A stretch of DNA of 64,000 nucleotides, from assembly GCA_040753795.1 (NCBI GenBank), contig JBFMDX010000002.1, forward strand, positions 310,001-374,000. Reading direction: 5' to 3'. This document shows, piece by piece, positions 1-64,000 of the stretch. The position numbers were made by a program, and so were the translations under genes. Under the pieces are notes generated by a model, which was not told where the DNA came from, did not search any database, and saw nothing but the letters and a program-made list of their open reading frames with translations. The stretch is from Thermodesulfobacteriota bacterium. GTDB lineage: Bacteria; Desulfobacterota; Desulfobacteria; Desulfobacterales; Desulfosudaceae. Within the stretch, counting starts at the first letter, position 1, and each line of letters starts with the position of its first letter.

Positions 1-447
1 ACCAGCGGGGGCGGCATGGTCGGCGACCGGGATGTGCTGATTCCGGTTCCGGAATCCATTGAGCGAATTCACCGGAGAAAACATTTTCGCATCAGATGCC
101 ACCCGGCGGCACTGCTGAAAGCCAAAACCGACGGGGGTGAGGTGGCGATGAAGATGGTCGATATCAGCCAGGGCGGCTCACTGGTCATGTTCCCGGACAA
201 CAAGGGCCGGATGCTGGCCAAGGGACAGATCCTGATGAACATCCGGATCATGCTCCTGCCCGGTGAAAAGGAAGAGGAGTCGCTGCGGGTCGGCCGGGCC
301 GAAGTCCGGAGCGTGTCCCTTGAGCCCAAAAGCGGCCTCTATCATTTCGGGCTGATGTTCGCCGATCTGAACCAGCGGGAAGAAAAAGCCATCAAAGACC
401 GGATTTATGTGGATCAGCGGCAGACGCTGAGAAAAAAATCCATGTAA
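1..447 (+). CDS. PilZ domain protein (5' end outside window)
   Basis: The reading frame is open at the window edge, so the first codons are missing; an internal ATG at 16 is probably not the true start. The visible 148 or so residues form one PilZ domain, the c-di-GMP receptor fold: the arginine motif RRKHFR lies near visible residue 26 and the DISQGGS motif about 30 residues later. PilZ proteins of this type tune motility, exopolysaccharide or transcription in answer to c-di-GMP. Nothing downstream reveals a partner, since the next genes are an unrelated toxin-antitoxin pair. What lies N-terminal (for example a YcgR-N domain) cannot be seen. Confidence 0.85.
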   Translation, partial: TSGGGMVGDRDVLIPVPESIERIHRRKHFRIRCHPAALLKAKTDGGEVAMKMVDISQGGSLVMFPDNKGRMLAKGQILMNIRIMLLPGEKEEESLRVGRAEVRSVSLEPKSGLYHFGLMFADLNQREEKAIKDRIYVDQRQTLRKKSM

Positions 448-771
448 TTTTATATGTGTCCTTTTCTTTGGCGCAAAGAAAAGGACCAAAAAAAACATTG
501 CCCGACAGCGCGGCTTCCCTCGCGCGGCCGCTTTTTTCGGCGCGGGCAGAAACTCGCTTGGGGATTTTTTTCATAACCGGGTTTCCGGTTTTATTACTTC
601 CTCACTTTATTGTGCTTCATCAGAGCTCGGCGCTCAAACAGTCTGCCCCCTTTCTCCGAAAAAACCAACCGCGCTCGGCAGCGCTGTAACGGGCGGGGGA
701 GCACCATCCCGTCTCCCACTTTCGGAACCCCCGCTGGGCGGTGATTCCTCCGCGCATCAACGCTGACGTTA
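448..771. repeat. Hairpin-rich non-coding stretch, probable dispersed repeat
   Basis: About 380 bases without a credible gene. It starts with a perfect 12-bp inverted repeat (458-469 with 475-486, loop GGCGC), followed by an A-rich run, and then a second hairpin GCGGC/GCCGC (510-514 with 527-531) ending in six T. The pair can terminate transcription from the PilZ gene and, by its symmetry, also from the other side. A 77-codon frame over 456-689 lacks a ribosome site and looks like chance. Arrangement and composition resemble dispersed intergenic repeats of proteobacterial genomes, which is inference; copy number cannot be judged from one window. I see nothing further between about 570 and 771. 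Confidence 0.5.
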
Positions 772-823
772 TTGACAAACTTGTTCAGAACATGTACTGT
801 TATCGTGTACATAAAATCAGGAG
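772..823 (+). promoter_or_regulatory. yefM-yoeB promoter with TGTACA operator repeats
   Basis: A near-ideal sigma-70 promoter: TTGACA at 772-777, a 17-base spacer and TACTGT at 795-800. Over and just after the -10 box lie TGTACT (793-798) and a perfect TGTACA (806-811), 13 bases apart. TGTACA is the core of the known YefM-YoeB operator in E. coli, so these are probable autoregulatory sites. AGGAG at 819-823 is the ribosome site, six bases before the antitoxin ATG. Confidence 0.7.
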
Positions 824-829
824 ATAATC

Positions 830-1108
830 ATGGCAATTCAAACAACATATACTCAAGCCCGGGCAGGCCTGGCTTCTTTATTGGATGCCGTCACCGAAAA
901 CCGGGAAGTCGTAATTATCCAGCGACGTGGTCGTGAAGATGTGGCCATGATAACCGCTGACGAGTTGGCTGGTGTGCTCGAAACAGCGCACCTTCTCCGG
1001 TCACCCCGAAACGCAAAAAGACTGCTTACAGCGCTTGAAAGAGTCCGTAAAGGATCAGGTTCCCCTCAAAAGATTGATGACCTTCGAAAAGAGGTCGGCT
1101 TTGAGTAA
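830..1108 (+). CDS. yefM: YefM/Phd-family antitoxin
   Basis: A 92-residue antitoxin of the Phd/YefM family. The N-terminal half has the dimeric DNA-binding fold (TTYTQARAGLASLLD..., VVIIQRRGREDVAMI, then a helix starting ADELAG), and the charged C-terminal tail is the part that normally wraps and inhibits the toxin. It has its own promoter with TGTACA operators and AGGAG six bases before the ATG. Its stop codon overlaps the start of the downstream YoeB-like toxin, the usual translational coupling of these modules. The family role is to neutralise the RNase and to repress the operon. Identification is firm at family level. Confidence 0.9.
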   Translation: MAIQTTYTQARAGLASLLDAVTENREVVIIQRRGREDVAMITADELAGVLETAHLLRSPRNAKRLLTALERVRKGSGSPQKIDDLRKEVGFE

Positions 1109-1397
1109 GAAGGAGAGAACCCCATCTGGTACTAAACAACTGAAAGAATCTGTATTCCAACCAGAATTCAGAGAGGATCTGCGGTACTGGGTGGAGACTG
1201 ATCGCAAGACAGCTCTTCGAGTTTTTCAACTGATCGAGGCGATTATGCGAGACCCCTTTCAGGGTATTGGTAAGCCTGAACCGCTTAAGTTTTTAGGCGC
1301 TGGTGTCTGGTCTCGTCGGATAACGCAGGAACATCGGCTGGTTTATGTCGTTGAACATGATAAAGTCGATTTTGTGCAAGCACGTTATCATTATTGA
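1101..1397 (+). CDS. yoeB: YoeB-like mRNA endonuclease toxin, TTG start
   Basis: Ribosome-dependent RNase of the RelE/YoeB family, here 98 residues. The frame has no ATG in the right place; TTG at 1101 overlaps the antitoxin stop by eight bases and fits the expected size. Family landmarks are present: FQPEFREDLRYW near the start, KPEPLKF, the SRRITQEHRLVY segment holding the catalytic arginine and histidine, and the aromatic C-terminus ARYHY. Starting further upstream would add about 43 residues that only overlap the antitoxin in another frame. Function in mRNA cleavage at the ribosomal A site is known for the family; activity of this copy is inferred from intact motifs. Confidence 0.88.
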   Translation: MSKKERTPSGTKQLKESVFQPEFREDLRYWVETDRKTALRVFQLIEAIMRDPFQGIGKPEPLKFLGAGVWSRRITQEHRLVYVVEHDKVDFVQARYHY

Positions 1398-1477
1398 AAA
1401 TCAACAAGCCGTCAACCTATCGTCTTCTGAGAACAAAAGGATATAATAAAAAAACCAATCAAGGCGGGAAGAACACC

Positions 1478-2335
1478 ATGCCGTTTTTAAACAGAGACAA
1501 CGCATCCATATATTATGAGGATACCGGGGCTGGTGAGCCGGTGGTGGCCGTTCACGGCCTGATCGAAAACACCGCCTACTGGAACCTTTCCGGGATAACC
1601 GGCCGGCTGACAATGGCCGGGTATCGGGTGGCGGCCATGGACATGCGCGGCCATGGCCGCACCGTGACGGCGGGCGAACCGGCCGGTGATGACGCCGAAA
1701 CCGTGGCCGCGGATTTTGAAGCACTGGCCGATCATCTCGGCCTGGGCCGCTTTTACCTGCTGACCCATTCTACCGGCGGTTTCGCGGCCTCCCGCTGGGC
1801 CATGAACAACAGCGCCCGTCTGGCCGGGCTGATCCTGACCAACACCAGTTCGGCCACCAGCCCGTTCCCGGGCACAAAGGAGCAACGGGATCAGTTCTAT
1901 GAAAAGTTTGCCGCCAGTTTTGAAAAACAGACCTGGGAACAGATCATAGAATACGTCAAGCGCAAGCCCTTTCCCTTTTTCCGGGGGATCGCCGAGACGA
2001 CGGACAACGCCGTCATGTGGGACAAGGCTTTTGAGATGATCCGTATCGGCGACCGGAACCGTATCGCCGCTTTTGTCCGGTCTTTTTACCGGGACCCGGA
2101 CATGATGGTGGCGGGATTGAAAAAGATTGCCTGCCCGGTGCTGATCATTGTCGGGGAAAAGGACGATCTGTTTATCGAACCGTCCCGGATCATGGCGCAA
2201 CATATCCCCGACTGCCGCTATGTGATGTTTGAAGACATCGGCCATATGACCGCCATCGAGGCCCCGGACCGCCTGGCGGACGAACTGCTCCGCTTTCTGA
2301 CCGCCCACCCGGTGAACCGGGCAGACACTGCCTGA
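1478..2335 (+). CDS. Alpha/beta hydrolase
   Basis: A 285-residue cytoplasmic alpha/beta-hydrolase. Visible elements are the oxyanion strand AVHGLIENT, the DMRGHGRT loop, the nucleophile elbow THSTGG (serine about residue 98, replacing the common GHSxG), the acidic residue in GEKDDLF and the catalytic histidine in DIGHMTAIEAP. I chose ATG 1478, preceded by GGCGGGAAG; a longer frame from 1394 overlaps the toxin end and adds non-family sequence. Such enzymes include esterases, epoxide or haloalkane hydrolases and meta-cleavage product hydrolases; the substrate cannot be told. It stands alone, transcribed toward the convergent corrinoid operon. Confidence 0.82.
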   Translation: MPFLNRDNASIYYEDTGAGEPVVAVHGLIENTAYWNLSGITGRLTMAGYRVAAMDMRGHGRTVTAGEPAGDDAETVAADFEALADHLGLGRFYLLTHSTGGFAASRWAMNNSARLAGLILTNTSSATSPFPGTKEQRDQFYEKFAASFEKQTWEQIIEYVKRKPFPFFRGIAETTDNAVMWDKAFEMIRIGDRNRIAAFVRSFYRDPDMMVAGLKKIACPVLIIVGEKDDLFIEPSRIMAQHIPDCRYVMFEDIGHMTAIEAPDRLADELLRFLTAHPVNRADTA

Positions 2336-2444
2336 CTCAACCCGCCGTCGATTCCGGGACGATGCCGCGTTTTACATTCCCTTGAGCCAGCGAATCCTTG
2401 AGCCCTCAGCCTTCGCACTGAAGTCAATGAAAGCCCAAAGATTT

Positions 2445-3155
2445 TTATCGGTTGCCGCCGGCTTCATAAGGTGAGCGCCGGTGGGCGCACTCCCTGACGC
2501 AGAGATAGCAGGGGCTGACGGTGGGCATGGTTTTGGCCGCGATGATCGCCCCGCTCACTGATTTGCGGGGAATCATCAACCCTGTAGACGATACGTGAAT
2601 GCCAATGGTTCCCGGCCTAAGGAAAGGGATAAGGGCCTCCTGCCCTTCTTTCAGGGGCCAATCGCAGTAGCCCGGGCTGAACCGGGCGCTGGATTGCCAT
2701 CCCTTGTCCCTGTAATAACGCCCCACCTCCTGCTGGATTCGGTCGGCATACATCTCGGCCAGCACGGAAGCCGCGGCGTCGAGCATCAGCGCCTTGAGCA
2801 TGGCGGCTTTGCCCAGTTCTCTGATCCGGTCGTCGATGGCGCCGCCCAGGGTGACCGCGAAACAGCAGAGCTCGCGGATGTCTATCATGCGGGCAGCCAG
2901 CCGCGTCCAGTTGACGGTTTCCAGTCTCAGGCCGTTTCCGTTTATGGCGGTTTTTTCCAGGCCGGAAAAATCCGTTGCCCGACACATCGATTCCACCCGG
3001 GCAAGCCGGAGGCATTCTTCGATGCCCTCTTTTATCTGAGCAGAGATATGATCGCTGACCGCCTCCGGGCCGGGGTATCCCAGGTGACGGATGGCACCGG
3101 TCAGGATATCCCTGGCCAGGGGAGGCGTCAGTTTGAGCGAAATGTTATTTGCCAT
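2445..3155 (-). CDS. MetH activation-domain-like protein for a corrinoid methyltransferase
   Basis: A 236-residue protein resembling the S-adenosylmethionine-binding reactivation domain of cobalamin-dependent methionine synthase, seen in SPGYCDWPL, then GI.VSSTGLMIPRKSVSG. In MetH this domain rescues cob(II)alamin by reductive methylation; stand-alone copies sit beside UroD-type methyltransferases and corrinoid proteins, as here. The C-terminus carries CYLCVREC (CxxCxxxC), a possible metal or Fe-S site. ATG 3155 overlaps the true end of the methyltransferase (3145) by 11 bases, which supports readthrough of that gene's TGA; a longer start at 3176 is also open. Probable role: keeping the operon's corrinoid protein active. 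Confidence 0.8.
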   Translation of the reverse strand: MANNISLKLTPPLARDILTGAIRHLGYPGPEAVSDHISAQIKEGIEECLRLARVESMCRATDFSGLEKTAINGNGLRLETVNWTRLAARMIDIRELCCFAVTLGGAIDDRIRELGKAAMLKALMLDAAASVLAEMYADRIQQEVGRYYRDKGWQSSARFSPGYCDWPLKEGQEALIPFLRPGTIGIHVSSTGLMIPRKSVSGAIIAAKTMPTVSPCYLCVRECAHRRSPYEAGGNR

Positions 3156-4338
3156 TGTAGTAGCCGTATTTGACAACCGCCTGAACCATCGCCCGGATGG
3201 TTTCCGCTTTCGCGTTGGGCGGGATCTCTCAGCCGCCGGCCAGGATGAAGCCGCCTCCCCGGCCGACCTCCTCGATCAGGCGGTGGCAGTACTCCTCCAC
3301 CTCGGCGACCGTGCCGGTGACCAGCTTGGCAGCCGGTACGTCGCCGAAGATACACATGTGGTCGCCGATCTCCTGCTTGGCCGCGAAAATATCGGTCAGC
3401 CCGTCCAGCTGGATAATGATTTTTTTAGCGGGCAGGCGGCGCAGGGTTTTGAGATTTTTCAGCCAGTCGCCGTCGCAGTGCAGAATGGGCGTCAGGCCGG
3501 CGTCGATGACGCGGTTGACGATGATTTCCAGGCTGGGAAAAGCCAGTTCGGTGAACTGCTTGGGAGAGATAAAGCTGTTGGAGGTGCGGTGGCAGTAACA
3601 CTGAACCGTGGGCACCCCGGTAAGCTTACAGAACAAAATAGCGGAATCAGCAAAGTTGCGGGCCAGATGGGTGGCGGCCCGGCCGATTTTTTCCGGCCGC
3701 TTGAACAGGTCGGCAGAAAAGTTGATGACGTTGCGGGCCTGGGAAAAAGTGTCAAAGGGCATTTCCGCCTGGTAGCCGATCTGGACGACGGCCCCCTGGC
3801 TGCGCCACCATTTGAAATCACTGCGCCAGAACAGCATCTGGCCGATGAGTCCTCTGGCCATCATGGCGAGTATGGCCGGCATTCCTTTGCCCTGGGCTTC
3901 CTGGCTGAACCGGGGCAGCATGCGCAGCCGGAAGAGCATGTCCGCCAGCAGCGGCGAGGACTGGATCGCCCGGTCATAATCTTCGGGCTCCATGTACTGA
4001 ATCTCGTCGATCTTGGACATGGCGTTTTCTTCCAGTTCGATGCCGGGCCAGAGTTCCCGCATCATCATTACATAATTATACAGCAGTCGGGAGTAAGGGT
4101 TGATGTTGTAATAGATGTCCCAGGGACCGATCTCCTCCCAGACCTGTTTCATCACTCTTTTATATGTCGTCTGATCGCTCATGTACTGACTCATTTTGAC
4201 CCCGGCGTGAATCGGGGCGTAATAGTAGAGCATCAGGGACAGGGGCACCCTGTCCGGTTTTTCCAGGCGGACCACGGCGTCAAACCGCTGCTGGGCCGTC
4301 ATGGTGTCCCGGGGGTAGAGCTTTCTGGCTGTGTTCAT
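3145..4338 (-). CDS. UroD-family corrinoid methyltransferase, probable selenoprotein (Sec370)
   Basis: Uroporphyrinogen-decarboxylase-like methyltransferase (MtaA/CmuA clan), about 397 residues if the TGA at 3229-3231 is read as selenocysteine. The conventional frame stops after 369 residues in FILAGG. The same frame continues for 27 codons, starting EIPPNAKAE and ending YYNGK, then TAA at 3145. Family members have Cys at the TGA position (GCEIPP-type motif), where it binds the catalytic zinc; the other likely ligands are in LHCDGDW (His287, Asp289). ATG 4338 follows GGAGG and overlaps the corrinoid protein stop as ATGA. Role: methyl transfer to or from the corrinoid protein; substrate unknown. 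Alternatives are a sequencing error (TGC/TGT to TGA) or a recent nonsense mutation. Confidence 0.75.
3229..3231 (-). other. In-frame TGA, candidate selenocysteine codon
   Basis: The TGA falls between GG and EIPPNAK, at the family's conserved zinc-binding cysteine. About five bases further on in the mRNA, CCGC and GCGG can pair around an 11-base loop, with an alternative CGC-GAAA-GCG hairpin inside it. This sits within the distance range of bacterial SECIS elements but is weaker than the one in selD; it was judged by eye only. Confidence 0.6.
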
Positions 4339-5006
4339 GCAACGCCTCCTTTTATCTCCCCGTCGGTCAGGTTTTTGAGAATGGTGATGCCTTCGTAGGC
4401 GTCCCGGGTTTGAAAATCAACGCCCAGTTTCTGAATCAGGCTTTGTTCGGTGGCGCCGCCGCCGAGGATAATGCGGGTGTTTTTTCTCAGTCCTTTTTTC
4501 TCCATAAGGGAAACGATCTGTTCAATGGTGCCGAAGGTAGTCGTCAGCAGAGAAGAGAGGCCCAGAATGGGGGCGCCGGTCTTCTCCAGGCTGGCGATGA
4601 AGGCTTCCGGCGGGACGTCCACGCCCAGGTTGTGGACGGCGTACCCGCTGGCTTCGGCCAGAACCGCGAAGATGTCCTTGCCCAGGTCGTGAATATCGCC
4701 CTTGGGGGTGCCCAGCACGATCTCGGCAATGGCCGGGCCGCTGTCGCCGGCGTGCATGGCGCTTTTGACCTTGCGGCTGGCGGTCTTGAACATCTCTCCG
4801 GCCATGACCAGGTGGGGCAGGTAATATTCTCCCTTTTCGAACTTTTCACCGATCTCGGCCATGGCCGGGGTGCAGGTGTCCAGAAACATCCGGACGGTGA
4901 CGCCGGCAGCCAGCATGCTGTCCGCCTCCCGGTCAATGGCGTCGATGTCAAAGCCGAGAAATTTTTCCCGGAATGACGTTACGGCCTTTAATTGCTGATC
5001 GTTCAT
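4335..5006 (-). CDS. Corrinoid (B12-binding) methyl-carrier protein
   Basis: A 223-residue corrinoid protein of the MtaC/MtbC/MttC type. The N-terminal helical cap spans roughly residues 1-85 and the Rossmann-like B12 domain the rest. The lower cobalt ligand is His106 in GDIHDLGKDI, the DxHxxG signature; a later LGLSSLLTTT and LGGGA fit the same fold. It shuttles a methyl group on cobalt between a substrate methyltransferase and the UroD-type enzyme encoded directly after it with a 4-base overlap. GGAGGG precedes the ATG. No MtaB/MttB-like substrate enzyme is visible nearby, so the first methyltransferase is either elsewhere or the downstream enzyme does both jobs. Confidence 0.93.
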   Translation of the reverse strand: MNDQQLKAVTSFREKFLGFDIDAIDREADSMLAAGVTVRMFLDTCTPAMAEIGEKFEKGEYYLPHLVMAGEMFKTASRKVKSAMHAGDSGPAIAEIVLGTPKGDIHDLGKDIFAVLAEASGYAVHNLGVDVPPEAFIASLEKTGAPILGLSSLLTTTFGTIEQIVSLMEKKGLRKNTRIILGGGATEQSLIQKLGVDFQTRDAYEGITILKNLTDGEIKGGVA

Positions 5007-5061
5007 GGTACCCTCCAGTTAGTAACCGACGTTGATGAGTGTTTGTACTGATGGTTCAATA

Positions 5062-5769
5062 TTAAAAGGTCTCCTTATGTTTTTGTTTTCCGGCCGATGC
5101 CGGTTTCTTCTTTCCCGGCGGCGCTGCCTCAGGTGTTGCCTGCGCGGGTTGCTCCTGTTTCAGCACCAGGTAAAACATGCTGGTGAAAATCCGTTCCAGG
5201 GAAATGCGATCTTCCAGGATTGACATGTAAATATGGCCTTCGGTCAGGGAAAGCAGAAGCAGAGATATGGCCGCGCAGTCCGTGGTTTCCGGCAGAAAAC
5301 CACCCCGGACGGCCTGACCGATAAGTTTTTCCAGAAGGACGAGGACATGCCGGTAATGATCATTGACCCGCCGGGAAAAATTCTCATGGGCGTCGCCGCT
5401 GTTGTGCAGGGAGCAGAAGTGGACCAGCTTGTTGAGCCTGTCATTTTTTCTGAATATGTCCAGATAGTTCCATAGCGTTCCGTAGAATTTGTCGATAAAC
5501 GGTTCGTCCCGTTCCGCCGCTTGGGTCAGCAGCTCGATGTACTGGTTCATGCAGGTGTCGATCAGCTCCGAAAGGAGGGCGGCCTTGTTTTCCCAGTACC
5601 AGTAGATGAGCGACTTGCTGACCCCGGCCTCTTCAGCCAGGTCGTCCATGGTGGACTGCTGATATCCTTTGGAGGAAAACAGGTTGATGGCGGCTTCCTT
5701 GATCTGGGCGCGCCGCTGCTGCTCCTTTAAATTCCTTCTCAATCCCAGGGTGTGCTTGGTTACGGCCAT
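5062..5769 (-). CDS. TetR-family regulator of the corrinoid operon
   Basis: A 235-residue TetR repressor. The helix-turn-helix is clear: IKEAAINLFSSKGY, STMDDLAEEAGVSKSLIYWYW. The ligand domain follows, and the C-terminal 35 residues are Ala/Pro/Lys-rich and probably disordered. I prefer ATG 5769 over the GTG at 5784 because GTGGAAAG then serves as ribosome site and the remaining sequence starts like the family. A 26-bp dyad lies just upstream, and it lies 55 bases before the corrinoid protein gene, so it probably controls that operon, itself and perhaps the divergent dehydrogenase. The inducer is unknown. Confidence 0.88.
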   Translation of the reverse strand: MAVTKHTLGLRRNLKEQQRRAQIKEAAINLFSSKGYQQSTMDDLAEEAGVSKSLIYWYWENKAALLSELIDTCMNQYIELLTQAAERDEPFIDKFYGTLWNYLDIFRKNDRLNKLVHFCSLHNSGDAHENFSRRVNDHYRHVLVLLEKLIGQAVRGGFLPETTDCAAISLLLLSLTEGHIYMSILEDRISLERIFTSMFYLVLKQEQPAQATPEAAPPGKKKPASAGKQKHKETF

Positions 5770-5791
5770 TTGGTTGCTTTCCACTGATTCT

Positions 5792-5817
5792 TTATATTGA
5801 CTGTATGTTCAATATAA
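5792..5817. promoter_or_regulatory. Probable TetR operator dyad
   Basis: A perfect 9-bp inverted repeat, TTATATTGA (5792-5800) and TCAATATAA (5809-5817), with an 8-base spacer, in the tetR/dehydrogenase intergenic region. Size and placement match a TetR autoregulatory operator. A related half, CTGATGGTTCAATATTA, occurs at about 5049-5065 across the tetR stop codon, before the corrinoid operon. Confidence 0.65.
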
Positions 5818-5987
5818 GAAAAAATCTGGCTGACTGTCAAGAAAAAAATATTGTTTCGTGAAAAGAGATAACGCAAATAGTGTATTGACAGGCCGGTCCG
5901 CCTGTGAGAAAAAAACTAAACAGTCGTAGAAATTTTGTGCAGGGTAAAGCCGGAACTCTTTTGGCGGCGAAAGGCAGGAGGAAGAAG

Positions 5988-6833
5988 ATGAAGCGGTTTC
6001 CGGAAAAACGGGTGGTGATCACCGGCGCGGGCAGCGGGTTCGGCCGTGCTCTGGCCCTGGTGTTCGCCGGAAAGCGGTGGCGGGTCGGCGTTTCGGACAT
6101 CAACGAGCAGCGGGCCGATGAAACGGTCGAACTGGTCAAAAAAGCCGGGGGCTCGGGTAACAAGCGGATCTGTGACGTCACCGACCCGGAGCAGATTGAT
6201 GCCATGGCGGCCCACTACGTGAAAGAGTGGGGCGGCGTGGATATCGTCGTCAACAACGCCGGCGTGGCCGGCGCCGGGTACATGGAGGAAATCTCCCTTA
6301 ATCAGTGGAAGTGGATGCTCGACGTGGACCTGATGAGTGTCATTTACGGCTGCCGCACCTTCATTCCCATTCTGGCCGGGCAGGGGAAGGGCCATATCGT
6401 CAACATGGCCTCGTCGGCCGGCATCGCCTCCTTTGCCGAGATGAGCTGCTACAACGTGCCCAAGGCCGCCGTCATATCCCTGTCTGAAACCCTGCGCATG
6501 GAACTGGCCACGAAAAACATCGGGGTCACGGTGGTGGCGCCGACCTTTTTCAAGACCAACCTCATGGACCAGTTCAAGTCGCCCCGGGAACGGCAGGCCA
6601 ATATGGCCGGCGCGTTTTTTGAAAAATCAAAAGTGACCGCGGAGGACGTGGCCCGGCACGCCTTCCGCTGCGTGGAGAAGAAAAAATTCTACGCCATCTG
6701 TCAGCTGGACGGCAAAGCCATCTGGCTGATGAAGCGGCTTTTTCCGGAAACCTACCTGCGGGTGTCCGGGCTTATTTACAAGACGAAGATTTTTGACCGG
6801 TATCTGAACGCCGGCGGGAACGGAATAAAATGA
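5988..6833 (+). CDS. Short-chain dehydrogenase/reductase
   Basis: A 281-residue classical SDR. It shows the cofactor loop TGAGSGFG near residue 14, the NNAG motif, the catalytic serine region MASSAGIASF and the active-site YNVPK (YxxxK), followed by a long substrate loop. ATG 5988 follows GGAGGAAGAAG; an earlier frame from 5904 has no ribosome site. The stop overlaps the next gene's ATG (ATGA), so the two form an operon. The mix of an SDR with a ferredoxin-nitroreductase divergent from a methyl-transfer operon hints at a shared catabolic or detoxifying route, but the alcohol or ketone substrate is unknown. Confidence 0.9.
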   Translation: MKRFPEKRVVITGAGSGFGRALALVFAGKRWRVGVSDINEQRADETVELVKKAGGSGNKRICDVTDPEQIDAMAAHYVKEWGGVDIVVNNAGVAGAGYMEEISLNQWKWMLDVDLMSVIYGCRTFIPILAGQGKGHIVNMASSAGIASFAEMSCYNVPKAAVISLSETLRMELATKNIGVTVVAPTFFKTNLMDQFKSPRERQANMAGAFFEKSKVTAEDVARHAFRCVEKKKFYAICQLDGKAIWLMKRLFPETYLRVSGLIYKTKIFDRYLNAGGNGIK

Positions 6834-7699
6834 TTACTATCCGGAAAACAGCCGACCGGTGCACCGGGTGCATGCTGTGCGTACAGGAGTGCGTGGCCGG
6901 CGTCTGGCGGGAAGTGAATGGCGAACCGCAACCGGTCTTTCCCCAGATGTGCAACGCCTGCGGCCATTGCCTGGCGGTCTGCCCGGCCGGGGCTGTTCGC
7001 CATTCGCTTCTGGACGAAGCCCGGGTCCGGCGGGTAAACCGCAAGCGGCTCGATCCGGAGGTCTATGCCGAAATCGTGACCTCCCGCCGCAGTATCCGGC
7101 GGTTCAAGGACCAGCCGGTGGATCGGGAAACCATCGAAAAGGTCATCGATCTGGCCCGTTTTTCGCCCACGGCCAGCAACACCCAGAACGTGGCCTATAC
7201 GATCGTGACCGACCGGAAGGTGATGGCGAAGGTCGCGGCTTATGTTTTCGGATTCGGCCTGCGCCTGTGGAAACTGTCTGATTCCGCCGTCGGCAAACTT
7301 CTGCTGACGGTTTTTAAGGATACCGGAGTCGCCCGCACCGTCAATCGGTACCTGCGCGCCATGGAATATTATCAGGTCCAGTCCCGGGCCGGCCGGGACT
7401 ATATCCTGCACAACGCGCCGGTCCTGATCCTGATCAGTACGCCCAAGGGGGCGGCCTTCGGACCGGACAACTGCAATATCGCCGGGACCAACATGATGAA
7501 TTACGCCCATTCCCTGGGGCTGGGAACCTGTTACATCGGGTTTCTGGTGCTGATGCTCAAGCGCAGCCGCAGGCTTCGTCGGCTGCTGAAGATCCCGGCC
7601 GACCGGCGGATTCATGTTTGCCTGGTAATGGGGTATCCCGCCTATACTCACGCCTTTACCGCTTTTCGGAAAAATCCCGCCGTCGAATGGCTGGCGTAA
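6830..7699 (+). CDS. Ferredoxin-nitroreductase fusion protein
   Basis: A 289-residue protein joining an N-terminal bacterial ferredoxin domain (two 4Fe-4S motifs: CTGCMLCVQEC near residue 13 and CNACGHCLAVCP near 41) to an FMN-dependent nitroreductase domain starting at SRRSIRRFKDQPV. The middle holds SPTASNTQN and the C-terminal half GLGTCYIGF, usual in this family. The electron path would run from ferredoxin clusters to FMN. Common in anaerobes, with unassigned physiological substrates. It overlaps the SDR gene by four bases, indicating coupled expression. Confidence 0.9.
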   Translation: MITIRKTADRCTGCMLCVQECVAGVWREVNGEPQPVFPQMCNACGHCLAVCPAGAVRHSLLDEARVRRVNRKRLDPEVYAEIVTSRRSIRRFKDQPVDRETIEKVIDLARFSPTASNTQNVAYTIVTDRKVMAKVAAYVFGFGLRLWKLSDSAVGKLLLTVFKDTGVARTVNRYLRAMEYYQVQSRAGRDYILHNAPVLILISTPKGAAFGPDNCNIAGTNMMNYAHSLGLGTCYIGFLVLMLKRSRRLRRLLKIPADRRIHVCLVMGYPAYTHAFTAFRKNPAVEWLA

Positions 7700-7711
7700 A
7701 AAAGGCGTGGG

Positions 7712-10700
7712 TTAGAGTGTATTTCGCTGGATAACCGCCTTCAGGGTGTCCAGTTTCAGCGGCTTGGCGACATAGTCATCCAGTCCCTGGCCTAAAATCC
7801 GCTCCCGGTCTCCGACCATGGCGTTGGCGGTCAGAGCGATCACCGGGACCCGACGGCCACTCTCCCGCTGCATGGCGTGAATCCGTCTGGTGGCCGTAAT
7901 GCCGTCCATGACCGGCATCTGGATGTCCATGAGCACCAGATCGAATTCCTGTCCGTTAAACGCCTCCACGGCTTCGGCGCCGTTTAAAGCGATGGAAAAG
8001 GAGTGCCCCAGCTTTTCTACCATCTGGGCGATGACCTTCAGGCTGATGGGGTTGTCCTCGACGATCAGGATGTTCAGCGGGCTCCGCCGGTCGGGAATGT
8101 TCCCCGGTACAGAAACGTTTTCGCGTACCGGCGGTTGCCGGATCTGCTTTTCAAACGGCATGACAAACCAGAAGGTGCTCCCTTTTCCCAACTCGCTGGA
8201 AAGGCCGATTTCACCGCCCAAAAGGGCGACCAGCCGTTTGGTGATGGCGAGTCCCAGACCGGTACCGCCATAACGCCGGGTGGTAGAGGCATCCACCTGG
8301 GTAAAGGAGTCAAAAATTTTCTGGTGCTGTTCCGCCGGGATGCCGATACCGGTATCCGCTACCGCCAGCATCAGCGTAACGGTCGAGGCGGACATGGTCA
8401 CGGATGAAATCCTGACCGTGACGGATCCGGCTTTGGTGAATTTGACGGCGTTGTCGCAGAGGTTGATAAGGATCTGGCGCAGTCGGACCGGGTCTCCCCG
8501 CAACAGCGTCGGAACATCTTCTTCGATTACGGTATCGAAAACAATCTGCTTGTATTTTGCCCTGGGAAGAATCGCATCCCGCAATTCCCGGCATAATTTT
8601 TCCAGGTCAAAGTCAATGATTTCAAGCGTCAGCATGCCGGCTTCGATCTTAGAGAAGTCCAGCACGTCATTGATGATGGCCAGCAGCGCATCAGCGCTGA
8701 TCTTCAGGCTCTCGACATATTCAAACTGCTCGGCTGACAGCGGTGTTTCCAGCAGCAGTTCGGTCATGCCGATAACGCCGTTCATGGGCGTGCGGATCTC
8801 ATGGCTCATGTTGGCCAGAAATTCACTCTTGGCCCGGTTGGCCGCTTCGGCCGCTTCCTTGGCCTGGGTCAGGGCCTCTTCGGTTGCTTTCCGCTGGGTG
8901 ATATCCCTGGTTACGCCAAGAAGATACAGGGGATTGTCGTCCTTATCGAAAAAAATACGACCGACGGTTTCCAGCCATAAAGTTGATCCGTCCTTGCGGC
9001 AGCCCTCCAGTTCAAGGGTGATGTATTTAAGAGTGCCGTTTTCGGGTTCTTTGCCTCTGGCCAACTCCGATTCCACTGCCTTTAAAATGATTTCCAGTGA
9101 TGGCGGGGTAACCAGTTTTTCAAGGGGGGCTTTGACAAATTCTTCCTGGGTATATCCATACATGGGGAAAATGGAGGGTGTGACAAAAAGAAAACGAAAC
9201 GCCATCGGGTCAAACAGGAAGATGACTTCGCTGATGTTTTCGGCCAGCAGACGATAGCGCTCTTCGCTTTCCCGCAGGGCCTTTTCCGTGTTTTTCCGTT
9301 CTGAAATATCTTTGGCCAGGCCCAGAATGGAAACGGGTTTTCCTTCATCGTTCCTGATAAATCGGGAGGAGTTTTCCATCCACAGGGTCGAGCCGTCTTT
9401 CCGGTAAACTTCCAGTTCCAGGCTGACGAAACGGTTCGGATCAACGCCGGGGAGGCCGTCTCTTTCCAGTTCATCACGGATGAGCGCCGCGACTTTTTCT
9501 AAAGTTCCCCTCGTCATCACTTTGTCCAGGGGAAGCTGCAGAAACTCGTCGTGCGTGTACCCGTGTATCTGTTGCACCGAAGGGGTGGCGTAGGTGTAGT
9601 GGAGTGTCTCAATGTCAAGGAGGTAGATCACCTCGCTGATGTTTTCGGCCAGCATGCGATAGCGCTGTTCGCTTTCGCGGAGGGCGGCTTCGGCCTTTTT
9701 TCTTTCGGTGATATCCCGGGTAACCCCCACCGTGGCCACTGGTTTGCCCGATTCATCACGGATAGCCCTGGCGCTGGTTTCCACCCAGACGGTTGATCCG
9801 TTTTTGCAATAAACTTGCAATTCAAGGGAGATAGGTTTGTCGGCGTCAACGTCCGTTGCAACGTCCCAGGCGATTTTCTCCAGCATGTTTTTCGCGGTTC
9901 GTTCAATAGAATCCGGTGTCAGCAGTTTTTCAATGGGCAAAGCCAGCATCTCTTCCGGCGTGTATCCGAACATGTTTTTAACCGAGGGGCTGGCGTAGGT
10001 ATGACGGAACGTGGCCAGGTCAATAACGAAAATCACTTCGTTGATGTTCTCCGCCAGCATGCGGTATTTTTTTTCGCTTTCGCGCAGGGCGGCTTCGGCC
10101 TTTTTGCGTTCCGTGATGTCCCGGGCCACTCCGACAGCGGTGACAATATTTCCGCCCTCATCCCGCATGGGCTTGACGGTGGTTTCCACCCAGATGGTGG
10201 ATCCGTCCTTGCGATACTGCTCCGTTTCCAGTGATATATACCGGTTTGGATCCACGCCGGGCTGCCCGTCTTTTTCCAGTTCCTGCGCCAGGACCTTGAG
10301 GGTCAGTTCAAGAGATGCCGGGGTTATATGCCGGTCCAGGGTCAGACAGATCGCTTCCTCCGGCGAGTAGCCATACATGCGGGTGATGGAAGGACTGACG
10401 TACTGGTATCGGAGTTGTTGAATGTCGAGAATAAAAAGCACTTCGCCGATATTATCCGCCAGGAGGCGATATCGTTTTTCGTTTTCCTGTAAAGCGAGTT
10501 CCGCTTTTCTTTTTTCCGTAATGTCCCGGGCCACGCCGACGATGGAGACCGGCCGTCCGGTTTCATCCCTCAGAAATTTAACCGAGGTTTCCACCTGAAT
10601 GACGGAGCCGTCCTTGCGGTACTGCTCCATTTCCAGGGTGAGATGGCGGTTGTGGTCCACTTCGGACTGCTGCGCTTCTCGCTCCAGTTCCTGTTCCAGT

Positions 10701-11437
10701 ATTTTCAGAGACTTATCAAGCGTCGGAGGGGTTAGAATTCTGTCTATGGTAAGTTCGAGTATTTCTTCCGGCGTGAACCCGTGGGTGCGGATGACCGAAG
10801 GGCTGATATACGTGTATCGCAGGGAAGCGATATCGACAATATAGAGGACCTCATTGATGTTTTCGGCCAGTATCCGGTAGGGCTCCTCGCTTTCATTCAG
10901 TGCCGCTTCCGCTTTCTTGCGATCCGTGATATCCCGGCTTACCCCGATAACCATGGTGGGGCGACCGGTGTTATCGCGCAGTGGCCTGACGGTGGTTTCC
11001 ACCCAGAACGTCGAGCCGTCTTTGCGAAACTGCTCGGTTTCCAGGGTGATGGAGCGGTTGGGGTCAACGTCGGGCAAGCCGTCTCTCTCCAGCTCACGGG
11101 AGATTGTATTAACGACGATATGATAGGATGAAGGCGGCATCAGCCGGTCAAGAGACATCTCGGTCGCTTCCCCGGGAGTGTAGCCATAAGCGCGAGCCAC
11201 GGACGGGCTGACAAAATTAAACCGCAGGGTTTCAAGGTCGAGAATGAAGATGACCTCATTGATGTTTTCAGCCAGCAGGCGATATTTGTCCGCCTCCTCC
11301 CGCAGTCGCGACGTTTCCGCCTGATTGGTGTTGTTCGTTTTTTTCAGGAATTGCTTACCCAGAACAAAAGCGATGGCAGAAGCCAGAAGGAAAGAGAGGG
11401 CGATGGCCGCCAAGAAGGCTGTCGGAGAAATGCTCAT
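7712..11437 (-). CDS. Hybrid sensor histidine kinase with six tandem PAS domains
   Basis: A 1241-residue hybrid kinase. A single membrane helix (about residues 8-28) anchors it with almost no periplasmic part. Six PAS-PAC units of about 130 residues follow, each beginning like [10 protein letters not shown], with a SPSV..YGYTPEE-like core and ending near [10 protein letters not shown]. Then come HisKA ([10 protein letters not shown], phospho-His about residue 860), HATPase with DTGIGIP and GGTGLGL, and a C-terminal receiver ([18 protein letters not shown]). No phosphotransfer domain or partner regulator is adjacent. PAS repeats are similar even in DNA, suggesting internal duplication. Input is likely cytoplasmic (redox, gas or small ligand), but no haem or flavin signature is evident. 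Confidence 0.93.
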
Positions 11438-11591
11438 AACGTTGTGCTTTTGGACCGTTTTATATTATTTTAATTATTATCGTTAAATAAAAAATTTACA
11501 ACAAAAAATACACATTGTCAGCGTTCTTCTTGACCTTCTTCCGGCATCCAAGATACAACCCCAAAAAGGGGCTTTGACAAGGACCAATGCC

Positions 11592-12641
11592 ATGGGTGAA
11601 GCAAAATATATTCGTCTGACCGCGACGGTGACGGGAGCCGGCTGAGCGTCCAAACTGGGTCCGGGGGACCTGGACCGGGCACTCTGCGGATTGATCTTTC
11701 CGAGCGACGAAAACGTCCTGGTGGGGCTGGAACGCGCCGATGATGCCGGGGTGTACCGGATTTCCGATGACCTGGCCCTGATCCAGACCGTGGATTTTTT
11801 CACGCCCGTGGTGGACGATCCCTACTGGTTCGGTCAGATCGCCGCCGCCAACGCCCTGAGCGATGTCTACGCCATGGGAGGGATTCCCAAGACAGCCATG
11901 AATCTGGTGGCTTTTCCGGCCATGGATATGGACATGGCGGTTCTGCGGCAGATCATCCAGGGTGGGATCGACAAACTCAAGGAAGCCGGAGCGGTGCTGA
12001 TCGGCGGACACAGCATCGAAGACAAAGAGTTAAAGTACGGTCTGTCGGTCACGGGCTTTATCCATCCGTCGCGGGTGCTGACCAAGAAAAACCTGCGGGC
12101 GGGCGATCAATTGATCCTGACCAAGGCACTGGGTACCGGTATCATCAATACCGCCATCAAGGGGGGGCTGGCGCCGGCCGAACTGGTCGAACGCGTCTGC
12201 CGCCAGATGGCCGAACTCAACCGGGCGGCGGCGCTAACCATGTCCCGGTTTGACGTGGCCGCCTGCACCGATATCAGCGGCTTTGGCCTGCTCGGTCATG
12301 CGGCCGAGATGGTCTGCGGCTCCGGCAAAAGCTTCCGGATCAAGGCCGCCGGCGTGCCCGTCATCTCCGAGGCCCTGGAATTCGCCGCCATGGGGCTGAT
12401 ACCGGCGGGCGCGCACCGGAACCGGGAATTCCGCGCGCCCATGATGAATTTCTGTAAAACCGTGCCGCTTTCCCTCCAGGACGTGCTGGTGGATCCCCAG
12501 ACCTCCGGCGGCCTGCTGATCAGTGTCAGCGGAAAACAGGCGGAGGAGCTGGTATCGGCCCTGAAGCAGGCCGGCGTCGGCGCCGCGGCCCGGATCGGCG
12601 AGGTGATCGACAATCCGGAAGAGAAGATATGGGTGGACTAA
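11592..12641 (+). CDS. selD: Selenophosphate synthetase, selenocysteine-containing (Sec18)
   Basis: SelD makes selenophosphate from selenide and ATP, the selenium donor for Sec-tRNA. A conventional reading gives only a fragment from 11691, but ATG 11592 starts a frame with the typical N-terminus: LTATVTGAG, TGA, ASKLGPGDL. The TGA (11643-11645, codon 18) is at the active-site Cys/Sec position of the family (Cys17 in E. coli). The rest is standard: DDAGVY, TVDFFTPVVDDP, GHSIED, DISGFGLLGHA, DPQTSGGLL. Total 349 residues; AAGGA precedes the ATG. The gene therefore needs Sec decoding for its own product, a known arrangement in Sec-using bacteria. selA and selB are not in the window. Confidence 0.93.
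11643..11674 (+). promoter_or_regulatory. Sec TGA codon and bacterial SECIS hairpin of selD
   Basis: TGA at 11643-11645 is followed by a hairpin: outer stem TCCA/TGGA (11649-11652 with 11671-11674), an internal loop on the 5' side, and a perfect inner stem GGTCC/GGACC (11658-11662 with 11666-11670) closed by a GGG loop. A short stem with G in the apical loop right after the UGA is the recognised pattern of bacterial SECIS elements bound by SelB. Confidence 0.75.
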
Positions 12642-12645
12642 AAAA

Positions 12646-13662
12646 ATGCAATTCAAATATCTTAAAACGCGTCAGGAAAATGAGACCCTCTGGGCGGAGA
12701 TCGTCAACCCGCCCTTGAATTTTCTTACGGCCGACATCCTTGCGGAACTGTTCGACTTGGTCCGCAACGTTGAAAAGGACGATACCATCCGCGTCTTTGT
12801 GCTCACCGGTGGCATTGATGACACTTATATCATGCACTTTTCTATTCCGGAACTGCGGCAGATCATTCCCGATAACCGGCGGATGCTGCTGAATGTGGCG
12901 GTGCGCTTCCGGTTGACCCGCCTGTTGGTGAAGCTTTATCTGGACGGTAACGCCTGGCTGATGGACCGGTCCCGGTGGTATGAGCGCTGGCAGCTGCGGC
13001 AGGCCAGACTGCTCCGCGGATACGCTTCGGTCATGTTCCTGTGGATGCAGATGATGCGGACCTATCACGCCATCGAGCGGCTGAACAAGGTGACCATCGC
13101 GGCCGTCAACGGCCCCTGCAACGGGGGCGGTACTGAACTGTCCATGTGTTTTGACTTCCGTTTCATGATCGCCGGCCGGGGCTTTACCATCGGCCAGCCC
13201 GAAAGCCTGATCGGCATTATTCCCGGCGGCGGGGGAACTCAGCGTTTGCCCCGGCTGGTCGGCCGGGCCAAGGCCCTGGAAATGATGCTGACGGGAAAAC
13301 AACTCACCCCGGAAGAGGCAAAAACCATAGGCCTGATAACCGATTGCTTCGGGAAGGAAGATTTCCCGGACAAGGTGCAGGCTTTCGCGGATGCCATGAG
13401 CAGACGCCCGCCCGTGGCCGTGGCCGCCATCAAACAAGCGGTCCTGTGCGGTCTGGACACGACGCCTGGCCGCGGGATGAACATCGAGATGATCCAGAGC
13501 GTCCGCTGCTTCGATACCCGGGACGCGGAAATGGCCATGGCGGCTTATTCGGCCTATCTGGACAGGCAAGTCAATCTGCCGCCGGACAAACGACCGGCAC
13601 CCGAAGAAATCGTCGATACCCTGCAAAACGCCCGGATTTTCGAGAAGTTTCAGGGCCGGTGA
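12646..13662 (+). CDS. Enoyl-CoA hydratase/isomerase (crotonase) family protein with insertion
   Basis: A 338-residue crotonase. The oxyanion-hole segment and first glutamate region are in NGPCNGGGTELSMCFDFR, and the second in QPESLIGIIPGGGGTQRLPR, followed by GKQLTPEEAKTIGL. Compared with the usual 260 or so residues there is an extra arginine- and tryptophan-rich block at about residues 80-140 (FRLTRLLVK to FLWMQMM), between the first two beta strands, which probably forms an amphipathic helical insert. It starts four bases after selD, so the two may be co-transcribed, but no functional link to selenium is known. CoA substrate unknown. Confidence 0.85.
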   Translation: MQFKYLKTRQENETLWAEIVNPPLNFLTADILAELFDLVRNVEKDDTIRVFVLTGGIDDTYIMHFSIPELRQIIPDNRRMLLNVAVRFRLTRLLVKLYLDGNAWLMDRSRWYERWQLRQARLLRGYASVMFLWMQMMRTYHAIERLNKVTIAAVNGPCNGGGTELSMCFDFRFMIAGRGFTIGQPESLIGIIPGGGGTQRLPRLVGRAKALEMMLTGKQLTPEEAKTIGLITDCFGKEDFPDKVQAFADAMSRRPPVAVAAIKQAVLCGLDTTPGRGMNIEMIQSVRCFDTRDAEMAMAAYSAYLDRQVNLPPDKRPAPEEIVDTLQNARIFEKFQGR

Positions 13663-13668
13663 ACGGCA

Positions 13669-14010
13669 TTATCCTGCTTTGGCCTTAGTCAGGCCTTCTT
13701 TCAGCTTTTCCGTGAGCCGGTCGCTCAACCTCGCAATTTCATCCAGCAGGACGGCAACGCCGTCCTTTCCGTTGGCCGTTGCTTTCTCCCGCCAGTCGGC
13801 ATAGGTCTGGGCGTGGCTTTCGTTGTGTTTAACCCAGTGTTCAAACATCCGGATCAGCTTTTCCTCAAAAGAAAGCGCCGGGCTGCCGTGCTCATGATCA
13901 TGATGCCCATGATGATCGTGATCAGGATGATCATGATGATGGTGGGCGTGGGCGGGGTTATGGTCATGGTCGTGATGGCCATGGTGATCGTGATCGTGGT
14001 GGCTGCTCAT
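13669..14010 (-). CDS. Histidine-rich metal-binding small protein
   Basis: A 113-residue protein in two parts. Residues 1-45 are an extreme His/Asp tract, with about half of the residues histidine, arranged in HHDH and DHDH repeats. Residues 48-113 form a helical domain with a conserved-looking HWVKHNESHAQTY..W segment, which I recall from small proteins near nickel, cobalt or zinc genes. No signal peptide, so it is probably a cytoplasmic metal buffer or chaperone. It is convergent with the crotonase and divergent from PBP1A. AGGAGAA precedes the ATG. The metal is not identifiable; nickel, zinc and cobalt are all possible. Confidence 0.8.
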   Translation of the reverse strand: MSSHHDHDHHGHHDHDHNPAHAHHHHDHPDHDHHGHHDHEHGSPALSFEEKLIRMFEHWVKHNESHAQTYADWREKATANGKDGVAVLLDEIARLSDRLTEKLKEGLTKAKAG

Positions 14011-14080
14011 CGGAAATTCTCCTGTTGTTTTTGCGTTATCGTTACCCTATATTCAATAAATTATTTGAGTCAAGGACATT

Positions 14081-16042
14081 ATGGGAAAAGCGCGTCAGCA
14101 GGCAAGAAAGAAACGGGTTTCCGTTCTGTGGTTTTTGATTCCGGCGGCGTTTATGGGAACCGCCGCCGGAATATACTTTTCTCTGGCTCACGACCTGCCC
14201 CAGATTCGCGCTCTGGAGGACTTTAACCCCTCCGGCGTGACAAGGGTTTACGCCGCCGACAACACCCTTCTGGCGGAACTGTATATTGAAAAAAGGGATC
14301 CGATACCTTATGAACAGATACCGCCGATGCTTATTGCCGCTCTGCTGGCCACTGAAGACCATCGTTTTTTTTCCCACAGCGGTATTGACCTTAAAGGGAT
14401 TTTCCGGGCCGGTATAAGAGACCTTCGCGTCGGAGAATTTGTCGAAGGCGGCAGCACCATTACTCAGCAGCTGGCCAAAACGCTGTTCCTGACCCACAAG
14501 AAAGATATTCAGCGCAAGATCAAAGAGGTCATTCTGGCTTTTCAGCTGGAGCGCCGTTACACCAAAGAGCAAATACTGGAACTGTATCTGAACCAGGTGT
14601 ACCTGGGCAGCGGCGCCTACGGCGTGAAAGCGGCGGCGGAGAAGTTCTTCAACAAACCCCCCGACCAGCTGACGGTCGCCGAGTGCGCCCTGATCGCGGG
14701 TATGCCTAAAATGCCGTCCCGGTATTCCCCCCTGGCCAACAAAGATCTGGCCATTGCCCGGCGAAACACGGTTTTGCGTCAAATGCTGCGTTATAACATC
14801 ATCAGCCGTCAAGAGTACGAAAGCTACAGCCGTGAACCGCTGGTTACCCAGGCTTCCTCCCGGAGCACAACCGGGGCACCGTATTTTATTGAGCATATCA
14901 AATCTTTCCTGGAAGACATCGTGGGGGCAGGACCGTTATACCGGGGCCGGCTTTCCGTCTACACCACCCTGTCAGGTTCATTGCAGCAGGCCGCGGAAAA
15001 CGCGGTCAGCCAGGGGCTGGCGACCCTGGGAGAACGGATGAGCAAAAAGCAGCTGCCCGGGACTCCCCAGGGGGCACTGGTCGCGCTGGATGTGAAAACC
15101 GGGGGGGTTCTCGCCATGGTGGGGGGAAAGAATTTCCAGGAGTCACCGTTTAACCGGGCCACCATGGCCAGACGTCAACCCGGATCATCATTCAAGCCGA
15201 TTCTTTACGCCTATGCCGTCGGACACGGCTTTACGCCGCTGACCCCTATTCTGAACACCCCGGCGGTGTTTCCCGGCGCGACCAAGGACCTGTTCTGGAA
15301 ACCCGAAAACTTTTCAAAAAAGTATTCCGGTGAAGTGACCCTGCGCGAGGCCCTGGTTCACTCGCAGAACATTCCCGCCGCCCGGGTCATGAACCGTCTG
15401 GGACCGGCTCCGGTTGTCGATTTTGCCGCCAAGATGGGCATCTCCTCCCCCCTGGCGCCTTATCTGTCCCTGGCGCTGGGCGCCTCGGAGATCACCCTGC
15501 TGGAAATGACCAGCGCTTATGCGGTCTTCCCCCGGATGGGCAGCCTGATCAAACCCTATGGCGTCAACCGCATTGTCGACAGTAAAGGAAGGCTTCTGTG
15601 GCAGGCCAAACCGGTTTCAGAAAGAGTAATGCCGGCGGAGGACGCGGCCATAATGACGGATATGCTGCAGGCCGTTATTCAGGAAGGCACCGGCCGGTCG
15701 GCCCGAGACATCCCCTGCCCGCTGGCGGGCAAGACCGGCACTACGGACAGTTGCAAGGACGCGCTTTTTATCGGCTATTCAAAAAATATCGCCACCGGAG
15801 TGTGGACAGGAACCGATAATTACCTTACATTGGGTCGAGATGAAACCGGGGCCATGGCGGCCCTGCCCATATGGAAATCCTTTATGACGGAAGCGGTGGC
15901 CCTGACCGGGTGCGAGGTTTTTGAAACGCCGGAAGGATTAACCCGGGTCTGGTTTGATCCTGATACCGGCGAAAGGCTTCCGGTCGGTGCGGGCGTGTCT
16001 GCTTTGATTAAAAAAGAGCCGCCTGCGGATAATATTGAATAG
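14081..16042 (+). CDS. mrcA: Penicillin-binding protein 1A, bifunctional
   Basis: Class A PBP, 653 residues, with an N-terminal anchor (about 15-33) facing a periplasmic body. The glycosyltransferase domain has EDHRFFSHSGID, GGSTITQQLAK, RKIKEVILA.QLE and LYLNQVYLG, including the catalytic glutamates. The transpeptidase has SSFK (SxxK), SQN (SxN) and KTGTT (KTG). It polymerises lipid II and cross-links stem peptides. Its size is smaller than E. coli PBP1A (about 850), with no OB insertion visible. AAGGAC precedes the ATG. A GNAT gene follows about 40 bases later and may be in the same transcript. Confidence 0.93.
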   Translation: MGKARQQARKKRVSVLWFLIPAAFMGTAAGIYFSLAHDLPQIRALEDFNPSGVTRVYAADNTLLAELYIEKRDPIPYEQIPPMLIAALLATEDHRFFSHSGIDLKGIFRAGIRDLRVGEFVEGGSTITQQLAKTLFLTHKKDIQRKIKEVILAFQLERRYTKEQILELYLNQVYLGSGAYGVKAAAEKFFNKPPDQLTVAECALIAGMPKMPSRYSPLANKDLAIARRNTVLRQMLRYNIISRQEYESYSREPLVTQASSRSTTGAPYFIEHIKSFLEDIVGAGPLYRGRLSVYTTLSGSLQQAAENAVSQGLATLGERMSKKQLPGTPQGALVALDVKTGGVLAMVGGKNFQESPFNRATMARRQPGSSFKPILYAYAVGHGFTPLTPILNTPAVFPGATKDLFWKPENFSKKYSGEVTLREALVHSQNIPAARVMNRLGPAPVVDFAAKMGISSPLAPYLSLALGASEITLLEMTSAYAVFPRMGSLIKPYGVNRIVDSKGRLLWQAKPVSERVMPAEDAAIMTDMLQAVIQEGTGRSARDIPCPLAGKTGTTDSCKDALFIGYSKNIATGVWTGTDNYLTLGRDETGAMAALPIWKSFMTEAVALTGCEVFETPEGLTRVWFDPDTGERLPVGAGVSALIKKEPPADNIE

Positions 16043-16080
16043 GGAACCATCATGGAAATACTGGAGAAAGCCAGGCGGTC

Positions 16081-16539
16081 ATGATCAGAAAAGCGGCTGT
16101 CAACGATATCGAAATCATTTATCATTTGCTGAACAAATTTGCCGAAAAAGGATATCTGCTGTCCCGTCCGCTGTCGAAGCTGTACGATAATATCCGGAAT
16201 TTTTCAGTTTACGTGAACGGGGGGACACAGGAGGTCGTGGGCTGCTGCGCCCTGGCGGTCTGCTGGAAAGACCTGGCGGAAATCCGCTCTCTGGCGATAC
16301 GTCCCGACTGCTGGGGCAGGGGGTACGGGAAGCAACTGGTCGAAAACGCTCTGGCTGAAGCCCGTTCCTTTGATATTAAAAAAGTGTTTGTGCTGACTTA
16401 CAAAGTCGATTTTTTCGCTTCTTTCGGGTTTTCGGTAATTGATAAATCCGAACTACCCATCAAAATCTGGTCGGACTGCATTACCTGCGTGAAGTTTCCC
16501 GACTGTGATGAAACCGCTATGGTAAAAAATTTGTCCTGA
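16081..16539 (+). CDS. GNAT acetyltransferase, short ArgA-like
   Basis: A 152-residue GNAT protein with the acetyl-CoA loop RPDCWGRGYGKQLV (motif A) and a C-terminal half like the stand-alone N-acetylglutamate synthases of Desulfobacterota and other groups (VFVLTYKVDFFASFGF, then K..LP.KIW.DC..C). If right, it acetylates glutamate at the start of arginine synthesis; other arg genes are not nearby. A ten-codon frame (16052-16084, MEILEKARRS) has AGGGA before it and its TGA overlaps this ATG, so translation may be coupled. Family assignment is firm, substrate moderately so. Confidence 0.8.
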   Translation: MIRKAAVNDIEIIYHLLNKFAEKGYLLSRPLSKLYDNIRNFSVYVNGGTQEVVGCCALAVCWKDLAEIRSLAIRPDCWGRGYGKQLVENALAEARSFDIKKVFVLTYKVDFFASFGFSVIDKSELPIKIWSDCITCVKFPDCDETAMVKNLS

Positions 16540-16563
16540 TCGGGCCAAAACAGGGGTTAAGAG

Positions 16564-16848
16564 ATGCCGGGGAAGAAACTGACAATAAGACCAAGCGGTC
16601 TGGTGCTGAAGAGGAAGCGGATCCTGGCGTGGCATGACACCAACATGGTCTATATCGGCCTGACCCTGTTTTCGGCAGGCACGGCGATTTTCTCCATATC
16701 CGGGATCCAGGTGGCGTTAAACGTCCCCGGATACGGTCCGTATATCTGGGTACCGAAACTGCTGCTGGGGATGAGCCTTGTCCTGATGGGACCCAGCGTT
16801 TTCCGCCTGCTCCAGAGAATAATAATTGAGCTTCGGGAAAGAGAGTAA
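16564..16848 (+). CDS. Small two-helix membrane protein, unknown function
   Basis: A 94-residue protein I do not recognise. A basic N-terminus (KRKRI) is followed by two hydrophobic stretches, about residues 29-52 (YIGLTLFSAGTAIFSI...) and 61-83 (WVPKLLLGMSLVLMG...), then a charged tail RIIIELRERE. This suggests a hairpin in the inner membrane with both ends in the cytoplasm. It follows the GNAT gene by 24 bases on the same strand and is convergent with the Nudix gene. Codon use matches its neighbours, so it is likely a genuine lineage-specific gene. Confidence 0.65.
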   Translation: MPGKKLTIRPSGLVLKRKRILAWHDTNMVYIGLTLFSAGTAIFSISGIQVALNVPGYGPYIWVPKLLLGMSLVLMGPSVFRLLQRIIIELRERE

Positions 16849-16854
16849 TCCGGA

Positions 16855-17445
16855 TCAGGCTGTTCCCGACAACAATGACGATTCGTTTTCAGTACAGAGC
16901 CGCTCAATAAAATGGTGCAGAATTTTGGCGGTAACCCCCCAGATGACCAGGTCATCGACCGGGTAAAGCAGTTCCTCCATGCCCGGCAGCCGGCCATTCA
17001 ACCGCTTTTCAAAATGGGTACGGATAACCGATTCAAGGGGGACTTGAATTACCCGGGCGATTTCCCGGGTGTCGAAATGAATGGTATCCCGCTGATTCCA
17101 TATTCCCACAAAGACTTCAATCACCGTATCCTGCAGGGTCTGAAAGTGCCCCAGGGACCCTAAATAGTCGACATTGTCCGCCGCGATGTCCAGTTCTTCT
17201 CTCAACTCCCGCATGGCCGCGTGCAGGGAACTGGGGTCTTTTTCATCAATGCGCCCGCCGGGCAGGGCGACCTGGTTCCGCCACACATATCCATTGCGAT
17301 CGGCCTTCAGAATCGCCAGAAAATGGGTCGGCGGTTTATCGAAAAACAACAGCGAAACGCTGGCCTGGCGATGAGCCCAGTCCGGTGGCCCGGGACCACC
17401 CGCGGCCAGGATGGCTTTTTCAATGGCGGCCCTGTCAATGTTCAT
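16855..17445 (-). CDS. Nudix hydrolase, CoA pyrophosphatase-like
   Basis: A 196-residue Nudix protein. The Nudix box is GGRIDEKDPSSLHAAMRELREELDI with the REL.EEL core, preceded by an upstream SVSLLFFDKPPTHFLAI strand and the ALPGG turn. That upstream pattern and the size match the CoA/NUDT7-type subfamily (YeaB/NudL), which splits coenzyme A or acyl-CoA into phosphopantetheine and 3',5'-ADP. The gene heads the minus-strand run downstream of the thioredoxin-like gene, with 11 bases between. Substrate is inferred from subfamily resemblance. Confidence 0.85.
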   Translation of the reverse strand: MNIDRAAIEKAILAAGGPGPPDWAHRQASVSLLFFDKPPTHFLAILKADRNGYVWRNQVALPGGRIDEKDPSSLHAAMRELREELDIAADNVDYLGSLGHFQTLQDTVIEVFVGIWNQRDTIHFDTREIARVIQVPLESVIRTHFEKRLNGRLPGMEELLYPVDDLVIWGVTAKILHHFIERLCTENESSLLSGTA

Positions 17446-17456
17446 GCTTCGGCCTG

Positions 17457-17918
17457 TTACTGCTTGTATTTTTCAGCAATGATAAATTGCAGCATTTCCA
17501 TGAACTGGTCCGGCGGCAGATACCCGGCCCTGGAGCCGATTTTGTCGCCATTGCTTTCCAGAAACCATGACATGGGCACTCCCGGGGAGGGGTAAACGGA
17601 TCCCAGTGATGGCCGGGCACCAAGATCCACTTTAATGGGGATGAAATTTTCGTTCAGCATGGCGATGACCTGGTTGTCGGTAAATGTTTCCGACTGCATG
17701 ACCTTACAATAGTGGCAGCGGGTGGTATAGAAATGAAGGTAGAGTTTTTTCCCGCTGGACTTGGCCAGAGACAATCCTTCCTCATAATCATGCCAGGCGA
17801 TTTCCGGTTTGCCCTGGGCATTGGCATCAGCCGCGAACAAAACCGATGAACTGAAGCAGCAGGACACGATTCCCATCAGTACGGCCCACAGAAAAAAGCG
17901 TGCGGTTGAATTTTTCAT
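17457..17918 (-). CDS. Exported thioredoxin-like protein
   Basis: A 153-residue periplasmic thioredoxin-fold protein. The start at 17918 gives a clean signal sequence (MKNSTARFF, then a hydrophobic core to about residue 28); a longer frame from 17978 overlaps ccdA. The active site is CHYC near residue 71, in FYTTRCHYCKVM, and the cis-proline segment appears as PGVPMSWF. It resembles the DsbD C-terminal or YyaL-type thioredoxins that take electrons through CcdA, encoded immediately upstream. Probable role: reducing periplasmic disulfides, for example on apocytochromes. Confidence 0.87.
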   Translation of the reverse strand: MKNSTARFFLWAVLMGIVSCCFSSSVLFAADANAQGKPEIAWHDYEEGLSLAKSSGKKLYLHFYTTRCHYCKVMQSETFTDNQVIAMLNENFIPIKVDLGARPSLGSVYPSPGVPMSWFLESNGDKIGSRAGYLPPDQFMEMLQFIIAEKYKQ

Positions 17919-17943
17919 GTTTCTTCCCGATCGATATGGTTGG

Positions 17944-18657
17944 TTAAATGCCGATGAGCAGCAGTACCCCCACGGCAATCAGCAGCGCGCCAGCCGCCGG
18001 GTTGATATATCGGATTAAACGGCGTCCTTTTTTTATAACTTCCAGCAGAAAGTCGATAAAAACAGACAGGAGCAGAAAGGGCAGGGCCAGACCGGCGGAA
18101 AAAAAGGTCAGCAGCAAAACACCCTGACCGACGGTCTGCTGGTTGCCGGCGATAATCAGAATTGATCCCAGGATGGGACCGATGCAGGGCGTCCAGCCAG
18201 CGGAGAAAGCCATCCCCGCGACAAACGCCCCGATGATCGCTTCCACGAAATGCATCTTTTGCTGCTTCATCCGGAATCGCTTGTCCGTTTCCAGCCAGGG
18301 GATACGAATAATGCCGATCAGATGTACGCCGAGAACAATAATCAGGACACCACCCGTGATTTGAAGCGTCTGGCGATATTTGATGATATGGCCGCCGAGA
18401 AACGAAGCCAGCCCTCCCAGCACAACAAATATGGTAGAAAAACCCAGCACAAAGGCAACGGTGGAAATAAAGACCTTTAAACGGAGTTCGGCCCGGGTCT
18501 CGGTAGTCAGGTCCTCCAGGGACAGGCCGGTAATCAAGGTGAAATAAACCGGTATGAGGGGGAATACGCAGGGCGTCAGAAAAGACAGCAGTCCGGCGCC
18601 GAAAGCCGCTGAAATGGTAACCGTGTTCTCAAACAATAAGAAATATCCTTTCTCCAT
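17944..18657 (-). CDS. ccdA: CcdA-type thiol-disulfide transmembrane transporter
   Basis: A 237-residue polytopic membrane protein with about six helices. The two diagnostic cysteine motifs are FLTPCVFPLIPVY near the first helix and GWTPCIGPILGSI in the fourth, the redox pair that relays electrons from cytoplasmic thioredoxin across the membrane. Its partner thioredoxin is the next gene. The ATG at 18657 is my choice; GAAAGGA within the first codons makes a TTG start at 18636 possible too. It begins 31 bases after proC and likely shares that transcript. Confidence 0.9.
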   Translation of the reverse strand: MEKGYFLLFENTVTISAAFGAGLLSFLTPCVFPLIPVYFTLITGLSLEDLTTETRAELRLKVFISTVAFVLGFSTIFVVLGGLASFLGGHIIKYRQTLQITGGVLIIVLGVHLIGIIRIPWLETDKRFRMKQQKMHFVEAIIGAFVAGMAFSAGWTPCIGPILGSILIIAGNQQTVGQGVLLLTFFSAGLALPFLLLSVFIDFLLEVIKKGRRLIRYINPAAGALLIAVGVLLLIGI

Positions 18658-18688
18658 TGGGCCGGGACAAGCTTCCCAGGTGTTCCGG

Positions 18689-19546
18689 TTAACCGCTAAG
18701 TTCATTCGCCCGACGGCAGGCCGCCGTCAGCGCTTTGATAATGTTATCTTTTATGCTTGCCTGTTCCATGACGGTTATGGCCGCCTCGGTGGTGCCGCCG
18801 GGCGAAGTGACTTTGCGTCTCAAATCCCGGGGAGGTTCCTTCCTTTCGTCCAGAAGTTTCACGGCGCCTTTTACCGTCTGCAGGGTCAGCGCCGATGAGT
18901 CGGTTTCAGAAAGGCCCAGGGACACACCGGCTTCGATCATGGCTTCGATCAGATAGAACACATAGGCGGGGCCGGATCCGGATACGGCCGTAACCGCGTT
19001 CAGGGCCTGCTCCTCAAATTCCAGGACGCTTCCGGTTACCCCCAGAATCGCCATGGCCATGGCCTTGTCTTCCGGCATGATGTGACGATTGTAGCTGATG
19101 CCGCTCATTCCGGCCATCACCAGGGCCGGCGTGTTCGGCATTACCCTGGCAATGGGAAGGCGGGCCGCCGTGTCTGGGTCTATACGGGAGTACAACCGGC
19201 TTTCCATCTTTTGAATGGGGAAGCCGGCGGCCACGGATATAATCAGTTTTCTGAAACCAGGCGGATTCTTTTCAGCAATGACATCAGATAGTTGTGATAA
19301 GACGCTGTCCATGATCTGAGGCTTGACTGCCAGAATCACCACATCGACACACAGAAATACGTCGGTGTTATCCGGAACGGTATGGATGCCATATGTTCGC
19401 TGCAGATATTCACGGCGATCCGGGCTGACGTCGCTGGCCATTATCCGGGACGGCGGACAACAACCGGTGCGGATAAGTGCTCCCGCAATTGCTTCGGCCA
19501 TATTGCCGCCGCCGATAAAACCGATCCGCCGATTCATTTCTGTCAT
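18689..19546 (-). CDS. proC: Pyrroline-5-carboxylate reductase
   Basis: ProC reduces pyrroline-5-carboxylate to proline with NAD(P)H. The 285 residues show the N-terminal nucleotide loop GFIGGGNMAEAIAGAL, VKPQIMD, RVMPNTPALV and the C-terminal dimer domain with AVSGSGPAYVF and SPGGTTEAAI. Two close starts, 19546 and 19537, are possible; the longer annotated frame to 19606 lacks support. It is divergent from the Fur-FeoA gene and followed by ccdA and the thioredoxin gene. Confidence 0.95.
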   Translation of the reverse strand: MTEMNRRIGFIGGGNMAEAIAGALIRTGCCPPSRIMASDVSPDRREYLQRTYGIHTVPDNTDVFLCVDVVILAVKPQIMDSVLSQLSDVIAEKNPPGFRKLIISVAAGFPIQKMESRLYSRIDPDTAARLPIARVMPNTPALVMAGMSGISYNRHIMPEDKAMAMAILGVTGSVLEFEEQALNAVTAVSGSGPAYVFYLIEAMIEAGVSLGLSETDSSALTLQTVKGAVKLLDERKEPPRDLRRKVTSPGGTTEAAITVMEQASIKDNIIKALTAACRRANELSG

Positions 19547-19700
19547 GATAATACTTTCGCTTGACGGTCTGTCATTAAATAACTTATTTTTATTATCAGA
19601 CAACAATCAATTGAACAAGCGGAATTGTAGCGGCATCGGGCAAAAACTTGACCAGGCGCCTTCGCGGGTTCTTTAATGAAACGGCGGGAATTATTGTCGA

Positions 19701-20381
19701 ATGAAGAAACTGCACGAACGGGAGAAGAAACAGTTTAAAAAGCTATTTAGCCAGGACGAACTCAAGGATTTTGATGCCCGGCTGTCCATACTTGAGGCTT
19801 TCCTTCAGGCCAACCGACATGTTACCGTTACCGAATTAAATAAGATTGTTACGGAAAAGGGAAGCCCCTTTGACAGCGCCTTTATCCGGGACACCCTCAA
19901 AATGTTATGCCGCTACGGGTTTGCCCGCAGGCATCGGTTTGATGACGGAATCGTCCGTTATGAACCCTGGCATCTGGAGGATCATCATGACCACATGATC
20001 TGCATGAAATGCGGCAAGATCCTGGAGTTCCGGGATGATCAACTGGAAAAGATTCAGGAGGATGTGGCCGCGACCCAGGGGTTTCATATGCTCCAGCACC
20101 GGATGGAAATATACGGCATTTGCGCTGAGTGCTTGAATACACGGGATATGGTTGTCCCGCTGGTCCGGGCCAAACCGGGGGAAAAAGTCACGATCCAGGA
20201 TTTTTCCGGCGGTTCCAGCGCCCGCATGCGCTTGATGTCCATGGGATTAAGAGCGGGTGACGTTCTGGATGTGATTACCAGTGATCCTACCGGTCAGCTG
20301 GTTGTGGCGACCGGGAACAAGCGATATGCCATCGGCAGAGGCCTGGCGAAAAAGATTCAGGTCAGGCCTACCGGTAAATAA
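19701..20381 (+). CDS. Fur-FeoA fusion regulator
   Basis: A 226-residue protein with an N-terminal Fur-type repressor (about 1-150) and a C-terminal FeoA domain (about 150-226). The Fur part has the winged helix, the metal site region LEDHHDHMICMKCGK with CxxC, and a second CxxC in YGICAEC. The FeoA part reads GEKVTIQDFSGGSSARMRLMSMGLRAGD and ends in the usual RGLAKKIQV. Separate feoA and feoB genes follow, so the FeoA-like domain may sense FeoB or metal status rather than act in transport. Fur-only and FeoA-only proteins are standard; this joined form is unusual. Regulation of the feo promoter just downstream is the natural inference. Confidence 0.87.
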   Translation: MKKLHEREKKQFKKLFSQDELKDFDARLSILEAFLQANRHVTVTELNKIVTEKGSPFDSAFIRDTLKMLCRYGFARRHRFDDGIVRYEPWHLEDHHDHMICMKCGKILEFRDDQLEKIQEDVAATQGFHMLQHRMEIYGICAECLNTRDMVVPLVRAKPGEKVTIQDFSGGSSARMRLMSMGLRAGDVLDVITSDPTGQLVVATGNKRYAIGRGLAKKIQVRPTGK

Positions 20382-20475
20382 ACCCGACGGGCCCGTTACC
20401 CGGCATGCGCAGGCGCGCGCTTTTTATCCTGTTTTCCTTTCAACTGGTTACCCTGCTTTTAATTCAAGTTTATTC

Positions 20476-20526
20476 TCTTGTCATTGGTCGACAAGATTGA
20501 TAATTGTATAAGGTTGTTCTTATATT
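20476..20526 (+). promoter_or_regulatory. feoAB promoter with adjacent dyad operator
   Basis: A perfect 7-7-7 dyad TCTTGTC (20476-20482), spacer ATTGGTC, GACAAGA (20490-20496) abuts a promoter: TTGATA at 20497-20502, then TATATT at 20521-20526 (18-base spacer; TTATAT gives 17). It does not match the GATAATGATAATCATTATC Fur box, so it may be the site of the Fur-FeoA fusion or another regulator. Confidence 0.6.
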
Positions 20527-20551
20527 TTACATGAATTTGAAAGAGGCGTTC

Positions 20552-20788
20552 ATGCGCTTGAGTGAAATGAAAGAAGGGCAGTCGGCAGTCATTATCCGGG
20601 TGGGTGGCAAAGGCGCTTTCCGGAAAAGGTTGCTTGAAATGGGGCTGGTAAAGAACACGCCAATTTACGTGGAAAAATATGCCCCCCTGAAAGACCCCAT
20701 GGAACTGCTGGTCAAAGGATATGCCATTTCTCTGCGGGTGGAAGAGGCCGCTCTGATAACGGTTGAGGCGCTGACCGATATCCACTGA
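20552..20788 (+). CDS. feoA: Ferrous iron transport protein A
   Basis: A 78-residue SH3-like FeoA domain: LSEMKEGQSAVIIRVGGKGAFRKRLLEMGL is the family signature, and it ends with VEEAALITV. ATG 20552 follows AAGAGG five bases upstream; earlier in-frame ATGs at 20504 and 20531 would add residues not found in FeoA and the first lies in the promoter. FeoA binds and modulates the GTPase FeoB, encoded 11 bases later. No feoC is visible. Confidence 0.93.
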   Translation: MRLSEMKEGQSAVIIRVGGKGAFRKRLLEMGLVKNTPIYVEKYAPLKDPMELLVKGYAISLRVEEAALITVEALTDIH

Positions 20789-20799
20789 AACGTTTTCTC

Positions 20800-22977
20800 A
20801 TGGAAAAAAAACATATTACAATCGCGCTTACCGGAAATCCCAATGCCGGTAAAACAACCATCTTCAATGCCCTGACCGGTACGCGGCAGAAGGTCGGCAA
20901 CTGGGCCGGGGTAACCGTCGAGAAAAAAGAGGGTGTCATCACCCATGGCACGTATGAGATCCATGTGGTGGACCTGCCCGGCACTTACAGCCTGACCCCT
21001 TTTTCGATGGAAGAAATCATCGCCAGAAATTTTATTATCGACGAATCGCCGGACGTGGTCGTCAATATTATCGACGCCTCTAACATAGAACGGAACCTGT
21101 ATCTGGCCACCCAGATCCGGGAACTGGACTGCAAGGTATTGTTTGTTTTGAATATGGCGGATCTGGCTGCTTCCAAGGGGGTCCGCATCGATGCCGCCAA
21201 ACTGTCGGAACTGCTGGATGTGGAGATTGTTTATACGGTCGGAAACAAGGGGGAAGGCGTTACCGCCCTTCTGGAAAAGGCCGTCCGACTGGCAGAAGAG
21301 GGGAAACCGGTTCAACCGGAAAGAAGAGTTCGTTACAACCGGGACATCGAAGCGGCCATTGCCGATCTCCAGTCCATGATCGACGCTCAAGGCGGTCTGT
21401 TTTATAACAGCCGCTGGATCGCCATCAAACTTCTCGAACGCGACGAGATCGTCAGCCGGCGGGTCAGCAGCGAAGCCGGAGCCGCCGGAAAAGAACTCCT
21501 GAAAAAAGCCGATGTCCATCGCGGCCGCCTGGCGGATCTGTTTGATGACGATCTGGAAATCATCATGACCGATGAGCGGTATGGGTTCATTGCCGGATTC
21601 GTCAAGGAAGTGGTGACGATTACCAAGAAGAATCGTGTCGATCTGTCCCGCAACATTGATCTTGTTCTGACCAACAAATTTTTCGGATTTCCGATTTTTA
21701 TTTTTTTCATCTGGCTCATGTTCCAGCTGACCTTTTCCGTCGGGGCCTACCCCATGGAGGCGATTGAAAAAGGGTTTGCTCTGCTGTTTTTTGCCGCGGA
21801 CCGCATGCTTTCCGACGGCCTGTTCAAGGATTTCATCAGGGATGGCGTTCTTGCCGGCGTCGGCAGCGTTGCCGTTTTCCTGCCGAATATTCTTATCCTG
21901 TTTTTCTGTATCGCCCTTCTCGAAGATACCGGCTATATGGCCAGGGCCGCTTTTCTGATGGACAGGATCATGCACCTTATCGGTCTGCATGGAAAATCAT
22001 TCATCCCCATGCTGATGGGATTCGGCTGCAGCGTTCCGGCCGTTATGGCGACACGCACCCTGGGAAACCGAAAGGATCGAATCCTGACAATATTGATTAC
22101 CCCATTCATGTCCTGTTCCGCGAGGCTTCCGGTTTATATTGTGCTGGCGGGCACTTTTTTCCCGAACGCTGCCGGAACGGTCATCTTTCTGATTTATCTT
22201 TCCGGTATCGTCATCGCTATGATCAGCGGACGAATTTTCAGGTCCCTCCTGTTGCGGGGTGAAGACGCGCCTTTTGTCATGGAACTGCCCCCCTACCGCG
22301 CGCCCATGATCAAGGGGTTGCTAATCCACATGTGGGACCGGGCCCGGCAGTTTTTAAAAAAAATGGGCGGCGTGATTCTGATCGGTTCCATTATCGTCTG
22401 GGGGTTATCTGTCTTTCCCCGCGATATTTCCTTTTCAAAGGATTATGCCAAGGAACTGGTTGATGTCCAGAATGCCTATCAGCTCAAAATGGACAAAATC
22501 GAGGACCAGGCGCTGATGCGACGCCTCGCCTCGGAACGCGATGAGGCCGTGAAGAATATCATCCGCGCCAGGGAAAAAGAGCGTACGGAGAAGGTGTATA
22601 TGGGCAGAATCGGCAAGGCTATTGCGCCGTTCTTTGAACCTTTAGGGATTGACTGGCGGGGCAGCGTATCGCTGCTGACCGGATTTGTCGCCAAGGAAAT
22701 TGTCGTCAGTTCCATGGGGGTGCTGTATGCCGTTGAGGGGCACGATCAGTCCGCTCTGGGAAAAGCCCTGCGGAGTTCGGGGATGACACCGCTGTCGGCC
22801 CTGTCAATGATGGTTTTTGTCCTGCTGTACATCCCCTGTCTGGCCACGGTGCTTGTCATCATGCGGGAAACGGGAGCGGCGAAGTGGGCGCTTTTTAATA
22901 TTGTTTATTCAACTTCCGTCGCCTGGTCCGCCGCTTTTATTGTGTATCAGACGGGCCTGATTTTTACTGCCGGTTGA
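20800..22977 (+). CDS. feoB: Ferrous iron transporter FeoB
   Basis: A 725-residue inner-membrane Fe(II) transporter. The N-terminal G domain has GNPNAGKTT (P-loop), the switch segment NWAGVTVEKKEG, DLPGTYSL and NMAD; a helical spacer follows to about residue 270. The membrane part contains the two Gate motifs with conserved cysteines (GFGCSVPAVMATR and MSCSARLPVY), as in functional FeoB. A roughly 70-residue charged stretch (about 545-605) sits between membrane segments. It is co-transcribed with feoA. Ferrous iron uptake fits an anaerobe. Confidence 0.96.
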   Translation: MEKKHITIALTGNPNAGKTTIFNALTGTRQKVGNWAGVTVEKKEGVITHGTYEIHVVDLPGTYSLTPFSMEEIIARNFIIDESPDVVVNIIDASNIERNLYLATQIRELDCKVLFVLNMADLAASKGVRIDAAKLSELLDVEIVYTVGNKGEGVTALLEKAVRLAEEGKPVQPERRVRYNRDIEAAIADLQSMIDAQGGLFYNSRWIAIKLLERDEIVSRRVSSEAGAAGKELLKKADVHRGRLADLFDDDLEIIMTDERYGFIAGFVKEVVTITKKNRVDLSRNIDLVLTNKFFGFPIFIFFIWLMFQLTFSVGAYPMEAIEKGFALLFFAADRMLSDGLFKDFIRDGVLAGVGSVAVFLPNILILFFCIALLEDTGYMARAAFLMDRIMHLIGLHGKSFIPMLMGFGCSVPAVMATRTLGNRKDRILTILITPFMSCSARLPVYIVLAGTFFPNAAGTVIFLIYLSGIVIAMISGRIFRSLLLRGEDAPFVMELPPYRAPMIKGLLIHMWDRARQFLKKMGGVILIGSIIVWGLSVFPRDISFSKDYAKELVDVQNAYQLKMDKIEDQALMRRLASERDEAVKNIIRAREKERTEKVYMGRIGKAIAPFFEPLGIDWRGSVSLLTGFVAKEIVVSSMGVLYAVEGHDQSALGKALRSSGMTPLSALSMMVFVLLYIPCLATVLVIMRETGAAKWALFNIVYSTSVAWSAAFIVYQTGLIFTAG

Positions 22978-23085
22978 TTTATTTGATTCAAAAAGATATG
23001 AATTAATATGATTGGCACCACAAAGATGTTGTCTGGCCACCGTAAATGAAACAGGATAAAGTTTTAATGAAAAGCTGATTCGACC

Positions 23086-23712
23086 ATGGGAAAAATTTTC
23101 GCTGTCGGCGATATTCACGGGTGTTTCCAGAAGCTTCAGGAGCTGATGGATAAGCTGCCCATCCGATATAACACAGACACCCTTGTTTTCCTTGGCGATT
23201 ATATCGATCGGGGAGAAAAGTCCTTCCAGGTTGTGGATTATCTTACGGACCTGAAGAAAAAACACAGCAATATTGTTTTTTTAAAAGGCAATCATGAAGA
23301 AATGTTTTTTAATTATCTGTCCGGAGAAGATGAGATTACCTTCCTTTTTAACGGTGGTGAACAGACCCTGAAAGGGTATACGGACAGCAACGGAAGTGTT
23401 TCGGTCCCTCAATCCCATCTTGATTTTTTCAATTCGCTTCAGCTTTATTATGAAACCGATGATTATATCTTTGTCCATGCCGGCCTGCGGGAAGGCGTGC
23501 CCTTCGAAAAGCAGAAACCGGAAGATCTGTTGTGGATCCGAAAGTCTTTTATCGACTCCAGCTATGACTTTGGAAAGCTGGTGATTTTCGGACATACACC
23601 ATATTCGGAAGTGCTGATCAAGGACAACAAGATCGGTATAGATACCGGTGCGGTTTATGGTTACAAATTGACTTGCCTGGAACTGCCCAAGATGATTTTT
23701 CATCAGGTATAA
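23086..23712 (+). CDS. PPP-family serine/threonine phosphatase
   Basis: A 208-residue metallophosphatase of the PPP superfamily, lambda phosphatase/PrpA type. The signature motifs are intact: GDIHGC, GDYIDRG, GNHEE and the final FGHTPY. These bind two metals (usually Mn or Fe/Zn) and hydrolyse phospho-Ser/Thr or small phosphoesters such as diadenosine tetraphosphate. No transmembrane part or signal sequence. It is followed closely by the SH3 protein gene, separated by about 20 bases. The biological substrate is unknown. Confidence 0.9.
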   Translation: MGKIFAVGDIHGCFQKLQELMDKLPIRYNTDTLVFLGDYIDRGEKSFQVVDYLTDLKKKHSNIVFLKGNHEEMFFNYLSGEDEITFLFNGGEQTLKGYTDSNGSVSVPQSHLDFFNSLQLYYETDDYIFVHAGLREGVPFEKQKPEDLLWIRKSFIDSSYDFGKLVIFGHTPYSEVLIKDNKIGIDTGAVYGYKLTCLELPKMIFHQV

Positions 23713-23732
23713 ACTGCAAAAGAGAGAAGGCG

Positions 23733-24179
23733 ATGACGTCAAGAAAAATCAGAGTGACCCTGGCTTTTCTCCTGGCCCTGTCGTGTTTCCCGGCGCTTGT
23801 TTCCGGCGGGGAGCGACTGGCGGTTTCCGCTCCGACCGCCAATATACGGAACGGCCCGGGAACAAATTTTGACGTTATCTGGCAGGTGGAGCAGTATTAC
23901 CCCGTGACCATATTGGAAAAAAAGGACAATTGGTATAAAGTCCAGGACTTTGAAGGCGATATCGGCTGGCTTCATCAATCCCTGCTGGATAAAACCGCAA
24001 CGGTTATCGTCAAGAACGAAAACACCAATGTCCGGTCAGCCCCGGGAACGGATTCCCCTGTTATCTTCCGGGTCAACAAGGGCGTGCCCTTTAAATGTCT
24101 GCAGACACAAGGGGACTGGATCTATATTCGACATGTCGATGGGGATGAAGGCTGGATTCATCGTTCTCTTGTCTGGTAA
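23733..24179 (+). CDS. Exported protein with two bacterial SH3 domains
   Basis: A 148-residue secreted protein. Residues 1-25 are a signal peptide (SRKIRVTL, hydrophobic core, ALVSGG). Two SH3b domains follow: ANIRNGPGTNFDVIWQV to IGWLHQSLL, and TNVRSAPGTDSPVIFRV to GWIHRSLV, so the protein is essentially a tandem. Such domains bind cell-wall peptides or act as periplasmic scaffolds. GAGAAGG precedes ATG 23733; an upstream frame from 23673 overlaps the phosphatase end and is unlikely. Function beyond envelope localisation is unclear. Confidence 0.87.
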   Translation: MTSRKIRVTLAFLLALSCFPALVSGGERLAVSAPTANIRNGPGTNFDVIWQVEQYYPVTILEKKDNWYKVQDFEGDIGWLHQSLLDKTATVIVKNENTNVRSAPGTDSPVIFRVNKGVPFKCLQTQGDWIYIRHVDGDEGWIHRSLVW

Positions 24180-24260
24180 TTGTATTTCTGTAGAAAAAAT
24201 TGAACGTCCGGCGGCGTGCGGGACCGATTACCCGTGCATCCAACCTGTTGGCGGGCAGCA

Positions 24261-24545
24261 ATGATACGAATTCCGCTTGATCTTTCCCGGCATTGCATTC
24301 ACACTGAAATCAGGCGACTCTACAATCGGATGTTGTCGTCCTGCCTGAAATCAGCCGACCAGGATGGAACGGCTGTAAGCAAGCTGGAGTTGTTGAAGGA
24401 GGCGCTGGAAACATGGAACTTCCCGTCCTTGCGCGCCGGGTACAGGACGCTTGCCGGAGGTCAGGACAGCACCGTGACGCTGGTCACGGATGAGAGCGGC
24501 CGGCCTGGACTGAAGATCGACGATCAATTCATACTCCCGAATTAA
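24261..24545 (+). CDS. Conserved-looking hypothetical protein, 94 aa
   Basis: I do not recognise this 94-residue protein. It has an N-terminal amphipathic helix region (HCIHTEIRRLYNRMLSSCL), a middle LEELLKEALE-like helix, and a C-terminal beta part (STVTLVTDESGRPGLKIDD). No signal peptide or membrane segment. It follows the SH3 gene by 80 bases on the same strand and its codon choice resembles its neighbours, so it is probably real. The start at 24261 follows a weak GGCGGGC; the upstream in-frame start at 24216 is possible. Confidence 0.6.
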   Translation: MIRIPLDLSRHCIHTEIRRLYNRMLSSCLKSADQDGTAVSKLELLKEALETWNFPSLRAGYRTLAGGQDSTVTLVTDESGRPGLKIDDQFILPN

Positions 24546-24652
24546 CCCGGTTCAAATATTGACTGAAGCCTTGACTATTTTTTACAGTGGGGATAAATTA
24601 AAAAATATTTTCATCATAACCACGGGAATTTATTTAATATCGGATTAATTAT

Positions 24653-24955
24653 ATGTTTATACTGGCAAATTTTTTAGATGCGGTGGCCAATGTGCTGCAA
24701 ATCGTGCTGACCCTGTACATGTATATCATTATCGCCCAGGCGATTCTCTCCTGGGTCAGTCCGGATCCTTATAATCCCATTGTCCGCTTTATCCGCAATA
24801 TAACCGAGCCGGTTTTGTACCGGATACGGTCATGGTTGCCGGTAATGTTCGGGGGGATTGATTTTTCTCCGGTTGTGGTGATTCTCGGGATTGTTTTTCT
24901 GCAGTCGTTTGTCGTGAACAGCCTGTTCATGCTGGCGGATCGGCTGCGGGGGTAA
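24653..24955 (+). CDS. YggT family integral membrane protein
   Basis: A 100-residue YggT/YlmG family protein with two hydrophobic helices (about 4-30 and 65-95) around the family signature IIIAQAILSWVSPDPYNPIVRFIRNITEPVL. Members occur with division or envelope genes (YlmG) and with proC in many bacteria; proC here is 5 kb away. The molecular role is unsettled, with links to osmotic protection and chromosome or nucleoid distribution in plastids. It lies before two PilT genes on the same strand, 72 bases upstream. Confidence 0.88.
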   Translation: MFILANFLDAVANVLQIVLTLYMYIIIAQAILSWVSPDPYNPIVRFIRNITEPVLYRIRSWLPVMFGGIDFSPVVVILGIVFLQSFVVNSLFMLADRLRG

Positions 24956-25027
24956 ATAGAGGACGGGTTGTTTTATTCATAGCGTAATGAGGACGGATGA
25001 CGGTTGTAAAATGGCCGGAGGGTAAAG

Positions 25028-26110
25028 ATGGCGAAGATTGACGCATTTTTTAAATTGATGCATGAACAGGGGGCTTCGGACCTGCATCTGGTCAGCGGGT
25101 TGAAGCCGGCGCTTAGAATCAGGGGGGATATTGAGCGGGTAAATTATGATGTCCTGGATGAGGACGGCTTGCGCAGCATGCTTTATGAGATTACCCCGGA
25201 AGAAAAAGCCAAGGTGTTTGAAGAGACCGGCGATGTGGACTTCGGCTACGAGATTAAAGGCCTGGCCAGGTACCGGGTCAATTTTTATATGCACCGCGGC
25301 GGTGTCGGCGCTGTTTTCCGGGAAATCCCCAGCACCATTTTGACGACCGACCAGCTGGGACTCCCCAAGGTTATCTCCAAACTGGCTTCCCTGCCGAGGG
25401 GCCTTTGCCTGGTCACCGGACCGACCGGCAGCGGGAAATCCACCACCCTGGCAGCCATCATCGATGAGGCCAATCGAACCCGCAAAGACAATATCATTAC
25501 CGTTGAGGACCCCATCGAATTTGTGCATGAGCCCCGCATGTGCACGGTCAGCCATCGGGAGGTGGGGATTCACACCAAGTCGTTTTCCGCCGCGTTGCGG
25601 GGGGCCCTTCGCGAAGACCCGGACATCATTCTGGTCGGGGAAATGCGAGACCTGGAAACAACTTCGCTGGCTATTGAAGCCGCTTCCACCGGGCATCTGG
25701 TCTTCGCGACGGTTCATACGACCAGTGCGGCCAAGACAGTTGACCGTGTTATAGAAATGTTCCCGCATGAGCAGCAGGAACAGATCCGGTCGACGCTGGC
25801 CGATGGTATCCGGGCCGTGGTATCGCAGGTGCTGTTCAAACGGGTCGACAAGGTCGGGCGGTGTGTGGCGCCGGAGATCCTGGTCGCTACGCCGGCGGTG
25901 CGCAACCTGATCAGAGAGTCTAAAACCCATCAACTGCCCTCCATGATGCAGACAGGGAAAAAATACGGGATGCAGCTTCTGGATGATGCCATTATGAACT
26001 TGTATCAGAAAGGCTGGATTGGCGCCGAGGAGGCATACAATAAAGCCAATGACAAAGCGCAGTTCCGGGCGTTTCTGAAAAACCCGCCGACGGATTTTAC
26101 GGAGGCGTAA
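25028..26110 (+). CDS. pilT: Type IV pilus retraction ATPase PilT
   Basis: A 360-residue hexameric retraction ATPase. N-terminal PAS-like domain begins KIDAFFKLMHEQGASDLHL. The ATPase has GPTGSGKST (Walker A, about residue 135), the Asp box (ITVEDPIEFVH), Walker B (LVGEMRDLETT) and the His box (GHLVFATVHT), and the C-terminal AIRAVVSQ-like retraction signature appears as GIRAVVSQVLF. GGAGGG precedes the ATG. It powers pilus retraction for twitching; a second PilT-type gene follows 32 bases later. No pilus structural genes are in the window. Confidence 0.95.
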   Translation: MAKIDAFFKLMHEQGASDLHLVSGLKPALRIRGDIERVNYDVLDEDGLRSMLYEITPEEKAKVFEETGDVDFGYEIKGLARYRVNFYMHRGGVGAVFREIPSTILTTDQLGLPKVISKLASLPRGLCLVTGPTGSGKSTTLAAIIDEANRTRKDNIITVEDPIEFVHEPRMCTVSHREVGIHTKSFSAALRGALREDPDIILVGEMRDLETTSLAIEAASTGHLVFATVHTTSAAKTVDRVIEMFPHEQQEQIRSTLADGIRAVVSQVLFKRVDKVGRCVAPEILVATPAVRNLIRESKTHQLPSMMQTGKKYGMQLLDDAIMNLYQKGWIGAEEAYNKANDKAQFRAFLKNPPTDFTEA

Positions 26111-26142
26111 CCACCGGTCGAACCGGTAACGGATGGTTGGAT

Positions 26143-27309
26143 ATGCAAAGAACGGAAATCGATTATATTCTGACCAGGCTGCTGGATGCCTATGATAACG
26201 TGTCGGATATCAACCTCACGTCAGGCAAGCCGTTTCAAGTGGAAAGCTCCGGGGAACTGATCCACGTGGACATCGGTTACGGCGTCAAGCCCATGACCCC
26301 GTTTCAGACGGAGACTTTCGCGCTGGCCATGATTGACAATGATCGCCGGCTGACGGAGTCGCTGCTGGCTTCCGGTTCATGCGACCTGTCTTATTCGCTT
26401 CCCGGGAAGGCCCGCTTCAGGGTGAACGTTTTTCAGCAGTCAGGCCAGTATTCCATTGTTCTCCGTCGCCTGGAATCAACCATTCCTACCATCGATGCCA
26501 TGAACCTGCCGAAAATTTTTTATGATATCGCCAAGGAAAAAAACGGCATCATTTTTTTTACCGGCGCTACCGGAACCGGTAAGACAACCTCTCTGGCCGC
26601 CATTCTTGATGATATCAACCTGAAAAAATCGGTGCATGTCATTACCCTGGAAGACCCGGTGGAATATCAGCATCCTCACAAGAAGGCCACCTTCAACCAG
26701 AGAGAGATGGGGACGGATTTTGATACCTTCAGCAACGGACTCCGGGCCGCCTTGCGGCAGGCGCCCAAAGTGATCCTGGTGGGTGAAATGCGTGATAAGG
26801 AATCCATCGAAATCGGCCTGAGGGCTGCCGAAACCGGCCACCTCGTGTTCACGACGCTGCATACCGTCGACGCCGGTTCCACCATCAACCGTATTATCGG
26901 TATGTTTGATGTCGATGAAGAACATCAGATCCGGATCCGGTTGTCGGAAACGTTCCGGTGGGCGGTGTGCCAGCGGCTTCTTCCCAAGATCGGCGGCGGC
27001 CGGGTGGCGGCTTTTGAAATTATGGGCACCAACCTTCGTGTCAAAGATGCCATTCTGAACGGCGAAAGCGAGGGGAAAATGTTTTATGACATGGTCACGC
27101 AGGGCAAGCCTTTCGGTATGACGACATTTGATGATTATATCGTGGAGCTTTTTGCCGAGGGACTGATTACCGAAGAAACGGCCCGGACGTATGCGTCCCG
27201 GAAGGGAGTCGTGGGCAGGGGGATTGATTCCGTAAAAAGCGCCCGGGGAGAAAAGACGACGGACCTGGAGCAGCTGACAATGGATAACCTGTATGGGAAA
27301 ACAAAGTAA
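26143..27309 (+). CDS. PilT/PilU-type twitching ATPase
   Basis: A second retraction-type ATPase, 388 residues, diverged from its neighbour. It has GATGTGKTT (Walker A), ITLEDPVEYQHPH, VGEMRDKESIEIGLRAAETGHLVFTTLHT and, in place of the PilT motif, TFRWAVCQRLLP. The C-terminal 40 residues (about 350-388) are a charged extension absent in PilT. Placement after pilT mirrors the pilT-pilU arrangement of other proteobacteria, where PilU works only in concert with PilT. ATG 26143 is preferred to TTG 26137. Confidence 0.9.
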   Translation: MQRTEIDYILTRLLDAYDNVSDINLTSGKPFQVESSGELIHVDIGYGVKPMTPFQTETFALAMIDNDRRLTESLLASGSCDLSYSLPGKARFRVNVFQQSGQYSIVLRRLESTIPTIDAMNLPKIFYDIAKEKNGIIFFTGATGTGKTTSLAAILDDINLKKSVHVITLEDPVEYQHPHKKATFNQREMGTDFDTFSNGLRAALRQAPKVILVGEMRDKESIEIGLRAAETGHLVFTTLHTVDAGSTINRIIGMFDVDEEHQIRIRLSETFRWAVCQRLLPKIGGGRVAAFEIMGTNLRVKDAILNGESEGKMFYDMVTQGKPFGMTTFDDYIVELFAEGLITEETARTYASRKGVVGRGIDSVKSARGEKTTDLEQLTMDNLYGKTK

Positions 27310-27363
27310 ACCATGACTGAGCCCGTTTTATAACGGATAAAACCGAAAGGATGTGAGTGCCCA

Positions 27364-28050
27364 ATGGATATCAGTTGCGAACAATGTGGCGTCAGCTTCA
27401 AGGTCGCGGACGATAAACTGCCGCCGGGCAAAAGCGCGGTGGTGAAGTGCCCCAAATGCAAAAACAGAATTACCGTCAGCGGACCGGCAGAAGATGAACC
27501 GGCCGGCGTACTTTCATCCCGAAACGGGGCGGGGGCCGGTACCGCCTTCGGCTTTGACGAAAGGCCGGATGAGAGCCAGTATAACGCCTCGGAAAAACCT
27601 TTTGATTTTATCGAGGAAGAGGGGGAAACCGCTCTGATATGCGAGTCTGACAGCGCCATTAAGGGCAAGATAAAGCAGGTTCTGGATTTTATGGAATACC
27701 ATATTTCCGAAACCGACGACACCCGGGATGCGCTGAAGAAAATGCGTTATCACAATTATCATCTGATTGTTATCAATGAGTCTTTTTCCTCGCGATCACC
27801 CGATTCCAACGGTGTGCTGATCTATCTGGAAAGACTGAAAATGAAATCCCGCCGGGGGACCTTTGTGGTGCTCCTGACCAAGCGGTTTAAAACCATGGAT
27901 GCCATGACCGCTTTTGAAAAAAGCGTTGAGCTGATTATCAATCTGAATGATATAAATCATTTTGAAAAAATACTGAAGAGAGCCCTGGCGGATCACGAGC
28001 AGTTTTATCGAATTTACAGGGAAGAACAGAAGTCTCTGGGTATTGTATAA
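27364..28050 (+). CDS. Zinc-ribbon (MJ0042) protein with receiver-like domain
   Basis: A 228-residue protein in two parts. Residues 1-40 are an MJ0042-type zinc ribbon (CEQC, then CPKC, with KLPPGKSAVVKC between). After a low-complexity linker, residues about 85-215 form a response-regulator-like fold (ALICESDSA, HLIVINESF, GTFVVLLTKRF, VELIINLND), but the phospho-acceptor is not obvious and the usual lysine is unconvincing, so it may be a pseudo-receiver. Similar zinc-ribbon/receiver proteins occur beside pilus and gliding genes in Deltaproteobacteria, and here it follows the two PilT genes, suggesting a role in twitching control. This is inference. Confidence 0.75.
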   Translation: MDISCEQCGVSFKVADDKLPPGKSAVVKCPKCKNRITVSGPAEDEPAGVLSSRNGAGAGTAFGFDERPDESQYNASEKPFDFIEEEGETALICESDSAIKGKIKQVLDFMEYHISETDDTRDALKKMRYHNYHLIVINESFSSRSPDSNGVLIYLERLKMKSRRGTFVVLLTKRFKTMDAMTAFEKSVELIINLNDINHFEKILKRALADHEQFYRIYREEQKSLGIV

Positions 28051-28054
28051 AACC

Positions 28055-28243
28055 ATGCCGAAACGGCCGAATGTTGACATGTCAGACCCCCTGCGGCCCC
28101 GTTATACCTGCAAAGAATACCGTGAAGAGATGACGCTGCTGAACCTGCAGCGGCGGTTATATCAGGGCGACTTGTCCGAAGAAGAAGAGACCCGGCTCAA
28201 GGAGTCCATTGGGCGCCTGAAGCGTGAAATGGGTATGGAGTGA
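28055..28243 (+). CDS. Small conserved hypothetical protein
   Basis: A 62-residue (or 54 from ATG 28079) protein, mostly charged helices: YTCKEYREEMTLLNLQRRL, then LSEEEETRLKESIGRLKREMG. The pattern resembles a small family seen in Desulfobacterota, of unknown function. The start overlaps nothing but lies 4 bases after the zinc-ribbon gene, so it is probably the last gene of the pilT transcript. No ribosome site is convincing for either start. It ends 10 bases before the convergent coaX stop. Confidence 0.6.
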   Translation: MPKRPNVDMSDPLRPRYTCKEYREEMTLLNLQRRLYQGDLSEEEETRLKESIGRLKREMGME

Positions 28244-28253
28244 ACCTGTTTCG

Positions 28254-29018
28254 TCAGGCGGATGTGCCGATGATCCGCAAACCTTCCAGGGTCAGATTCG
28301 GCTCGACGGATTCAATGGTTTCGGAAATGTCGGCGATCAGGGCCGACAGGCCGCCGGTGGCGATGACCTTCCAGTTTTTGTTTTCCTGCGTTTTTATTCG
28401 TTTGACCACCCCGTCTACCAGTCCGGCAAATCCGTAAATAATTCCGGATTTGATACTGCCTTCCGTGTTACGGCCGATCAGGGACTCCGGAGGCGTTAAT
28501 AGATCCACCCGGGGCAGTTTGGAAGCCCGCTGAAAAAGCGCGTCAGCCGCGATGGCGATCCCGGGCGCGATGATGCCGCCGGTGTAGACGCCTGCCGCCG
28601 AGATCAGATCAAAAGTAATGGCGGTTCCGAAGTCAATCACGATGAGGTCGCATTTATATTTATGGTAGGCCGCCACGGCGTTGACGATCCGGTCGGCCCC
28701 GATCTCCGAGGGGTTGTGGTAACAAATGGTGATACCGGTGGCTGTGGACGCGTCTATCCAGCGGGGAGCCGTGGTCAGATATTTCCCGCAGAAGGAGGCA
28801 TAGGCCCGGTCGACCGGCGGCACCACCGAGGCGATGACGGTTTTGTCGACCGCGTCCATGCGCTGGCCCGCGCCGGCAAACAGGTGAGAGATGACGACGC
28901 CGAGTTCGTCGGCCGTGACTTCTCTTTCGGTACGGATCCTCCAGTCACAGATCAGCTCTTCGCCCTTGAACAGTCCGATGACGGTATTGGTATTGCCGAT
29001 ATCAATGACAAGCAGCAC
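28254..29018 (-). CDS. coaX: Type III pantothenate kinase
   Basis: CoaX phosphorylates pantothenate in coenzyme A synthesis. The 254 residues carry the ASKHA motifs: DIGNTNTVIGLF at the N-terminus (phosphate 1), PEIGADRIVN-type segment seen as PSEIGADRIVNAVAAY, IDFGTAITFD (phosphate 2) and GGIIAPGI. Type III kinases are insensitive to CoA feedback. It lies downstream of folP on the minus strand with about 30 bases between them. A birA-like gene, its usual partner, is not present. Confidence 0.95.
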   Translation of the reverse strand: MLLVIDIGNTNTVIGLFKGEELICDWRIRTEREVTADELGVVISHLFAGAGQRMDAVDKTVIASVVPPVDRAYASFCGKYLTTAPRWIDASTATGITICYHNPSEIGADRIVNAVAAYHKYKCDLIVIDFGTAITFDLISAAGVYTGGIIAPGIAIAADALFQRASKLPRVDLLTPPESLIGRNTEGSIKSGIIYGFAGLVDGVVKRIKTQENKNWKVIATGGLSALIADISETIESVEPNLTLEGLRIIGTSA

Positions 29019-29047
29019 AAATTTCTCCTTGGTGTTATGGGAGTTGA

Positions 29048-29920
29048 TTAATCGTGAGCATTTTTGATCGCATCCGTTATCCTGGCCGTAATCACAGCCT
29101 CGGCCACGTCATGTACTCTGACAATATTTGCTCCTCCCAGTATGGCCGCGGCAATGGTGGCTTGAGTGCCCGTTATTACGGCGGGCATGTCGGGAGGAAG
29201 ATCTTTTTCGGGATGACCGGTGATGGTCTTTCTGATAAACGCTTTGCGGGAGGTGCCGATCACTACCGGTAGCCCGAGGGATCTAAAGCGGAAAAGATTT
29301 TTTATCAATGTCAGATTATGCGCGGCGGTTTTGCCAAAACCGATGCCGGGGTCTACGAAAATTTTTGAAGATGATATCCCCTGCTTCTCTGCTATGCCTG
29401 ACGCCGATTGCAAGAAATTGATGACCTCTCCGGTAACATCCTGATAGGACGGCGACTGCTGCATGATTTTGGGAGTGCCCTGCATATGCATCAGGATGAT
29501 GGGGACGCCGGCATCTGCCGCCAGCGGGGCCATTTTGGGGTCACCGCGCAACGCGCTGATATCATTAATGATGCAGGCCCCTGCCGTCAGAGCGGCTTCC
29601 GCTACGGCAGCCTTGGTGGTATCGATGGATATGGGGATGTCTGTTTCCCGGACAATTTCCCTGATAATCGGGGCGGTCCGATTGATTTCTTCGGCCGCCG
29701 GTATCGGATCGGAGAAGGGTCGGGTTGATTCGCCGCCGATGTCAATCAGGTCGGCTCCGTCGGCGATCATTTGCCGGGCGTGGGCGATGGCGTCGGTGAA
29801 TTTTTCAAATTTTCCGCCGTCCGAAAACGAGTCGGGCGTGATATTCAGCACCCCCATAATCAGGGTGCGTCCGCCCAGCACGAGGGAATGATTACCCCAG
29901 GAAAGTGTGTATGGTTTCAT
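29048..29920 (-). CDS. folP: Dihydropteroate synthase
   Basis: FolP condenses p-aminobenzoate with hydroxymethyldihydropterin pyrophosphate in folate synthesis. Of 290 residues, the signature GVLNITPDSFSDGG is near residue 23, and GADLIDIGGESTRP, INDISAL, LMHMQGTP, DPGIGFGKT and GTSRKAFI follow in order. Start ATG 29920 leaves 7 bases after ftsH; a longer frame to 29980 would overlap ftsH. The ftsH-folP-coaX order on one strand suggests one operon; ftsH-folP adjacency is known from E. coli. Confidence 0.95.
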   Translation of the reverse strand: MKPYTLSWGNHSLVLGGRTLIMGVLNITPDSFSDGGKFEKFTDAIAHARQMIADGADLIDIGGESTRPFSDPIPAAEEINRTAPIIREIVRETDIPISIDTTKAAVAEAALTAGACIINDISALRGDPKMAPLAADAGVPIILMHMQGTPKIMQQSPSYQDVTGEVINFLQSASGIAEKQGISSSKIFVDPGIGFGKTAAHNLTLIKNLFRFRSLGLPVVIGTSRKAFIRKTITGHPEKDLPPDMPAVITGTQATIAAAILGGANIVRVHDVAEAVITARITDAIKNAHD

Positions 29921-29927
29921 GCGCGAT

Positions 29928-31832
29928 TTATTCGGGGGGTGTTTCCGTTTTTTCTGGTGAGGTCGGCGCTCCAGGGACAACGGCGGGCGTGTTCCCGGCG
30001 ACGGGGGGCGCGTCGGTACCGGGGGCGGAAAGATGAATGCCGGGCCTCATGGTTCGGATCAGGTCATCCAGTTCGGGCCCCAGAATCGTTTCCTTTTCCA
30101 AGAGCAGATCCGACAGTTTATGGAGAATATCTATACTGCTGTTCAGAATTTCTTTGGCTTTGGCATAGCTTTTCTTAATGAGAAGGACGATTTCCTCGTC
30201 GATCTTCTGAGCAGTCGCTTCCGAGTAGTCCCGGTGCTGGACAATTTCCCTGCCGAGAAAAATCTGTTCGTCGCTGTTGGCATATGACAGCAACCCCAGA
30301 TTCTCGCTCATCCCCCAGTTGCGCACCATTTTCTGGGCCAGTTCAGTCGCCTGCTTGATATCGGCTGCCGCGCCGGTGCTGATGCGGTTGAAAACAATCT
30401 CCTCGGCAGCCCTTCCGCCGAAGGAAATGGCCAGATCATTTTCCAGCTGGTCCTTGAATTTAAAGTCTCGTTCTTCAGGCAAAAACCAGGTTATGCCGCC
30501 CGCTCTCCCTCTGGGAATAATGGTAATTTTGTTGACCGCGTCCGTATCCGGCAGCATTCGTGCCACCAGAGCGTGTCCGCTTTCATGGTAGGCGGTGATT
30601 TTCCTGTCTTCCTCCCGGATGACCTTTGATTTTCTTTCCAGCCCCATGTACACCTTGTCCTTGGCGTCTTCAAAATCTTTCATAAAGACTTTTTCCTGAT
30701 TCCGCTTGGCGGCATACAGGGCGGCTTCATTCACCAGGTTCTCCAGGTCGGCCCCGGAGAACCCGGGTGTCCCTTTGGCCAGGTTGGTAATGCTAACATC
30801 GGGGGCCGCAGGGATTTTGTTGATGTAGACGGAGAGAATGGCCTGACGTCCCTGAATGTCCGGCAGCGGCACGACGACCTGGCGGTCAAACCGACCGGGA
30901 CGAAGGAGGGCCGGGTCAAGCACGTCAGGGCGGTTGGTGGAGGAAACCAGGATGACGCCTTCGTTAGATTCAAAGCCGTCCATTTCCACCAGCAACTGGT
31001 TCAGGGTCTGTTCTCTTTCATCATGTCCGCCGCCCAGGCCCGCCCCCCGGTGGCGTCCGACAGCGTCGATTTCATCGATATAAATGATGCAGGGGGCATT
31101 TTTCTTCCCTTGGACGAAAAGGTCCCTGACGCGTGAGGCACCGACGCCAACAAACATTTCCACAAAATCAGACCCGCTGATGCTGAAGAAAGGCACACCC
31201 GCTTCGCCGGCGATCGCCCGGGCGAGAAGGGTTTTCCCTGTCCCGGGGGGGCCGACCAGGAGGACGCCTTTTGGTATCCGGCCGCCAAGGCGGGTAAACT
31301 TTTGCGGATCTCTTAAAAACTCAATTATTTCTCCTACCTCTTCTTTTACCTCGTCGATTCCCGCCACATCGTTAAAGGTAACCTTGTTGGCCTCGTCGGT
31401 GAGCAGCCGGGCCCGGCTTTTACCGAAGGACAGAGCTTTTCCACCCCCGGCCTGCATCTGCCGCATGAAATAAATCCAGATGCCGATCAGCAGAATCATC
31501 GGCAGCCATGAAATCAGGGCCGACATGAGCCAGTGCGCTTCCGCGGGGGGTTTGGCTTCAATGGCGATTTCCTTGTTCCGCAATATTTTAATCAACTCGT
31601 CATCTTCCGGGACATATACCGTGAACTGTTCGCCGGTGACGGTGGTGGCAAAAAGATTTCGGCCCTGGATCACGACTTTGGTGATGCTGTCGCTATCAAC
31701 ACGGGAAAGAAACTCGGTGTAAGAAATCGGTATTTCTCTTGAATGCTGTTGATTAAAGATATTATAAAGCATGACCATCATGAGTATAATGACAAGCCAT
31801 AAGGCCATATTTTTTGTAAACTGGTTGTTCAA
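29928..31832 (-). CDS. ftsH: ATP-dependent zinc metalloprotease FtsH
   Basis: Membrane-anchored AAA+ protease, 634 residues. Two membrane helices (about 8-25 and 107-127) flank a periplasmic domain. The AAA module has GPPGTGKT (Walker A), IYIDEID (Walker B) and the SRH with RPGRFDRQV; the protease has HESGH (zinc HExxH) near residue 415. The C-terminal tail beyond 605 is Pro/Ala/Thr-rich. It degrades membrane and short-lived regulatory proteins. HflK and HflC, its modulators, are at 43.8-45.8 kb rather than adjacent. Heads the ftsH-folP-coaX run. Confidence 0.97.
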
Positions 31833-32012
31833 ACAAAACTCCTTTCTGATGAGGGGTTCGGAGCGCTGGCAGCGTTATGATTATTTATGTAAAATATAAC
31901 CCGTGTCTTTGAAAAGGCAAGGAAAAACCAATGGACGAGGCCGGGTTAAGTTGATATTATTATTCTGATATGCTTTTTAAGGTTAAAATCAAGGATATGG
32001 ATCATATTTTTC

Positions 32013-32042
32013 TTGCTTTTATTCCCGTATATCCATTATATT
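32013..32042 (+). promoter_or_regulatory. Possible promoter of the infC operon
   Basis: TTGCTT (32013-32018), 18-base spacer, TATATT (32037-32042), about 85 bases before the infC start in an AT-rich divergent region (31833-32128). Only the -10 box is good. The downstream leader holds GGGAGGGA followed by a six-codon frame (32084-32104, MPSFTG), in the same frame as infC. Confidence 0.4.
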
Positions 32043-32128
32043 AAAAAATTTAAGTAATACAGTGGATCAGGGAGGGAAGAAAAATGCCCTCGTTCACAGG
32101 ATGAAATTGGAAATATAAGGAGGCTGGC

Positions 32129-32650
32129 ATAGCTAAAACAAAACAGCAACGAATAAACGTCAATGTAGACATCAAGGCAAAGGAAGTCCGGGTTATCAAC
32201 GCGGAAGGGCAGCAGTTGGGCATTTTATCCATACAGAAAGCGCTGGCTGAAGCTGTTGCGGCCGGACTGGATCTGGTGGAAGTTTCTCCTAATGTCGATC
32301 CGCCTGTCTGTAAGATTATGGATTACGGGCGATTTAAGTATGAACAGGCCAAAAAGCAACAGGAAGCCAAGAAAAAGCAAGTGGTCGTTCATCTGAAAGA
32401 GGTGAAGGTCAGCCCGAAAACCGATCCCCACGATCTGGAAACAAAGATCCGGTCGATCCGGCGTTTTCTGGAGAGAAAAGACAAGGTGAAGGTCAGTGTC
32501 TTTTTCCGGGGAAGGGAAATATCCTTGTCGGAAAAAGGGGAAGCGTTGCTGGAACGGATAGCCAAAGAAGCGGAAGATATTTCAAGTATCGAATTTGCGC
32601 CAAAATTTGAGGGGCGCCAGCTCTTTATGATACTGGCCCCGAAGCCGTGA
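32129..32650 (+). CDS. infC: Translation initiation factor IF-3, AUA start
   Basis: IF-3, 173 residues if started at ATA 32129. No ATG, GTG or TTG exists in frame between the stop at 32102-32104 and TTG 32216, yet codons from 32129 encode the conserved IF-3 N-terminus (QQRINVNVDIKAKEVRVI). AAGGAGG sits five bases before the ATA, an ideal ribosome site. Starting at 32216 would cut away 29 residues of the N-domain. Both IF-3 domains are complete: MDYGRFKYEQAKKQQ linker, KVSPKTDPHDLETK, EFAPKFEGRQ. Rare AUU/AUC/AUA starts in infC let IF-3 repress its own mRNA, so the same control is likely here. Confidence 0.92.
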   Translation: MAKTKQQRINVNVDIKAKEVRVINAEGQQLGILSIQKALAEAVAAGLDLVEVSPNVDPPVCKIMDYGRFKYEQAKKQQEAKKKQVVVHLKEVKVSPKTDPHDLETKIRSIRRFLERKDKVKVSVFFRGREISLSEKGEALLERIAKEAEDISSIEFAPKFEGRQLFMILAPKP

Positions 32651-32678
32651 GTGCTTTTGTCTTTGTAGTGATAAGACG

Positions 32679-32703
32679 ACCGGTCGATGAGTCGACGGCC
32701 GGT
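32679..32703 (+). promoter_or_regulatory. Hairpin between infC and rpmI
   Basis: ACCGG-TCGA, loop TGAG, TCGA, bulge CGG, CCGGT. The position between infC and rpmI is where L20 binds to repress rpmI-rplT in E. coli, so an autoregulatory site is possible; it lacks a T-run and is not a terminator. Confidence 0.4.
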
Positions 32704-32764
32704 TGGCTTTACCCAACAGCCGGTAAGTTTTAGAAAATAAGATTCAGATAAAAGGAGTGACATA

Positions 32765-32962
32765 ATGCCAAAAATTAAAACCAATCGGGCCGCTGCCAAA
32801 CGGTTCAAACGGACCAAGAGCGGTAAATTTGTTTATTCCAAGTCATATGGCAGCCATATACTGACCAAGAAGACGCGGAAGCGGAAGCGGTCGTTGAGAA
32901 AATCAGGAATATTGGACGGGATCAACACCAAGACATTGAAAAGACTGTTGCCGGGAATGTAG
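32765..32962 (+). CDS. rpmI: Ribosomal protein bL35
   Basis: A 65-residue basic protein of the large subunit. It begins [14 protein letters not shown] and contains the [17 protein letters not shown] segment characteristic of bL35. AAGGAGTG precedes the ATG. It sits in the universal infC-rpmI-rplT order and is probably co-regulated by L20. Length is normal and there is nothing unusual in sequence. Confidence 0.97.
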
Positions 32963-32999
32963 TCAACCGGTTACAGTCGTCTGAAGATGGAGGTTTATT

Positions 33000-33350
33000 A
33001 TGCGAGTCAAAAGGGGTTTCAAAGCAAGGAAGCGAAGGAAAAAAGTTTTAAAACTGGCCAAAGGGTTTCGCGGCGGGCACAGCAAGCTCTTCCGGACAGC
33101 AGCCACCACGGTTGACCGGGCGCTGGCCTTTGCCTATCGGGATCGCCGACAGCGCAAGCGGGATTTCCGGCGTATCTGGATAGCCCGGATCAACGCCGCT
33201 GTCCGTATGAATAATTTAACCTACAGCCGGTTTATGCACGGGCTTAAAAAAGCGGGCGTGGAACTGGATCGCAAGGTGCTGGCCGAATTGGCAATATCGG
33301 ATCCTTCGGGCTTCGCCAGGGTCGCTGGCCTGGCAGCCGAAAATGCCTGA
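33000..33350 (+). CDS. rplT: Ribosomal protein bL20
   Basis: A 116-residue 23S rRNA-binding protein needed early in 50S assembly. Conserved parts are the basic N-terminal tail [31 protein letters not shown], the [15 protein letters not shown] segment and [25 protein letters not shown] occurs upstream of the ATG. In E. coli it also represses the rpmI-rplT mRNA. A gap of 130 bases follows before pheS with no clear terminator. Confidence 0.97.
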
Positions 33351-33480
33351 TCCGGTTTTTGCCGGAACAATATTTTAAAGCAGGATAACCGCCGGGGCGA
33401 TCAATCGAAGTGATGCCCCGGTGCGCTATTAATGGACCGGATAAAATCGACTTTGCGTCGGCAAACGGGCATGGCAACAA

Positions 33481-34485
33481 GTGACAGAATCAATTGATGA
33501 GATAAAAGCGAGGGCCCTGGGGGAAATCGCGGCCGCTGTCGACGGGGAAGACCTCGAAGCGATATCCGTGAAGTATCTGGGCAGAAAAGGAGAGGTGACA
33601 CGGTTTTTGCGCAATATTTCCGAGTTGCCTCCGGAAGAACGACCGTTGGCCGGTCAGCAGGCCAACGAGGTCAAAATTTTCTTAAAGGAACGGATAGCGG
33701 CTGCCCAGGTCGCGCTGACGTCGGGCAGAGAAGCCGCCGGCGGGATTGACGTGTCGCTGCCCGGACGGTGTTTCGACCGGGGGACGATTCATCCCATTAC
33801 CCGCATTACCCGACAGATTTGTGATATCTTCGGCAGAATGGGGTTTGATATTGCCGAAGGGCCGGAAATCGAATCCGACTATTACAACTTTGAAGCGCTG
33901 AATATTCCCAAGCATCATCCCGCCCGGGATATGCAGGACACCTTCTATATTTCCGAGAATATCGTTTTAAGAACCCATACATCCCCGTCCCAGCCCCGGG
34001 TGATGGAGAGGCAGTCTCCCCCTGTCCGTATTATCGCTCCCGGCAAGGTCTATCGCTGCGATTCGGACGTGACCCACACGCCCATGTTTCACCAGGTTGA
34101 GGGATTGATGGTCGACAGAAACGTGTCCTTCGGTGATCTGAAGGGGACGCTGACGGCTTTTATCCATAAGATGTTCAATCCTGAGACCACCCTGCGGTTT
34201 CGCCCCAGCTATTTCCCTTTTACCGAGCCAAGCGCTGAAGTCGATATCCGTTGCGTGGCCTGCCGGGGAGCCGGTTGCCGGATATGTTCCTATTCCGGAT
34301 GGCTGGAAATTCTCGGCGCCGGCATGGTCCACCCGGCGGTGTTTGAAAATGTCGGGTACGATACCAGCGTCTATTCCGGCTTTGCCTTCGGCATGGGGGT
34401 TGAACGCATTGCCATGCTGAAATACAACATCGATGATACCCGGAAATTTTTTGAAAACGATATCAGGTTTTTAAGGCAGTTTTGA
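33481..34485 (+). CDS. pheS: Phenylalanyl-tRNA synthetase alpha chain, GTG start
   Basis: PheS, 334 residues, catalytic subunit of the (alpha-beta)2 enzyme. N-terminal coiled coil (about 1-90), then class II motifs: motif 1 near HPITRITRQICDIFGRMGF, motif 2 around FHQVEGLMVDR and motif 3 GFAFGMGVERIAMLKY; the Phe pocket lies in the MQDTFY and HTSP.Q segments. GTG 33481 is the only reasonable start and lacks a strong ribosome site. pheT begins one base after the stop, so the subunits are translationally coupled. Confidence 0.96.
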   Translation: MTESIDEIKARALGEIAAAVDGEDLEAISVKYLGRKGEVTRFLRNISELPPEERPLAGQQANEVKIFLKERIAAAQVALTSGREAAGGIDVSLPGRCFDRGTIHPITRITRQICDIFGRMGFDIAEGPEIESDYYNFEALNIPKHHPARDMQDTFYISENIVLRTHTSPSQPRVMERQSPPVRIIAPGKVYRCDSDVTHTPMFHQVEGLMVDRNVSFGDLKGTLTAFIHKMFNPETTLRFRPSYFPFTEPSAEVDIRCVACRGAGCRICSYSGWLEILGAGMVHPAVFENVGYDTSVYSGFAFGMGVERIAMLKYNIDDTRKFFENDIRFLRQF

Positions 34486-34486
34486 T

Positions 34487-36904
34487 ATGCAAGTCAGTTT
34501 GAGCTGGTTAAAGGAATACGTGCCGATTGATCTGCCTGTATCGGAAATCGCGGAAGCGCTGACCATGACGGGATTTGAGGTCGAGCGGATTGTAGACCGA
34601 TATGCGTACCTGGCGGGCGCCGTTATCGGCCGGGTAGACAGCGTGGAACCTCATCCCGACTCGGACCACTTGACGGTTTGCCGGGTGGATGCCGGGGATC
34701 GGATGCTGCCGGTGGTCTGCGGCGCGCCCAATGTGAAAAAGGACATGCTGACGGTTCTGGTGACGCCCGGCTTTGTCCTCCCCGGCGGCATGGCCATTAA
34801 GAAAAGCAAAATCAGGGGCGTTGTTTCGGAAGGCATGCTGTGCAGCCGGGCTGAACTCGGGCTGGGCGATGACCACGGCGGGATCATGGAAATCGATCAG
34901 TCCGTTGCTCCCGGGACCCCTGTGACGGAGGCGTTGTCACTTTCCGATTATGTACTGGAGATCAATCTGACGCCCAATCGTCCCGACTGCCTCAGTATCA
35001 TCGGTGTGGCCCGCGAGGTGGCGGCGTTCTCCGGGCAGAAGATGACGATGCCCCGGGTTGAGTTCCCTGAAGGGGAAACGGATGTTGAATCGTATGCGGC
35101 GGTCGATATCCAAGACCCTGAATTGTGCACCCGGTACGCAGCCCGGGTGGTTTTAAATGTAACGGTCAAAGAATCCCCCTTCTGGTTGCGGGACCGGCTG
35201 TTATCGGTCGGACTGAAGCCGATCAATAATGTCGTGGATATTACCAATTTCGTGATGATGGAGACCGGGCAGCCGCTGCATGCTTTTGATCTTGACCGAC
35301 TGGCCGGTAACCGGATAGTCGTCCGGCGGGCCGGCCAGGTCCCTTCATTTACAACCCTGGACGACAAGGAACGCCGTCTCTCCCCGGAAATGCTGATGAT
35401 TTGTGACGCCGAAAAGCCGGTGGCCGTGGCCGGCGTCATGGGCGGGTTGAATTCGGAAATCAGTTCCGGGACCGCCCGTGTCCTGATCGAAAGCGCCTGT
35501 TTTTATCCCACCAGCGTCCGGAAAACCTCAAAAGTATTGAATATCAGCAGCGATGCCGCCTATCGTTTTGAGAGAGGCGTGGATCCTCTGGGAACGGTAC
35601 GGGCGGCGGACAGGGCCGCCCAGCTCATGAGTGAACTTGCCGGCGGGACAGTCGCCAGGGGCGTGATCGACAACCATCCCAAACCGGCCGCGGAGAAGAC
35701 AGTCACCGTCAGCACTGAAGCCATCAACCGGCGCCTGGGAACAGCCTTGAGCAGGGATGAGATGGCCGGTCTGCTGGAATCCGTGGCGTTTATCGCCCGT
35801 CAAACGGACCGGGATCAGTTGGATGTCCGGGTGCCGTCTTTCCGCGTGGATGTGGATCGGCCGGAAGACATTTCCGAAGAAATCGCCAGGCTCTGGGGAT
35901 ATAACCGGATCCCGGTGACTTTCCCGGCCATCAGCAGCGACAGCGGCACACCCTCCCTGATGTTCGATTTAAAGGGCCGCATCCGGGAAATCATGACGGG
36001 TTTCGGTTTTGCAGAGGTGGTCTCCTACAGTTTTATAAGCGATAACGCCTGCGCCGGCATGGATTTTCTGCAGACCACCGGCCGCGTCGATCCGATCAGC
36101 GTTTTGAACCCCCTGGCAGCCGATCAGTCAGTCATGCGGACGTCGTTGATACCCGGACTCCTGATGACCATGCGGCATAATCTTTCTCAACAGATCAATG
36201 ACATGATGCTGTTTGAGACGGGCCGCGTATTCTGGAAGAAGGACGGCGGCGATGTTTTGCCGGAGGAACCGGAAATGGTAGCCGCCCTGCTGACCGGTGC
36301 GGCCAGGCGACGGTCATGGCGGCGTCCGGAAGAGGCCAGCGATTTTTTTGATATCAAAGGGGCGCTGGAATGCCTGCTGAAAGGCCTTGGCGCAACCTCC
36401 TGCAGCTTCACCGCCATGCCCGCGGAGAAATGCGACGTAACCAGGGCCGGGCATACGGCCAGGGTGATCGTTCAGGGTGTGGAAGTAGGCGTGGTGGGGG
36501 AGGCCTCCCGGGGGGTTCTGGAAAGGTTTGATCTGAAAAGGCCGGCCTTTATTTTCGAGCTGAACGTTTCAACGGCACGGCCGTTTTTCTCCGATTACCG
36601 GGAAGCCCGGGTGTTGTCCAGATTCCCATCGGTGGCAAGAGATATTACCATTATTGTGGACCATGGAACCGAATCGGAGAAGATTCTGAATTTTCTTGAA
36701 GAAGGCGGGGATAATCTGATAGAAAATATCGACGTGCTGGATGTCTATGAAGGGGGGGCCATACCATCCGGAAAGAAGAGTCTCTCCTTCAGAATTGTTT
36801 ATCGATCGCAGGAAGCGACCTTGAAAGACGAATTTGTCAACCGGGTCCATGCCGGGATAGCAGACAGGCTCGTTAGGGCGTTTTCGGCGGAGCTGCCTGT
36901 CTGA
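34487..36904 (+). CDS. pheT: Phenylalanyl-tRNA synthetase beta chain
   Basis: PheT, 805 residues, the usual length of the long bacterial form. From the N-terminus it shows the tRNA-binding EMAP-like domain (about 40-150), the B3/B4 editing domain which hydrolyses Tyr-tRNA(Phe), the B5 domain (about 405-475), a catalytic-like core and the C-terminal anticodon-binding domain (VARDITIIVDHGTE to the end). NPTRPD-type element appears as LTPNRPDCLS. It follows pheS by one base. No ihfA gene follows, though it often does elsewhere; a MerR gene is next. Confidence 0.96.
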   Translation: MQVSLSWLKEYVPIDLPVSEIAEALTMTGFEVERIVDRYAYLAGAVIGRVDSVEPHPDSDHLTVCRVDAGDRMLPVVCGAPNVKKDMLTVLVTPGFVLPGGMAIKKSKIRGVVSEGMLCSRAELGLGDDHGGIMEIDQSVAPGTPVTEALSLSDYVLEINLTPNRPDCLSIIGVAREVAAFSGQKMTMPRVEFPEGETDVESYAAVDIQDPELCTRYAARVVLNVTVKESPFWLRDRLLSVGLKPINNVVDITNFVMMETGQPLHAFDLDRLAGNRIVVRRAGQVPSFTTLDDKERRLSPEMLMICDAEKPVAVAGVMGGLNSEISSGTARVLIESACFYPTSVRKTSKVLNISSDAAYRFERGVDPLGTVRAADRAAQLMSELAGGTVARGVIDNHPKPAAEKTVTVSTEAINRRLGTALSRDEMAGLLESVAFIARQTDRDQLDVRVPSFRVDVDRPEDISEEIARLWGYNRIPVTFPAISSDSGTPSLMFDLKGRIREIMTGFGFAEVVSYSFISDNACAGMDFLQTTGRVDPISVLNPLAADQSVMRTSLIPGLLMTMRHNLSQQINDMMLFETGRVFWKKDGGDVLPEEPEMVAALLTGAARRRSWRRPEEASDFFDIKGALECLLKGLGATSCSFTAMPAEKCDVTRAGHTARVIVQGVEVGVVGEASRGVLERFDLKRPAFIFELNVSTARPFFSDYREARVLSRFPSVARDITIIVDHGTESEKILNFLEEGGDNLIENIDVLDVYEGGAIPSGKKSLSFRIVYRSQEATLKDEFVNRVHAGIADRLVRAFSAELPV

Positions 36905-36946
36905 ATTCATCCGTTGGCGGTTTCCCCGGGCCAACGTGACGGACGG

Positions 36947-37327
36947 ATGCCCATGCCCGACAAGAACGATGATGCGACCATTTCATTAATTCCCCAGGAT
37001 TTTGTGGCGCTGCATCCGATTCCCGACAAACTTTATTTCCGGATCGGGGAAGTCTGCGGTTTTACCGGTGTGGCCGCCCATGTCCTTCGATTCTGGGAGT
37101 CTGAGTTCCCTCAACTCAGTCCCGGGCGGACGGAAGCCGGACAGCGGCTTTACAGCCGGTCCGATATCGAACAGATCCTGAAGATCAAATATCTGCTCTA
37201 CAACAAGAAATTTACCCTCAAAGGCGCTAGAAAGTATTTGAAATCAAGGCAGAAATCAAAAGAGAGCCTTGATTTTTTAAACGAAATCACCGCCGAGCTG
37301 ACAGCCATTCGCGATCTGCTCGAATAA
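36947..37327 (+). CDS. MerR-family transcriptional regulator
   Basis: A 126-residue MerR regulator. Helix-turn-helix: LYFRIGEVCGFTGVAAHVLRFWESEF, then the wing region PGRTEAGQRLYSRSDIEQILKIK, with a predicted short dimer helix (KKFTLKGARKYL to the end). It has no sensing cysteines or ligand domain. The position right after pheT is a known conserved context for this small MerR in Desulfobacterota. TTG 36914 is the longest start; ATG 36947 or 36953 fits the family better. Targets are unknown. Confidence 0.87.
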   Translation: MPMPDKNDDATISLIPQDFVALHPIPDKLYFRIGEVCGFTGVAAHVLRFWESEFPQLSPGRTEAGQRLYSRSDIEQILKIKYLLYNKKFTLKGARKYLKSRQKSKESLDFLNEITAELTAIRDLLE

Positions 37328-37346
37328 TTCAGGCAGTGGCTTACCG

Positions 37347-38192
37347 ATGAAATGGCGACCGTTTTTCATCCCCGTTCAATCCATGGACACCGCCCTGGCT
37401 CGGGAACTGATTGCGAAAACACCCCAAGAAGCGCTGTTCATTATCGATGTGCGTCAGCCCGGAGAATATGAGCAGGGGCATATTCCCGGCGCCCGGCTGA
37501 TCCCCGTGGGAGAACTGGACAGCCGGGTTGCCGAGATCCCGGTCGATAAACCCGTTCTGGTTTATTGCGCCATGGGAGGACGAAGCCGGATGGCGGCTCA
37601 AATACTGTCCGGGAGAGGGTTCCCGGAGGTTATCGACCTGGCGGGCGGATTTAAAGCCTGGAAAGGTGTCACGGCCGTGGGTCTACCGGATCAGGGATTG
37701 TCCCTTTTTTCAGGAAGCGAGTCCATTGATGAAGTGCTTGCCGCGGCCTACTCCATTGAAGACGGATTGCGCGACTTCTACCACACCATGGCCGGGAAAG
37801 CGGCAAATCATCTGACTGCGGATCTGTTTGAAAAATTGGCCGCTATTGAAGTCAAGCATCAGGACCGCATTTATGAGACTTACATGACCATGGCTGAACG
37901 GCCGATGGCCAGAGAGCGGTTTGTCGCCGAACGGGTGGACGGAGTCATCGAGGGCGGCATGACCACCGATGAATACATCGCTAGGTTCTCTCCGGATATG
38001 ACCTCCACCGTCGATATCATCAGCCTGGCCATTTCCATCGAGGCCCAGGCGATGGATCTCTATTCCCGGGCTTCGGAGAAGATCGCTGCCGGAACCGGCG
38101 GGAAAGCTCTAGCGCTACTGGCCGACGAAGAACGCGCCCACATTCGGGAATTGGGGAAACTTCTGGACACCCTGGTCAAGGTCAAAGGCTGA
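37347..38192 (+). CDS. Rhodanese-rubrerythrin-like fusion protein
   Basis: A 281-residue two-domain protein. Residues about 10-115 are a rhodanese domain (FIIDVRQPGEYEQGHIPGA, active loop YCAMGGRS with the persulfide cysteine, LAGGFKAWK). Residues about 130-280 are a ferritin-like four-helix domain with four glutamate sites in the rubrerythrin pattern: SIEDGLRDFY, AIEVKHQ, SISIEAQAMDLY and ADEERAHI. No rubredoxin domain is present. The rhodanese would carry sulfur or persulfide; the diiron site suggests peroxide reduction, so the protein may handle sulfane sulfur and oxidant together in an anaerobe. The stop overlaps the murI end on the other strand. Confidence 0.87.
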   Translation: MKWRPFFIPVQSMDTALARELIAKTPQEALFIIDVRQPGEYEQGHIPGARLIPVGELDSRVAEIPVDKPVLVYCAMGGRSRMAAQILSGRGFPEVIDLAGGFKAWKGVTAVGLPDQGLSLFSGSESIDEVLAAAYSIEDGLRDFYHTMAGKAANHLTADLFEKLAAIEVKHQDRIYETYMTMAERPMARERFVAERVDGVIEGGMTTDEYIARFSPDMTSTVDIISLAISIEAQAMDLYSRASEKIAAGTGGKALALLADEERAHIRELGKLLDTLVKVKG

Positions 38193-38967
38193 TGTGCTCC
38201 AGGCTGATTTGTTTGTTCAATATCAGTTGCGCCGTCTTTTTAAATTGATCGGTGATATCCGACACAAAAAAGCGGGTTTGTCCCCTGACCGACAGCCCGG
38301 CTGCGGATTCCGGATGATCGGCGACATACTGTCTAACGGTTCGAGCCACCACGATGGCAGAGTCGATGGCCTGGACCCTTTTCCCGATTTTTTTCTGGAT
38401 GGTCGTCTTCAGGATGGGATAATGGGTGCAGCCAAGGATAAGCGTGTCAATTTGTTTTGTCTTTAAGGGGTGCAGATATTTTCGAATGATCATGGCGGTT
38501 TCAGGCTTTTTGATCCACCCTTCTTCCACCAGGGGCACCAGCAGGGGGCAGGCGACGGAGTAGACTCTGGCCCCGGGGCGCTGCTGGATGATTTTTCTTT
38601 CATATATTCCGCTGGCGATGGTGGCGCGGGTTCCGATGACCCCAATGGTGCCGTTTTTTGATACGGCTGTCGCCATTTCTACGGCCGGTGTGATGACTTC
38701 AAAAACCGGGATATGGAATTCTCTGACGATACTTTCGGCGGCAACGCTGGAGGCGCTGTTGCAGGCAATGACAATAATGGTGGCTCCACGCTCCAGCAGC
38801 AGCCGGGTGTCCTCCATGGCGTATTTTTCAACCGTTGCGGCGCTTTTGGCGCCGTAAGGGGTGCGCGCGGTGTCGCCGAAATAAATCATGTCGTAACCGG
38901 GAAGGGCGTCCATAATTGCCCGCGCGACCGTCAGTCCGCCAAGGCCTGAATCAAAAATGCCGATCAC
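38182..38967 (-). CDS. murI: Glutamate racemase
   Basis: MurI supplies D-glutamate for peptidoglycan. The 261 residues have FDSGLGGLTVARAI near the N-terminus, the first catalytic cysteine in IVIACNSASS (about residue 70) and the second in LILGCTHYP (about 184). It overlaps the upstream YkgJ-type gene by 17 bases. It is the last gene of a minus-strand run dnaX-ybaB-recR-ykgJ-murI. Its 3' end overlaps the stop of the convergent rhodanese-rubrerythrin gene. Confidence 0.96.
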   Translation of the reverse strand: MIGIFDSGLGGLTVARAIMDALPGYDMIYFGDTARTPYGAKSAATVEKYAMEDTRLLLERGATIIVIACNSASSVAAESIVREFHIPVFEVITPAVEMATAVSKNGTIGVIGTRATIASGIYERKIIQQRPGARVYSVACPLLVPLVEEGWIKKPETAMIIRKYLHPLKTKQIDTLILGCTHYPILKTTIQKKIGKRVQAIDSAIVVARTVRQYVADHPESAAGLSVRGQTRFFVSDITDQFKKTAQLILNKQISLEHISL

Positions 38968-39367
38968 CGGTCTTCTCCAGTATGTTTTTTATGCAACTTA
39001 AGATGGCCTCGGGCGGGTATTCCGTTCTAATCCCCGGGCAGAAAGCGGACATGATTTCCCAGTTTCCAAAATCCGTCAGCACACTTTCAATAAACGGCCA
39101 GGCCTTGCACATGCGGGGTTTGACAGGGTGAATCCGGCACAGTTTATCCCAGAATACGCAATATCCATCTTCACGCTGGGCCAAAATGGGACGGCTGCCG
39201 GAATAGACGCAGTATGTCTCGAGAAAACGCCGGGGGTCCATGTGGAGATATTCGGAAATAACAAGAATATCTTGATCCGTCAGATAAGTGCCACCGTAGC
39301 CGCGGCAGCAATCGCCGCATTTCCGGCATTGGAAAACATCGTCGGCGGTAATGGCTTTATATGGCAT
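38951..39367 (-). CDS. YkgJ-family CxxC metal-cluster protein
   Basis: A 138-residue protein of the YkgJ/UPF0153 family. The cysteine set FQCRKCGDCCRGYGG is followed by others: YCVFWDKLCRIHPVKPRMCKAWP, and FCPG. These probably bind zinc or an iron-sulfur cluster. Start ATG 39367 follows a recR overlap of 11 bases; the longer frame to 39385 is less likely. Function of the family is not settled. Its embedding between recR and murI with overlaps on both sides indicates co-transcription rather than function. Confidence 0.82.
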   Translation of the reverse strand: MPYKAITADDVFQCRKCGDCCRGYGGTYLTDQDILVISEYLHMDPRRFLETYCVYSGSRPILAQREDGYCVFWDKLCRIHPVKPRMCKAWPFIESVLTDFGNWEIMSAFCPGIRTEYPPEAILSCIKNILEKTGDRHF

Positions 39368-39959
39368 GGCGTTTTTCCATGGCATTTTTAAGGGTAATCG
39401 GATCCGTATATTTCAGGTCACCTCCTACCGGCATCCCCGACGCAATCCGGGTTACGGAAATATGGTGAAAGGGGGCCAACCGTTCCGCAAGAAAGGAGGC
39501 GGTGGCTTCACCTTCCACCTGGGTGCTGGTCGCCAGAATGACTTCTGTTACCGTGTTCTGCTCAAGCCGTCTGATCAACTCGTTGATTCTGATATCGTCC
39601 GGACCGATACCATCCATGGGGGAGAGAACGCCGTGGAGAACGTGATAGAGGCCGGAATAGGCGCCTGTTTTTTCAACGGCCATCATCTCCGCCGGCCCTT
39701 CGACCACGCACAGCTGTGTTTGGTTTCGGGAAGGATCCCGGCAGATCTGGCACAGGAGGCTGTCACTCAAGGTATAGCATTTTGAACACAGCACGGTCTG
39801 CTTTTTCAGATCGACCAGACTTCTGGCCAGGTTAGTGACCTCTTTCTCCGTGGCGCGCAGAAGGTGCATGGCCAGCCGCTCCGCGGTTCTCTGGCCGATG
39901 CCCGGCAGACGAACCAGCTGGCTGATCGCGTTGCGGATAGATTGGGGGTAGTGGTTCAT
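39357..39959 (-). CDS. recR: Recombination mediator RecR
   Basis: RecR, 200 residues, loads RecA with RecF/RecO at gaps. It has the helix-hairpin-helix LVRLPGIGQRTAERLAMHLL, a four-cysteine zinc motif (CSKC then LCQIC) and the Toprim domain starting CVVEGPAEMMAVE, with GVLSPMDGIGPDDI. Standard length. It forms the conserved dnaX-ybaB-recR block. Confidence 0.97.
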   Translation of the reverse strand: MNHYPQSIRNAISQLVRLPGIGQRTAERLAMHLLRATEKEVTNLARSLVDLKKQTVLCSKCYTLSDSLLCQICRDPSRNQTQLCVVEGPAEMMAVEKTGAYSGLYHVLHGVLSPMDGIGPDDIRINELIRRLEQNTVTEVILATSTQVEGEATASFLAERLAPFHHISVTRIASGMPVGGDLKYTDPITLKNAMEKRHAI

Positions 39960-40026
39960 TTCCGGTGTTTTTAAAAAGTACTAGGATTCATCTGGTATTA
40001 AGGAGTAACCCCGGCCGGCTTGCTTG

Positions 40027-40347
40027 TCAGATCAGCCCGGGAATGTTGATGCCGCCGGTCAGCTTGCCCATTTCCGATGATATCATCTCTTGTGATTTGG
40101 CCAGCGCTTCATTTACGGCAGCCAGGACCAGATCCTGAAGCATATCCACGTCTTCCGGATTGACGACCTCTTTCTCAATGTTCAACGATACAATCTGCTG
40201 CCGGCCGTTGGCGACGGCCTTGACCATCCCACCGCCGACACTGGCCTCGACCGTTTTTTCGGCCAACTCTTCCTGCATTTTCAGCATTTTCGCCTGCAGC
40301 TTCTGGGCCTGTTTCACCATATTACCCATGTTGCCCATGCCTTTCAT
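40027..40347 (-). CDS. ybaB: YbaB/EbfC nucleoid-associated protein
   Basis: A 106-residue dimeric DNA-binding protein. It begins with the coiled-coil [20 protein letters not shown], then the conserved [18 protein letters not shown] and [19 protein letters not shown]. Located between dnaX and recR as in most bacteria. It binds DNA broadly and may assist repair. An initial MKGMGNMGN stretch makes the exact start slightly uncertain. Confidence 0.96.
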
Positions 40348-40372
40348 GTTCCCGTCCTCCTGATATCGATTC

Positions 40373-42103
40373 TTAAGTCTTGGTGGTTACGATGTCGCCT
40401 CCGAATATATCAAGGGCATCCATTACCAGCGGGTGTACGCCCGACTTCGGCCGCGAAACCTGCGGCTGTTGCATGATCTCCGGTCTGACTTTATGGTTCA
40501 ACCGGATGTCCATTGCCCTGTTATAAAATGTCGAGCAGATGCTTTTCAGGGTAGCCAGATTATCCGCCTGGCCGAGAATATCCATATTGATCTTTGATCC
40601 GTGAACGTCAATTTCCATTTTATCGCCATGAATGGTTGACAGGGCGCTGTTTCGCAAGTTTGCCGCCAGCAGGGGGTAATCGTCGTCAATGACGGCGAGA
40701 ATAGCCTGCCATGCCTGGGCGTGGCTCATGTCCGCTGTGCCTGAAGAAGGTGCCCCGGCCGGTTTCCGTTCATGTGCCGAAGCATCGCCTGCATCCGTTT
40801 GCCGGCTGCGGTTGCCGGAGGGCGAGTCGGTCTTGTCGTCCGGAGCCGGTTTGTCCGGAGACCGGAGTACGGGCTCCCGGCCTTGCGGGCGATGAAAATT
40901 CTCGGGACCGGCAGTCGTATCAGCTCCCAGCGAACCGCTGGAATGGTTTCCCAAGTTCAGAAAATGATCCTTCAGGGCGTCAATTTTTTCGATCAGTGTG
41001 TCGACGGGCAGGGCGGGTTTCAACTGGCAGATTTTAATGAAGGCCATTTCCAGTGCGATTCTGGGCTGGCTGGAGTATCGAATGGTTTTCTCCTCATCCA
41101 GAAGAACCGCCAGGGCCTGATGCAGTTGAATTTCCGTCATGCTCTGAATTTGTGCCCTGATCTGTTCCACTTCATGGGAGGGTATGGCCGCTGAGAATTT
41201 CATGTTTTTCCCCAGCTTGACAATCAACAGATCCCTGAAATGCGACAGGAGCTCGGAATACAGTTTTTTGATATCCATTCCGCCGCGGTACATTTCATCC
41301 GTCAGTTCCAGAATCCTGGCGATGTCTCCACAGAGCGCGGCCCGTGACATGGCAAAGAGGCTTTCCCGGTTGGTGATACCGAGAATATTGACCACATGAT
41401 CCTGCGTGAGCTGGTCGCCGCTGCAACTCATCACCTGGTCCAGAAGGCTTAACGCGTCCCGGATGCTGCCGCCCGATTCCCGGGCGATCAGTTCCAGGCT
41501 CCTGTTTTCCACCTGATATCCCTCCTCCCCGCAAAGGCGTGCCAGATGGTTGACCAGGGATTCAAGGGACACATAGGAAAGATCGTACCGCTGGCACCGG
41601 GAGAGAATGGTAATCGGGATTTTGTGCGGTTCGGTGGTGGCGAATTCAAACATGACGTGTGGCGGCGGTTCTTCCAGCGTTTTTAACAGCGCGTTAAACG
41701 CGGAAGCGGTCAGCATATGCACTTCGTCGATAATATATATCTTATACCGGCTGTGGGCCGGCATGAATTTGATGTTGCCGCGAAGTTCTCTGATCTGGTC
41801 GACGCTGTTGTTGGAGGCCCCATCGATTTCGTACACATCGGTGGCGTTACCGGCAGTGATTTCCCGGCAGGAGCGGCACTGGTTGCAGGGTGTCGGCGTC
41901 GGACCCTGCTCACAGTTCATGGCTTTGGCCAGAATGCGCGCGATGGTTGTTTTGCCGGTTCCCCTGGGGCCTGAAAAAAGGATGGCATGAGCGACACGGC
42001 CGGCAGCGATGGCGTTCATCAGGGTCTGCGTCGTCTGGTGCTGTTCGATGACTTCCGTAAATGTCTGGGGGCGGTATTTGCGGGCCAGAACAAGGTAGGC
42101 CAT
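40373..42103 (-). CDS. dnaX: DNA polymerase III subunits gamma and tau
   Basis: DnaX, 576 residues, clamp-loader ATPase. It begins [17 protein letters not shown] and has GPRGTGKTT (Walker A), the zinc site (CNQC..C), [23 protein letters not shown] and SRC (sensor). After about residue 370 an unconserved Ser/Pro/Asp-rich tail (about 390-465) leads to a C-terminal tau-like domain ([25 protein letters not shown]). No obvious A-rich slippery site for gamma production was noticed. ATG 42103 preferred over 42112. Two tRNA-Ser genes lie upstream on the same strand. Confidence 0.96.
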
Positions 42104-42158
42104 GGGAAACAACCTTCCGAAAATCAGCTTGCCGAAGACGGCGAAAAATCAGATATGG

Positions 42159-42249
42159 TGGCGGAGAGAGAGGGATTCGAACCCTCGGTGCCTTTTACAG
42201 CACACACGATTTCCAATCGTGCACCTTCAGCCAGCTCGGCCATCTCTCC
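42159..42249 (-). tRNA. tRNA-Ser(GGA)
   Basis: A 91-nt class II tRNA with long variable arm and encoded CCA. The 7-bp acceptor stem GGAGAGA/TCTCTCC closes the fold; the anticodon loop TTGGAAA within stem CACGA/TCGTG gives GGA (UCC/UCU codons). The T arm has GGTTCGAATCCC. It is 47 bases upstream of the dnaX start. Confidence 0.96.
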
Positions 42250-42323
42250 GCAATGTCGGAATTTTGCAACAGTGAAGACATACCGGGGCGGGCAGTTTAA
42301 GGATAACCACCGTTTGAAGTGGC

Positions 42324-42415
42324 TGGCGGAGAGGGGGGGATTCGAACCCCCGATCCCGCATTAACAGGATACCGCTTTTCGAGAGCGGAGCCTTCAGCCG
42401 CTCGGCCACCTCTCC
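42324..42415 (-). tRNA. tRNA-Ser(CGA)
   Basis: A 92-nt class II tRNA with encoded CCA. Acceptor stem GGAGAGG/CCTCTCC; anticodon loop CTCGAAA in stem CCGCT/AGCGG reads CGA (UCG codon). A long variable arm is present. It lies 75 bases upstream of tRNA-Ser(GGA), probably one transcript with it. Confidence 0.96.
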
Positions 42416-42525
42416 TGCATGTGCGAATGGTATGTCGACACCCGTTTTTACATCAGCAGTTCATGGAACAAGACATAAAACGGTATACTAACCCTCCGAG
42501 TAAACGCCTGTCAATTTTTTTTATG

Positions 42526-43254
42526 CTAGGGGGCAAACATTTTTTGGGCTTCGGGGGTGTAAGTCCCGTCATCATGATAAATTATCAGGGGCGGGGGAAT
42601 GGTGATCCCGGGGCGGCTCTTTTTGCCGCCTTTTATAATGAAAAGTTTGGCAGGGTCGCCCGTCCGTGAATGGATCATGCGGATCATCTTCGGCTCGATG
42701 CTATCCAGCCGCATCCGGGCAACCATGTCGACCAGGCGGGAAGCGGGATAAACGGCGGCAAACTCCCCGTAGGTCCTTAATAACCTGCCGGCCGCGGCGG
42801 TGGCCTCCGCCAGCGTCATTGCAATCTCGTGTCTGGCAATAGCCCGCTCCGGGTCGGGATTGATCCGTCCAGTCGATGATTTTCTAAAGGGGGGGTTGCA
42901 TACCACCAGATCATATTTTCCAATGGGCATTTTGGCTGCGGCCTGATTAATATCTTCACAGCAGACAGTGATACGGTGTTCCAGGTGGTTGCCGATGACG
43001 TTCTCTATCGCCAGTGCCGCCAACTGCGGCTGAATTTCCAGGGCATCAATGGTGACCGCCCGGTGCCGGTAAGCTAGAATCAGCGGGATGATGCCACAAC
43101 CGGTGCCGATATCCACAATCCTTGCATTAGCGGCCGGGAAAATATGCCAGGCCAGAATGACGGCATCTATGGAAAAGCGATATCCGCGGGCGTTCTGTTT
43201 AACACGGATGCGACCATCAAAAAAGGTGTCTTCCGTAAATTGAGTCGCGGCCAA
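42526..43254 (-). CDS. TrmN6-like tRNA adenine-N6 methyltransferase
   Basis: A 242-residue SAM-dependent methyltransferase. VDIGTGCGIIPLILA is motif I, and NPPF (in VVCNPPFRKS) is the catalytic motif for N6-adenine methylation. The N-terminal EDTFFDGRIRVKQNARGYRFSIDAVILA is typical of the TrmN6/YfiC group, which modifies A37 of tRNA1(Val). Its neighbours are the tRNA-Ser genes and a DUF721 gene. RNA target is inferred from family. Confidence 0.87.
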   Translation of the reverse strand: MAATQFTEDTFFDGRIRVKQNARGYRFSIDAVILAWHIFPAANARIVDIGTGCGIIPLILAYRHRAVTIDALEIQPQLAALAIENVIGNHLEHRITVCCEDINQAAAKMPIGKYDLVVCNPPFRKSSTGRINPDPERAIARHEIAMTLAEATAAAGRLLRTYGEFAAVYPASRLVDMVARMRLDSIEPKMIRMIHSRTGDPAKLFIIKGGKKSRPGITIPPPLIIYHDDGTYTPEAQKMFAP

Positions 43255-43259
43255 TGGTT

Positions 43260-43571
43260 TCAGATGTTCACTTTAAATTTAATATCGGAAACAAGATGGC
43301 TCCCGGCGGCGGTGTTGATCTTCTCGATAAGGTTTTTTTTGGAAAAGCGAAGTTCCTGGATCCAGGCCGGGCTGGACACATGCACCGTCAGCGTCTGGTT
43401 TTTCAAACAGGCCGGACGCGTGTTCTTTGCGATCGGATCCCCGACCGTTGCATCCCACAACTCCCAGACCCTGGTGATTGGCTCTCCGGAGGTTTGCAGC
43501 CATTTTCCCAGAGTCGTTCTGATGATGTCGCTGATATGTTCAAACTCGTGATTCGTTTTCTTCCCGGTCAT
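43260..43571 (-). CDS. DUF721 (DciA-like) protein
   Basis: A 103-residue DUF721 protein. The signature is the N-terminal ISDIIRTTLGKWLQ helix, the ITRVWELWDATVGDPIAKNTRPACLKNQTLTV strand-loop region and SSPAWIQELRFSKKNLIEKIN. DUF721 includes DciA, which loads the replicative helicase in many bacteria without DnaC, and shorter forms of uncertain role, as here. It is upstream of the methylase gene, five bases apart. Confidence 0.82.
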   Translation of the reverse strand: MTGKKTNHEFEHISDIIRTTLGKWLQTSGEPITRVWELWDATVGDPIAKNTRPACLKNQTLTVHVSSPAWIQELRFSKKNLIEKINTAAGSHLVSDIKFKVNI

Positions 43572-43727
43572 TTTTATCGCCTGACGGCTGAATCCGCTTT
43601 AGAGGAAATAGCGCCGCTCAAATAAGGCAGTCAAGTTGATTTAAAAAGGATTATCAGGCCGTAAGATAACCTTTTTCTGTATCCCCGTAAATGATTAAAA
43701 ATCGAAACAGCAAGCGCCGCTCATGTC

Positions 43728-43756
43728 TTGACAATTTTTACCTCCTGTGGTTTAAC
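43728..43756 (+). promoter_or_regulatory. hflKC promoter
   Basis: TTGACA (43728-43733), 17-base spacer, TTTAAC (43751-43756), about 55 bases before hflK. The 236-base divergent region upstream is otherwise featureless. Confidence 0.6.
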
Positions 43757-43810
43757 TGCTGAAAAAATTTATGGTTAGCAATCATTAAGGGTGGTTGGAG
43801 AATTTCTGTG

Positions 43811-44893
43811 ATGGATGCCGGCAAATCGATGAACTGGGACTGGGAAAAGCTTCAGCAGCAGCAGAAAAAACGAACAGGGCAGCGTGGAGAGGGGGGCAAC
43901 GGGGGAACCCCGCCGCAGATGGATAATATCATAAACAAATTTAAAGGCTTTGATTTTTCCTGGTTTCCCGTTCTGTTGATCGGATTGATTGTTGTGGCCA
44001 TTTTCGTGGCAACGTCGACCTTTTACACCGTAGGTATTGACGAGGTCGGCGTGGTTCAGCGTTTTGGAAAATACACCCGGGAAACGGCCCCCGGCCTGCA
44101 TTTCAAATTACCCGCCGGAGTGGAAAGGGTAACAAAGGTCAAGGTTAAACGGGTTGAAAAAATGGAGTTCGGCTTTGAAACCCTGGAAGCGACGGACAAA
44201 ACAACTTTTACTTCCGATAAGCAACTTTTTGACAATACGAATGTCGGGGAAAGTCTCATGCTGACCGGCGATCTGAATGTGGCACTGGTCCCCTGGATCG
44301 TACAATACCGGATTAAGGAACCGGACAAATACCTTTTCGAAGTTAATGATGTGGATCAGTTATTGAGGGATATGTCTGAAGCGGCCATGCGTCTGGTGGT
44401 GGGAGATCGCAGCATCAATGAGGTCATCAGCAATCGACTCGAAATCGCCAACGAGGCCATGTCGATTTTACAGAAGGAAATGGATGAGGCGCAGAGCGGA
44501 ATCTGGATCGAGGCCGTGGAATTGAAGAAGACGAATGTTCCTCCGGAGGTGCAGCCTTCATTCAATAACGTGAACCAGGCTTTGCAGGAAAAAGAAAGAC
44601 AGGTTCAGGAGGCGCTCAAAGATTATAACACGGCGGTTCCCGCAGCCGAAGGTGAGGCCCAGGGTATTGTTAAAGCGGCTGAAGGCTATGCGGTGGAAAG
44701 GATAAACAAGGCTAAAGGTGATGCGGAAAAATTTATCACTATTTATAACGAATATAAAAACGCCGAAGACATCACCAAAAGGCGTCTCTACCTGGAAACG
44801 CTGTCAAGAGTGCTCCCCAATCTGGGAGAAAAGTATATTGTTGATGCTGAACAGAAAAATTTATTACCCCTGTTGAATCTGGGCAAGGAATAA
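43811..44893 (+). CDS. hflK: HflK, FtsH-modulating SPFH protein
   Basis: A 360-residue inner-membrane SPFH/band-7 protein. The cytoplasmic N-terminus is Gln/Lys/Gly-rich; one membrane helix (about residues 57-75, VLLIGLIVVAIFVA) precedes the periplasmic SPFH domain starting IDEVGVVQRFGKYTRETAPGLHF. A long coiled coil rich in Glu/Ala follows (about 240-320). With HflC it forms the large cage around FtsH, limiting its access to membrane substrates. GTG 43808 is an alternative start. hflC begins 14 bases later. Confidence 0.95.
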   Translation: MDAGKSMNWDWEKLQQQQKKRTGQRGEGGNGGTPPQMDNIINKFKGFDFSWFPVLLIGLIVVAIFVATSTFYTVGIDEVGVVQRFGKYTRETAPGLHFKLPAGVERVTKVKVKRVEKMEFGFETLEATDKTTFTSDKQLFDNTNVGESLMLTGDLNVALVPWIVQYRIKEPDKYLFEVNDVDQLLRDMSEAAMRLVVGDRSINEVISNRLEIANEAMSILQKEMDEAQSGIWIEAVELKKTNVPPEVQPSFNNVNQALQEKERQVQEALKDYNTAVPAAEGEAQGIVKAAEGYAVERINKAKGDAEKFITIYNEYKNAEDITKRRLYLETLSRVLPNLGEKYIVDAEQKNLLPLLNLGKE

Positions 44894-44906
44894 GGGCGGT
44901 AAATCA

Positions 44907-45830
44907 ATGAAGAACGGTCAAATTATACTGGTTGTGCTGCTGATTGCCTGTCTTTTTCTCGGCTATAATACGCTTTTTGTGGTTGATGAAACGGAGCAGG
45001 TGGTGGTTACCCGGTTTGGTAAAGTCGTCAGACAGCCAATCGTTACCCCCGGACTGAACATCAAAACCCCCTTCGTTGATATTGCCAACTATTTTCCGAA
45101 AAATCTTCTTCAATGGGACGGTTCTCCCGGTCAGATACCAACAAAAGACAAGACGTTTATCTGGGTGGATTCGTTCGCCAGGTGGCGCATCATTGATCCG
45201 GTGGCTTTTTTCCAGACGGTGGCCACACTGCCTTCGGCCATTGCCCGGCTTGATGATATTATCGATCCGGCGGTGAGGAACCTGGTGACGTCTTACCCGC
45301 TGATTGAAACGGTGAGGAAAAGCAATCGGGAACTGGACACCACCCGCAAGGGCGATGGATCGGCCGATATTTTTACCATAGAGATCGGGAGCGAGAAGAT
45401 GGTCAGGCAGATTGTGGATCAGGCCCAACCGAAGCTGGCAAAATTCGGAATAGAACTGATGGATGTCAAGTTCAAGCGCATCAATTATGTTCAGGAGGTC
45501 CGCAACTCCATATATCTGCGCATGACCGCTGAAAGAGACCAGATGGCGGAAAAATTCCGTTCCGAAGGTCAGGGAGAGGCGAATAAAATCAGGGGGGAAA
45601 AGGAACGCGAGTTGAAGCGCATCTCCTCGGAAGCCTATCGAACGGCGCAGGTGATAAAAGGAAAAGCGGACGCCGAAGCTCTGGCCATCTACGCCGATGC
45701 TTATGCGCGGGCCCCGGAATTTTATTCGTTTGTCAAAACACTGGAAGTGTACGAATCCTCTCTGAATAAAAGCAGTTCCCTAGTGCTTTCAACGGATTCC
45801 GAATTTTTTAAATATCTAAAAAAATATTAG
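44907..45830 (+). CDS. hflC: HflC, FtsH-modulating SPFH protein
   Basis: A 307-residue partner of HflK. It has an N-terminal membrane helix (about 6-24) with a short cytoplasmic start, then the SPFH domain (DETEQVVVTRFGKVVRQPIVTPGLN) and a coiled-coil with ERDQMAEKFRSEGQGEANKIRGEKERE. The C-terminus LVLSTDSEFFKYLKKY matches HflC. Located 14 bases after hflK; both are followed by a probable terminator. FtsH itself is 12 kb away. Confidence 0.96.
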   Translation: MKNGQIILVVLLIACLFLGYNTLFVVDETEQVVVTRFGKVVRQPIVTPGLNIKTPFVDIANYFPKNLLQWDGSPGQIPTKDKTFIWVDSFARWRIIDPVAFFQTVATLPSAIARLDDIIDPAVRNLVTSYPLIETVRKSNRELDTTRKGDGSADIFTIEIGSEKMVRQIVDQAQPKLAKFGIELMDVKFKRINYVQEVRNSIYLRMTAERDQMAEKFRSEGQGEANKIRGEKERELKRISSEAYRTAQVIKGKADAEALAIYADAYARAPEFYSFVKTLEVYESSLNKSSSLVLSTDSEFFKYLKKY

Positions 45831-45876
45831 CCAGCGCCCTGATATCTTCGAATAAGTGTAAAACATTTCCGAAATT

Positions 45877-45931
45877 AAAAACGCCGCCTGTAAGATGATA
45901 TTCTCATCATCAAACAACCGGCGCTTTTATT
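45877..45931. terminator. Probable terminator between hflC and the bS22-like gene
   Basis: CGCCG (45882-45886) and CGGCG (45919-45923) flank an inner hairpin GATGA/TCATC, with an A-run on the left and TTTTATTTT on the right. The A/T flanks on both sides suit bidirectional termination for the convergent hflC and small ribosomal gene. Confidence 0.5.
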
Positions 45932-45960
45932 TTGTGTAAGGACGGAGGGGAAATGTGAGT

Positions 45961-46059
45961 CTATTTTCCCTTGTTCCTTTGATGACGGGTTTTGGCGAGC
46001 AACTTGCGGTGTTTGTGTTTGCGCATCTTTTTTCTTCTTTTTTTAATGACGGAACCCAA
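45961..46059 (-). CDS. bS22 / AURKAIP1-COX24-type small ribosomal protein, TTG start
   Basis: A 32-residue, strongly basic protein encoded on the minus strand from TTG 46059 to TAG 45961, beginning GSVIKKRRKKMRKHKHRK and ending RNKGK. The pattern GSVIKKRRK.M.KHKHRKLL..TR.QR is nearly that of the actinobacterial 30S protein bS22 and the COX24/mS38 C-terminal domain. AAGGAGG lies seven bases before the TTG, a perfect ribosome site. The mitochondrial relatives bind at the decoding region of the small subunit. Very short length means it is easily missed. Confidence rests on the motif match and ribosome site. Confidence 0.87.
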   Translation of the reverse strand: MGSVIKKRRKKMRKHKHRKLLAKTRHQRNKGK

Positions 46060-46228
46060 AAAAACACCTCCTTACTGATGATATGATTTTTCAGTTTATA
46101 GAATATTGTTAAGTTATTCGATCTGGGTTATATGAATATATTTTACTATTTGCAAGAGTTTTTTAAGAGGTTCGCTCTAAAAGCACATCGAAAGGCCGGG
46201 GGGCAGCGATAATTCGGGCGGCCCTCTG

Positions 46229-46795
46229 ATGTCGGTCAGGTTTATGAATAATATTCAGCACGACGGCAGAAGAAAGCGGTTTTCCGCCTCCCAGATTAAA
46301 ACTATCAATAAGTCCGTTGCTCTGGCTGAAGAACTGGTCTGTAATTTTTTCAAGATGTCCGCGACCCAGTGGCTGCGCCACCGCTATGATGTTAAAACGT
46401 ACGCTGATTTGACGTTTCAGGAAAAGGTAGACGGCCCGTTCGCGCAGATCGTCCGTTATTCCGGTCAGCGGGAAGGTGATTCATTATGCTCGTCCACATA
46501 CGACTTTTATAAAATCTGTTTGCAGGACAACGCAATTATTTCGGCCGTGAAAAACAATCCCGGTATTGCGCTTTTCCCTTTTGTCGTATACATTGTCGTG
46601 CACGAATTGATTCATATTGTGCGTTTTGCAAAGTTTTTCCAGCAATTTAACGCTTTGCCCGAAGAACGTGAAAGGGAAGAAGACCGGGTCCATAAGATAA
46701 CCGGGGAGCTTCTGTCGAGGCATGACATTGAAGGGATTCGGGAAGTGATTCAATTTTATTCGCACTGGCAGGAGGAGCGGGAACCGATTTATTGA
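46229..46795 (+). CDS. Conserved protein with HELIH metal motif, function unknown
   Basis: A 188-residue protein I recognise only as a lineage-conserved type. It contains YIVVHELIHIVRFAKFFQQF, where HELIH matches the zinc-protease HExxH, followed 25 to 35 residues later by EERER and REEDRVH, which could supply a third ligand. The N-terminus is basic; there is no signal peptide, though the helix before HELIH (IALFPFVVYIVV) is hydrophobic. It could be a minimal metalloprotease or a structural relative. ATG 46229 or 46244 are both possible. Confidence 0.75.
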   Translation: MSVRFMNNIQHDGRRKRFSASQIKTINKSVALAEELVCNFFKMSATQWLRHRYDVKTYADLTFQEKVDGPFAQIVRYSGQREGDSLCSSTYDFYKICLQDNAIISAVKNNPGIALFPFVVYIVVHELIHIVRFAKFFQQFNALPEEREREEDRVHKITGELLSRHDIEGIREVIQFYSHWQEEREPIY

Positions 46796-46812
46796 TTTGT
46801 TCGTTTTGATGC

Positions 46813-46840
46813 TTGACAAAATGTCAATGTGTCTTATTTT
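46813..46840 (+). promoter_or_regulatory. fmdB-type gene promoter overlapping a dyad
   Basis: TTGACA (46813-46818), 16-base spacer, TATTTT (46835-46840). The -35 box is the left arm of a perfect dyad TTGACA-AAA-TGTCAA (46813-46827), so a repressor could sit directly on it. Confidence 0.5.
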
Positions 46841-46904
46841 TTCCCATAATGTGTTAACAGTTGAGCTGATATGGTAATTCTAAAGCTCAAGGGGGATGCC
46901 AAAC

Positions 46905-47207
46905 ATGCCGATTTACGAGTATGAGTGTACAAAATGCGGAAGAGTGAACGAAGTCTGGCAGCAGATGTCCGATAAGCCGTTGAAAAAGTGCAGTGAATGC
47001 TCCGGGAAACTGCAGAAGCTGATTTCTCGAAGTTCCTTCCATTTGAAGGGATCAGGGTGGTATGCCACAGACTATGCGGGCAAATCAACCGCCGCTTCAC
47101 GTAACAACAACAAATCTTCAGACGCCGTTGCGGAAAAAGGAGATTCGCAAAAGGTAAGCTCCTGTTGTAAACAACAGGAAGCCACTTCCGGATCAAAATC
47201 CGAATAA
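46905..47207 (+). CDS. FmdB-family zinc ribbon protein
   Basis: A 100-residue FmdB/CxxC-CxxC family protein. It begins PIYEYECTKCGRVNEVWQ, followed by LKKCSECSGKLQKLIS, giving a four-cysteine zinc ribbon. The second half is a Ser/Lys-rich low-complexity tail with a CC pair (VSSCCKQQ). The family's DNA or RNA role is uncertain; it was first noted as a regulator of formamidase. ATG 46905 follows a weak GGGGGATG. It precedes groES by about 190 bases. Confidence 0.86.
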   Translation: MPIYEYECTKCGRVNEVWQQMSDKPLKKCSECSGKLQKLISRSSFHLKGSGWYATDYAGKSTAASRNNNKSSDAVAEKGDSQKVSSCCKQQEATSGSKSE

Positions 47208-47394
47208 TTAAACAGTGAATGCTTTTTTTCAGTATCCAGTTTTATGAACGCACGTCCGGGCATCGTGACCCGCAAATGATGAGTCTGGTTTCGCCCCGGT
47301 GGTGTTGGTCATAATTGTATAAAGACCGTAAGGACGGATTTAATCATCCCAATATTATTGTTTAACAACAGCGTTATGCCTAAGGAGGAAAAAA

Positions 47395-47682
47395 ATGAAA
47401 TTCAGGCCGTTACATGATCGAATTCTGGTAAAGCGGGTGGAAGAAGAGATGAAAACCAAAGGGGGGATTATTATTCCGGATACCGCCAAAGAAAAGCCGA
47501 TTGAAGGCAAGGTAGTGGCCACCGGCAAAGGCCGCATCGGCGAGGACGGCAAAATCATTCCTTTGGAAATCAAAAAAGGGGATCGTGTTTTATTCGGAAA
47601 GTATGGTGGAACAGAAGTTAAAATTGATGGGGAAGAATATCTGATTATGCGTGAGGATGATATCCTCGGGGTCGTAGAATAA
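47395..47682 (+). CDS. groES: Co-chaperonin GroES
   Basis: A 95-residue GroES with the start [17 protein letters not shown], the mobile loop [16 protein letters not shown] and the C-terminal [15 protein letters not shown]. It caps the GroEL ring. AAGGAGGA precedes the ATG. I looked for the CIRCE operator (TTAGCACTC-N9-GAGTGCTAA) in the 187 bases upstream and did not find it, so HrcA control is not supported here. groEL follows 67 bases later. Confidence 0.97.
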
Positions 47683-47749
47683 TGCCAGCAGACAGGCATT
47701 GATTATAAAATATAAAATAATAAATATAAATAGTTAAGGAGTGTGACTT

Positions 47750-49405
47750 ATGGCTGGAAAAGAAATAAAATATTCGGCGAAGGCGCGTGAGGCGATGCTT
47801 TGCGGTGTCAATATTCTCGCCGATGCGGTGGCGGTAACGCTGGGGCCCCGGGGCAGAAACGTGGTAATTGAAAAATCATGGGGATCTCCAAATGTAACCA
47901 AAGACGGCGTGACGGTGGCCAAGGAAATCGAACTGGAAGACAAGTTCGAAAACATGGGCGCTCAAATGGTAAAAGAAGTGGCTAGCAAAACCAGTGATAC
48001 CGCTGGTGACGGCACGACAACCGCTACGGTGCTGGCAAGGTCGATATACAGGGAAGGACAGAAGCTGGTTGCCGCTGGCAACGATCCCATGGCGATCAAG
48101 CGCGGTATTGATAAAGCGGTAGAGGTCGCCGTGAAAGAGCTGGCCAAAATGAGCAAAGAAACCAAAGATCAGCGGGAGATCGCTCAGGTAGGCACCATTT
48201 CAGCCAACAACGATGAAACCATCGGTAATATCATTGCGGAGGCCATGGGTAAAGTCGGTAAGGAAGGTGTCATCACGGTGGAAGAAGGCAAGTCCATGGA
48301 AACCGAGCTCGATGTGGTCGAGGGCATGCAGTTTGATCGCGGCTATTTGTCTCCCTACTTCGTTACGGATCCGGAAAAGATGGTCGCCTCTCTGTCTGAC
48401 GTGTTTATTCTTCTGAATGAAAAGAAAATATCCAGCATGAAAGAGTTGCTGCCGATTCTAGAGCAAATCGCCAAGACCAATAAGCCGCTTCTGATTATCG
48501 CCGAAGATGTGGAAGGTGAGGCCCTGGCGACGCTGGTTGTCAATAAACTGCGGGGTACCCTGCATGTGGCGGCGGTTAAAGCCCCGGGGTTCGGTGACAG
48601 AAGAAAGGCCATGCTTCAGGATATCGCGACACTGACCGGCGGGCAGGTGGTTTCTGAAGATGTCGGTATCAGCTTAGAAAAGATTACCATGGCTGATCTG
48701 GGTCAGGCCAAACGCGTCACGGTAGACAAGGATAATACCACCATCGTCGGTGGCGCCGGAAGCAAGGCTGAACTTGAAGGCCGGGTGAAACAGATCCGTG
48801 CCCAAATTGACGAAACGACTTCGGACTATGACCGGGAAAAGCTTCAGGAACGTCTGGCCAAACTGGTCGGCGGAGTGGCCGTGATTAATGTCGGAGCGGC
48901 GACTGAGACGGAAATGAAAGAGAAAAAGGCTCGTGTTGAGGACGCATTGAACGCGACCCGGGCGGCGGTGGAAGAGGGCATCCTTCCGGGCGGCGGTGTG
49001 GCGCTGATTCGTTGCCTGGAAGCGCTGGACAAGATCAAGATCAAGGCCGATCAGCGCCTCGGCGTTAAAGTCGTTATGCGGGCAATTGAAGAGCCCTTAC
49101 GACAGATTGCTGAAAACGCAGGGGTGGAAGGATCGGTTGTTCTCAACAAGATCAAAGAGGGTAAAGATGCCTTTGGTTATAATGCCGCATCGGATGAGTA
49201 CTGCGATTTGATGGAGGCGGGCATCATTGACCCGACGAAAGTGGTCCGCTTTGCCCTCCAGAATGCGGCCAGTGTTGCCTCGGTCATGCTGACGACGGAA
49301 GCGATGATCGCGGATAAACCGTCTAAAGATGAAGGCGGTCCTGGTGCCGGCATGCCTCCGGGAGGCGGTATGGGCGGTATGGGCGGTATGGGCGGTATGA
49401 TGTAA
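47750..49405 (+). CDS. groEL: Chaperonin GroEL
   Basis: A 551-residue GroEL. Landmarks are [41 protein letters not shown] (ATPase loop), [22 protein letters not shown], the apical domain and the C-terminal Gly-Gly-Met tail ([12 protein letters not shown]), formed by a short repeat. Forms the double ring that folds proteins with GroES. AAGGAG precedes the ATG. The operon ends in a clear intrinsic terminator. Confidence 0.98.
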
Positions 49406-49434
49406 CCTGCCGTTCGATCCGACGACAGATAAAT

Positions 49435-49475
49435 AAAAAAGCCCCCGTGGCGCAGTTAATGCGCGGGGGCTTTTT
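49435..49475 (+). terminator. groEL terminator
   Basis: Stem GCCCCCG (49441-49447) with CGGGGGC (49464-49470), A-run before and TTTTT after. A symmetric, bidirectional intrinsic terminator that also serves the convergent fumarase gene. Confidence 0.9.
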
Positions 49476-49507
49476 GTCGTTTTAGGCATGTATCGGCGGA
49501 TGCCGGT

Positions 49508-51130
49508 CTATATTAGATTTGTGATCCGTAGTTGCTCAAAGAAATCGTTCCCCTTGTCGTCCGTAATAATAAATGCTGGAAAATCCTTGACGGTGATCAT
49601 CCGCACGGCTTCCATGCCTAATTCCGGGAACGCGATAACCTCCACGCTGGTGACACATTCTTTTCCCAGCTTGGCGGAGATCCCGCCGACCGCACCCAGA
49701 TAAAATCCACCATGGGCTTTGCATGATTGGGTTACTTCCGGTGACCGGTTTCCCTTGCCCAGCATGATCAGGGATCCCCGGTTTTTCTGAAAGACCGGAA
49801 CGTACGGATCCATTCGTGCCGCTGTTGTAGGCCCGAAGCTGCCTGAGGGAAATCCTTCCGGGGTCTTGGCCGGACCGGCATAAAGAATGATATGGTTTTT
49901 CATATACCAGGGAAGCGGGTTGCCTTTTTCCATGTCTTCCAATACCTTGGCATGGGCGATATCCCGGGCCACGATTATCTTCCCGTTCAGCAACAGGCGG
50001 GTGGTAACCGGATACTTTGTCAATGTGTTTCTTATTTCATCAATATCATGGTCCAGATTGATGCGGACGGTTTCTTTTTCTGTGGCAACCGGCTCCGGGA
50101 GAAATCTCGCGGGATTGTTTTCCAGTTGTTCCACGAAAATTCCCTGTTCCGTTATTTTCGCTTTCATGTTTCTGTCGGCACTGCAACTGAGTCCGATGCC
50201 GATCGGGCATGAGGCGCCGTGTCGGGGCAGACGGATAACTCTTGTGTCCAAGCAAAGGTTTTTCCCGCCGAATTGAGCACCGAAACCCGAATCGCAGGCC
50301 AGTTGAAAGAATTCTTTTTCCATGTCCAGGTCCCGAAAGGCGTGACCGGAAGTATTCCCGCGGGTTGGAAGACTGTCCAGATAACCGGAAGTCGCCAGCT
50401 TTACAGTTTTCAGATTGGCCTCGGCCGAGGTTCCGCCGATAACGACTGCCAGATGGTAGGGCGGACAGGCTGCGGTGCCGATGTGGTTGAGCTCTTTCTT
50501 GAAAAAGTTTTTTAAAGACTTGGGGTTTAATATGGCTTTTGTTTTTTGAAAGAGGAAGGTCTTGTTGGCGGATCCGCCGCCTTTGGCAATAAACAGAAAA
50601 TGGTATTCATTGCCAGAAGTGGCATAAATGTCGATCTGGGCCGGAAGATTGGTGCCGGTGTTGACTTCCTCATACATGGTCAGCGGCGCGTTTTGGGAAT
50701 AGCGCAGGCTGTATTTTTGATAAGCATTGTAAACGCCTTGGCTGAGGACTTCCTTATCGGAATAGCCTGTCCATACGCGCTGGCCTTTTTCCCCCATGAT
50801 GGTGGCGGTCCCCGTGTCCTGACAGAGCGGGAACACACGGGCCGCCGCAATGACGGCGTTTTTAATTATTTCCAGGGCCACATAGCGATCATTGCCGGAA
50901 CTTTCGGGATCCTTCAAAATCCCGGCGATTTTTTCAAGATGGGCCGTCCGCAGTTGAAACGCAATATCAGTGAAAGCGGCTTCCGCCAGCAAGGCCAGAC
51001 CTTCTTGCTCAATTTTCACAATTGAATTGTTTTCAAAGACACCGGACGAGGTGTACGCATTCGACAAAAGGCGGTATGGAGTTCGATCCTCTTCAACGGG
51101 ATACATATTCTGGTAATGAAATGGCTGCAC
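49508..51130 (-). CDS. fumA: Fumarate hydratase, class I (4Fe-4S), fused chain
   Basis: Class I fumarase of 540 residues, with alpha and beta parts in one chain, converting fumarate and malate. Cluster cysteines are likely in [17 protein letters not shown] and the SCSAD segment (C near 107, 222 and 316); substrate motifs are [28 protein letters not shown] and KAHGGFYLG. The oxygen-labile cluster fits an anaerobe; reductive or oxidative use cannot be told here. No other TCA genes adjoin. It is convergent with groEL. Confidence 0.95.
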
Positions 51131-51184
51131 CTGATAAGCCTCTTTCTTTCATAAGGATAGATTGAAACGCTGACGGGTTCGATA

Positions 51185-52915
51185 TTATTTCACATATACC
51201 GATTGCTTGGGAAAGATTGTGCTGTTTTTAGTCATCTTGTTCAGCTCTAAAAACTGTTCCAGCGTCATGTCATGCTTTTGAGCAATGATAAACGGGGTAT
51301 CTCCTGATTTCACCCGATAGGTTTTTTTACTCTCTTCGGTTAATTGTAACACCTGACCGACGGACAGCGCTGTTGATGATAGGTTGTTCAATCGCTGGAT
51401 TGTGCTGACGGTTGTTCCGTAACGCTGGGCGATGTTCCAGAGAGAATCTCCTCTGGAAACAACATGTTGAGTAATTTTTCTGGCTGTTTTCGGGGCCATT
51501 TCCGAGGTCGTTGCCGATACCCGGCCACGGGCATCCGGTATTTTCAGGAGCTGACCGGGTTTAAGGGTGGATTTTTTGGTGATATTGTTGGCAAGGGTAA
51601 TTTTTTGAATGGTTGTTTTGTATCGTCTGGCAATTGTCGAAAGGCTTTCCCCGCTTTTTACCCGGTGATAGGCAGGACCGCTTTCCGGCTCGTATCTGGC
51701 GGAAGAAACAGGAAGAGAATCAATGGCCGCCAGCAGTTCTTCTTTCTTTCCAATGGGAATTCTCAACGGATAGGTGACGCCCGGAAGCGTCTGCTGTCTC
51801 AATTCGGGATTCAATTCCACTAGCAGGTCCTGTCCGACTTCGAGAGCGTCCGCGATTTTCTGCAGGTGTACCTGTCTGGATACCGGTATGGTTTCATATG
51901 GGATTGGCGGGTCGGGCGTTACTCCGGACAAACCATATTTCCCGGGATCAGAAACGATATGCAGGACCGCCAGAAACCGCGGCACATATCGGGCGGTTTC
52001 GCAGGGCAATTGTTTATAGAGATCCCAGAAATTGTCCAGATAATTGATTCCCTGTGTTCTGATCGTCCGCAAGACACGACCTTCCCCGCTGTTGTATGCC
52101 GCCAGTACAGTGGACCAGTCGCCAAACATCTGGTGCAGTGCCGTCAGGTATTTGATCGCCGCTTCAGTGGACTTTTCAGGGTCCATGCGCTCATCAATAA
52201 ACCCATCCCGCTCCAGACCGAACTTGTAGCCGGTAGAAGGGATAAATTGCCATAATCCCAGGGCGCGGGCTTTTGAAAAAGCATTGGGTTTGAAACCGCT
52301 TTCTATTAAAGGCAGCCAGGACAGCTCGACAGGCAGTCCGGCTTTTGAAAACTCTTCAACAATATAAGGCCTGTATTTCCCGGAGCGCCGGTAAGCATTG
52401 ATGAAGAATTCTCGCTCAGCTCCTTGAGTAAACGAATCAATCTCCCGTTGAACCTCGCTGTTCATCGTCAGTGGAATGGCGTTATAGTCTCCATTGACGA
52501 CGCTGTTTCGGGAAGCATATATTTCCAGAATACGTTTTGAAATCAGAAATCGGATATCCTCTTTCTGCTGCATCAGTTCCGTGATGTCGCTTTCGTCTAT
52601 TTTTAAAAGAAGCGTATAGGCCGTATCGAGTGTCTGGATAGCATTGTCAAAGTCGCCCTTTTGCCAGAAGTCCTGTGATGCGTTACACAGTTCAAGCGCT
52701 TCGTCGAGTATGGATTGGCTTTGAGCATCTACGGTCTTTTCCACATTCTGGCAACTCATTTCCTCGGCAGTCCTGTTTTTTTCGGCAGCCACGTCCGGGG
52801 CAGTTATCATGCTTGTGGCCTTGTACCCAGACGGTTTCTGACGAACCGCATTGCACCCACCCAAGAAGAGGGATGCAGTAAAAAGTAAGACGACAAACTG
52901 GTTGTATCGATTCAT
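51185..52915 (-). CDS. MltD-like lytic transglycosylase with LysM repeats
   Basis: A 576-residue lipoprotein (signal with lipobox LFLGGC, cysteine about residue 21). A tetratricopeptide-like helical region (about 50-170) precedes the SLT domain: PLIESGFKPNAFSKARALGLWQFIPSTG holds the catalytic glutamate, with AYNSGEG later. C-terminal LysM repeats at about 420-463, 484-527 and 532-576 (YHRVKSGESLSTIA, HVVSRGDSLWNIA, YRVKSGDTPFIIA) bind peptidoglycan. It cleaves glycan strands by forming 1,6-anhydroMurNAc ends. Fits the MltD architecture but with three LysM rather than two. Confidence 0.93.
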   Translation of the reverse strand: MNRYNQFVVLLFTASLFLGGCNAVRQKPSGYKATSMITAPDVAAEKNRTAEEMSCQNVEKTVDAQSQSILDEALELCNASQDFWQKGDFDNAIQTLDTAYTLLLKIDESDITELMQQKEDIRFLISKRILEIYASRNSVVNGDYNAIPLTMNSEVQREIDSFTQGAEREFFINAYRRSGKYRPYIVEEFSKAGLPVELSWLPLIESGFKPNAFSKARALGLWQFIPSTGYKFGLERDGFIDERMDPEKSTEAAIKYLTALHQMFGDWSTVLAAYNSGEGRVLRTIRTQGINYLDNFWDLYKQLPCETARYVPRFLAVLHIVSDPGKYGLSGVTPDPPIPYETIPVSRQVHLQKIADALEVGQDLLVELNPELRQQTLPGVTYPLRIPIGKKEELLAAIDSLPVSSARYEPESGPAYHRVKSGESLSTIARRYKTTIQKITLANNITKKSTLKPGQLLKIPDARGRVSATTSEMAPKTARKITQHVVSRGDSLWNIAQRYGTTVSTIQRLNNLSSTALSVGQVLQLTEESKKTYRVKSGDTPFIIAQKHDMTLEQFLELNKMTKNSTIFPKQSVYVK

Positions 52916-53236
52916 TGATAAAAACCTAAATTAAAAGAGATGAGGTCTGGTAATACGGAGCGGTGCTCCAGGGACTTTTTGCAAAAACTTCCGACTGAAT
53001 CATATGGTCGTGCTGCCCGATAAAAAGTTTTGGCCGTTGCTGCTTGCAAATTAAAATTTATGTAAATGGTATCCGGTGCTATGTCAAGAAAAACCCGGTT
53101 ATCTCTTCCAGATTATTAGGCGGAATTTGTTCTTGCTAAATAATCAGATTGGCGATAAATATTCGCCGGGTAAAAGGGCTCCCATAAACGTTTGTTTTTA
53201 TTTGTCTGTTGAAAACGAAAAAATAGAAAAAATCAC
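52916..53236. other. Intergenic region between the transglycosylase gene and the tRNA-tuf operon
   Basis: About 320 bases of AT-rich sequence with no gene. Apart from the tRNA promoter at its right end I see only short chance frames. A possible promoter for the transglycosylase gene is expected here but not distinct. Confidence 0.6.
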
Positions 53237-53265
53237 TTGACAATCTGTCGTTGTAAAAATAATAT
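53237..53265 (+). promoter_or_regulatory. Promoter of the tRNA-tuf operon
   Basis: TTGACA (53237-53242), 17-base spacer, TAATAT (53260-53265), about 49 bases before tRNA-Thr. A consensus -35 and correct spacing suit a strong stable-RNA promoter. Confidence 0.75.
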
Positions 53266-53313
53266 CTTCAGATTTGATAAAAAGATCAGGCAATATTGAC
53301 ATATTAACCTGCG

Positions 53314-53389
53314 GCCAGCGTAGCTCAGGTGGTAGAGCTACTGATTTGTAATCAGTGGGTCGGGGGTTCGAATCCCTCCGCTGGCTCCA
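53314..53389 (+). tRNA. tRNA-Thr(TGT)
   Basis: 76 nt with encoded CCA. Acceptor GCCAGCG/CGCTGGC; anticodon loop TTTGTAA in stem ACTGA/TCAGT gives TGT. First of four tRNA genes in the same order as E. coli thrU-tyrU-glyT-thrT before tufB. Confidence 0.97.
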
Positions 53390-53405
53390 AGGTGTGAAGT
53401 CGGAG

Positions 53406-53491
53406 GGTGGGGTTCCCGAGTGGCCAAAGGGAACAGACTGTAAATCTGTCGGCATCCGCCTTCGGAGGTTCAAATCCTCCCCCCACCACCA
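53406..53491 (+). tRNA. tRNA-Tyr(GTA)
   Basis: 86 nt, class II with long variable arm and encoded CCA. Acceptor GGTGGGG/CCCCACC; anticodon loop CTGTAAA in ACAGA/TCTGT gives GTA. Confidence 0.97.
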
Positions 53492-53502
53492 CTCTGGATG
53501 CT

Positions 53503-53578
<76 letters not shown>

Positions 53579-53595
53579 GTATTTTGTATGAGGCT

Positions 53596-53672
53596 GCCCA
53601 CGTAGCTCAGTAGGTAGAGCGCTTCCTTGGTAAGGAAGAGGTTCACCGGTTCAATTCCGGTCGTGGGCTCCA
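53596..53672 (+). tRNA. tRNA-Thr(GGT)
   Basis: 77 nt with encoded CCA. Acceptor GCCCACG/CGTGGGC; anticodon loop TTGGTAA in CTTCC/GGAAG gives GGT. Ends 66 bases before tuf. Confidence 0.97.
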
Positions 53673-53738
53673 AATATATATAATAATAGAAGAAGCTGTC
53701 ACTGGTGATGATTACCAATCCAACAGGGAGGCAGAACG

Positions 53739-54932
<1,194 letters not shown>

Positions 54933-54952
54933 TTGCATGAGGGAGAAGAGCG

Positions 54953-55102
54953 GTGAGGGTTAATGTTTTATTAGCGTGTACCCAGTGCAAGCGCAGAAAT
55001 TATTCGACAACCAAAAATAAACGCACAACACCGGATAAGTTGGAGTTAGTTAAATACTGTCGATTCTGCCGGGAACATTGTCTTCATAAGGAGACAAAAT
55101 AA
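54953..55102 (+). CDS. rpmG: Ribosomal protein bL33, zinc-binding form, GTG start
   Basis: A 49-residue protein translated from GTG 54953 (preceded by GAGGGAGAAGAG) to TAA 55102. It reads [21 protein letters not shown] with later KYCRFCREH, so two CxxC pairs hold zinc (the C+ form, which can be exchanged under zinc limitation). The rpmG gene between tuf and secE with a tRNA-Trp behind it is normal in this phylum. It is too short for many gene finders. Confidence 0.94.
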
Positions 55103-55124
55103 CCTCGTGGAATTGACGTGTTGC

Positions 55125-55200
55125 AGGCCAGTAGCTCTAACGGTAGAGCGTCGGACTCCAAATCCGGGGGTTGGGGGTTCAAATCCCTCCTGGCCTGCCA
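55125..55200 (+). tRNA. tRNA-Trp(CCA)
   Basis: 76 nt with encoded CCA. Acceptor AGGCCAG/CTGGCCT; anticodon loop CTCCAAA in TCGGA/TCCGG gives CCA. Sits between rpmG and secE. Confidence 0.97.
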
Positions 55201-55278
55201 GCACAAATACGGTAACGGAAAAAACGATATCTGCCATGACGTTAGCTGGTGCGTTTTTAATATTTCTTAAGGACAATA

Positions 55279-55674
55279 ATGGGGCTTCAACAAAAAAGGA
55301 AAGATCCGAACAAGAAAAAAAAGGCCCGGGAATCGTCTTCCGATCATGCTGAAGATAAGCAGCCTGTAAAGAGCGCGGTATCCGTTGGTAAGTCGGGGGT
55401 TCTTTCCATACTTAAAAGCGCTTCGAGCGACACTTCACGCAAGACTGCCAAGCCGGTTAAAAGTCAGGCGGAGTCAGGCGTTCGTCGGTATTTAGATATC
55501 AGCGTTCAGTTTTTAAGAGAAGTCCGTGTGGAACTGAAAAAGGTGACCTGGCCTTCTCGCAAACAGACAATTGGAGCGACTACGGTTGTGCTGCTGCTTG
55601 TCATCCTGGTTTCCATTTTTCTGGGGATCGTTGATTTCGGTTTGTCCAGCCTGATCAGGTTGGTGATCGGGTAA
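55279..55674 (+). CDS. secE: Preprotein translocase subunit SecE
   Basis: A 131-residue SecE with an unusually long basic, Lys/Ser-rich cytoplasmic N-terminus (about 1-65). The conserved segment FLREVRVELKKVTWPSRKQT precedes a single membrane helix (VVLLLVILVSIFLGIVDFGLS) and a short end. It clamps SecY. Short bacterial SecE forms have about 60 to 70 residues, so the N-terminal extension is notable. AAGGA occurs well upstream. nusG follows 13 bases later. Confidence 0.95.
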   Translation: MGLQQKRKDPNKKKKARESSSDHAEDKQPVKSAVSVGKSGVLSILKSASSDTSRKTAKPVKSQAESGVRRYLDISVQFLREVRVELKKVTWPSRKQTIGATTVVLLLVILVSIFLGIVDFGLSSLIRLVIG

Positions 55675-55687
55675 AAGACAAGGGGTA

Positions 55688-56224
55688 ATGATTGTGGCGT
55701 TAAACTGGTATGTGGTGCATGTGTATTCCGGCTTCGAGGACAAGGTTCGGAGATCTCTGGAAGAACGCATCGCGGTTTCCGCGAGTCGGGAAAAGTTCGG
55801 GCGTATTGTTGTGCCTACCGAGCAGGTTGTGGAACTGGTCAAGGGCAAGAAGAAACAATCATCGCGGAAATTCTATCCCGGATATATTCTGGTGCAAATG
55901 GACCTGGATAACGAGACCTGGCATATTGTAGCCAATACCGCCAAAGTCACCGGGTTTCTGGGAGGTAAAAAGAAGCCGACACCGATTTCCGAGGAGGATG
56001 CCGCCAATATTTTAAAACGGATAGAGGCCGGGAAAGAAAAACCGCAACCGAAATATTCATTTGAAATCGGGGATGAGGTTCGGGTGACGGAAGGGCCTTT
56101 TGCTACATTTAACGGCGTGGTCGAAAACGTGAATCATGAAAAGGGGAAATTGCGGGTACTGGTCAGTATTTTCGGCCGTGCCACGCCGGTTGAACTGGAT
56201 TTTATGCAGGCCACGAAAATTTAG
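55688..56224 (+). CDS. nusG: Transcription antitermination factor NusG
   Basis: A 178-residue NusG with the NGN domain ([33 protein letters not shown]) and a C-terminal KOW domain ([47 protein letters not shown]). It couples RNA polymerase, Rho and ribosomes. AAGGGG precedes the ATG at good spacing. Standard in length and sequence. Confidence 0.97.
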
Positions 56225-56247
56225 ATATACATTGTTGGGGTGAATCA

Positions 56248-56670
56248 ATGGCAAAAAAGGTTATTGGACAGGTAAAATTACAGGTGATGGCCGGCAAGGC
56301 AAATCCTTCGCCGCCGATAGGCCCTGCCCTGGGGCAGCATGGCGTTAATATTATGGATTTTTGTAAAGCATTCAATGCCCGTACTGCTGAACAGGAAGGA
56401 ATGGTGATCCCTGTGGTGATTACCATTTATGCGGACAAATCTTTTTCTTTTATTACCAAGACTCCTCCGGCCGCTGTTCTTTTAAGAAAAGCGGCAAAAA
56501 TTGCCAAGGGATCAGGACAGCCGAACAAGGAAAAGGTCGGGCAGGTGACTGTAAAGGATATTGAGGACATCGCTAAACTGAAGATGTGTGATCTGAATGC
56601 GACTGACCTCGGTGCCGCCTGTAAGATTATTCAGGGTACGGCCCGGAGCATGGGGATAGACGTCGTTTAA
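56248..56670 (+). CDS. rplK: Ribosomal protein uL11
   Basis: A 140-residue L11 with [35 protein letters not shown] at the N-terminus and the C-terminal rRNA-binding domain ([36 protein letters not shown]). It forms the GTPase-associated centre with the L10/L12 stalk encoded below. Confidence 0.98.
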
Positions 56671-56692
56671 CAAAGGGAGATGGTTAAAGAAA

Positions 56693-57394
56693 ATGTTAAG
56701 AGGGAAAAAGTATATAGCCGCCAGGCAGAAGGTGGATCCGGCCCAAAAGTACGCAATTGTTGAAGGCCTCCAGTTGGCGATCGAGTCCAGTTTCGCTGGC
56801 TTCAATGAAAGCGTGGACGTGGCTGTTAATTTGGGAGTCGACCCTCGTCATGCCGAACAGATGGTCCGCGGATCAGTTGTTTTACCGAACGGTATCGGTA
56901 AAGAAGTCCGGGTCCTTGTGTTTGCCAAGGGCGAAAAGGAAAAGGAAGCTCTGGATGCCGGGGCCGAATTTGTCGGCAATGACGAACTGATTGAGGACAT
57001 CAAAAACGGCTGGTTTGAATTCGACAAGGCGGTGGCTACGCCGGATATGATGGGAGCGGTTGGTAAAATCGGTAAGTTGCTTGGACCGAGGGGGTTGATG
57101 CCGAACGCAAAAACCGGGACGGTTACCTTTGATCTTGCCAGGGCTATTCAGGAACTGAAGGCGGGTAAAATCGACTTCCGGGTAGACAAGGCGGGAATTG
57201 TCCACGCTACTTTCGGAAAAGTTTCTTTCGGTGTCGATAAGCTGAAAGAAAACCTGGCCGCGTTTCTGAAAACCATTATGGCGTTAAAGCCTTCAGCCAG
57301 TAAGGGAACCTATTTGAAAAACCTATCCGTTTCAACGACCATGGGACCGGGCGTTAAGCTGGACACCACCCTGGTTAAGGATTTTGTTCAGTAA
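56693..57394 (+). CDS. rplA: Ribosomal protein uL1
   Basis: A 233-residue L1 stalk protein. [14 protein letters not shown] opens it; [27 protein letters not shown] and [17 protein letters not shown] are signatures, the latter seen as [17 protein letters not shown]. It binds 23S rRNA at the E site and in E. coli represses its own operon from the L11 leader. No change from usual length. Confidence 0.98.
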
Positions 57395-57540
57395 GTATGT
57401 TCAAATAATCTGTCAAAGACCGCGGGCGCAGACGTCTTTCATGCTTAATCCGGTTTAACTACCTGCCTGCCGAGACAGCTGACCTTCTTGAATCATTGGA
57501 TTCGGGTTAAAGCCTCCGGTTTTTGTACGAAAAGAAAGGA
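57395..57540 (+). ncRNA. Ribosomal protein L10 leader
   Basis: The rplA-rplJ spacer holds CAAAGACCGCGGGCGC, CTTAATCCGG and CCTGCCGAGA in the order of the L10 leader, the mRNA structure bound by L10(L12)4 to repress rplJ-rplL. It covers about 140 bases and ends just before the rplJ ribosome site. Called from remembered consensus blocks, not from a folding computation. Confidence 0.75.
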
Positions 57541-57553
57541 GGTGTATTCCACT

Positions 57554-58078
57554 TTGCTGACTCTTGATGAAAAAAAGGTGCGGGTTGAAGACCTGCATGA
57601 AAAGCTCAAGAAAGCCACCATTGTCATTCTGGCCGAATATAAAGGGCTTAAGGTCGAAACCGTTAATGATCTGCGGCGGAAACTCAAAGAAGCCGGTGCT
57701 GAATATCAGGTTGTTAAGAATACCATTCTTAAAAGAGCCGCTGAAAATACGGATACTTCAGTAGCCGGTGATTATTATAAGGGGCCGACGGCCGTCGTGA
57801 TGAGTTATGGCGATCCTGTGGCTTCAGCCAAAATTCTGTCTGAATTCGTCGCCAGTAACGAGAATATGACAATCAAGATTGGCGCGATGAACGGAAGCCT
57901 GCTGACGGTTGAGAAAATCATTGCGCTTTCAAAGTTGCCATCCCGAGAGGTTCTACTGTCGCAATTGCTTTCCGTGCTTATCGGAGTGCCGACCGGTCTG
58001 GTCAGGGTGCTGAATGCCGTACCGGGTAAGCTGGTAAATGTTCTAACCGCTATTAAAGATAAAAAAGAAGCGGCGTAA
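57554..58078 (+). CDS. rplJ: Ribosomal protein uL10, TTG start
   Basis: A 174-residue stalk base protein. AAGGAGG at 57536-57542 lies 11 bases before TTG 57554, which gives the usual length; no ATG fits. It opens LTLDEKKVRVEDLHEKL, has LAEYKGLKVETVNDLRRKL and YQVVKNTILKRAAENT, and the C-terminal helix binds L7/L12 dimers. It represses its own mRNA through the leader upstream. Confidence 0.93.
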   Translation: MLTLDEKKVRVEDLHEKLKKATIVILAEYKGLKVETVNDLRRKLKEAGAEYQVVKNTILKRAAENTDTSVAGDYYKGPTAVVMSYGDPVASAKILSEFVASNENMTIKIGAMNGSLLTVEKIIALSKLPSREVLLSQLLSVLIGVPTGLVRVLNAVPGKLVNVLTAIKDKKEAA

Positions 58079-58115
58079 CGATCAAAACTGATATGATTTT
58101 GTGGAGGATTTATCA

Positions 58116-58505
58116 ATGGCTGAAATAACAAAACAAGATGTTATTGATTTTATTGCAAATATGTCTGTGCTTGAGCTTTCCGAGCTGGTTTCCGAACTGG
58201 AAAACAAATTCGGTGTATCAGCGGCCGCGCCGGTCGCTTTTGCGGCTGGTATGATGCCCGCCGCCGGTGGCGCTGCTGCGGCAGCGGAAGAGAAAACCGA
58301 ATTTGACGTGGTATTGACAGTGGTCGGGGACCAGAAGATCCAGGTTATTAAAGAAGTCCGAGCGATTACCGGCCTGGGGCTTAAAGAAGCTAAAGCCCTG
58401 GTAGAAGAGGCTCCCAAGCCTGTGAAGGAAGGCGTGCCAAAGGAAGAAGCCGAGAAGATTAAAGCGCAGTTGGAGGGCGCCGGCGCTCAAGTTCAATTGA
58501 AGTAG
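58116..58505 (+). CDS. rplL: Ribosomal protein bL12
   Basis: A 129-residue L7/L12 with N-terminal dimer helices ([26 protein letters not shown]), an Ala/Gly hinge (about 40-60, [21 protein letters not shown]) and the factor-binding C-terminal domain ([32 protein letters not shown]). Present in several copies per ribosome. GGAGGA precedes ATG 58116; a GTG at 58101 lies in that ribosome site. Confidence 0.98.
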
Positions 58506-58535
58506 TTTGCCCTGAATAATAATGCAGGTAACTGG

Positions 58536-58570
58536 AATTCCCCCCGTCTGCCCAGTCGGGGGAAATTTCT
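58536..58570 (+). terminator. rplL-rpoB attenuator hairpin
   Basis: Stem CCCCC (58541-58545) with GGGGG (58558-58562), extended by TT/AA with a bulged C, loop about 12, and a partial T-run after (ATTTCTTTTTT). A partial terminator at this point lowers rpoBC expression relative to ribosomal genes in other bacteria. Confidence 0.65.
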
Positions 58571-58652
58571 TTTTTGAGGATGAAGATCCGGAAAAAGAAA
58601 TGCCAGGCCGGTCAAGGTAGTTTTTATTTTAAAAGCATATATCGGAGATGCC

Positions 58653-61600
58653 ATGTCAGGCGAATCAATCATCGGTAAGCGTATTCGAAAGAATTTTGGA
58701 AAACTGGAAAGAATCGCCGAAATTCCTGACCTTATCGGTATGCAGAAGGAATCATACAGTCGCTTTCTGCAACTGGATAAGGCCCCGGAAGAGCGGGAGA
58801 ATATCGGTCTGCAGGCGATATTCAATTCTGTTTTCCCGATCAAGGATTTTACCGAAAGCGCTTCCCTGGAATTCGTGTCGTATGCTTTTGGCGCTGTTAA
58901 GCATTCCGTTTCCGAGTGTATTCAGAGAGGGATGACTTACGAAGTGCCGGTGCGGATCAGAGCCAGGCTGGTTGTCTATGACGTGCAGGAAGGGACCGGC
59001 GCAACCAGCATCCGGGATATCAAGGAGCAGGAGATTTATTTCGGGGCGATTCCTCTGATGACGGATAAGGGCACGTTTATCATCAATGGGACGGAACGTG
59101 CGGTGGTCAGCCAGTTACACCGGTCATCGGGTATTTTCTTCAGCCATGACCAGGGGAAAACATATTCCAGCGGCCGGGTTATATACAGCGCCCGGATTAT
59201 CCCGGTCAGAGGGTCATGGATCGACATGGAAATTGATCCCAAGGATATCGTTTATCTGCGAATTGACCGCCGTCGTAAATTTCCGGCGACGATTCTGTTC
59301 AAGGCGCTGGGTTACAGCAGGAAAGATATTCTGGATTATTTTTACACCAATGAACGTGTTTTCCTGAAAGGCAAGAGGCTTTTTAAACAGTTTAATGAAG
59401 ATTCCCTTCGCAGCCAGCGGGCCTCAACTCGTATCAAGCATCCGGAAACCGGTGAGGTGCTGATCGACAAGGGACGCGTGTTCAGTACGCGGGTGATGCG
59501 GTCGATAAAAGCGGCTGGCATCGACATGATCCCCATCAACCTGGAAGATGTCATCGGAAAGGTGTTCGGCGCTTCCGTTTATGATCCGAGTAGCGGGGGA
59601 CTCATTGCCGACGCCGGAGACCTTGTTACGGAATCACTGGTCGATCTTATCAGGGAGGCCGGCATCGAGTCGTTTGAAATCCTGTTCGTCGATGAAACCG
59701 TGCACACCGATTCCATCATCAAAACGTTAATGCTCGATAAGGTCGACACTCGGGAAGACGCTCTCATCGACATCTATAAAAGATTACGCCCGGGGAATCC
59801 CGCGACGCCGGAGGTGGCACAAGAGTTCGTTGATCATCTTTTTTTCAAGCCGGACTATTATGATTTGTCCTCGGTCGGTCGTTTGAAGTTAAATCACCGA
59901 CTGGGGATAACCGCCCGGGTGGATTTACCGACCTTGCGAAAGGAAGATTTGCTGCTGGCGGTTAAGACGCTGATTGATTTAAGAAATGTCCAGGGGCAGG
60001 TGGATGATATCGATCACCTTGGAAACAGAAGGGTCCGTGCGGTCGGGGAGTTGCTGGAAAATCAATATCGTATCGGCCTGATCCGTATGGAAAGAGCCAT
60101 CAAGGAACGGATGAGCCTTCAGGAAGTTGATGTGCTGATGCCCCACGATCTGGTGAACCCGAAACCGGTTTCCGCTGTCGTCCGGGAGTTTTTTGGGACC
60201 AGCCAGTTGTCCCAGTTTCTGGATCAGACCAATCCCCTTTCGGAGACCACGCATAAACGCCGGTTGAGCGCGCTTGGCCCCGGCGGATTAACCAGGGAGC
60301 GGGCCGGCTTTGAGGTGCGGGACGTTCATCCTTCTCATTATGGCAGAATCTGTCCCATTGAAACCCCGGAAGGGCCGAATATCGGACTGATTGTTTCCTT
60401 GAGCGCCTATGCCAAGGTGAATCGTTACGGTTTTATTGAAACGCCATATCGGGTCGTGAAAGACGCGACGGTGACAAAAGAGCTCCGGATGCTTTCCGCC
60501 TTTGAAGAGGGAAACCACCCTATTGCCCAGGCCAACGCCCCCGTCAACGAGAAAGGGCATTTTATTAATCCGGTGGTCATATCCCGAGTGGATGGAGAGT
60601 TTACCCCGATGAGTGCCGGAGAGATCGAACTGATGGACGTCTCTCCCATCCAGCTGGTCAGTGTGTCTACATCATTAATACCGTTCCTGGAACATGATGA
60701 CGCCAACCGGGCTTTGATGGGGTCCAACATGCAGCGTCAGGCGGTACCGGTCGCAAAACCAAGCTCTCCGCTGGTGGGGACGGGGATGGAAAAGGTCGTC
60801 GCCAGGGATTCCGGTGCGGCGATTGTCGCCGAAAGAGGCGGGATCGTTACCGATGTCGACGCGTCGCGTATTGTCATCCGCCACGATGTCGACGGCGATA
60901 AGAAGAAAGCCGAGCCGGTGACCATATATAACCTTTCCAAGTTTATTCGCTCCAACCAGAATACCTGTTTTAATCAGCGACCGGTGGTAAAAAAAGGGCA
61001 GATCGTTCGCGCCGGCGACGTTATCGCCGACGGGCCGGCGACGGAAAAAGGCGAGCTGGCACTGGGCAAAAATGTCACGGTGGCGTTTATGCCATGGGGC
61101 GGGTACAATTTTGAAGATTCCATCCTGGTAGGCGAGACCCTGGTCAGAGACGGCGTTTTCACTTCCGTTCATATTGAGGAGTTCGAGGTGGTCGCCCGGG
61201 ATATCAAGCTGGGGAAAGAAGAAATCACCTGCGATATTCCCAACGTCGGTGAGGAAAGATTGAACGATCTGGATGAAAGCGGAATTATTAGGGCTGGGGC
61301 AGAGGTCAAACCCGGTGATATCCTGGTCGGAAAAATTACCCCTAAAGGAGAAACCCAGCTTTCACCCGAAGAGAAACTGCTGCGGGCTATTTTCGGAGAA
61401 AAGGGCGGCAACGTGAAGGACACCTCCCTGCGGGTGCCCCCGGGCGTTAATGGTACGGTAATTGACGCCAAGGTGTTTACCCGCAGGGGCGTGGAAAAAG
61501 ATGACCGGACACGGACGATCGAGGACGAGGAAATAGCTGTCTTTAAGCGCAACCGGGATGATGAGATAGCAGTCATTGAAGAAATCACCCGCAGTGAATT

Positions 61601-62762
61601 TGAAAAGTTGACGATCGGCCAGAAGTGCGCGGCCCCGGTCAAGAAGGGCAAGAAAACGCTGCTTGCCAAAGGCGACAAAATATCTCTTGAGGATTTGCAG
61701 GAACTTCCTTTTTCTCAACTGGAGAAAATCGCTTTCGAGTCTGAACCCGTTGCCGAAAAGGCGTACGCTATCTTTGACTGGTGTCGGGAACAGAAAGAAT
61801 CCTGCCGTGAAAAATACGAGAACGCCGTGAATCGTTACGGAGTCGGAGAGGAACTTCCCCCGGGCGTTTTTAAAATGGTTAAAGTTTATGTCGCCATGAA
61901 GCGGGTTCTGTCCACCGGTGACAAAATGGCGGGCCGTCACGGTAACAAGGGGGTTGTGTCCAGGATTCTTCCTCAGGAGGACCTGCCCTATTTTGAAGAC
62001 GGCACACCGGTCGATATGGTGCTCAATCCTCTAGGCGTTCCGTCCCGTATGAATGTGGGGCAGATTCTTGAGATTCATTTGGGCCGGGCAGCCCGGGCCC
62101 TAGGGTATCAGATCGAGCAGTTGATCGCCGAGCATAACCACAAGGCGCTGAAGAAGAAAATCAAATCTATTTTTGACCGGAAGGATTTGTCCCCATCCGC
62201 CATTGATGCGATGGATGAAGAACAATTAGTCGAATTCGCAAAACAATACCGGAATGGCGTTCATATGGAGACCCCCGTCTTTGACGGCGCTAAAGAGGCG
62301 GAAATAAAGGAGTTACTTCAGGAAGGCGGCGTCTCCGAAACCGGACAGGCGATATTGTATGACGGGAGAACCGGGGAAGTTTTCGATCAGCCGATTACCG
62401 TAGGCACCATGTATATGCTCAAACTTCATCATCTGGTTGATGACAAGCTCCATGCCAGGTCTATCGGGCCTTATTCTCTGGTTACTCAGCAGCCGCTTGG
62501 AGGAAAAGCCCAGTTTGGCGGTCAGCGGCTCGGAGAAATGGAAGTCTGGGCGATGGAGGCTTATGGAGCGGCTTATGGGCTGCAGGAGTTTTTGACTGTT
62601 AAGTCGGACGATATCGCCGGGCGGACCCGTATGTATGAAAAAATCGTTAAGGGGCAGAATGTTCTCGATCCCGGACTACCCGAGTCTTTCAAGGTTCTGA
62701 TGAAAGAAATGAAGGGGTTGGGTCTGGACGTGAGATTAATTGAAAAAAACAGTAAGGAGTAG
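58653..62762 (+). CDS. rpoB: RNA polymerase beta subunit
   Basis: RpoB, 1369 residues, within the proteobacterial range. The rifampicin region is [29 protein letters not shown], followed by GPNIGLI; the C-terminal half has [15 protein letters not shown] and the [25 protein letters not shown] clamp element. No rifampicin-resistance-type change is evident at the main sites. The stop is four bases before the rpoC start, so they are coupled. Confidence 0.98.

Positions 62763-64000
<1,238 letters not shown>

Follow-up and report, generated by a model that had tools for sequence, protein, structure and literature searches.

Probable selenocysteine decoding of an in-frame TGA

Does the in-frame TGA near the end of a UroD-family methyltransferase gene encode selenocysteine (Sec) and, if it does, what would the residue do there? 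The gene lies on a 64,000-nucleotide stretch of a Thermodesulfobacteriota bacterium of sulfate-reducer type (GCA_040753795.1, JBFMDX010000002.1, positions 310,001-374,000). This whole stretch is referred to as the window, its coordinates are used throughout, and the genome is termed G000 in the comparisons.

3145-4338, minus strand: UroD-family corrinoid methyltransferase of 397 aa, with predicted Sec at residue 370 (open reading frame through the TGA, PF01208, predicted fold)
3229-3231, minus strand: in-frame TGA, codon 370, very probably read as selenocysteine (TGA shared with G001, Cys in the 39 others)

The gene starts with the ATG at 4338 and reads ...GGGFILAGG just before the TGA (3231-3229). 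The TGA is followed by 27 sense codons, EIPPNAKAETIRAMVQAVVKYGYYNGK, and then by TAA at 3147-3145. The ATG of the downstream gene is at 3155, giving an 11-base overlap with the tail. The first-pass annotation had described this same arrangement of FILAGG, TGA, 27-codon tail, TAA and 11-base overlap, and its coordinates were right on rereading. The large open reading frame at 3091-4398 on the plus strand was considered a shadow of the minus coding strand.

Homologues of 29-82% identity were collected by searching 389 genomes of the class, ~395 of the phylum and, in addition, a public genome collection. The large protein searches scored the best four candidates per genome, so that Sec forms in other UroD groups may be missed. 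The closest relative found belongs to another genus of the same family (G001), shares 82% protein identity and has TGA at the same codon. The other 39 distinct homologues compared (29-70% identity) all have Cys at residue 370, in most cases within a motif like G-F-I-L-x-x-G-C-x-x-P. The Cys/Sec pairing proposed as a check at first pass was thus seen on alignment, with Cys in 39 genes and TGA in 2 at this position. Near-cognate readthrough inserting Trp was discounted, as Cys is present in every homologue compared. The TGA is one base away from TGC or TGT, as an assembly or sequencing error would require. However, the second genome, of another genus and with 82% protein identity, has the identical TGA, which makes such an error very improbable.

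The C-termini of the close family align without gaps to the 27-codon tail, and the match extends to the KYGYY in which the close relatives end. Within the tail, mismatches between G000 and G001 fall at 11 third positions versus 6 first and second positions (Fisher p = 0.0035), and the substitution pattern is the same as in the rest of the gene. Maximum-likelihood phylogeny grouped the two Sec genes in one supported clade nested among the Cys genes, so a single Cys-to-Sec change is most likely. A pattern scan for GFILxxGUxxP across the 389 class genomes detected the UroD Sec form in G000 and G001 only. Five other matches to the scan had GFIF rather than GFIL, in two cases with another stop close by, and were judged by eye to be due to chance. 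With two genomes of one bacterial family so far, the Sec form is apparently narrow in range.

Two further observations were made on the homologues. G001 has a second UroD-type gene together with a corrinoid gene (L059:1-1574) ~5 kb from its Sec gene, and this second gene has Thr aligned at the residue-370 position. Two other genomes (L036, L037) have UroD-type frames of ~600 residues, perhaps fused to another domain.

Selenocysteine machinery and a candidate SECIS element

The genome encodes tRNA-Sec (75 bits, anticodon UCA), SelB (372 bits) and SelA (603 bits), and SelB was found in G001 also. A selD gene is present in the window itself.

11592-12641, plus strand: selD, selenide water dikinase (TIGR00476, 367 bits), with its own in-frame TGA at 11643-11645

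The selD frame reads TGAGUASKLGP through its TGA, at the usual place for SelD. Owing to this in-frame TGA, a standard ORF call places the start too far into the gene (11691). The lack of machinery that had been considered at first pass was not observed, as selA, selB, selC and selD were all found in the genome.

A SECIS-like hairpin was also noticed downstream of the TGA.

3184-3202, minus strand: SECIS-like hairpin, 7-bp stem AACCAUC/GAUGGUU and loop CGGGC, the loop beginning 33 nt past the TGA

Both Sec genes share the stem AACC[A/G]UC/GAUGGUU and the loop CG[G/U]GC. All seven stem pairs are formed in both, compared with 2-6 of 7 in the Cys homologues; the third pair is completed by Thr in the two Sec genes, where most Cys homologues have Asn. 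Loop size, the G at the second loop position and the 33-nt spacing fit the published bacterial SECIS model, but at -6.9 the stem energy falls short of the -7.5 threshold (PMC13188914). In a synonymous-codon null, 347 of 5000 random draws were as good as the hairpin (p ~0.07). One Cys homologue has a chance hairpin stronger than that of the Sec genes, and the minimum-energy fold of G001 is without the hairpin. Folding of 56 bases around the TGA as a single strand showed no excess stability (z 0.03). Since the hairpin was found after inspection and the null gave p ~0.07, it was kept out of the primary evidence, and it lends weak support to Sec decoding.

The TGA could instead be a true stop, producing a 369-residue enzyme with the tail a relic or otherwise used. 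In this genome TGA is an ordinary stop codon, the hairpin gives a weak signal and the next ATG lies within the tail. Against this, the TGA is kept in a second genus, the tail is under coding constraint, Cys occupies the same codon in 39 homologues and the Sec machinery is complete. Judging from the model, truncation would also leave the protein without its last helix and without one probable ligand. We therefore regard a true stop as very improbable. The shared TGA, the Cys homologues, the coding-like tail and the Sec machinery together make decoding of codon 370 as Sec very likely. The proposal of the first-pass annotation that this TGA is decoded as Sec is therefore supported by the Cys/TGA alternation, the second genome with TGA and the full machinery.

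The candidate metal site of the predicted Sec enzyme

The protein matched PF01208 (URO-D) with 100 bits against a curated cut-off of 23.9. The NCBIfam models for MtaA, MtbA and CmuA gave 27-62 bits, far under their cut-offs of 235-600. The AlphaFold model (pLDDT 94.4) matched UroD and MtaA at Z 28 (TIM barrel), with Z 28.4 to the MtaA structure 4ay8.

3472-3480, minus strand: His287-Cys288-Asp289, with two further candidate metal ligands in His287 and Asp289 (MtaA alignment)

In a profile alignment with MtaA (4ay7), His287, Asp289 and residue 370 fell on the zinc-ligand His, Cys and Cys of MtaA, which we take to be H240, C242 and C319. The earlier placement of residue 370 at a zinc-ligand Cys position is thus supported by its alignment with the C-terminal zinc-ligand Cys of MtaA. 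His287, Asp289 and Cys/Sec370 are invariant across 23 aligned family members, whereas four UroD paralogues of the same genome have H-x-C rather than H-x-D. The site is therefore probably His-Asp-Sec rather than His-Cys-Sec, and we consider it likely that the gene encodes a selenoprotein with Sec at a metal-site position.

According to Kountz and Balskus, His-Cys-Cys marks S-methyl enzymes and a carboxylate substitution marks O-methyl enzymes (PMC10418091). By this rule, Asp289 as the middle ligand would place the family among the O-methyl kind, and we give an O-methyl substrate an even chance. Alternatively, the protein could contain Sec and yet be MT-II-like or an S/Se-methyl enzyme (MtaA and Mlp being examples), carrying methyl groups between the corrinoid and a thiol or selenol and possibly serving to recycle selenium. 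The MtaA/MtbA-type models match with E values of 1e-6 to 1e-17, type 1 mlp clusters are tied to methyl-selenium metabolism (PMC10418091) and selD lies ~7 kb from the Sec gene. However, the S-type is His-Cys-Cys (PMC10418091), the middle ligand is Asp in 23/23 family members, and H-x-C is seen instead in the four UroD paralogues. This alternative is thus unlikely, though it deserves more weight than a true stop, and we continue with an O-methyl enzyme as the preferred reading.

A selenolate is a good nucleophile, and Sec370 could be real without being a zinc ligand, attacking the substrate methyl in a metal-free site or relaying it to cobalt. Precedent exists in CdmB, the only solved close relative, and in the Moorella O-demethylase, both of which function without zinc (PMC13222342). 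As the nearest solved relative is zinc-free, metal binding is not to be assumed (PMC13222342). CdmB, however, is without the ligand residues, whereas His287, Asp289 and Cys/Sec370 are invariant here, which argues that the metal site is retained. We consider a metal-free site improbable, slightly more so than an S/Se-methyl enzyme, and favour a metal-binding Sec370.

The corrinoid partner and the gene neighbourhood

The Sec gene is flanked by the following genes.

4335-5006, minus strand: corrinoid protein with cap and B12-binding domains (PF02310, PF02607) and a GDIHDLG motif
2445-3155, minus strand: stand-alone MetH activation-domain protein (PF02965, 39 bits), overlapping the Sec tail by 11 bases
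5062-5784, minus strand: TetR-family regulator (PF00440) heading the cluster; 6 of 12 loci have a related gene

The corrinoid protein gene is directly upstream of the Sec gene, and 11 of the 12 neighbourhoods compared contain a related gene. This adjacency points to a role as substrate:corrinoid methyltransferase (MT-I), and MT-I is the likely predicted function of the Sec enzyme. The MetH activation-domain gene was found in 4 of 12 loci, both Sec genomes among them, and its product could assist in reactivating the corrinoid. Elsewhere in the genome are genes for one RACE activase and for CdhC (Wood-Ljungdahl pathway). A clue to the substrate was sought in the 12 neighbourhoods, and none was found beyond the corrinoid, TetR and activation-domain genes.

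Three further features of the window were recorded. A long sensor kinase (7712-11437, minus strand) has, by eye, about six similar PAS-type repeats ahead of its kinase and receiver regions. A Fur-type regulator fused to a FeoA domain (19701-20381, plus strand) lies upstream of a feoB-like gene (20800-22977), and a rubrerythrin-like domain is fused to a rhodanese domain at 37347-38192 (plus strand).

Discussion

We propose that SelB and tRNA-Sec would decode the TGA at codon 370 to yield a 397-residue methyltransferase of UroD fold. Sec370 would replace the Cys expected to hold zinc with His287 and Asp289 in the TIM-barrel active site, and the zinc would grip the heteroatom of the substrate, probably oxygen. 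From the substrate the methyl group would go to Co(I) of the upstream-encoded corrinoid protein, and from there by way of tetrahydrofolate into the Wood-Ljungdahl pathway. Within this scheme, we infer the zinc content, the O-methyl substrate and the direction of transfer. The advantage of selenium may be that it is a softer, more electron-rich ligand, or that it resists irreversible oxidation; at first pass a stronger nucleophile had also been named as a possible gain. On balance, we lean towards a zinc-selenolate site in a B12-dependent methyltransferase, in which Sec would act as a metal ligand in non-redox methyl transfer and which would represent an uncatalogued selenoprotein family.

Recoded stop codons are found in the active sites of other corrinoid-dependent MT-I enzymes, MttB, MtbB and MtmB, but these use TAG and pyrrolysine and are unrelated in sequence and chemistry. 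MtaA and MtbA (methylcobalamin:coenzyme M methyltransferase; 4ay7, 4ay8) share the UroD fold, the H-x-[C/D]...C positions and a corrinoid partner with the Sec enzyme. It is only ~16% identical to them, however, and their first and second Cys ligands are replaced in it by Asp and Sec, respectively. The best-matching solved structure is CdmB, the chloromethane methyltransferase of Acetobacterium dehalogenans (9rui, E 7e-25; PMC13222342), likewise a UroD-type MT-I with a corrinoid protein. All three ligand residues and the zinc are absent from CdmB, whereas the ligand residues are invariant in the family of the Sec enzyme. The UroD-type O-demethylases MtvB, OdmB, VdmB and MtoB, compared by description, have the superfamily and the MT-I role in common with it. 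Carboxylate-containing zinc sites have been reported for O-methyl enzymes (PMC10418091), and the literature search found no description of a Sec form of MtvB, OdmB, VdmB or MtoB. The organometallic selenoproteins HgcA, SaoL and SaoB also have Sec for Cys at a metal-linked position (PMC13188914). HgcA is a corrinoid protein, but all three differ from the Sec enzyme in fold and metals.

UroD-type methyltransferases are absent from a catalogue of May 2026 that covers 119 families of prokaryotic selenoproteins, those of Haft and Gwadz 2023 among them (PMC13188914). NCBIfam has no matching selenoprotein model, and no Sec UroD-type methyltransferase was found in a literature search for which most subscription papers were beyond reach. 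The first-pass annotation had known of no well-described Sec form of this enzyme class, in agreement with the catalogue (PMC13188914), NCBIfam and the literature searched. Going by sequence, the protein represents a credible new selenoprotein family, the enzyme being of a familiar type but in a Sec form.

Gene finders without Sec decoding would end members of the family at the TGA, so that the last helix and one probable metal ligand would go missing. Thiol-type redox enzymes make up the majority of known selenoproteins (PMC13188914). If Sec370 occupies a zinc-ligand position, these homologues would provide a natural Sec/Cys pair with which to probe selenium in methyl transfer and metal binding, in a setting that requires no redox change of the residue itself.
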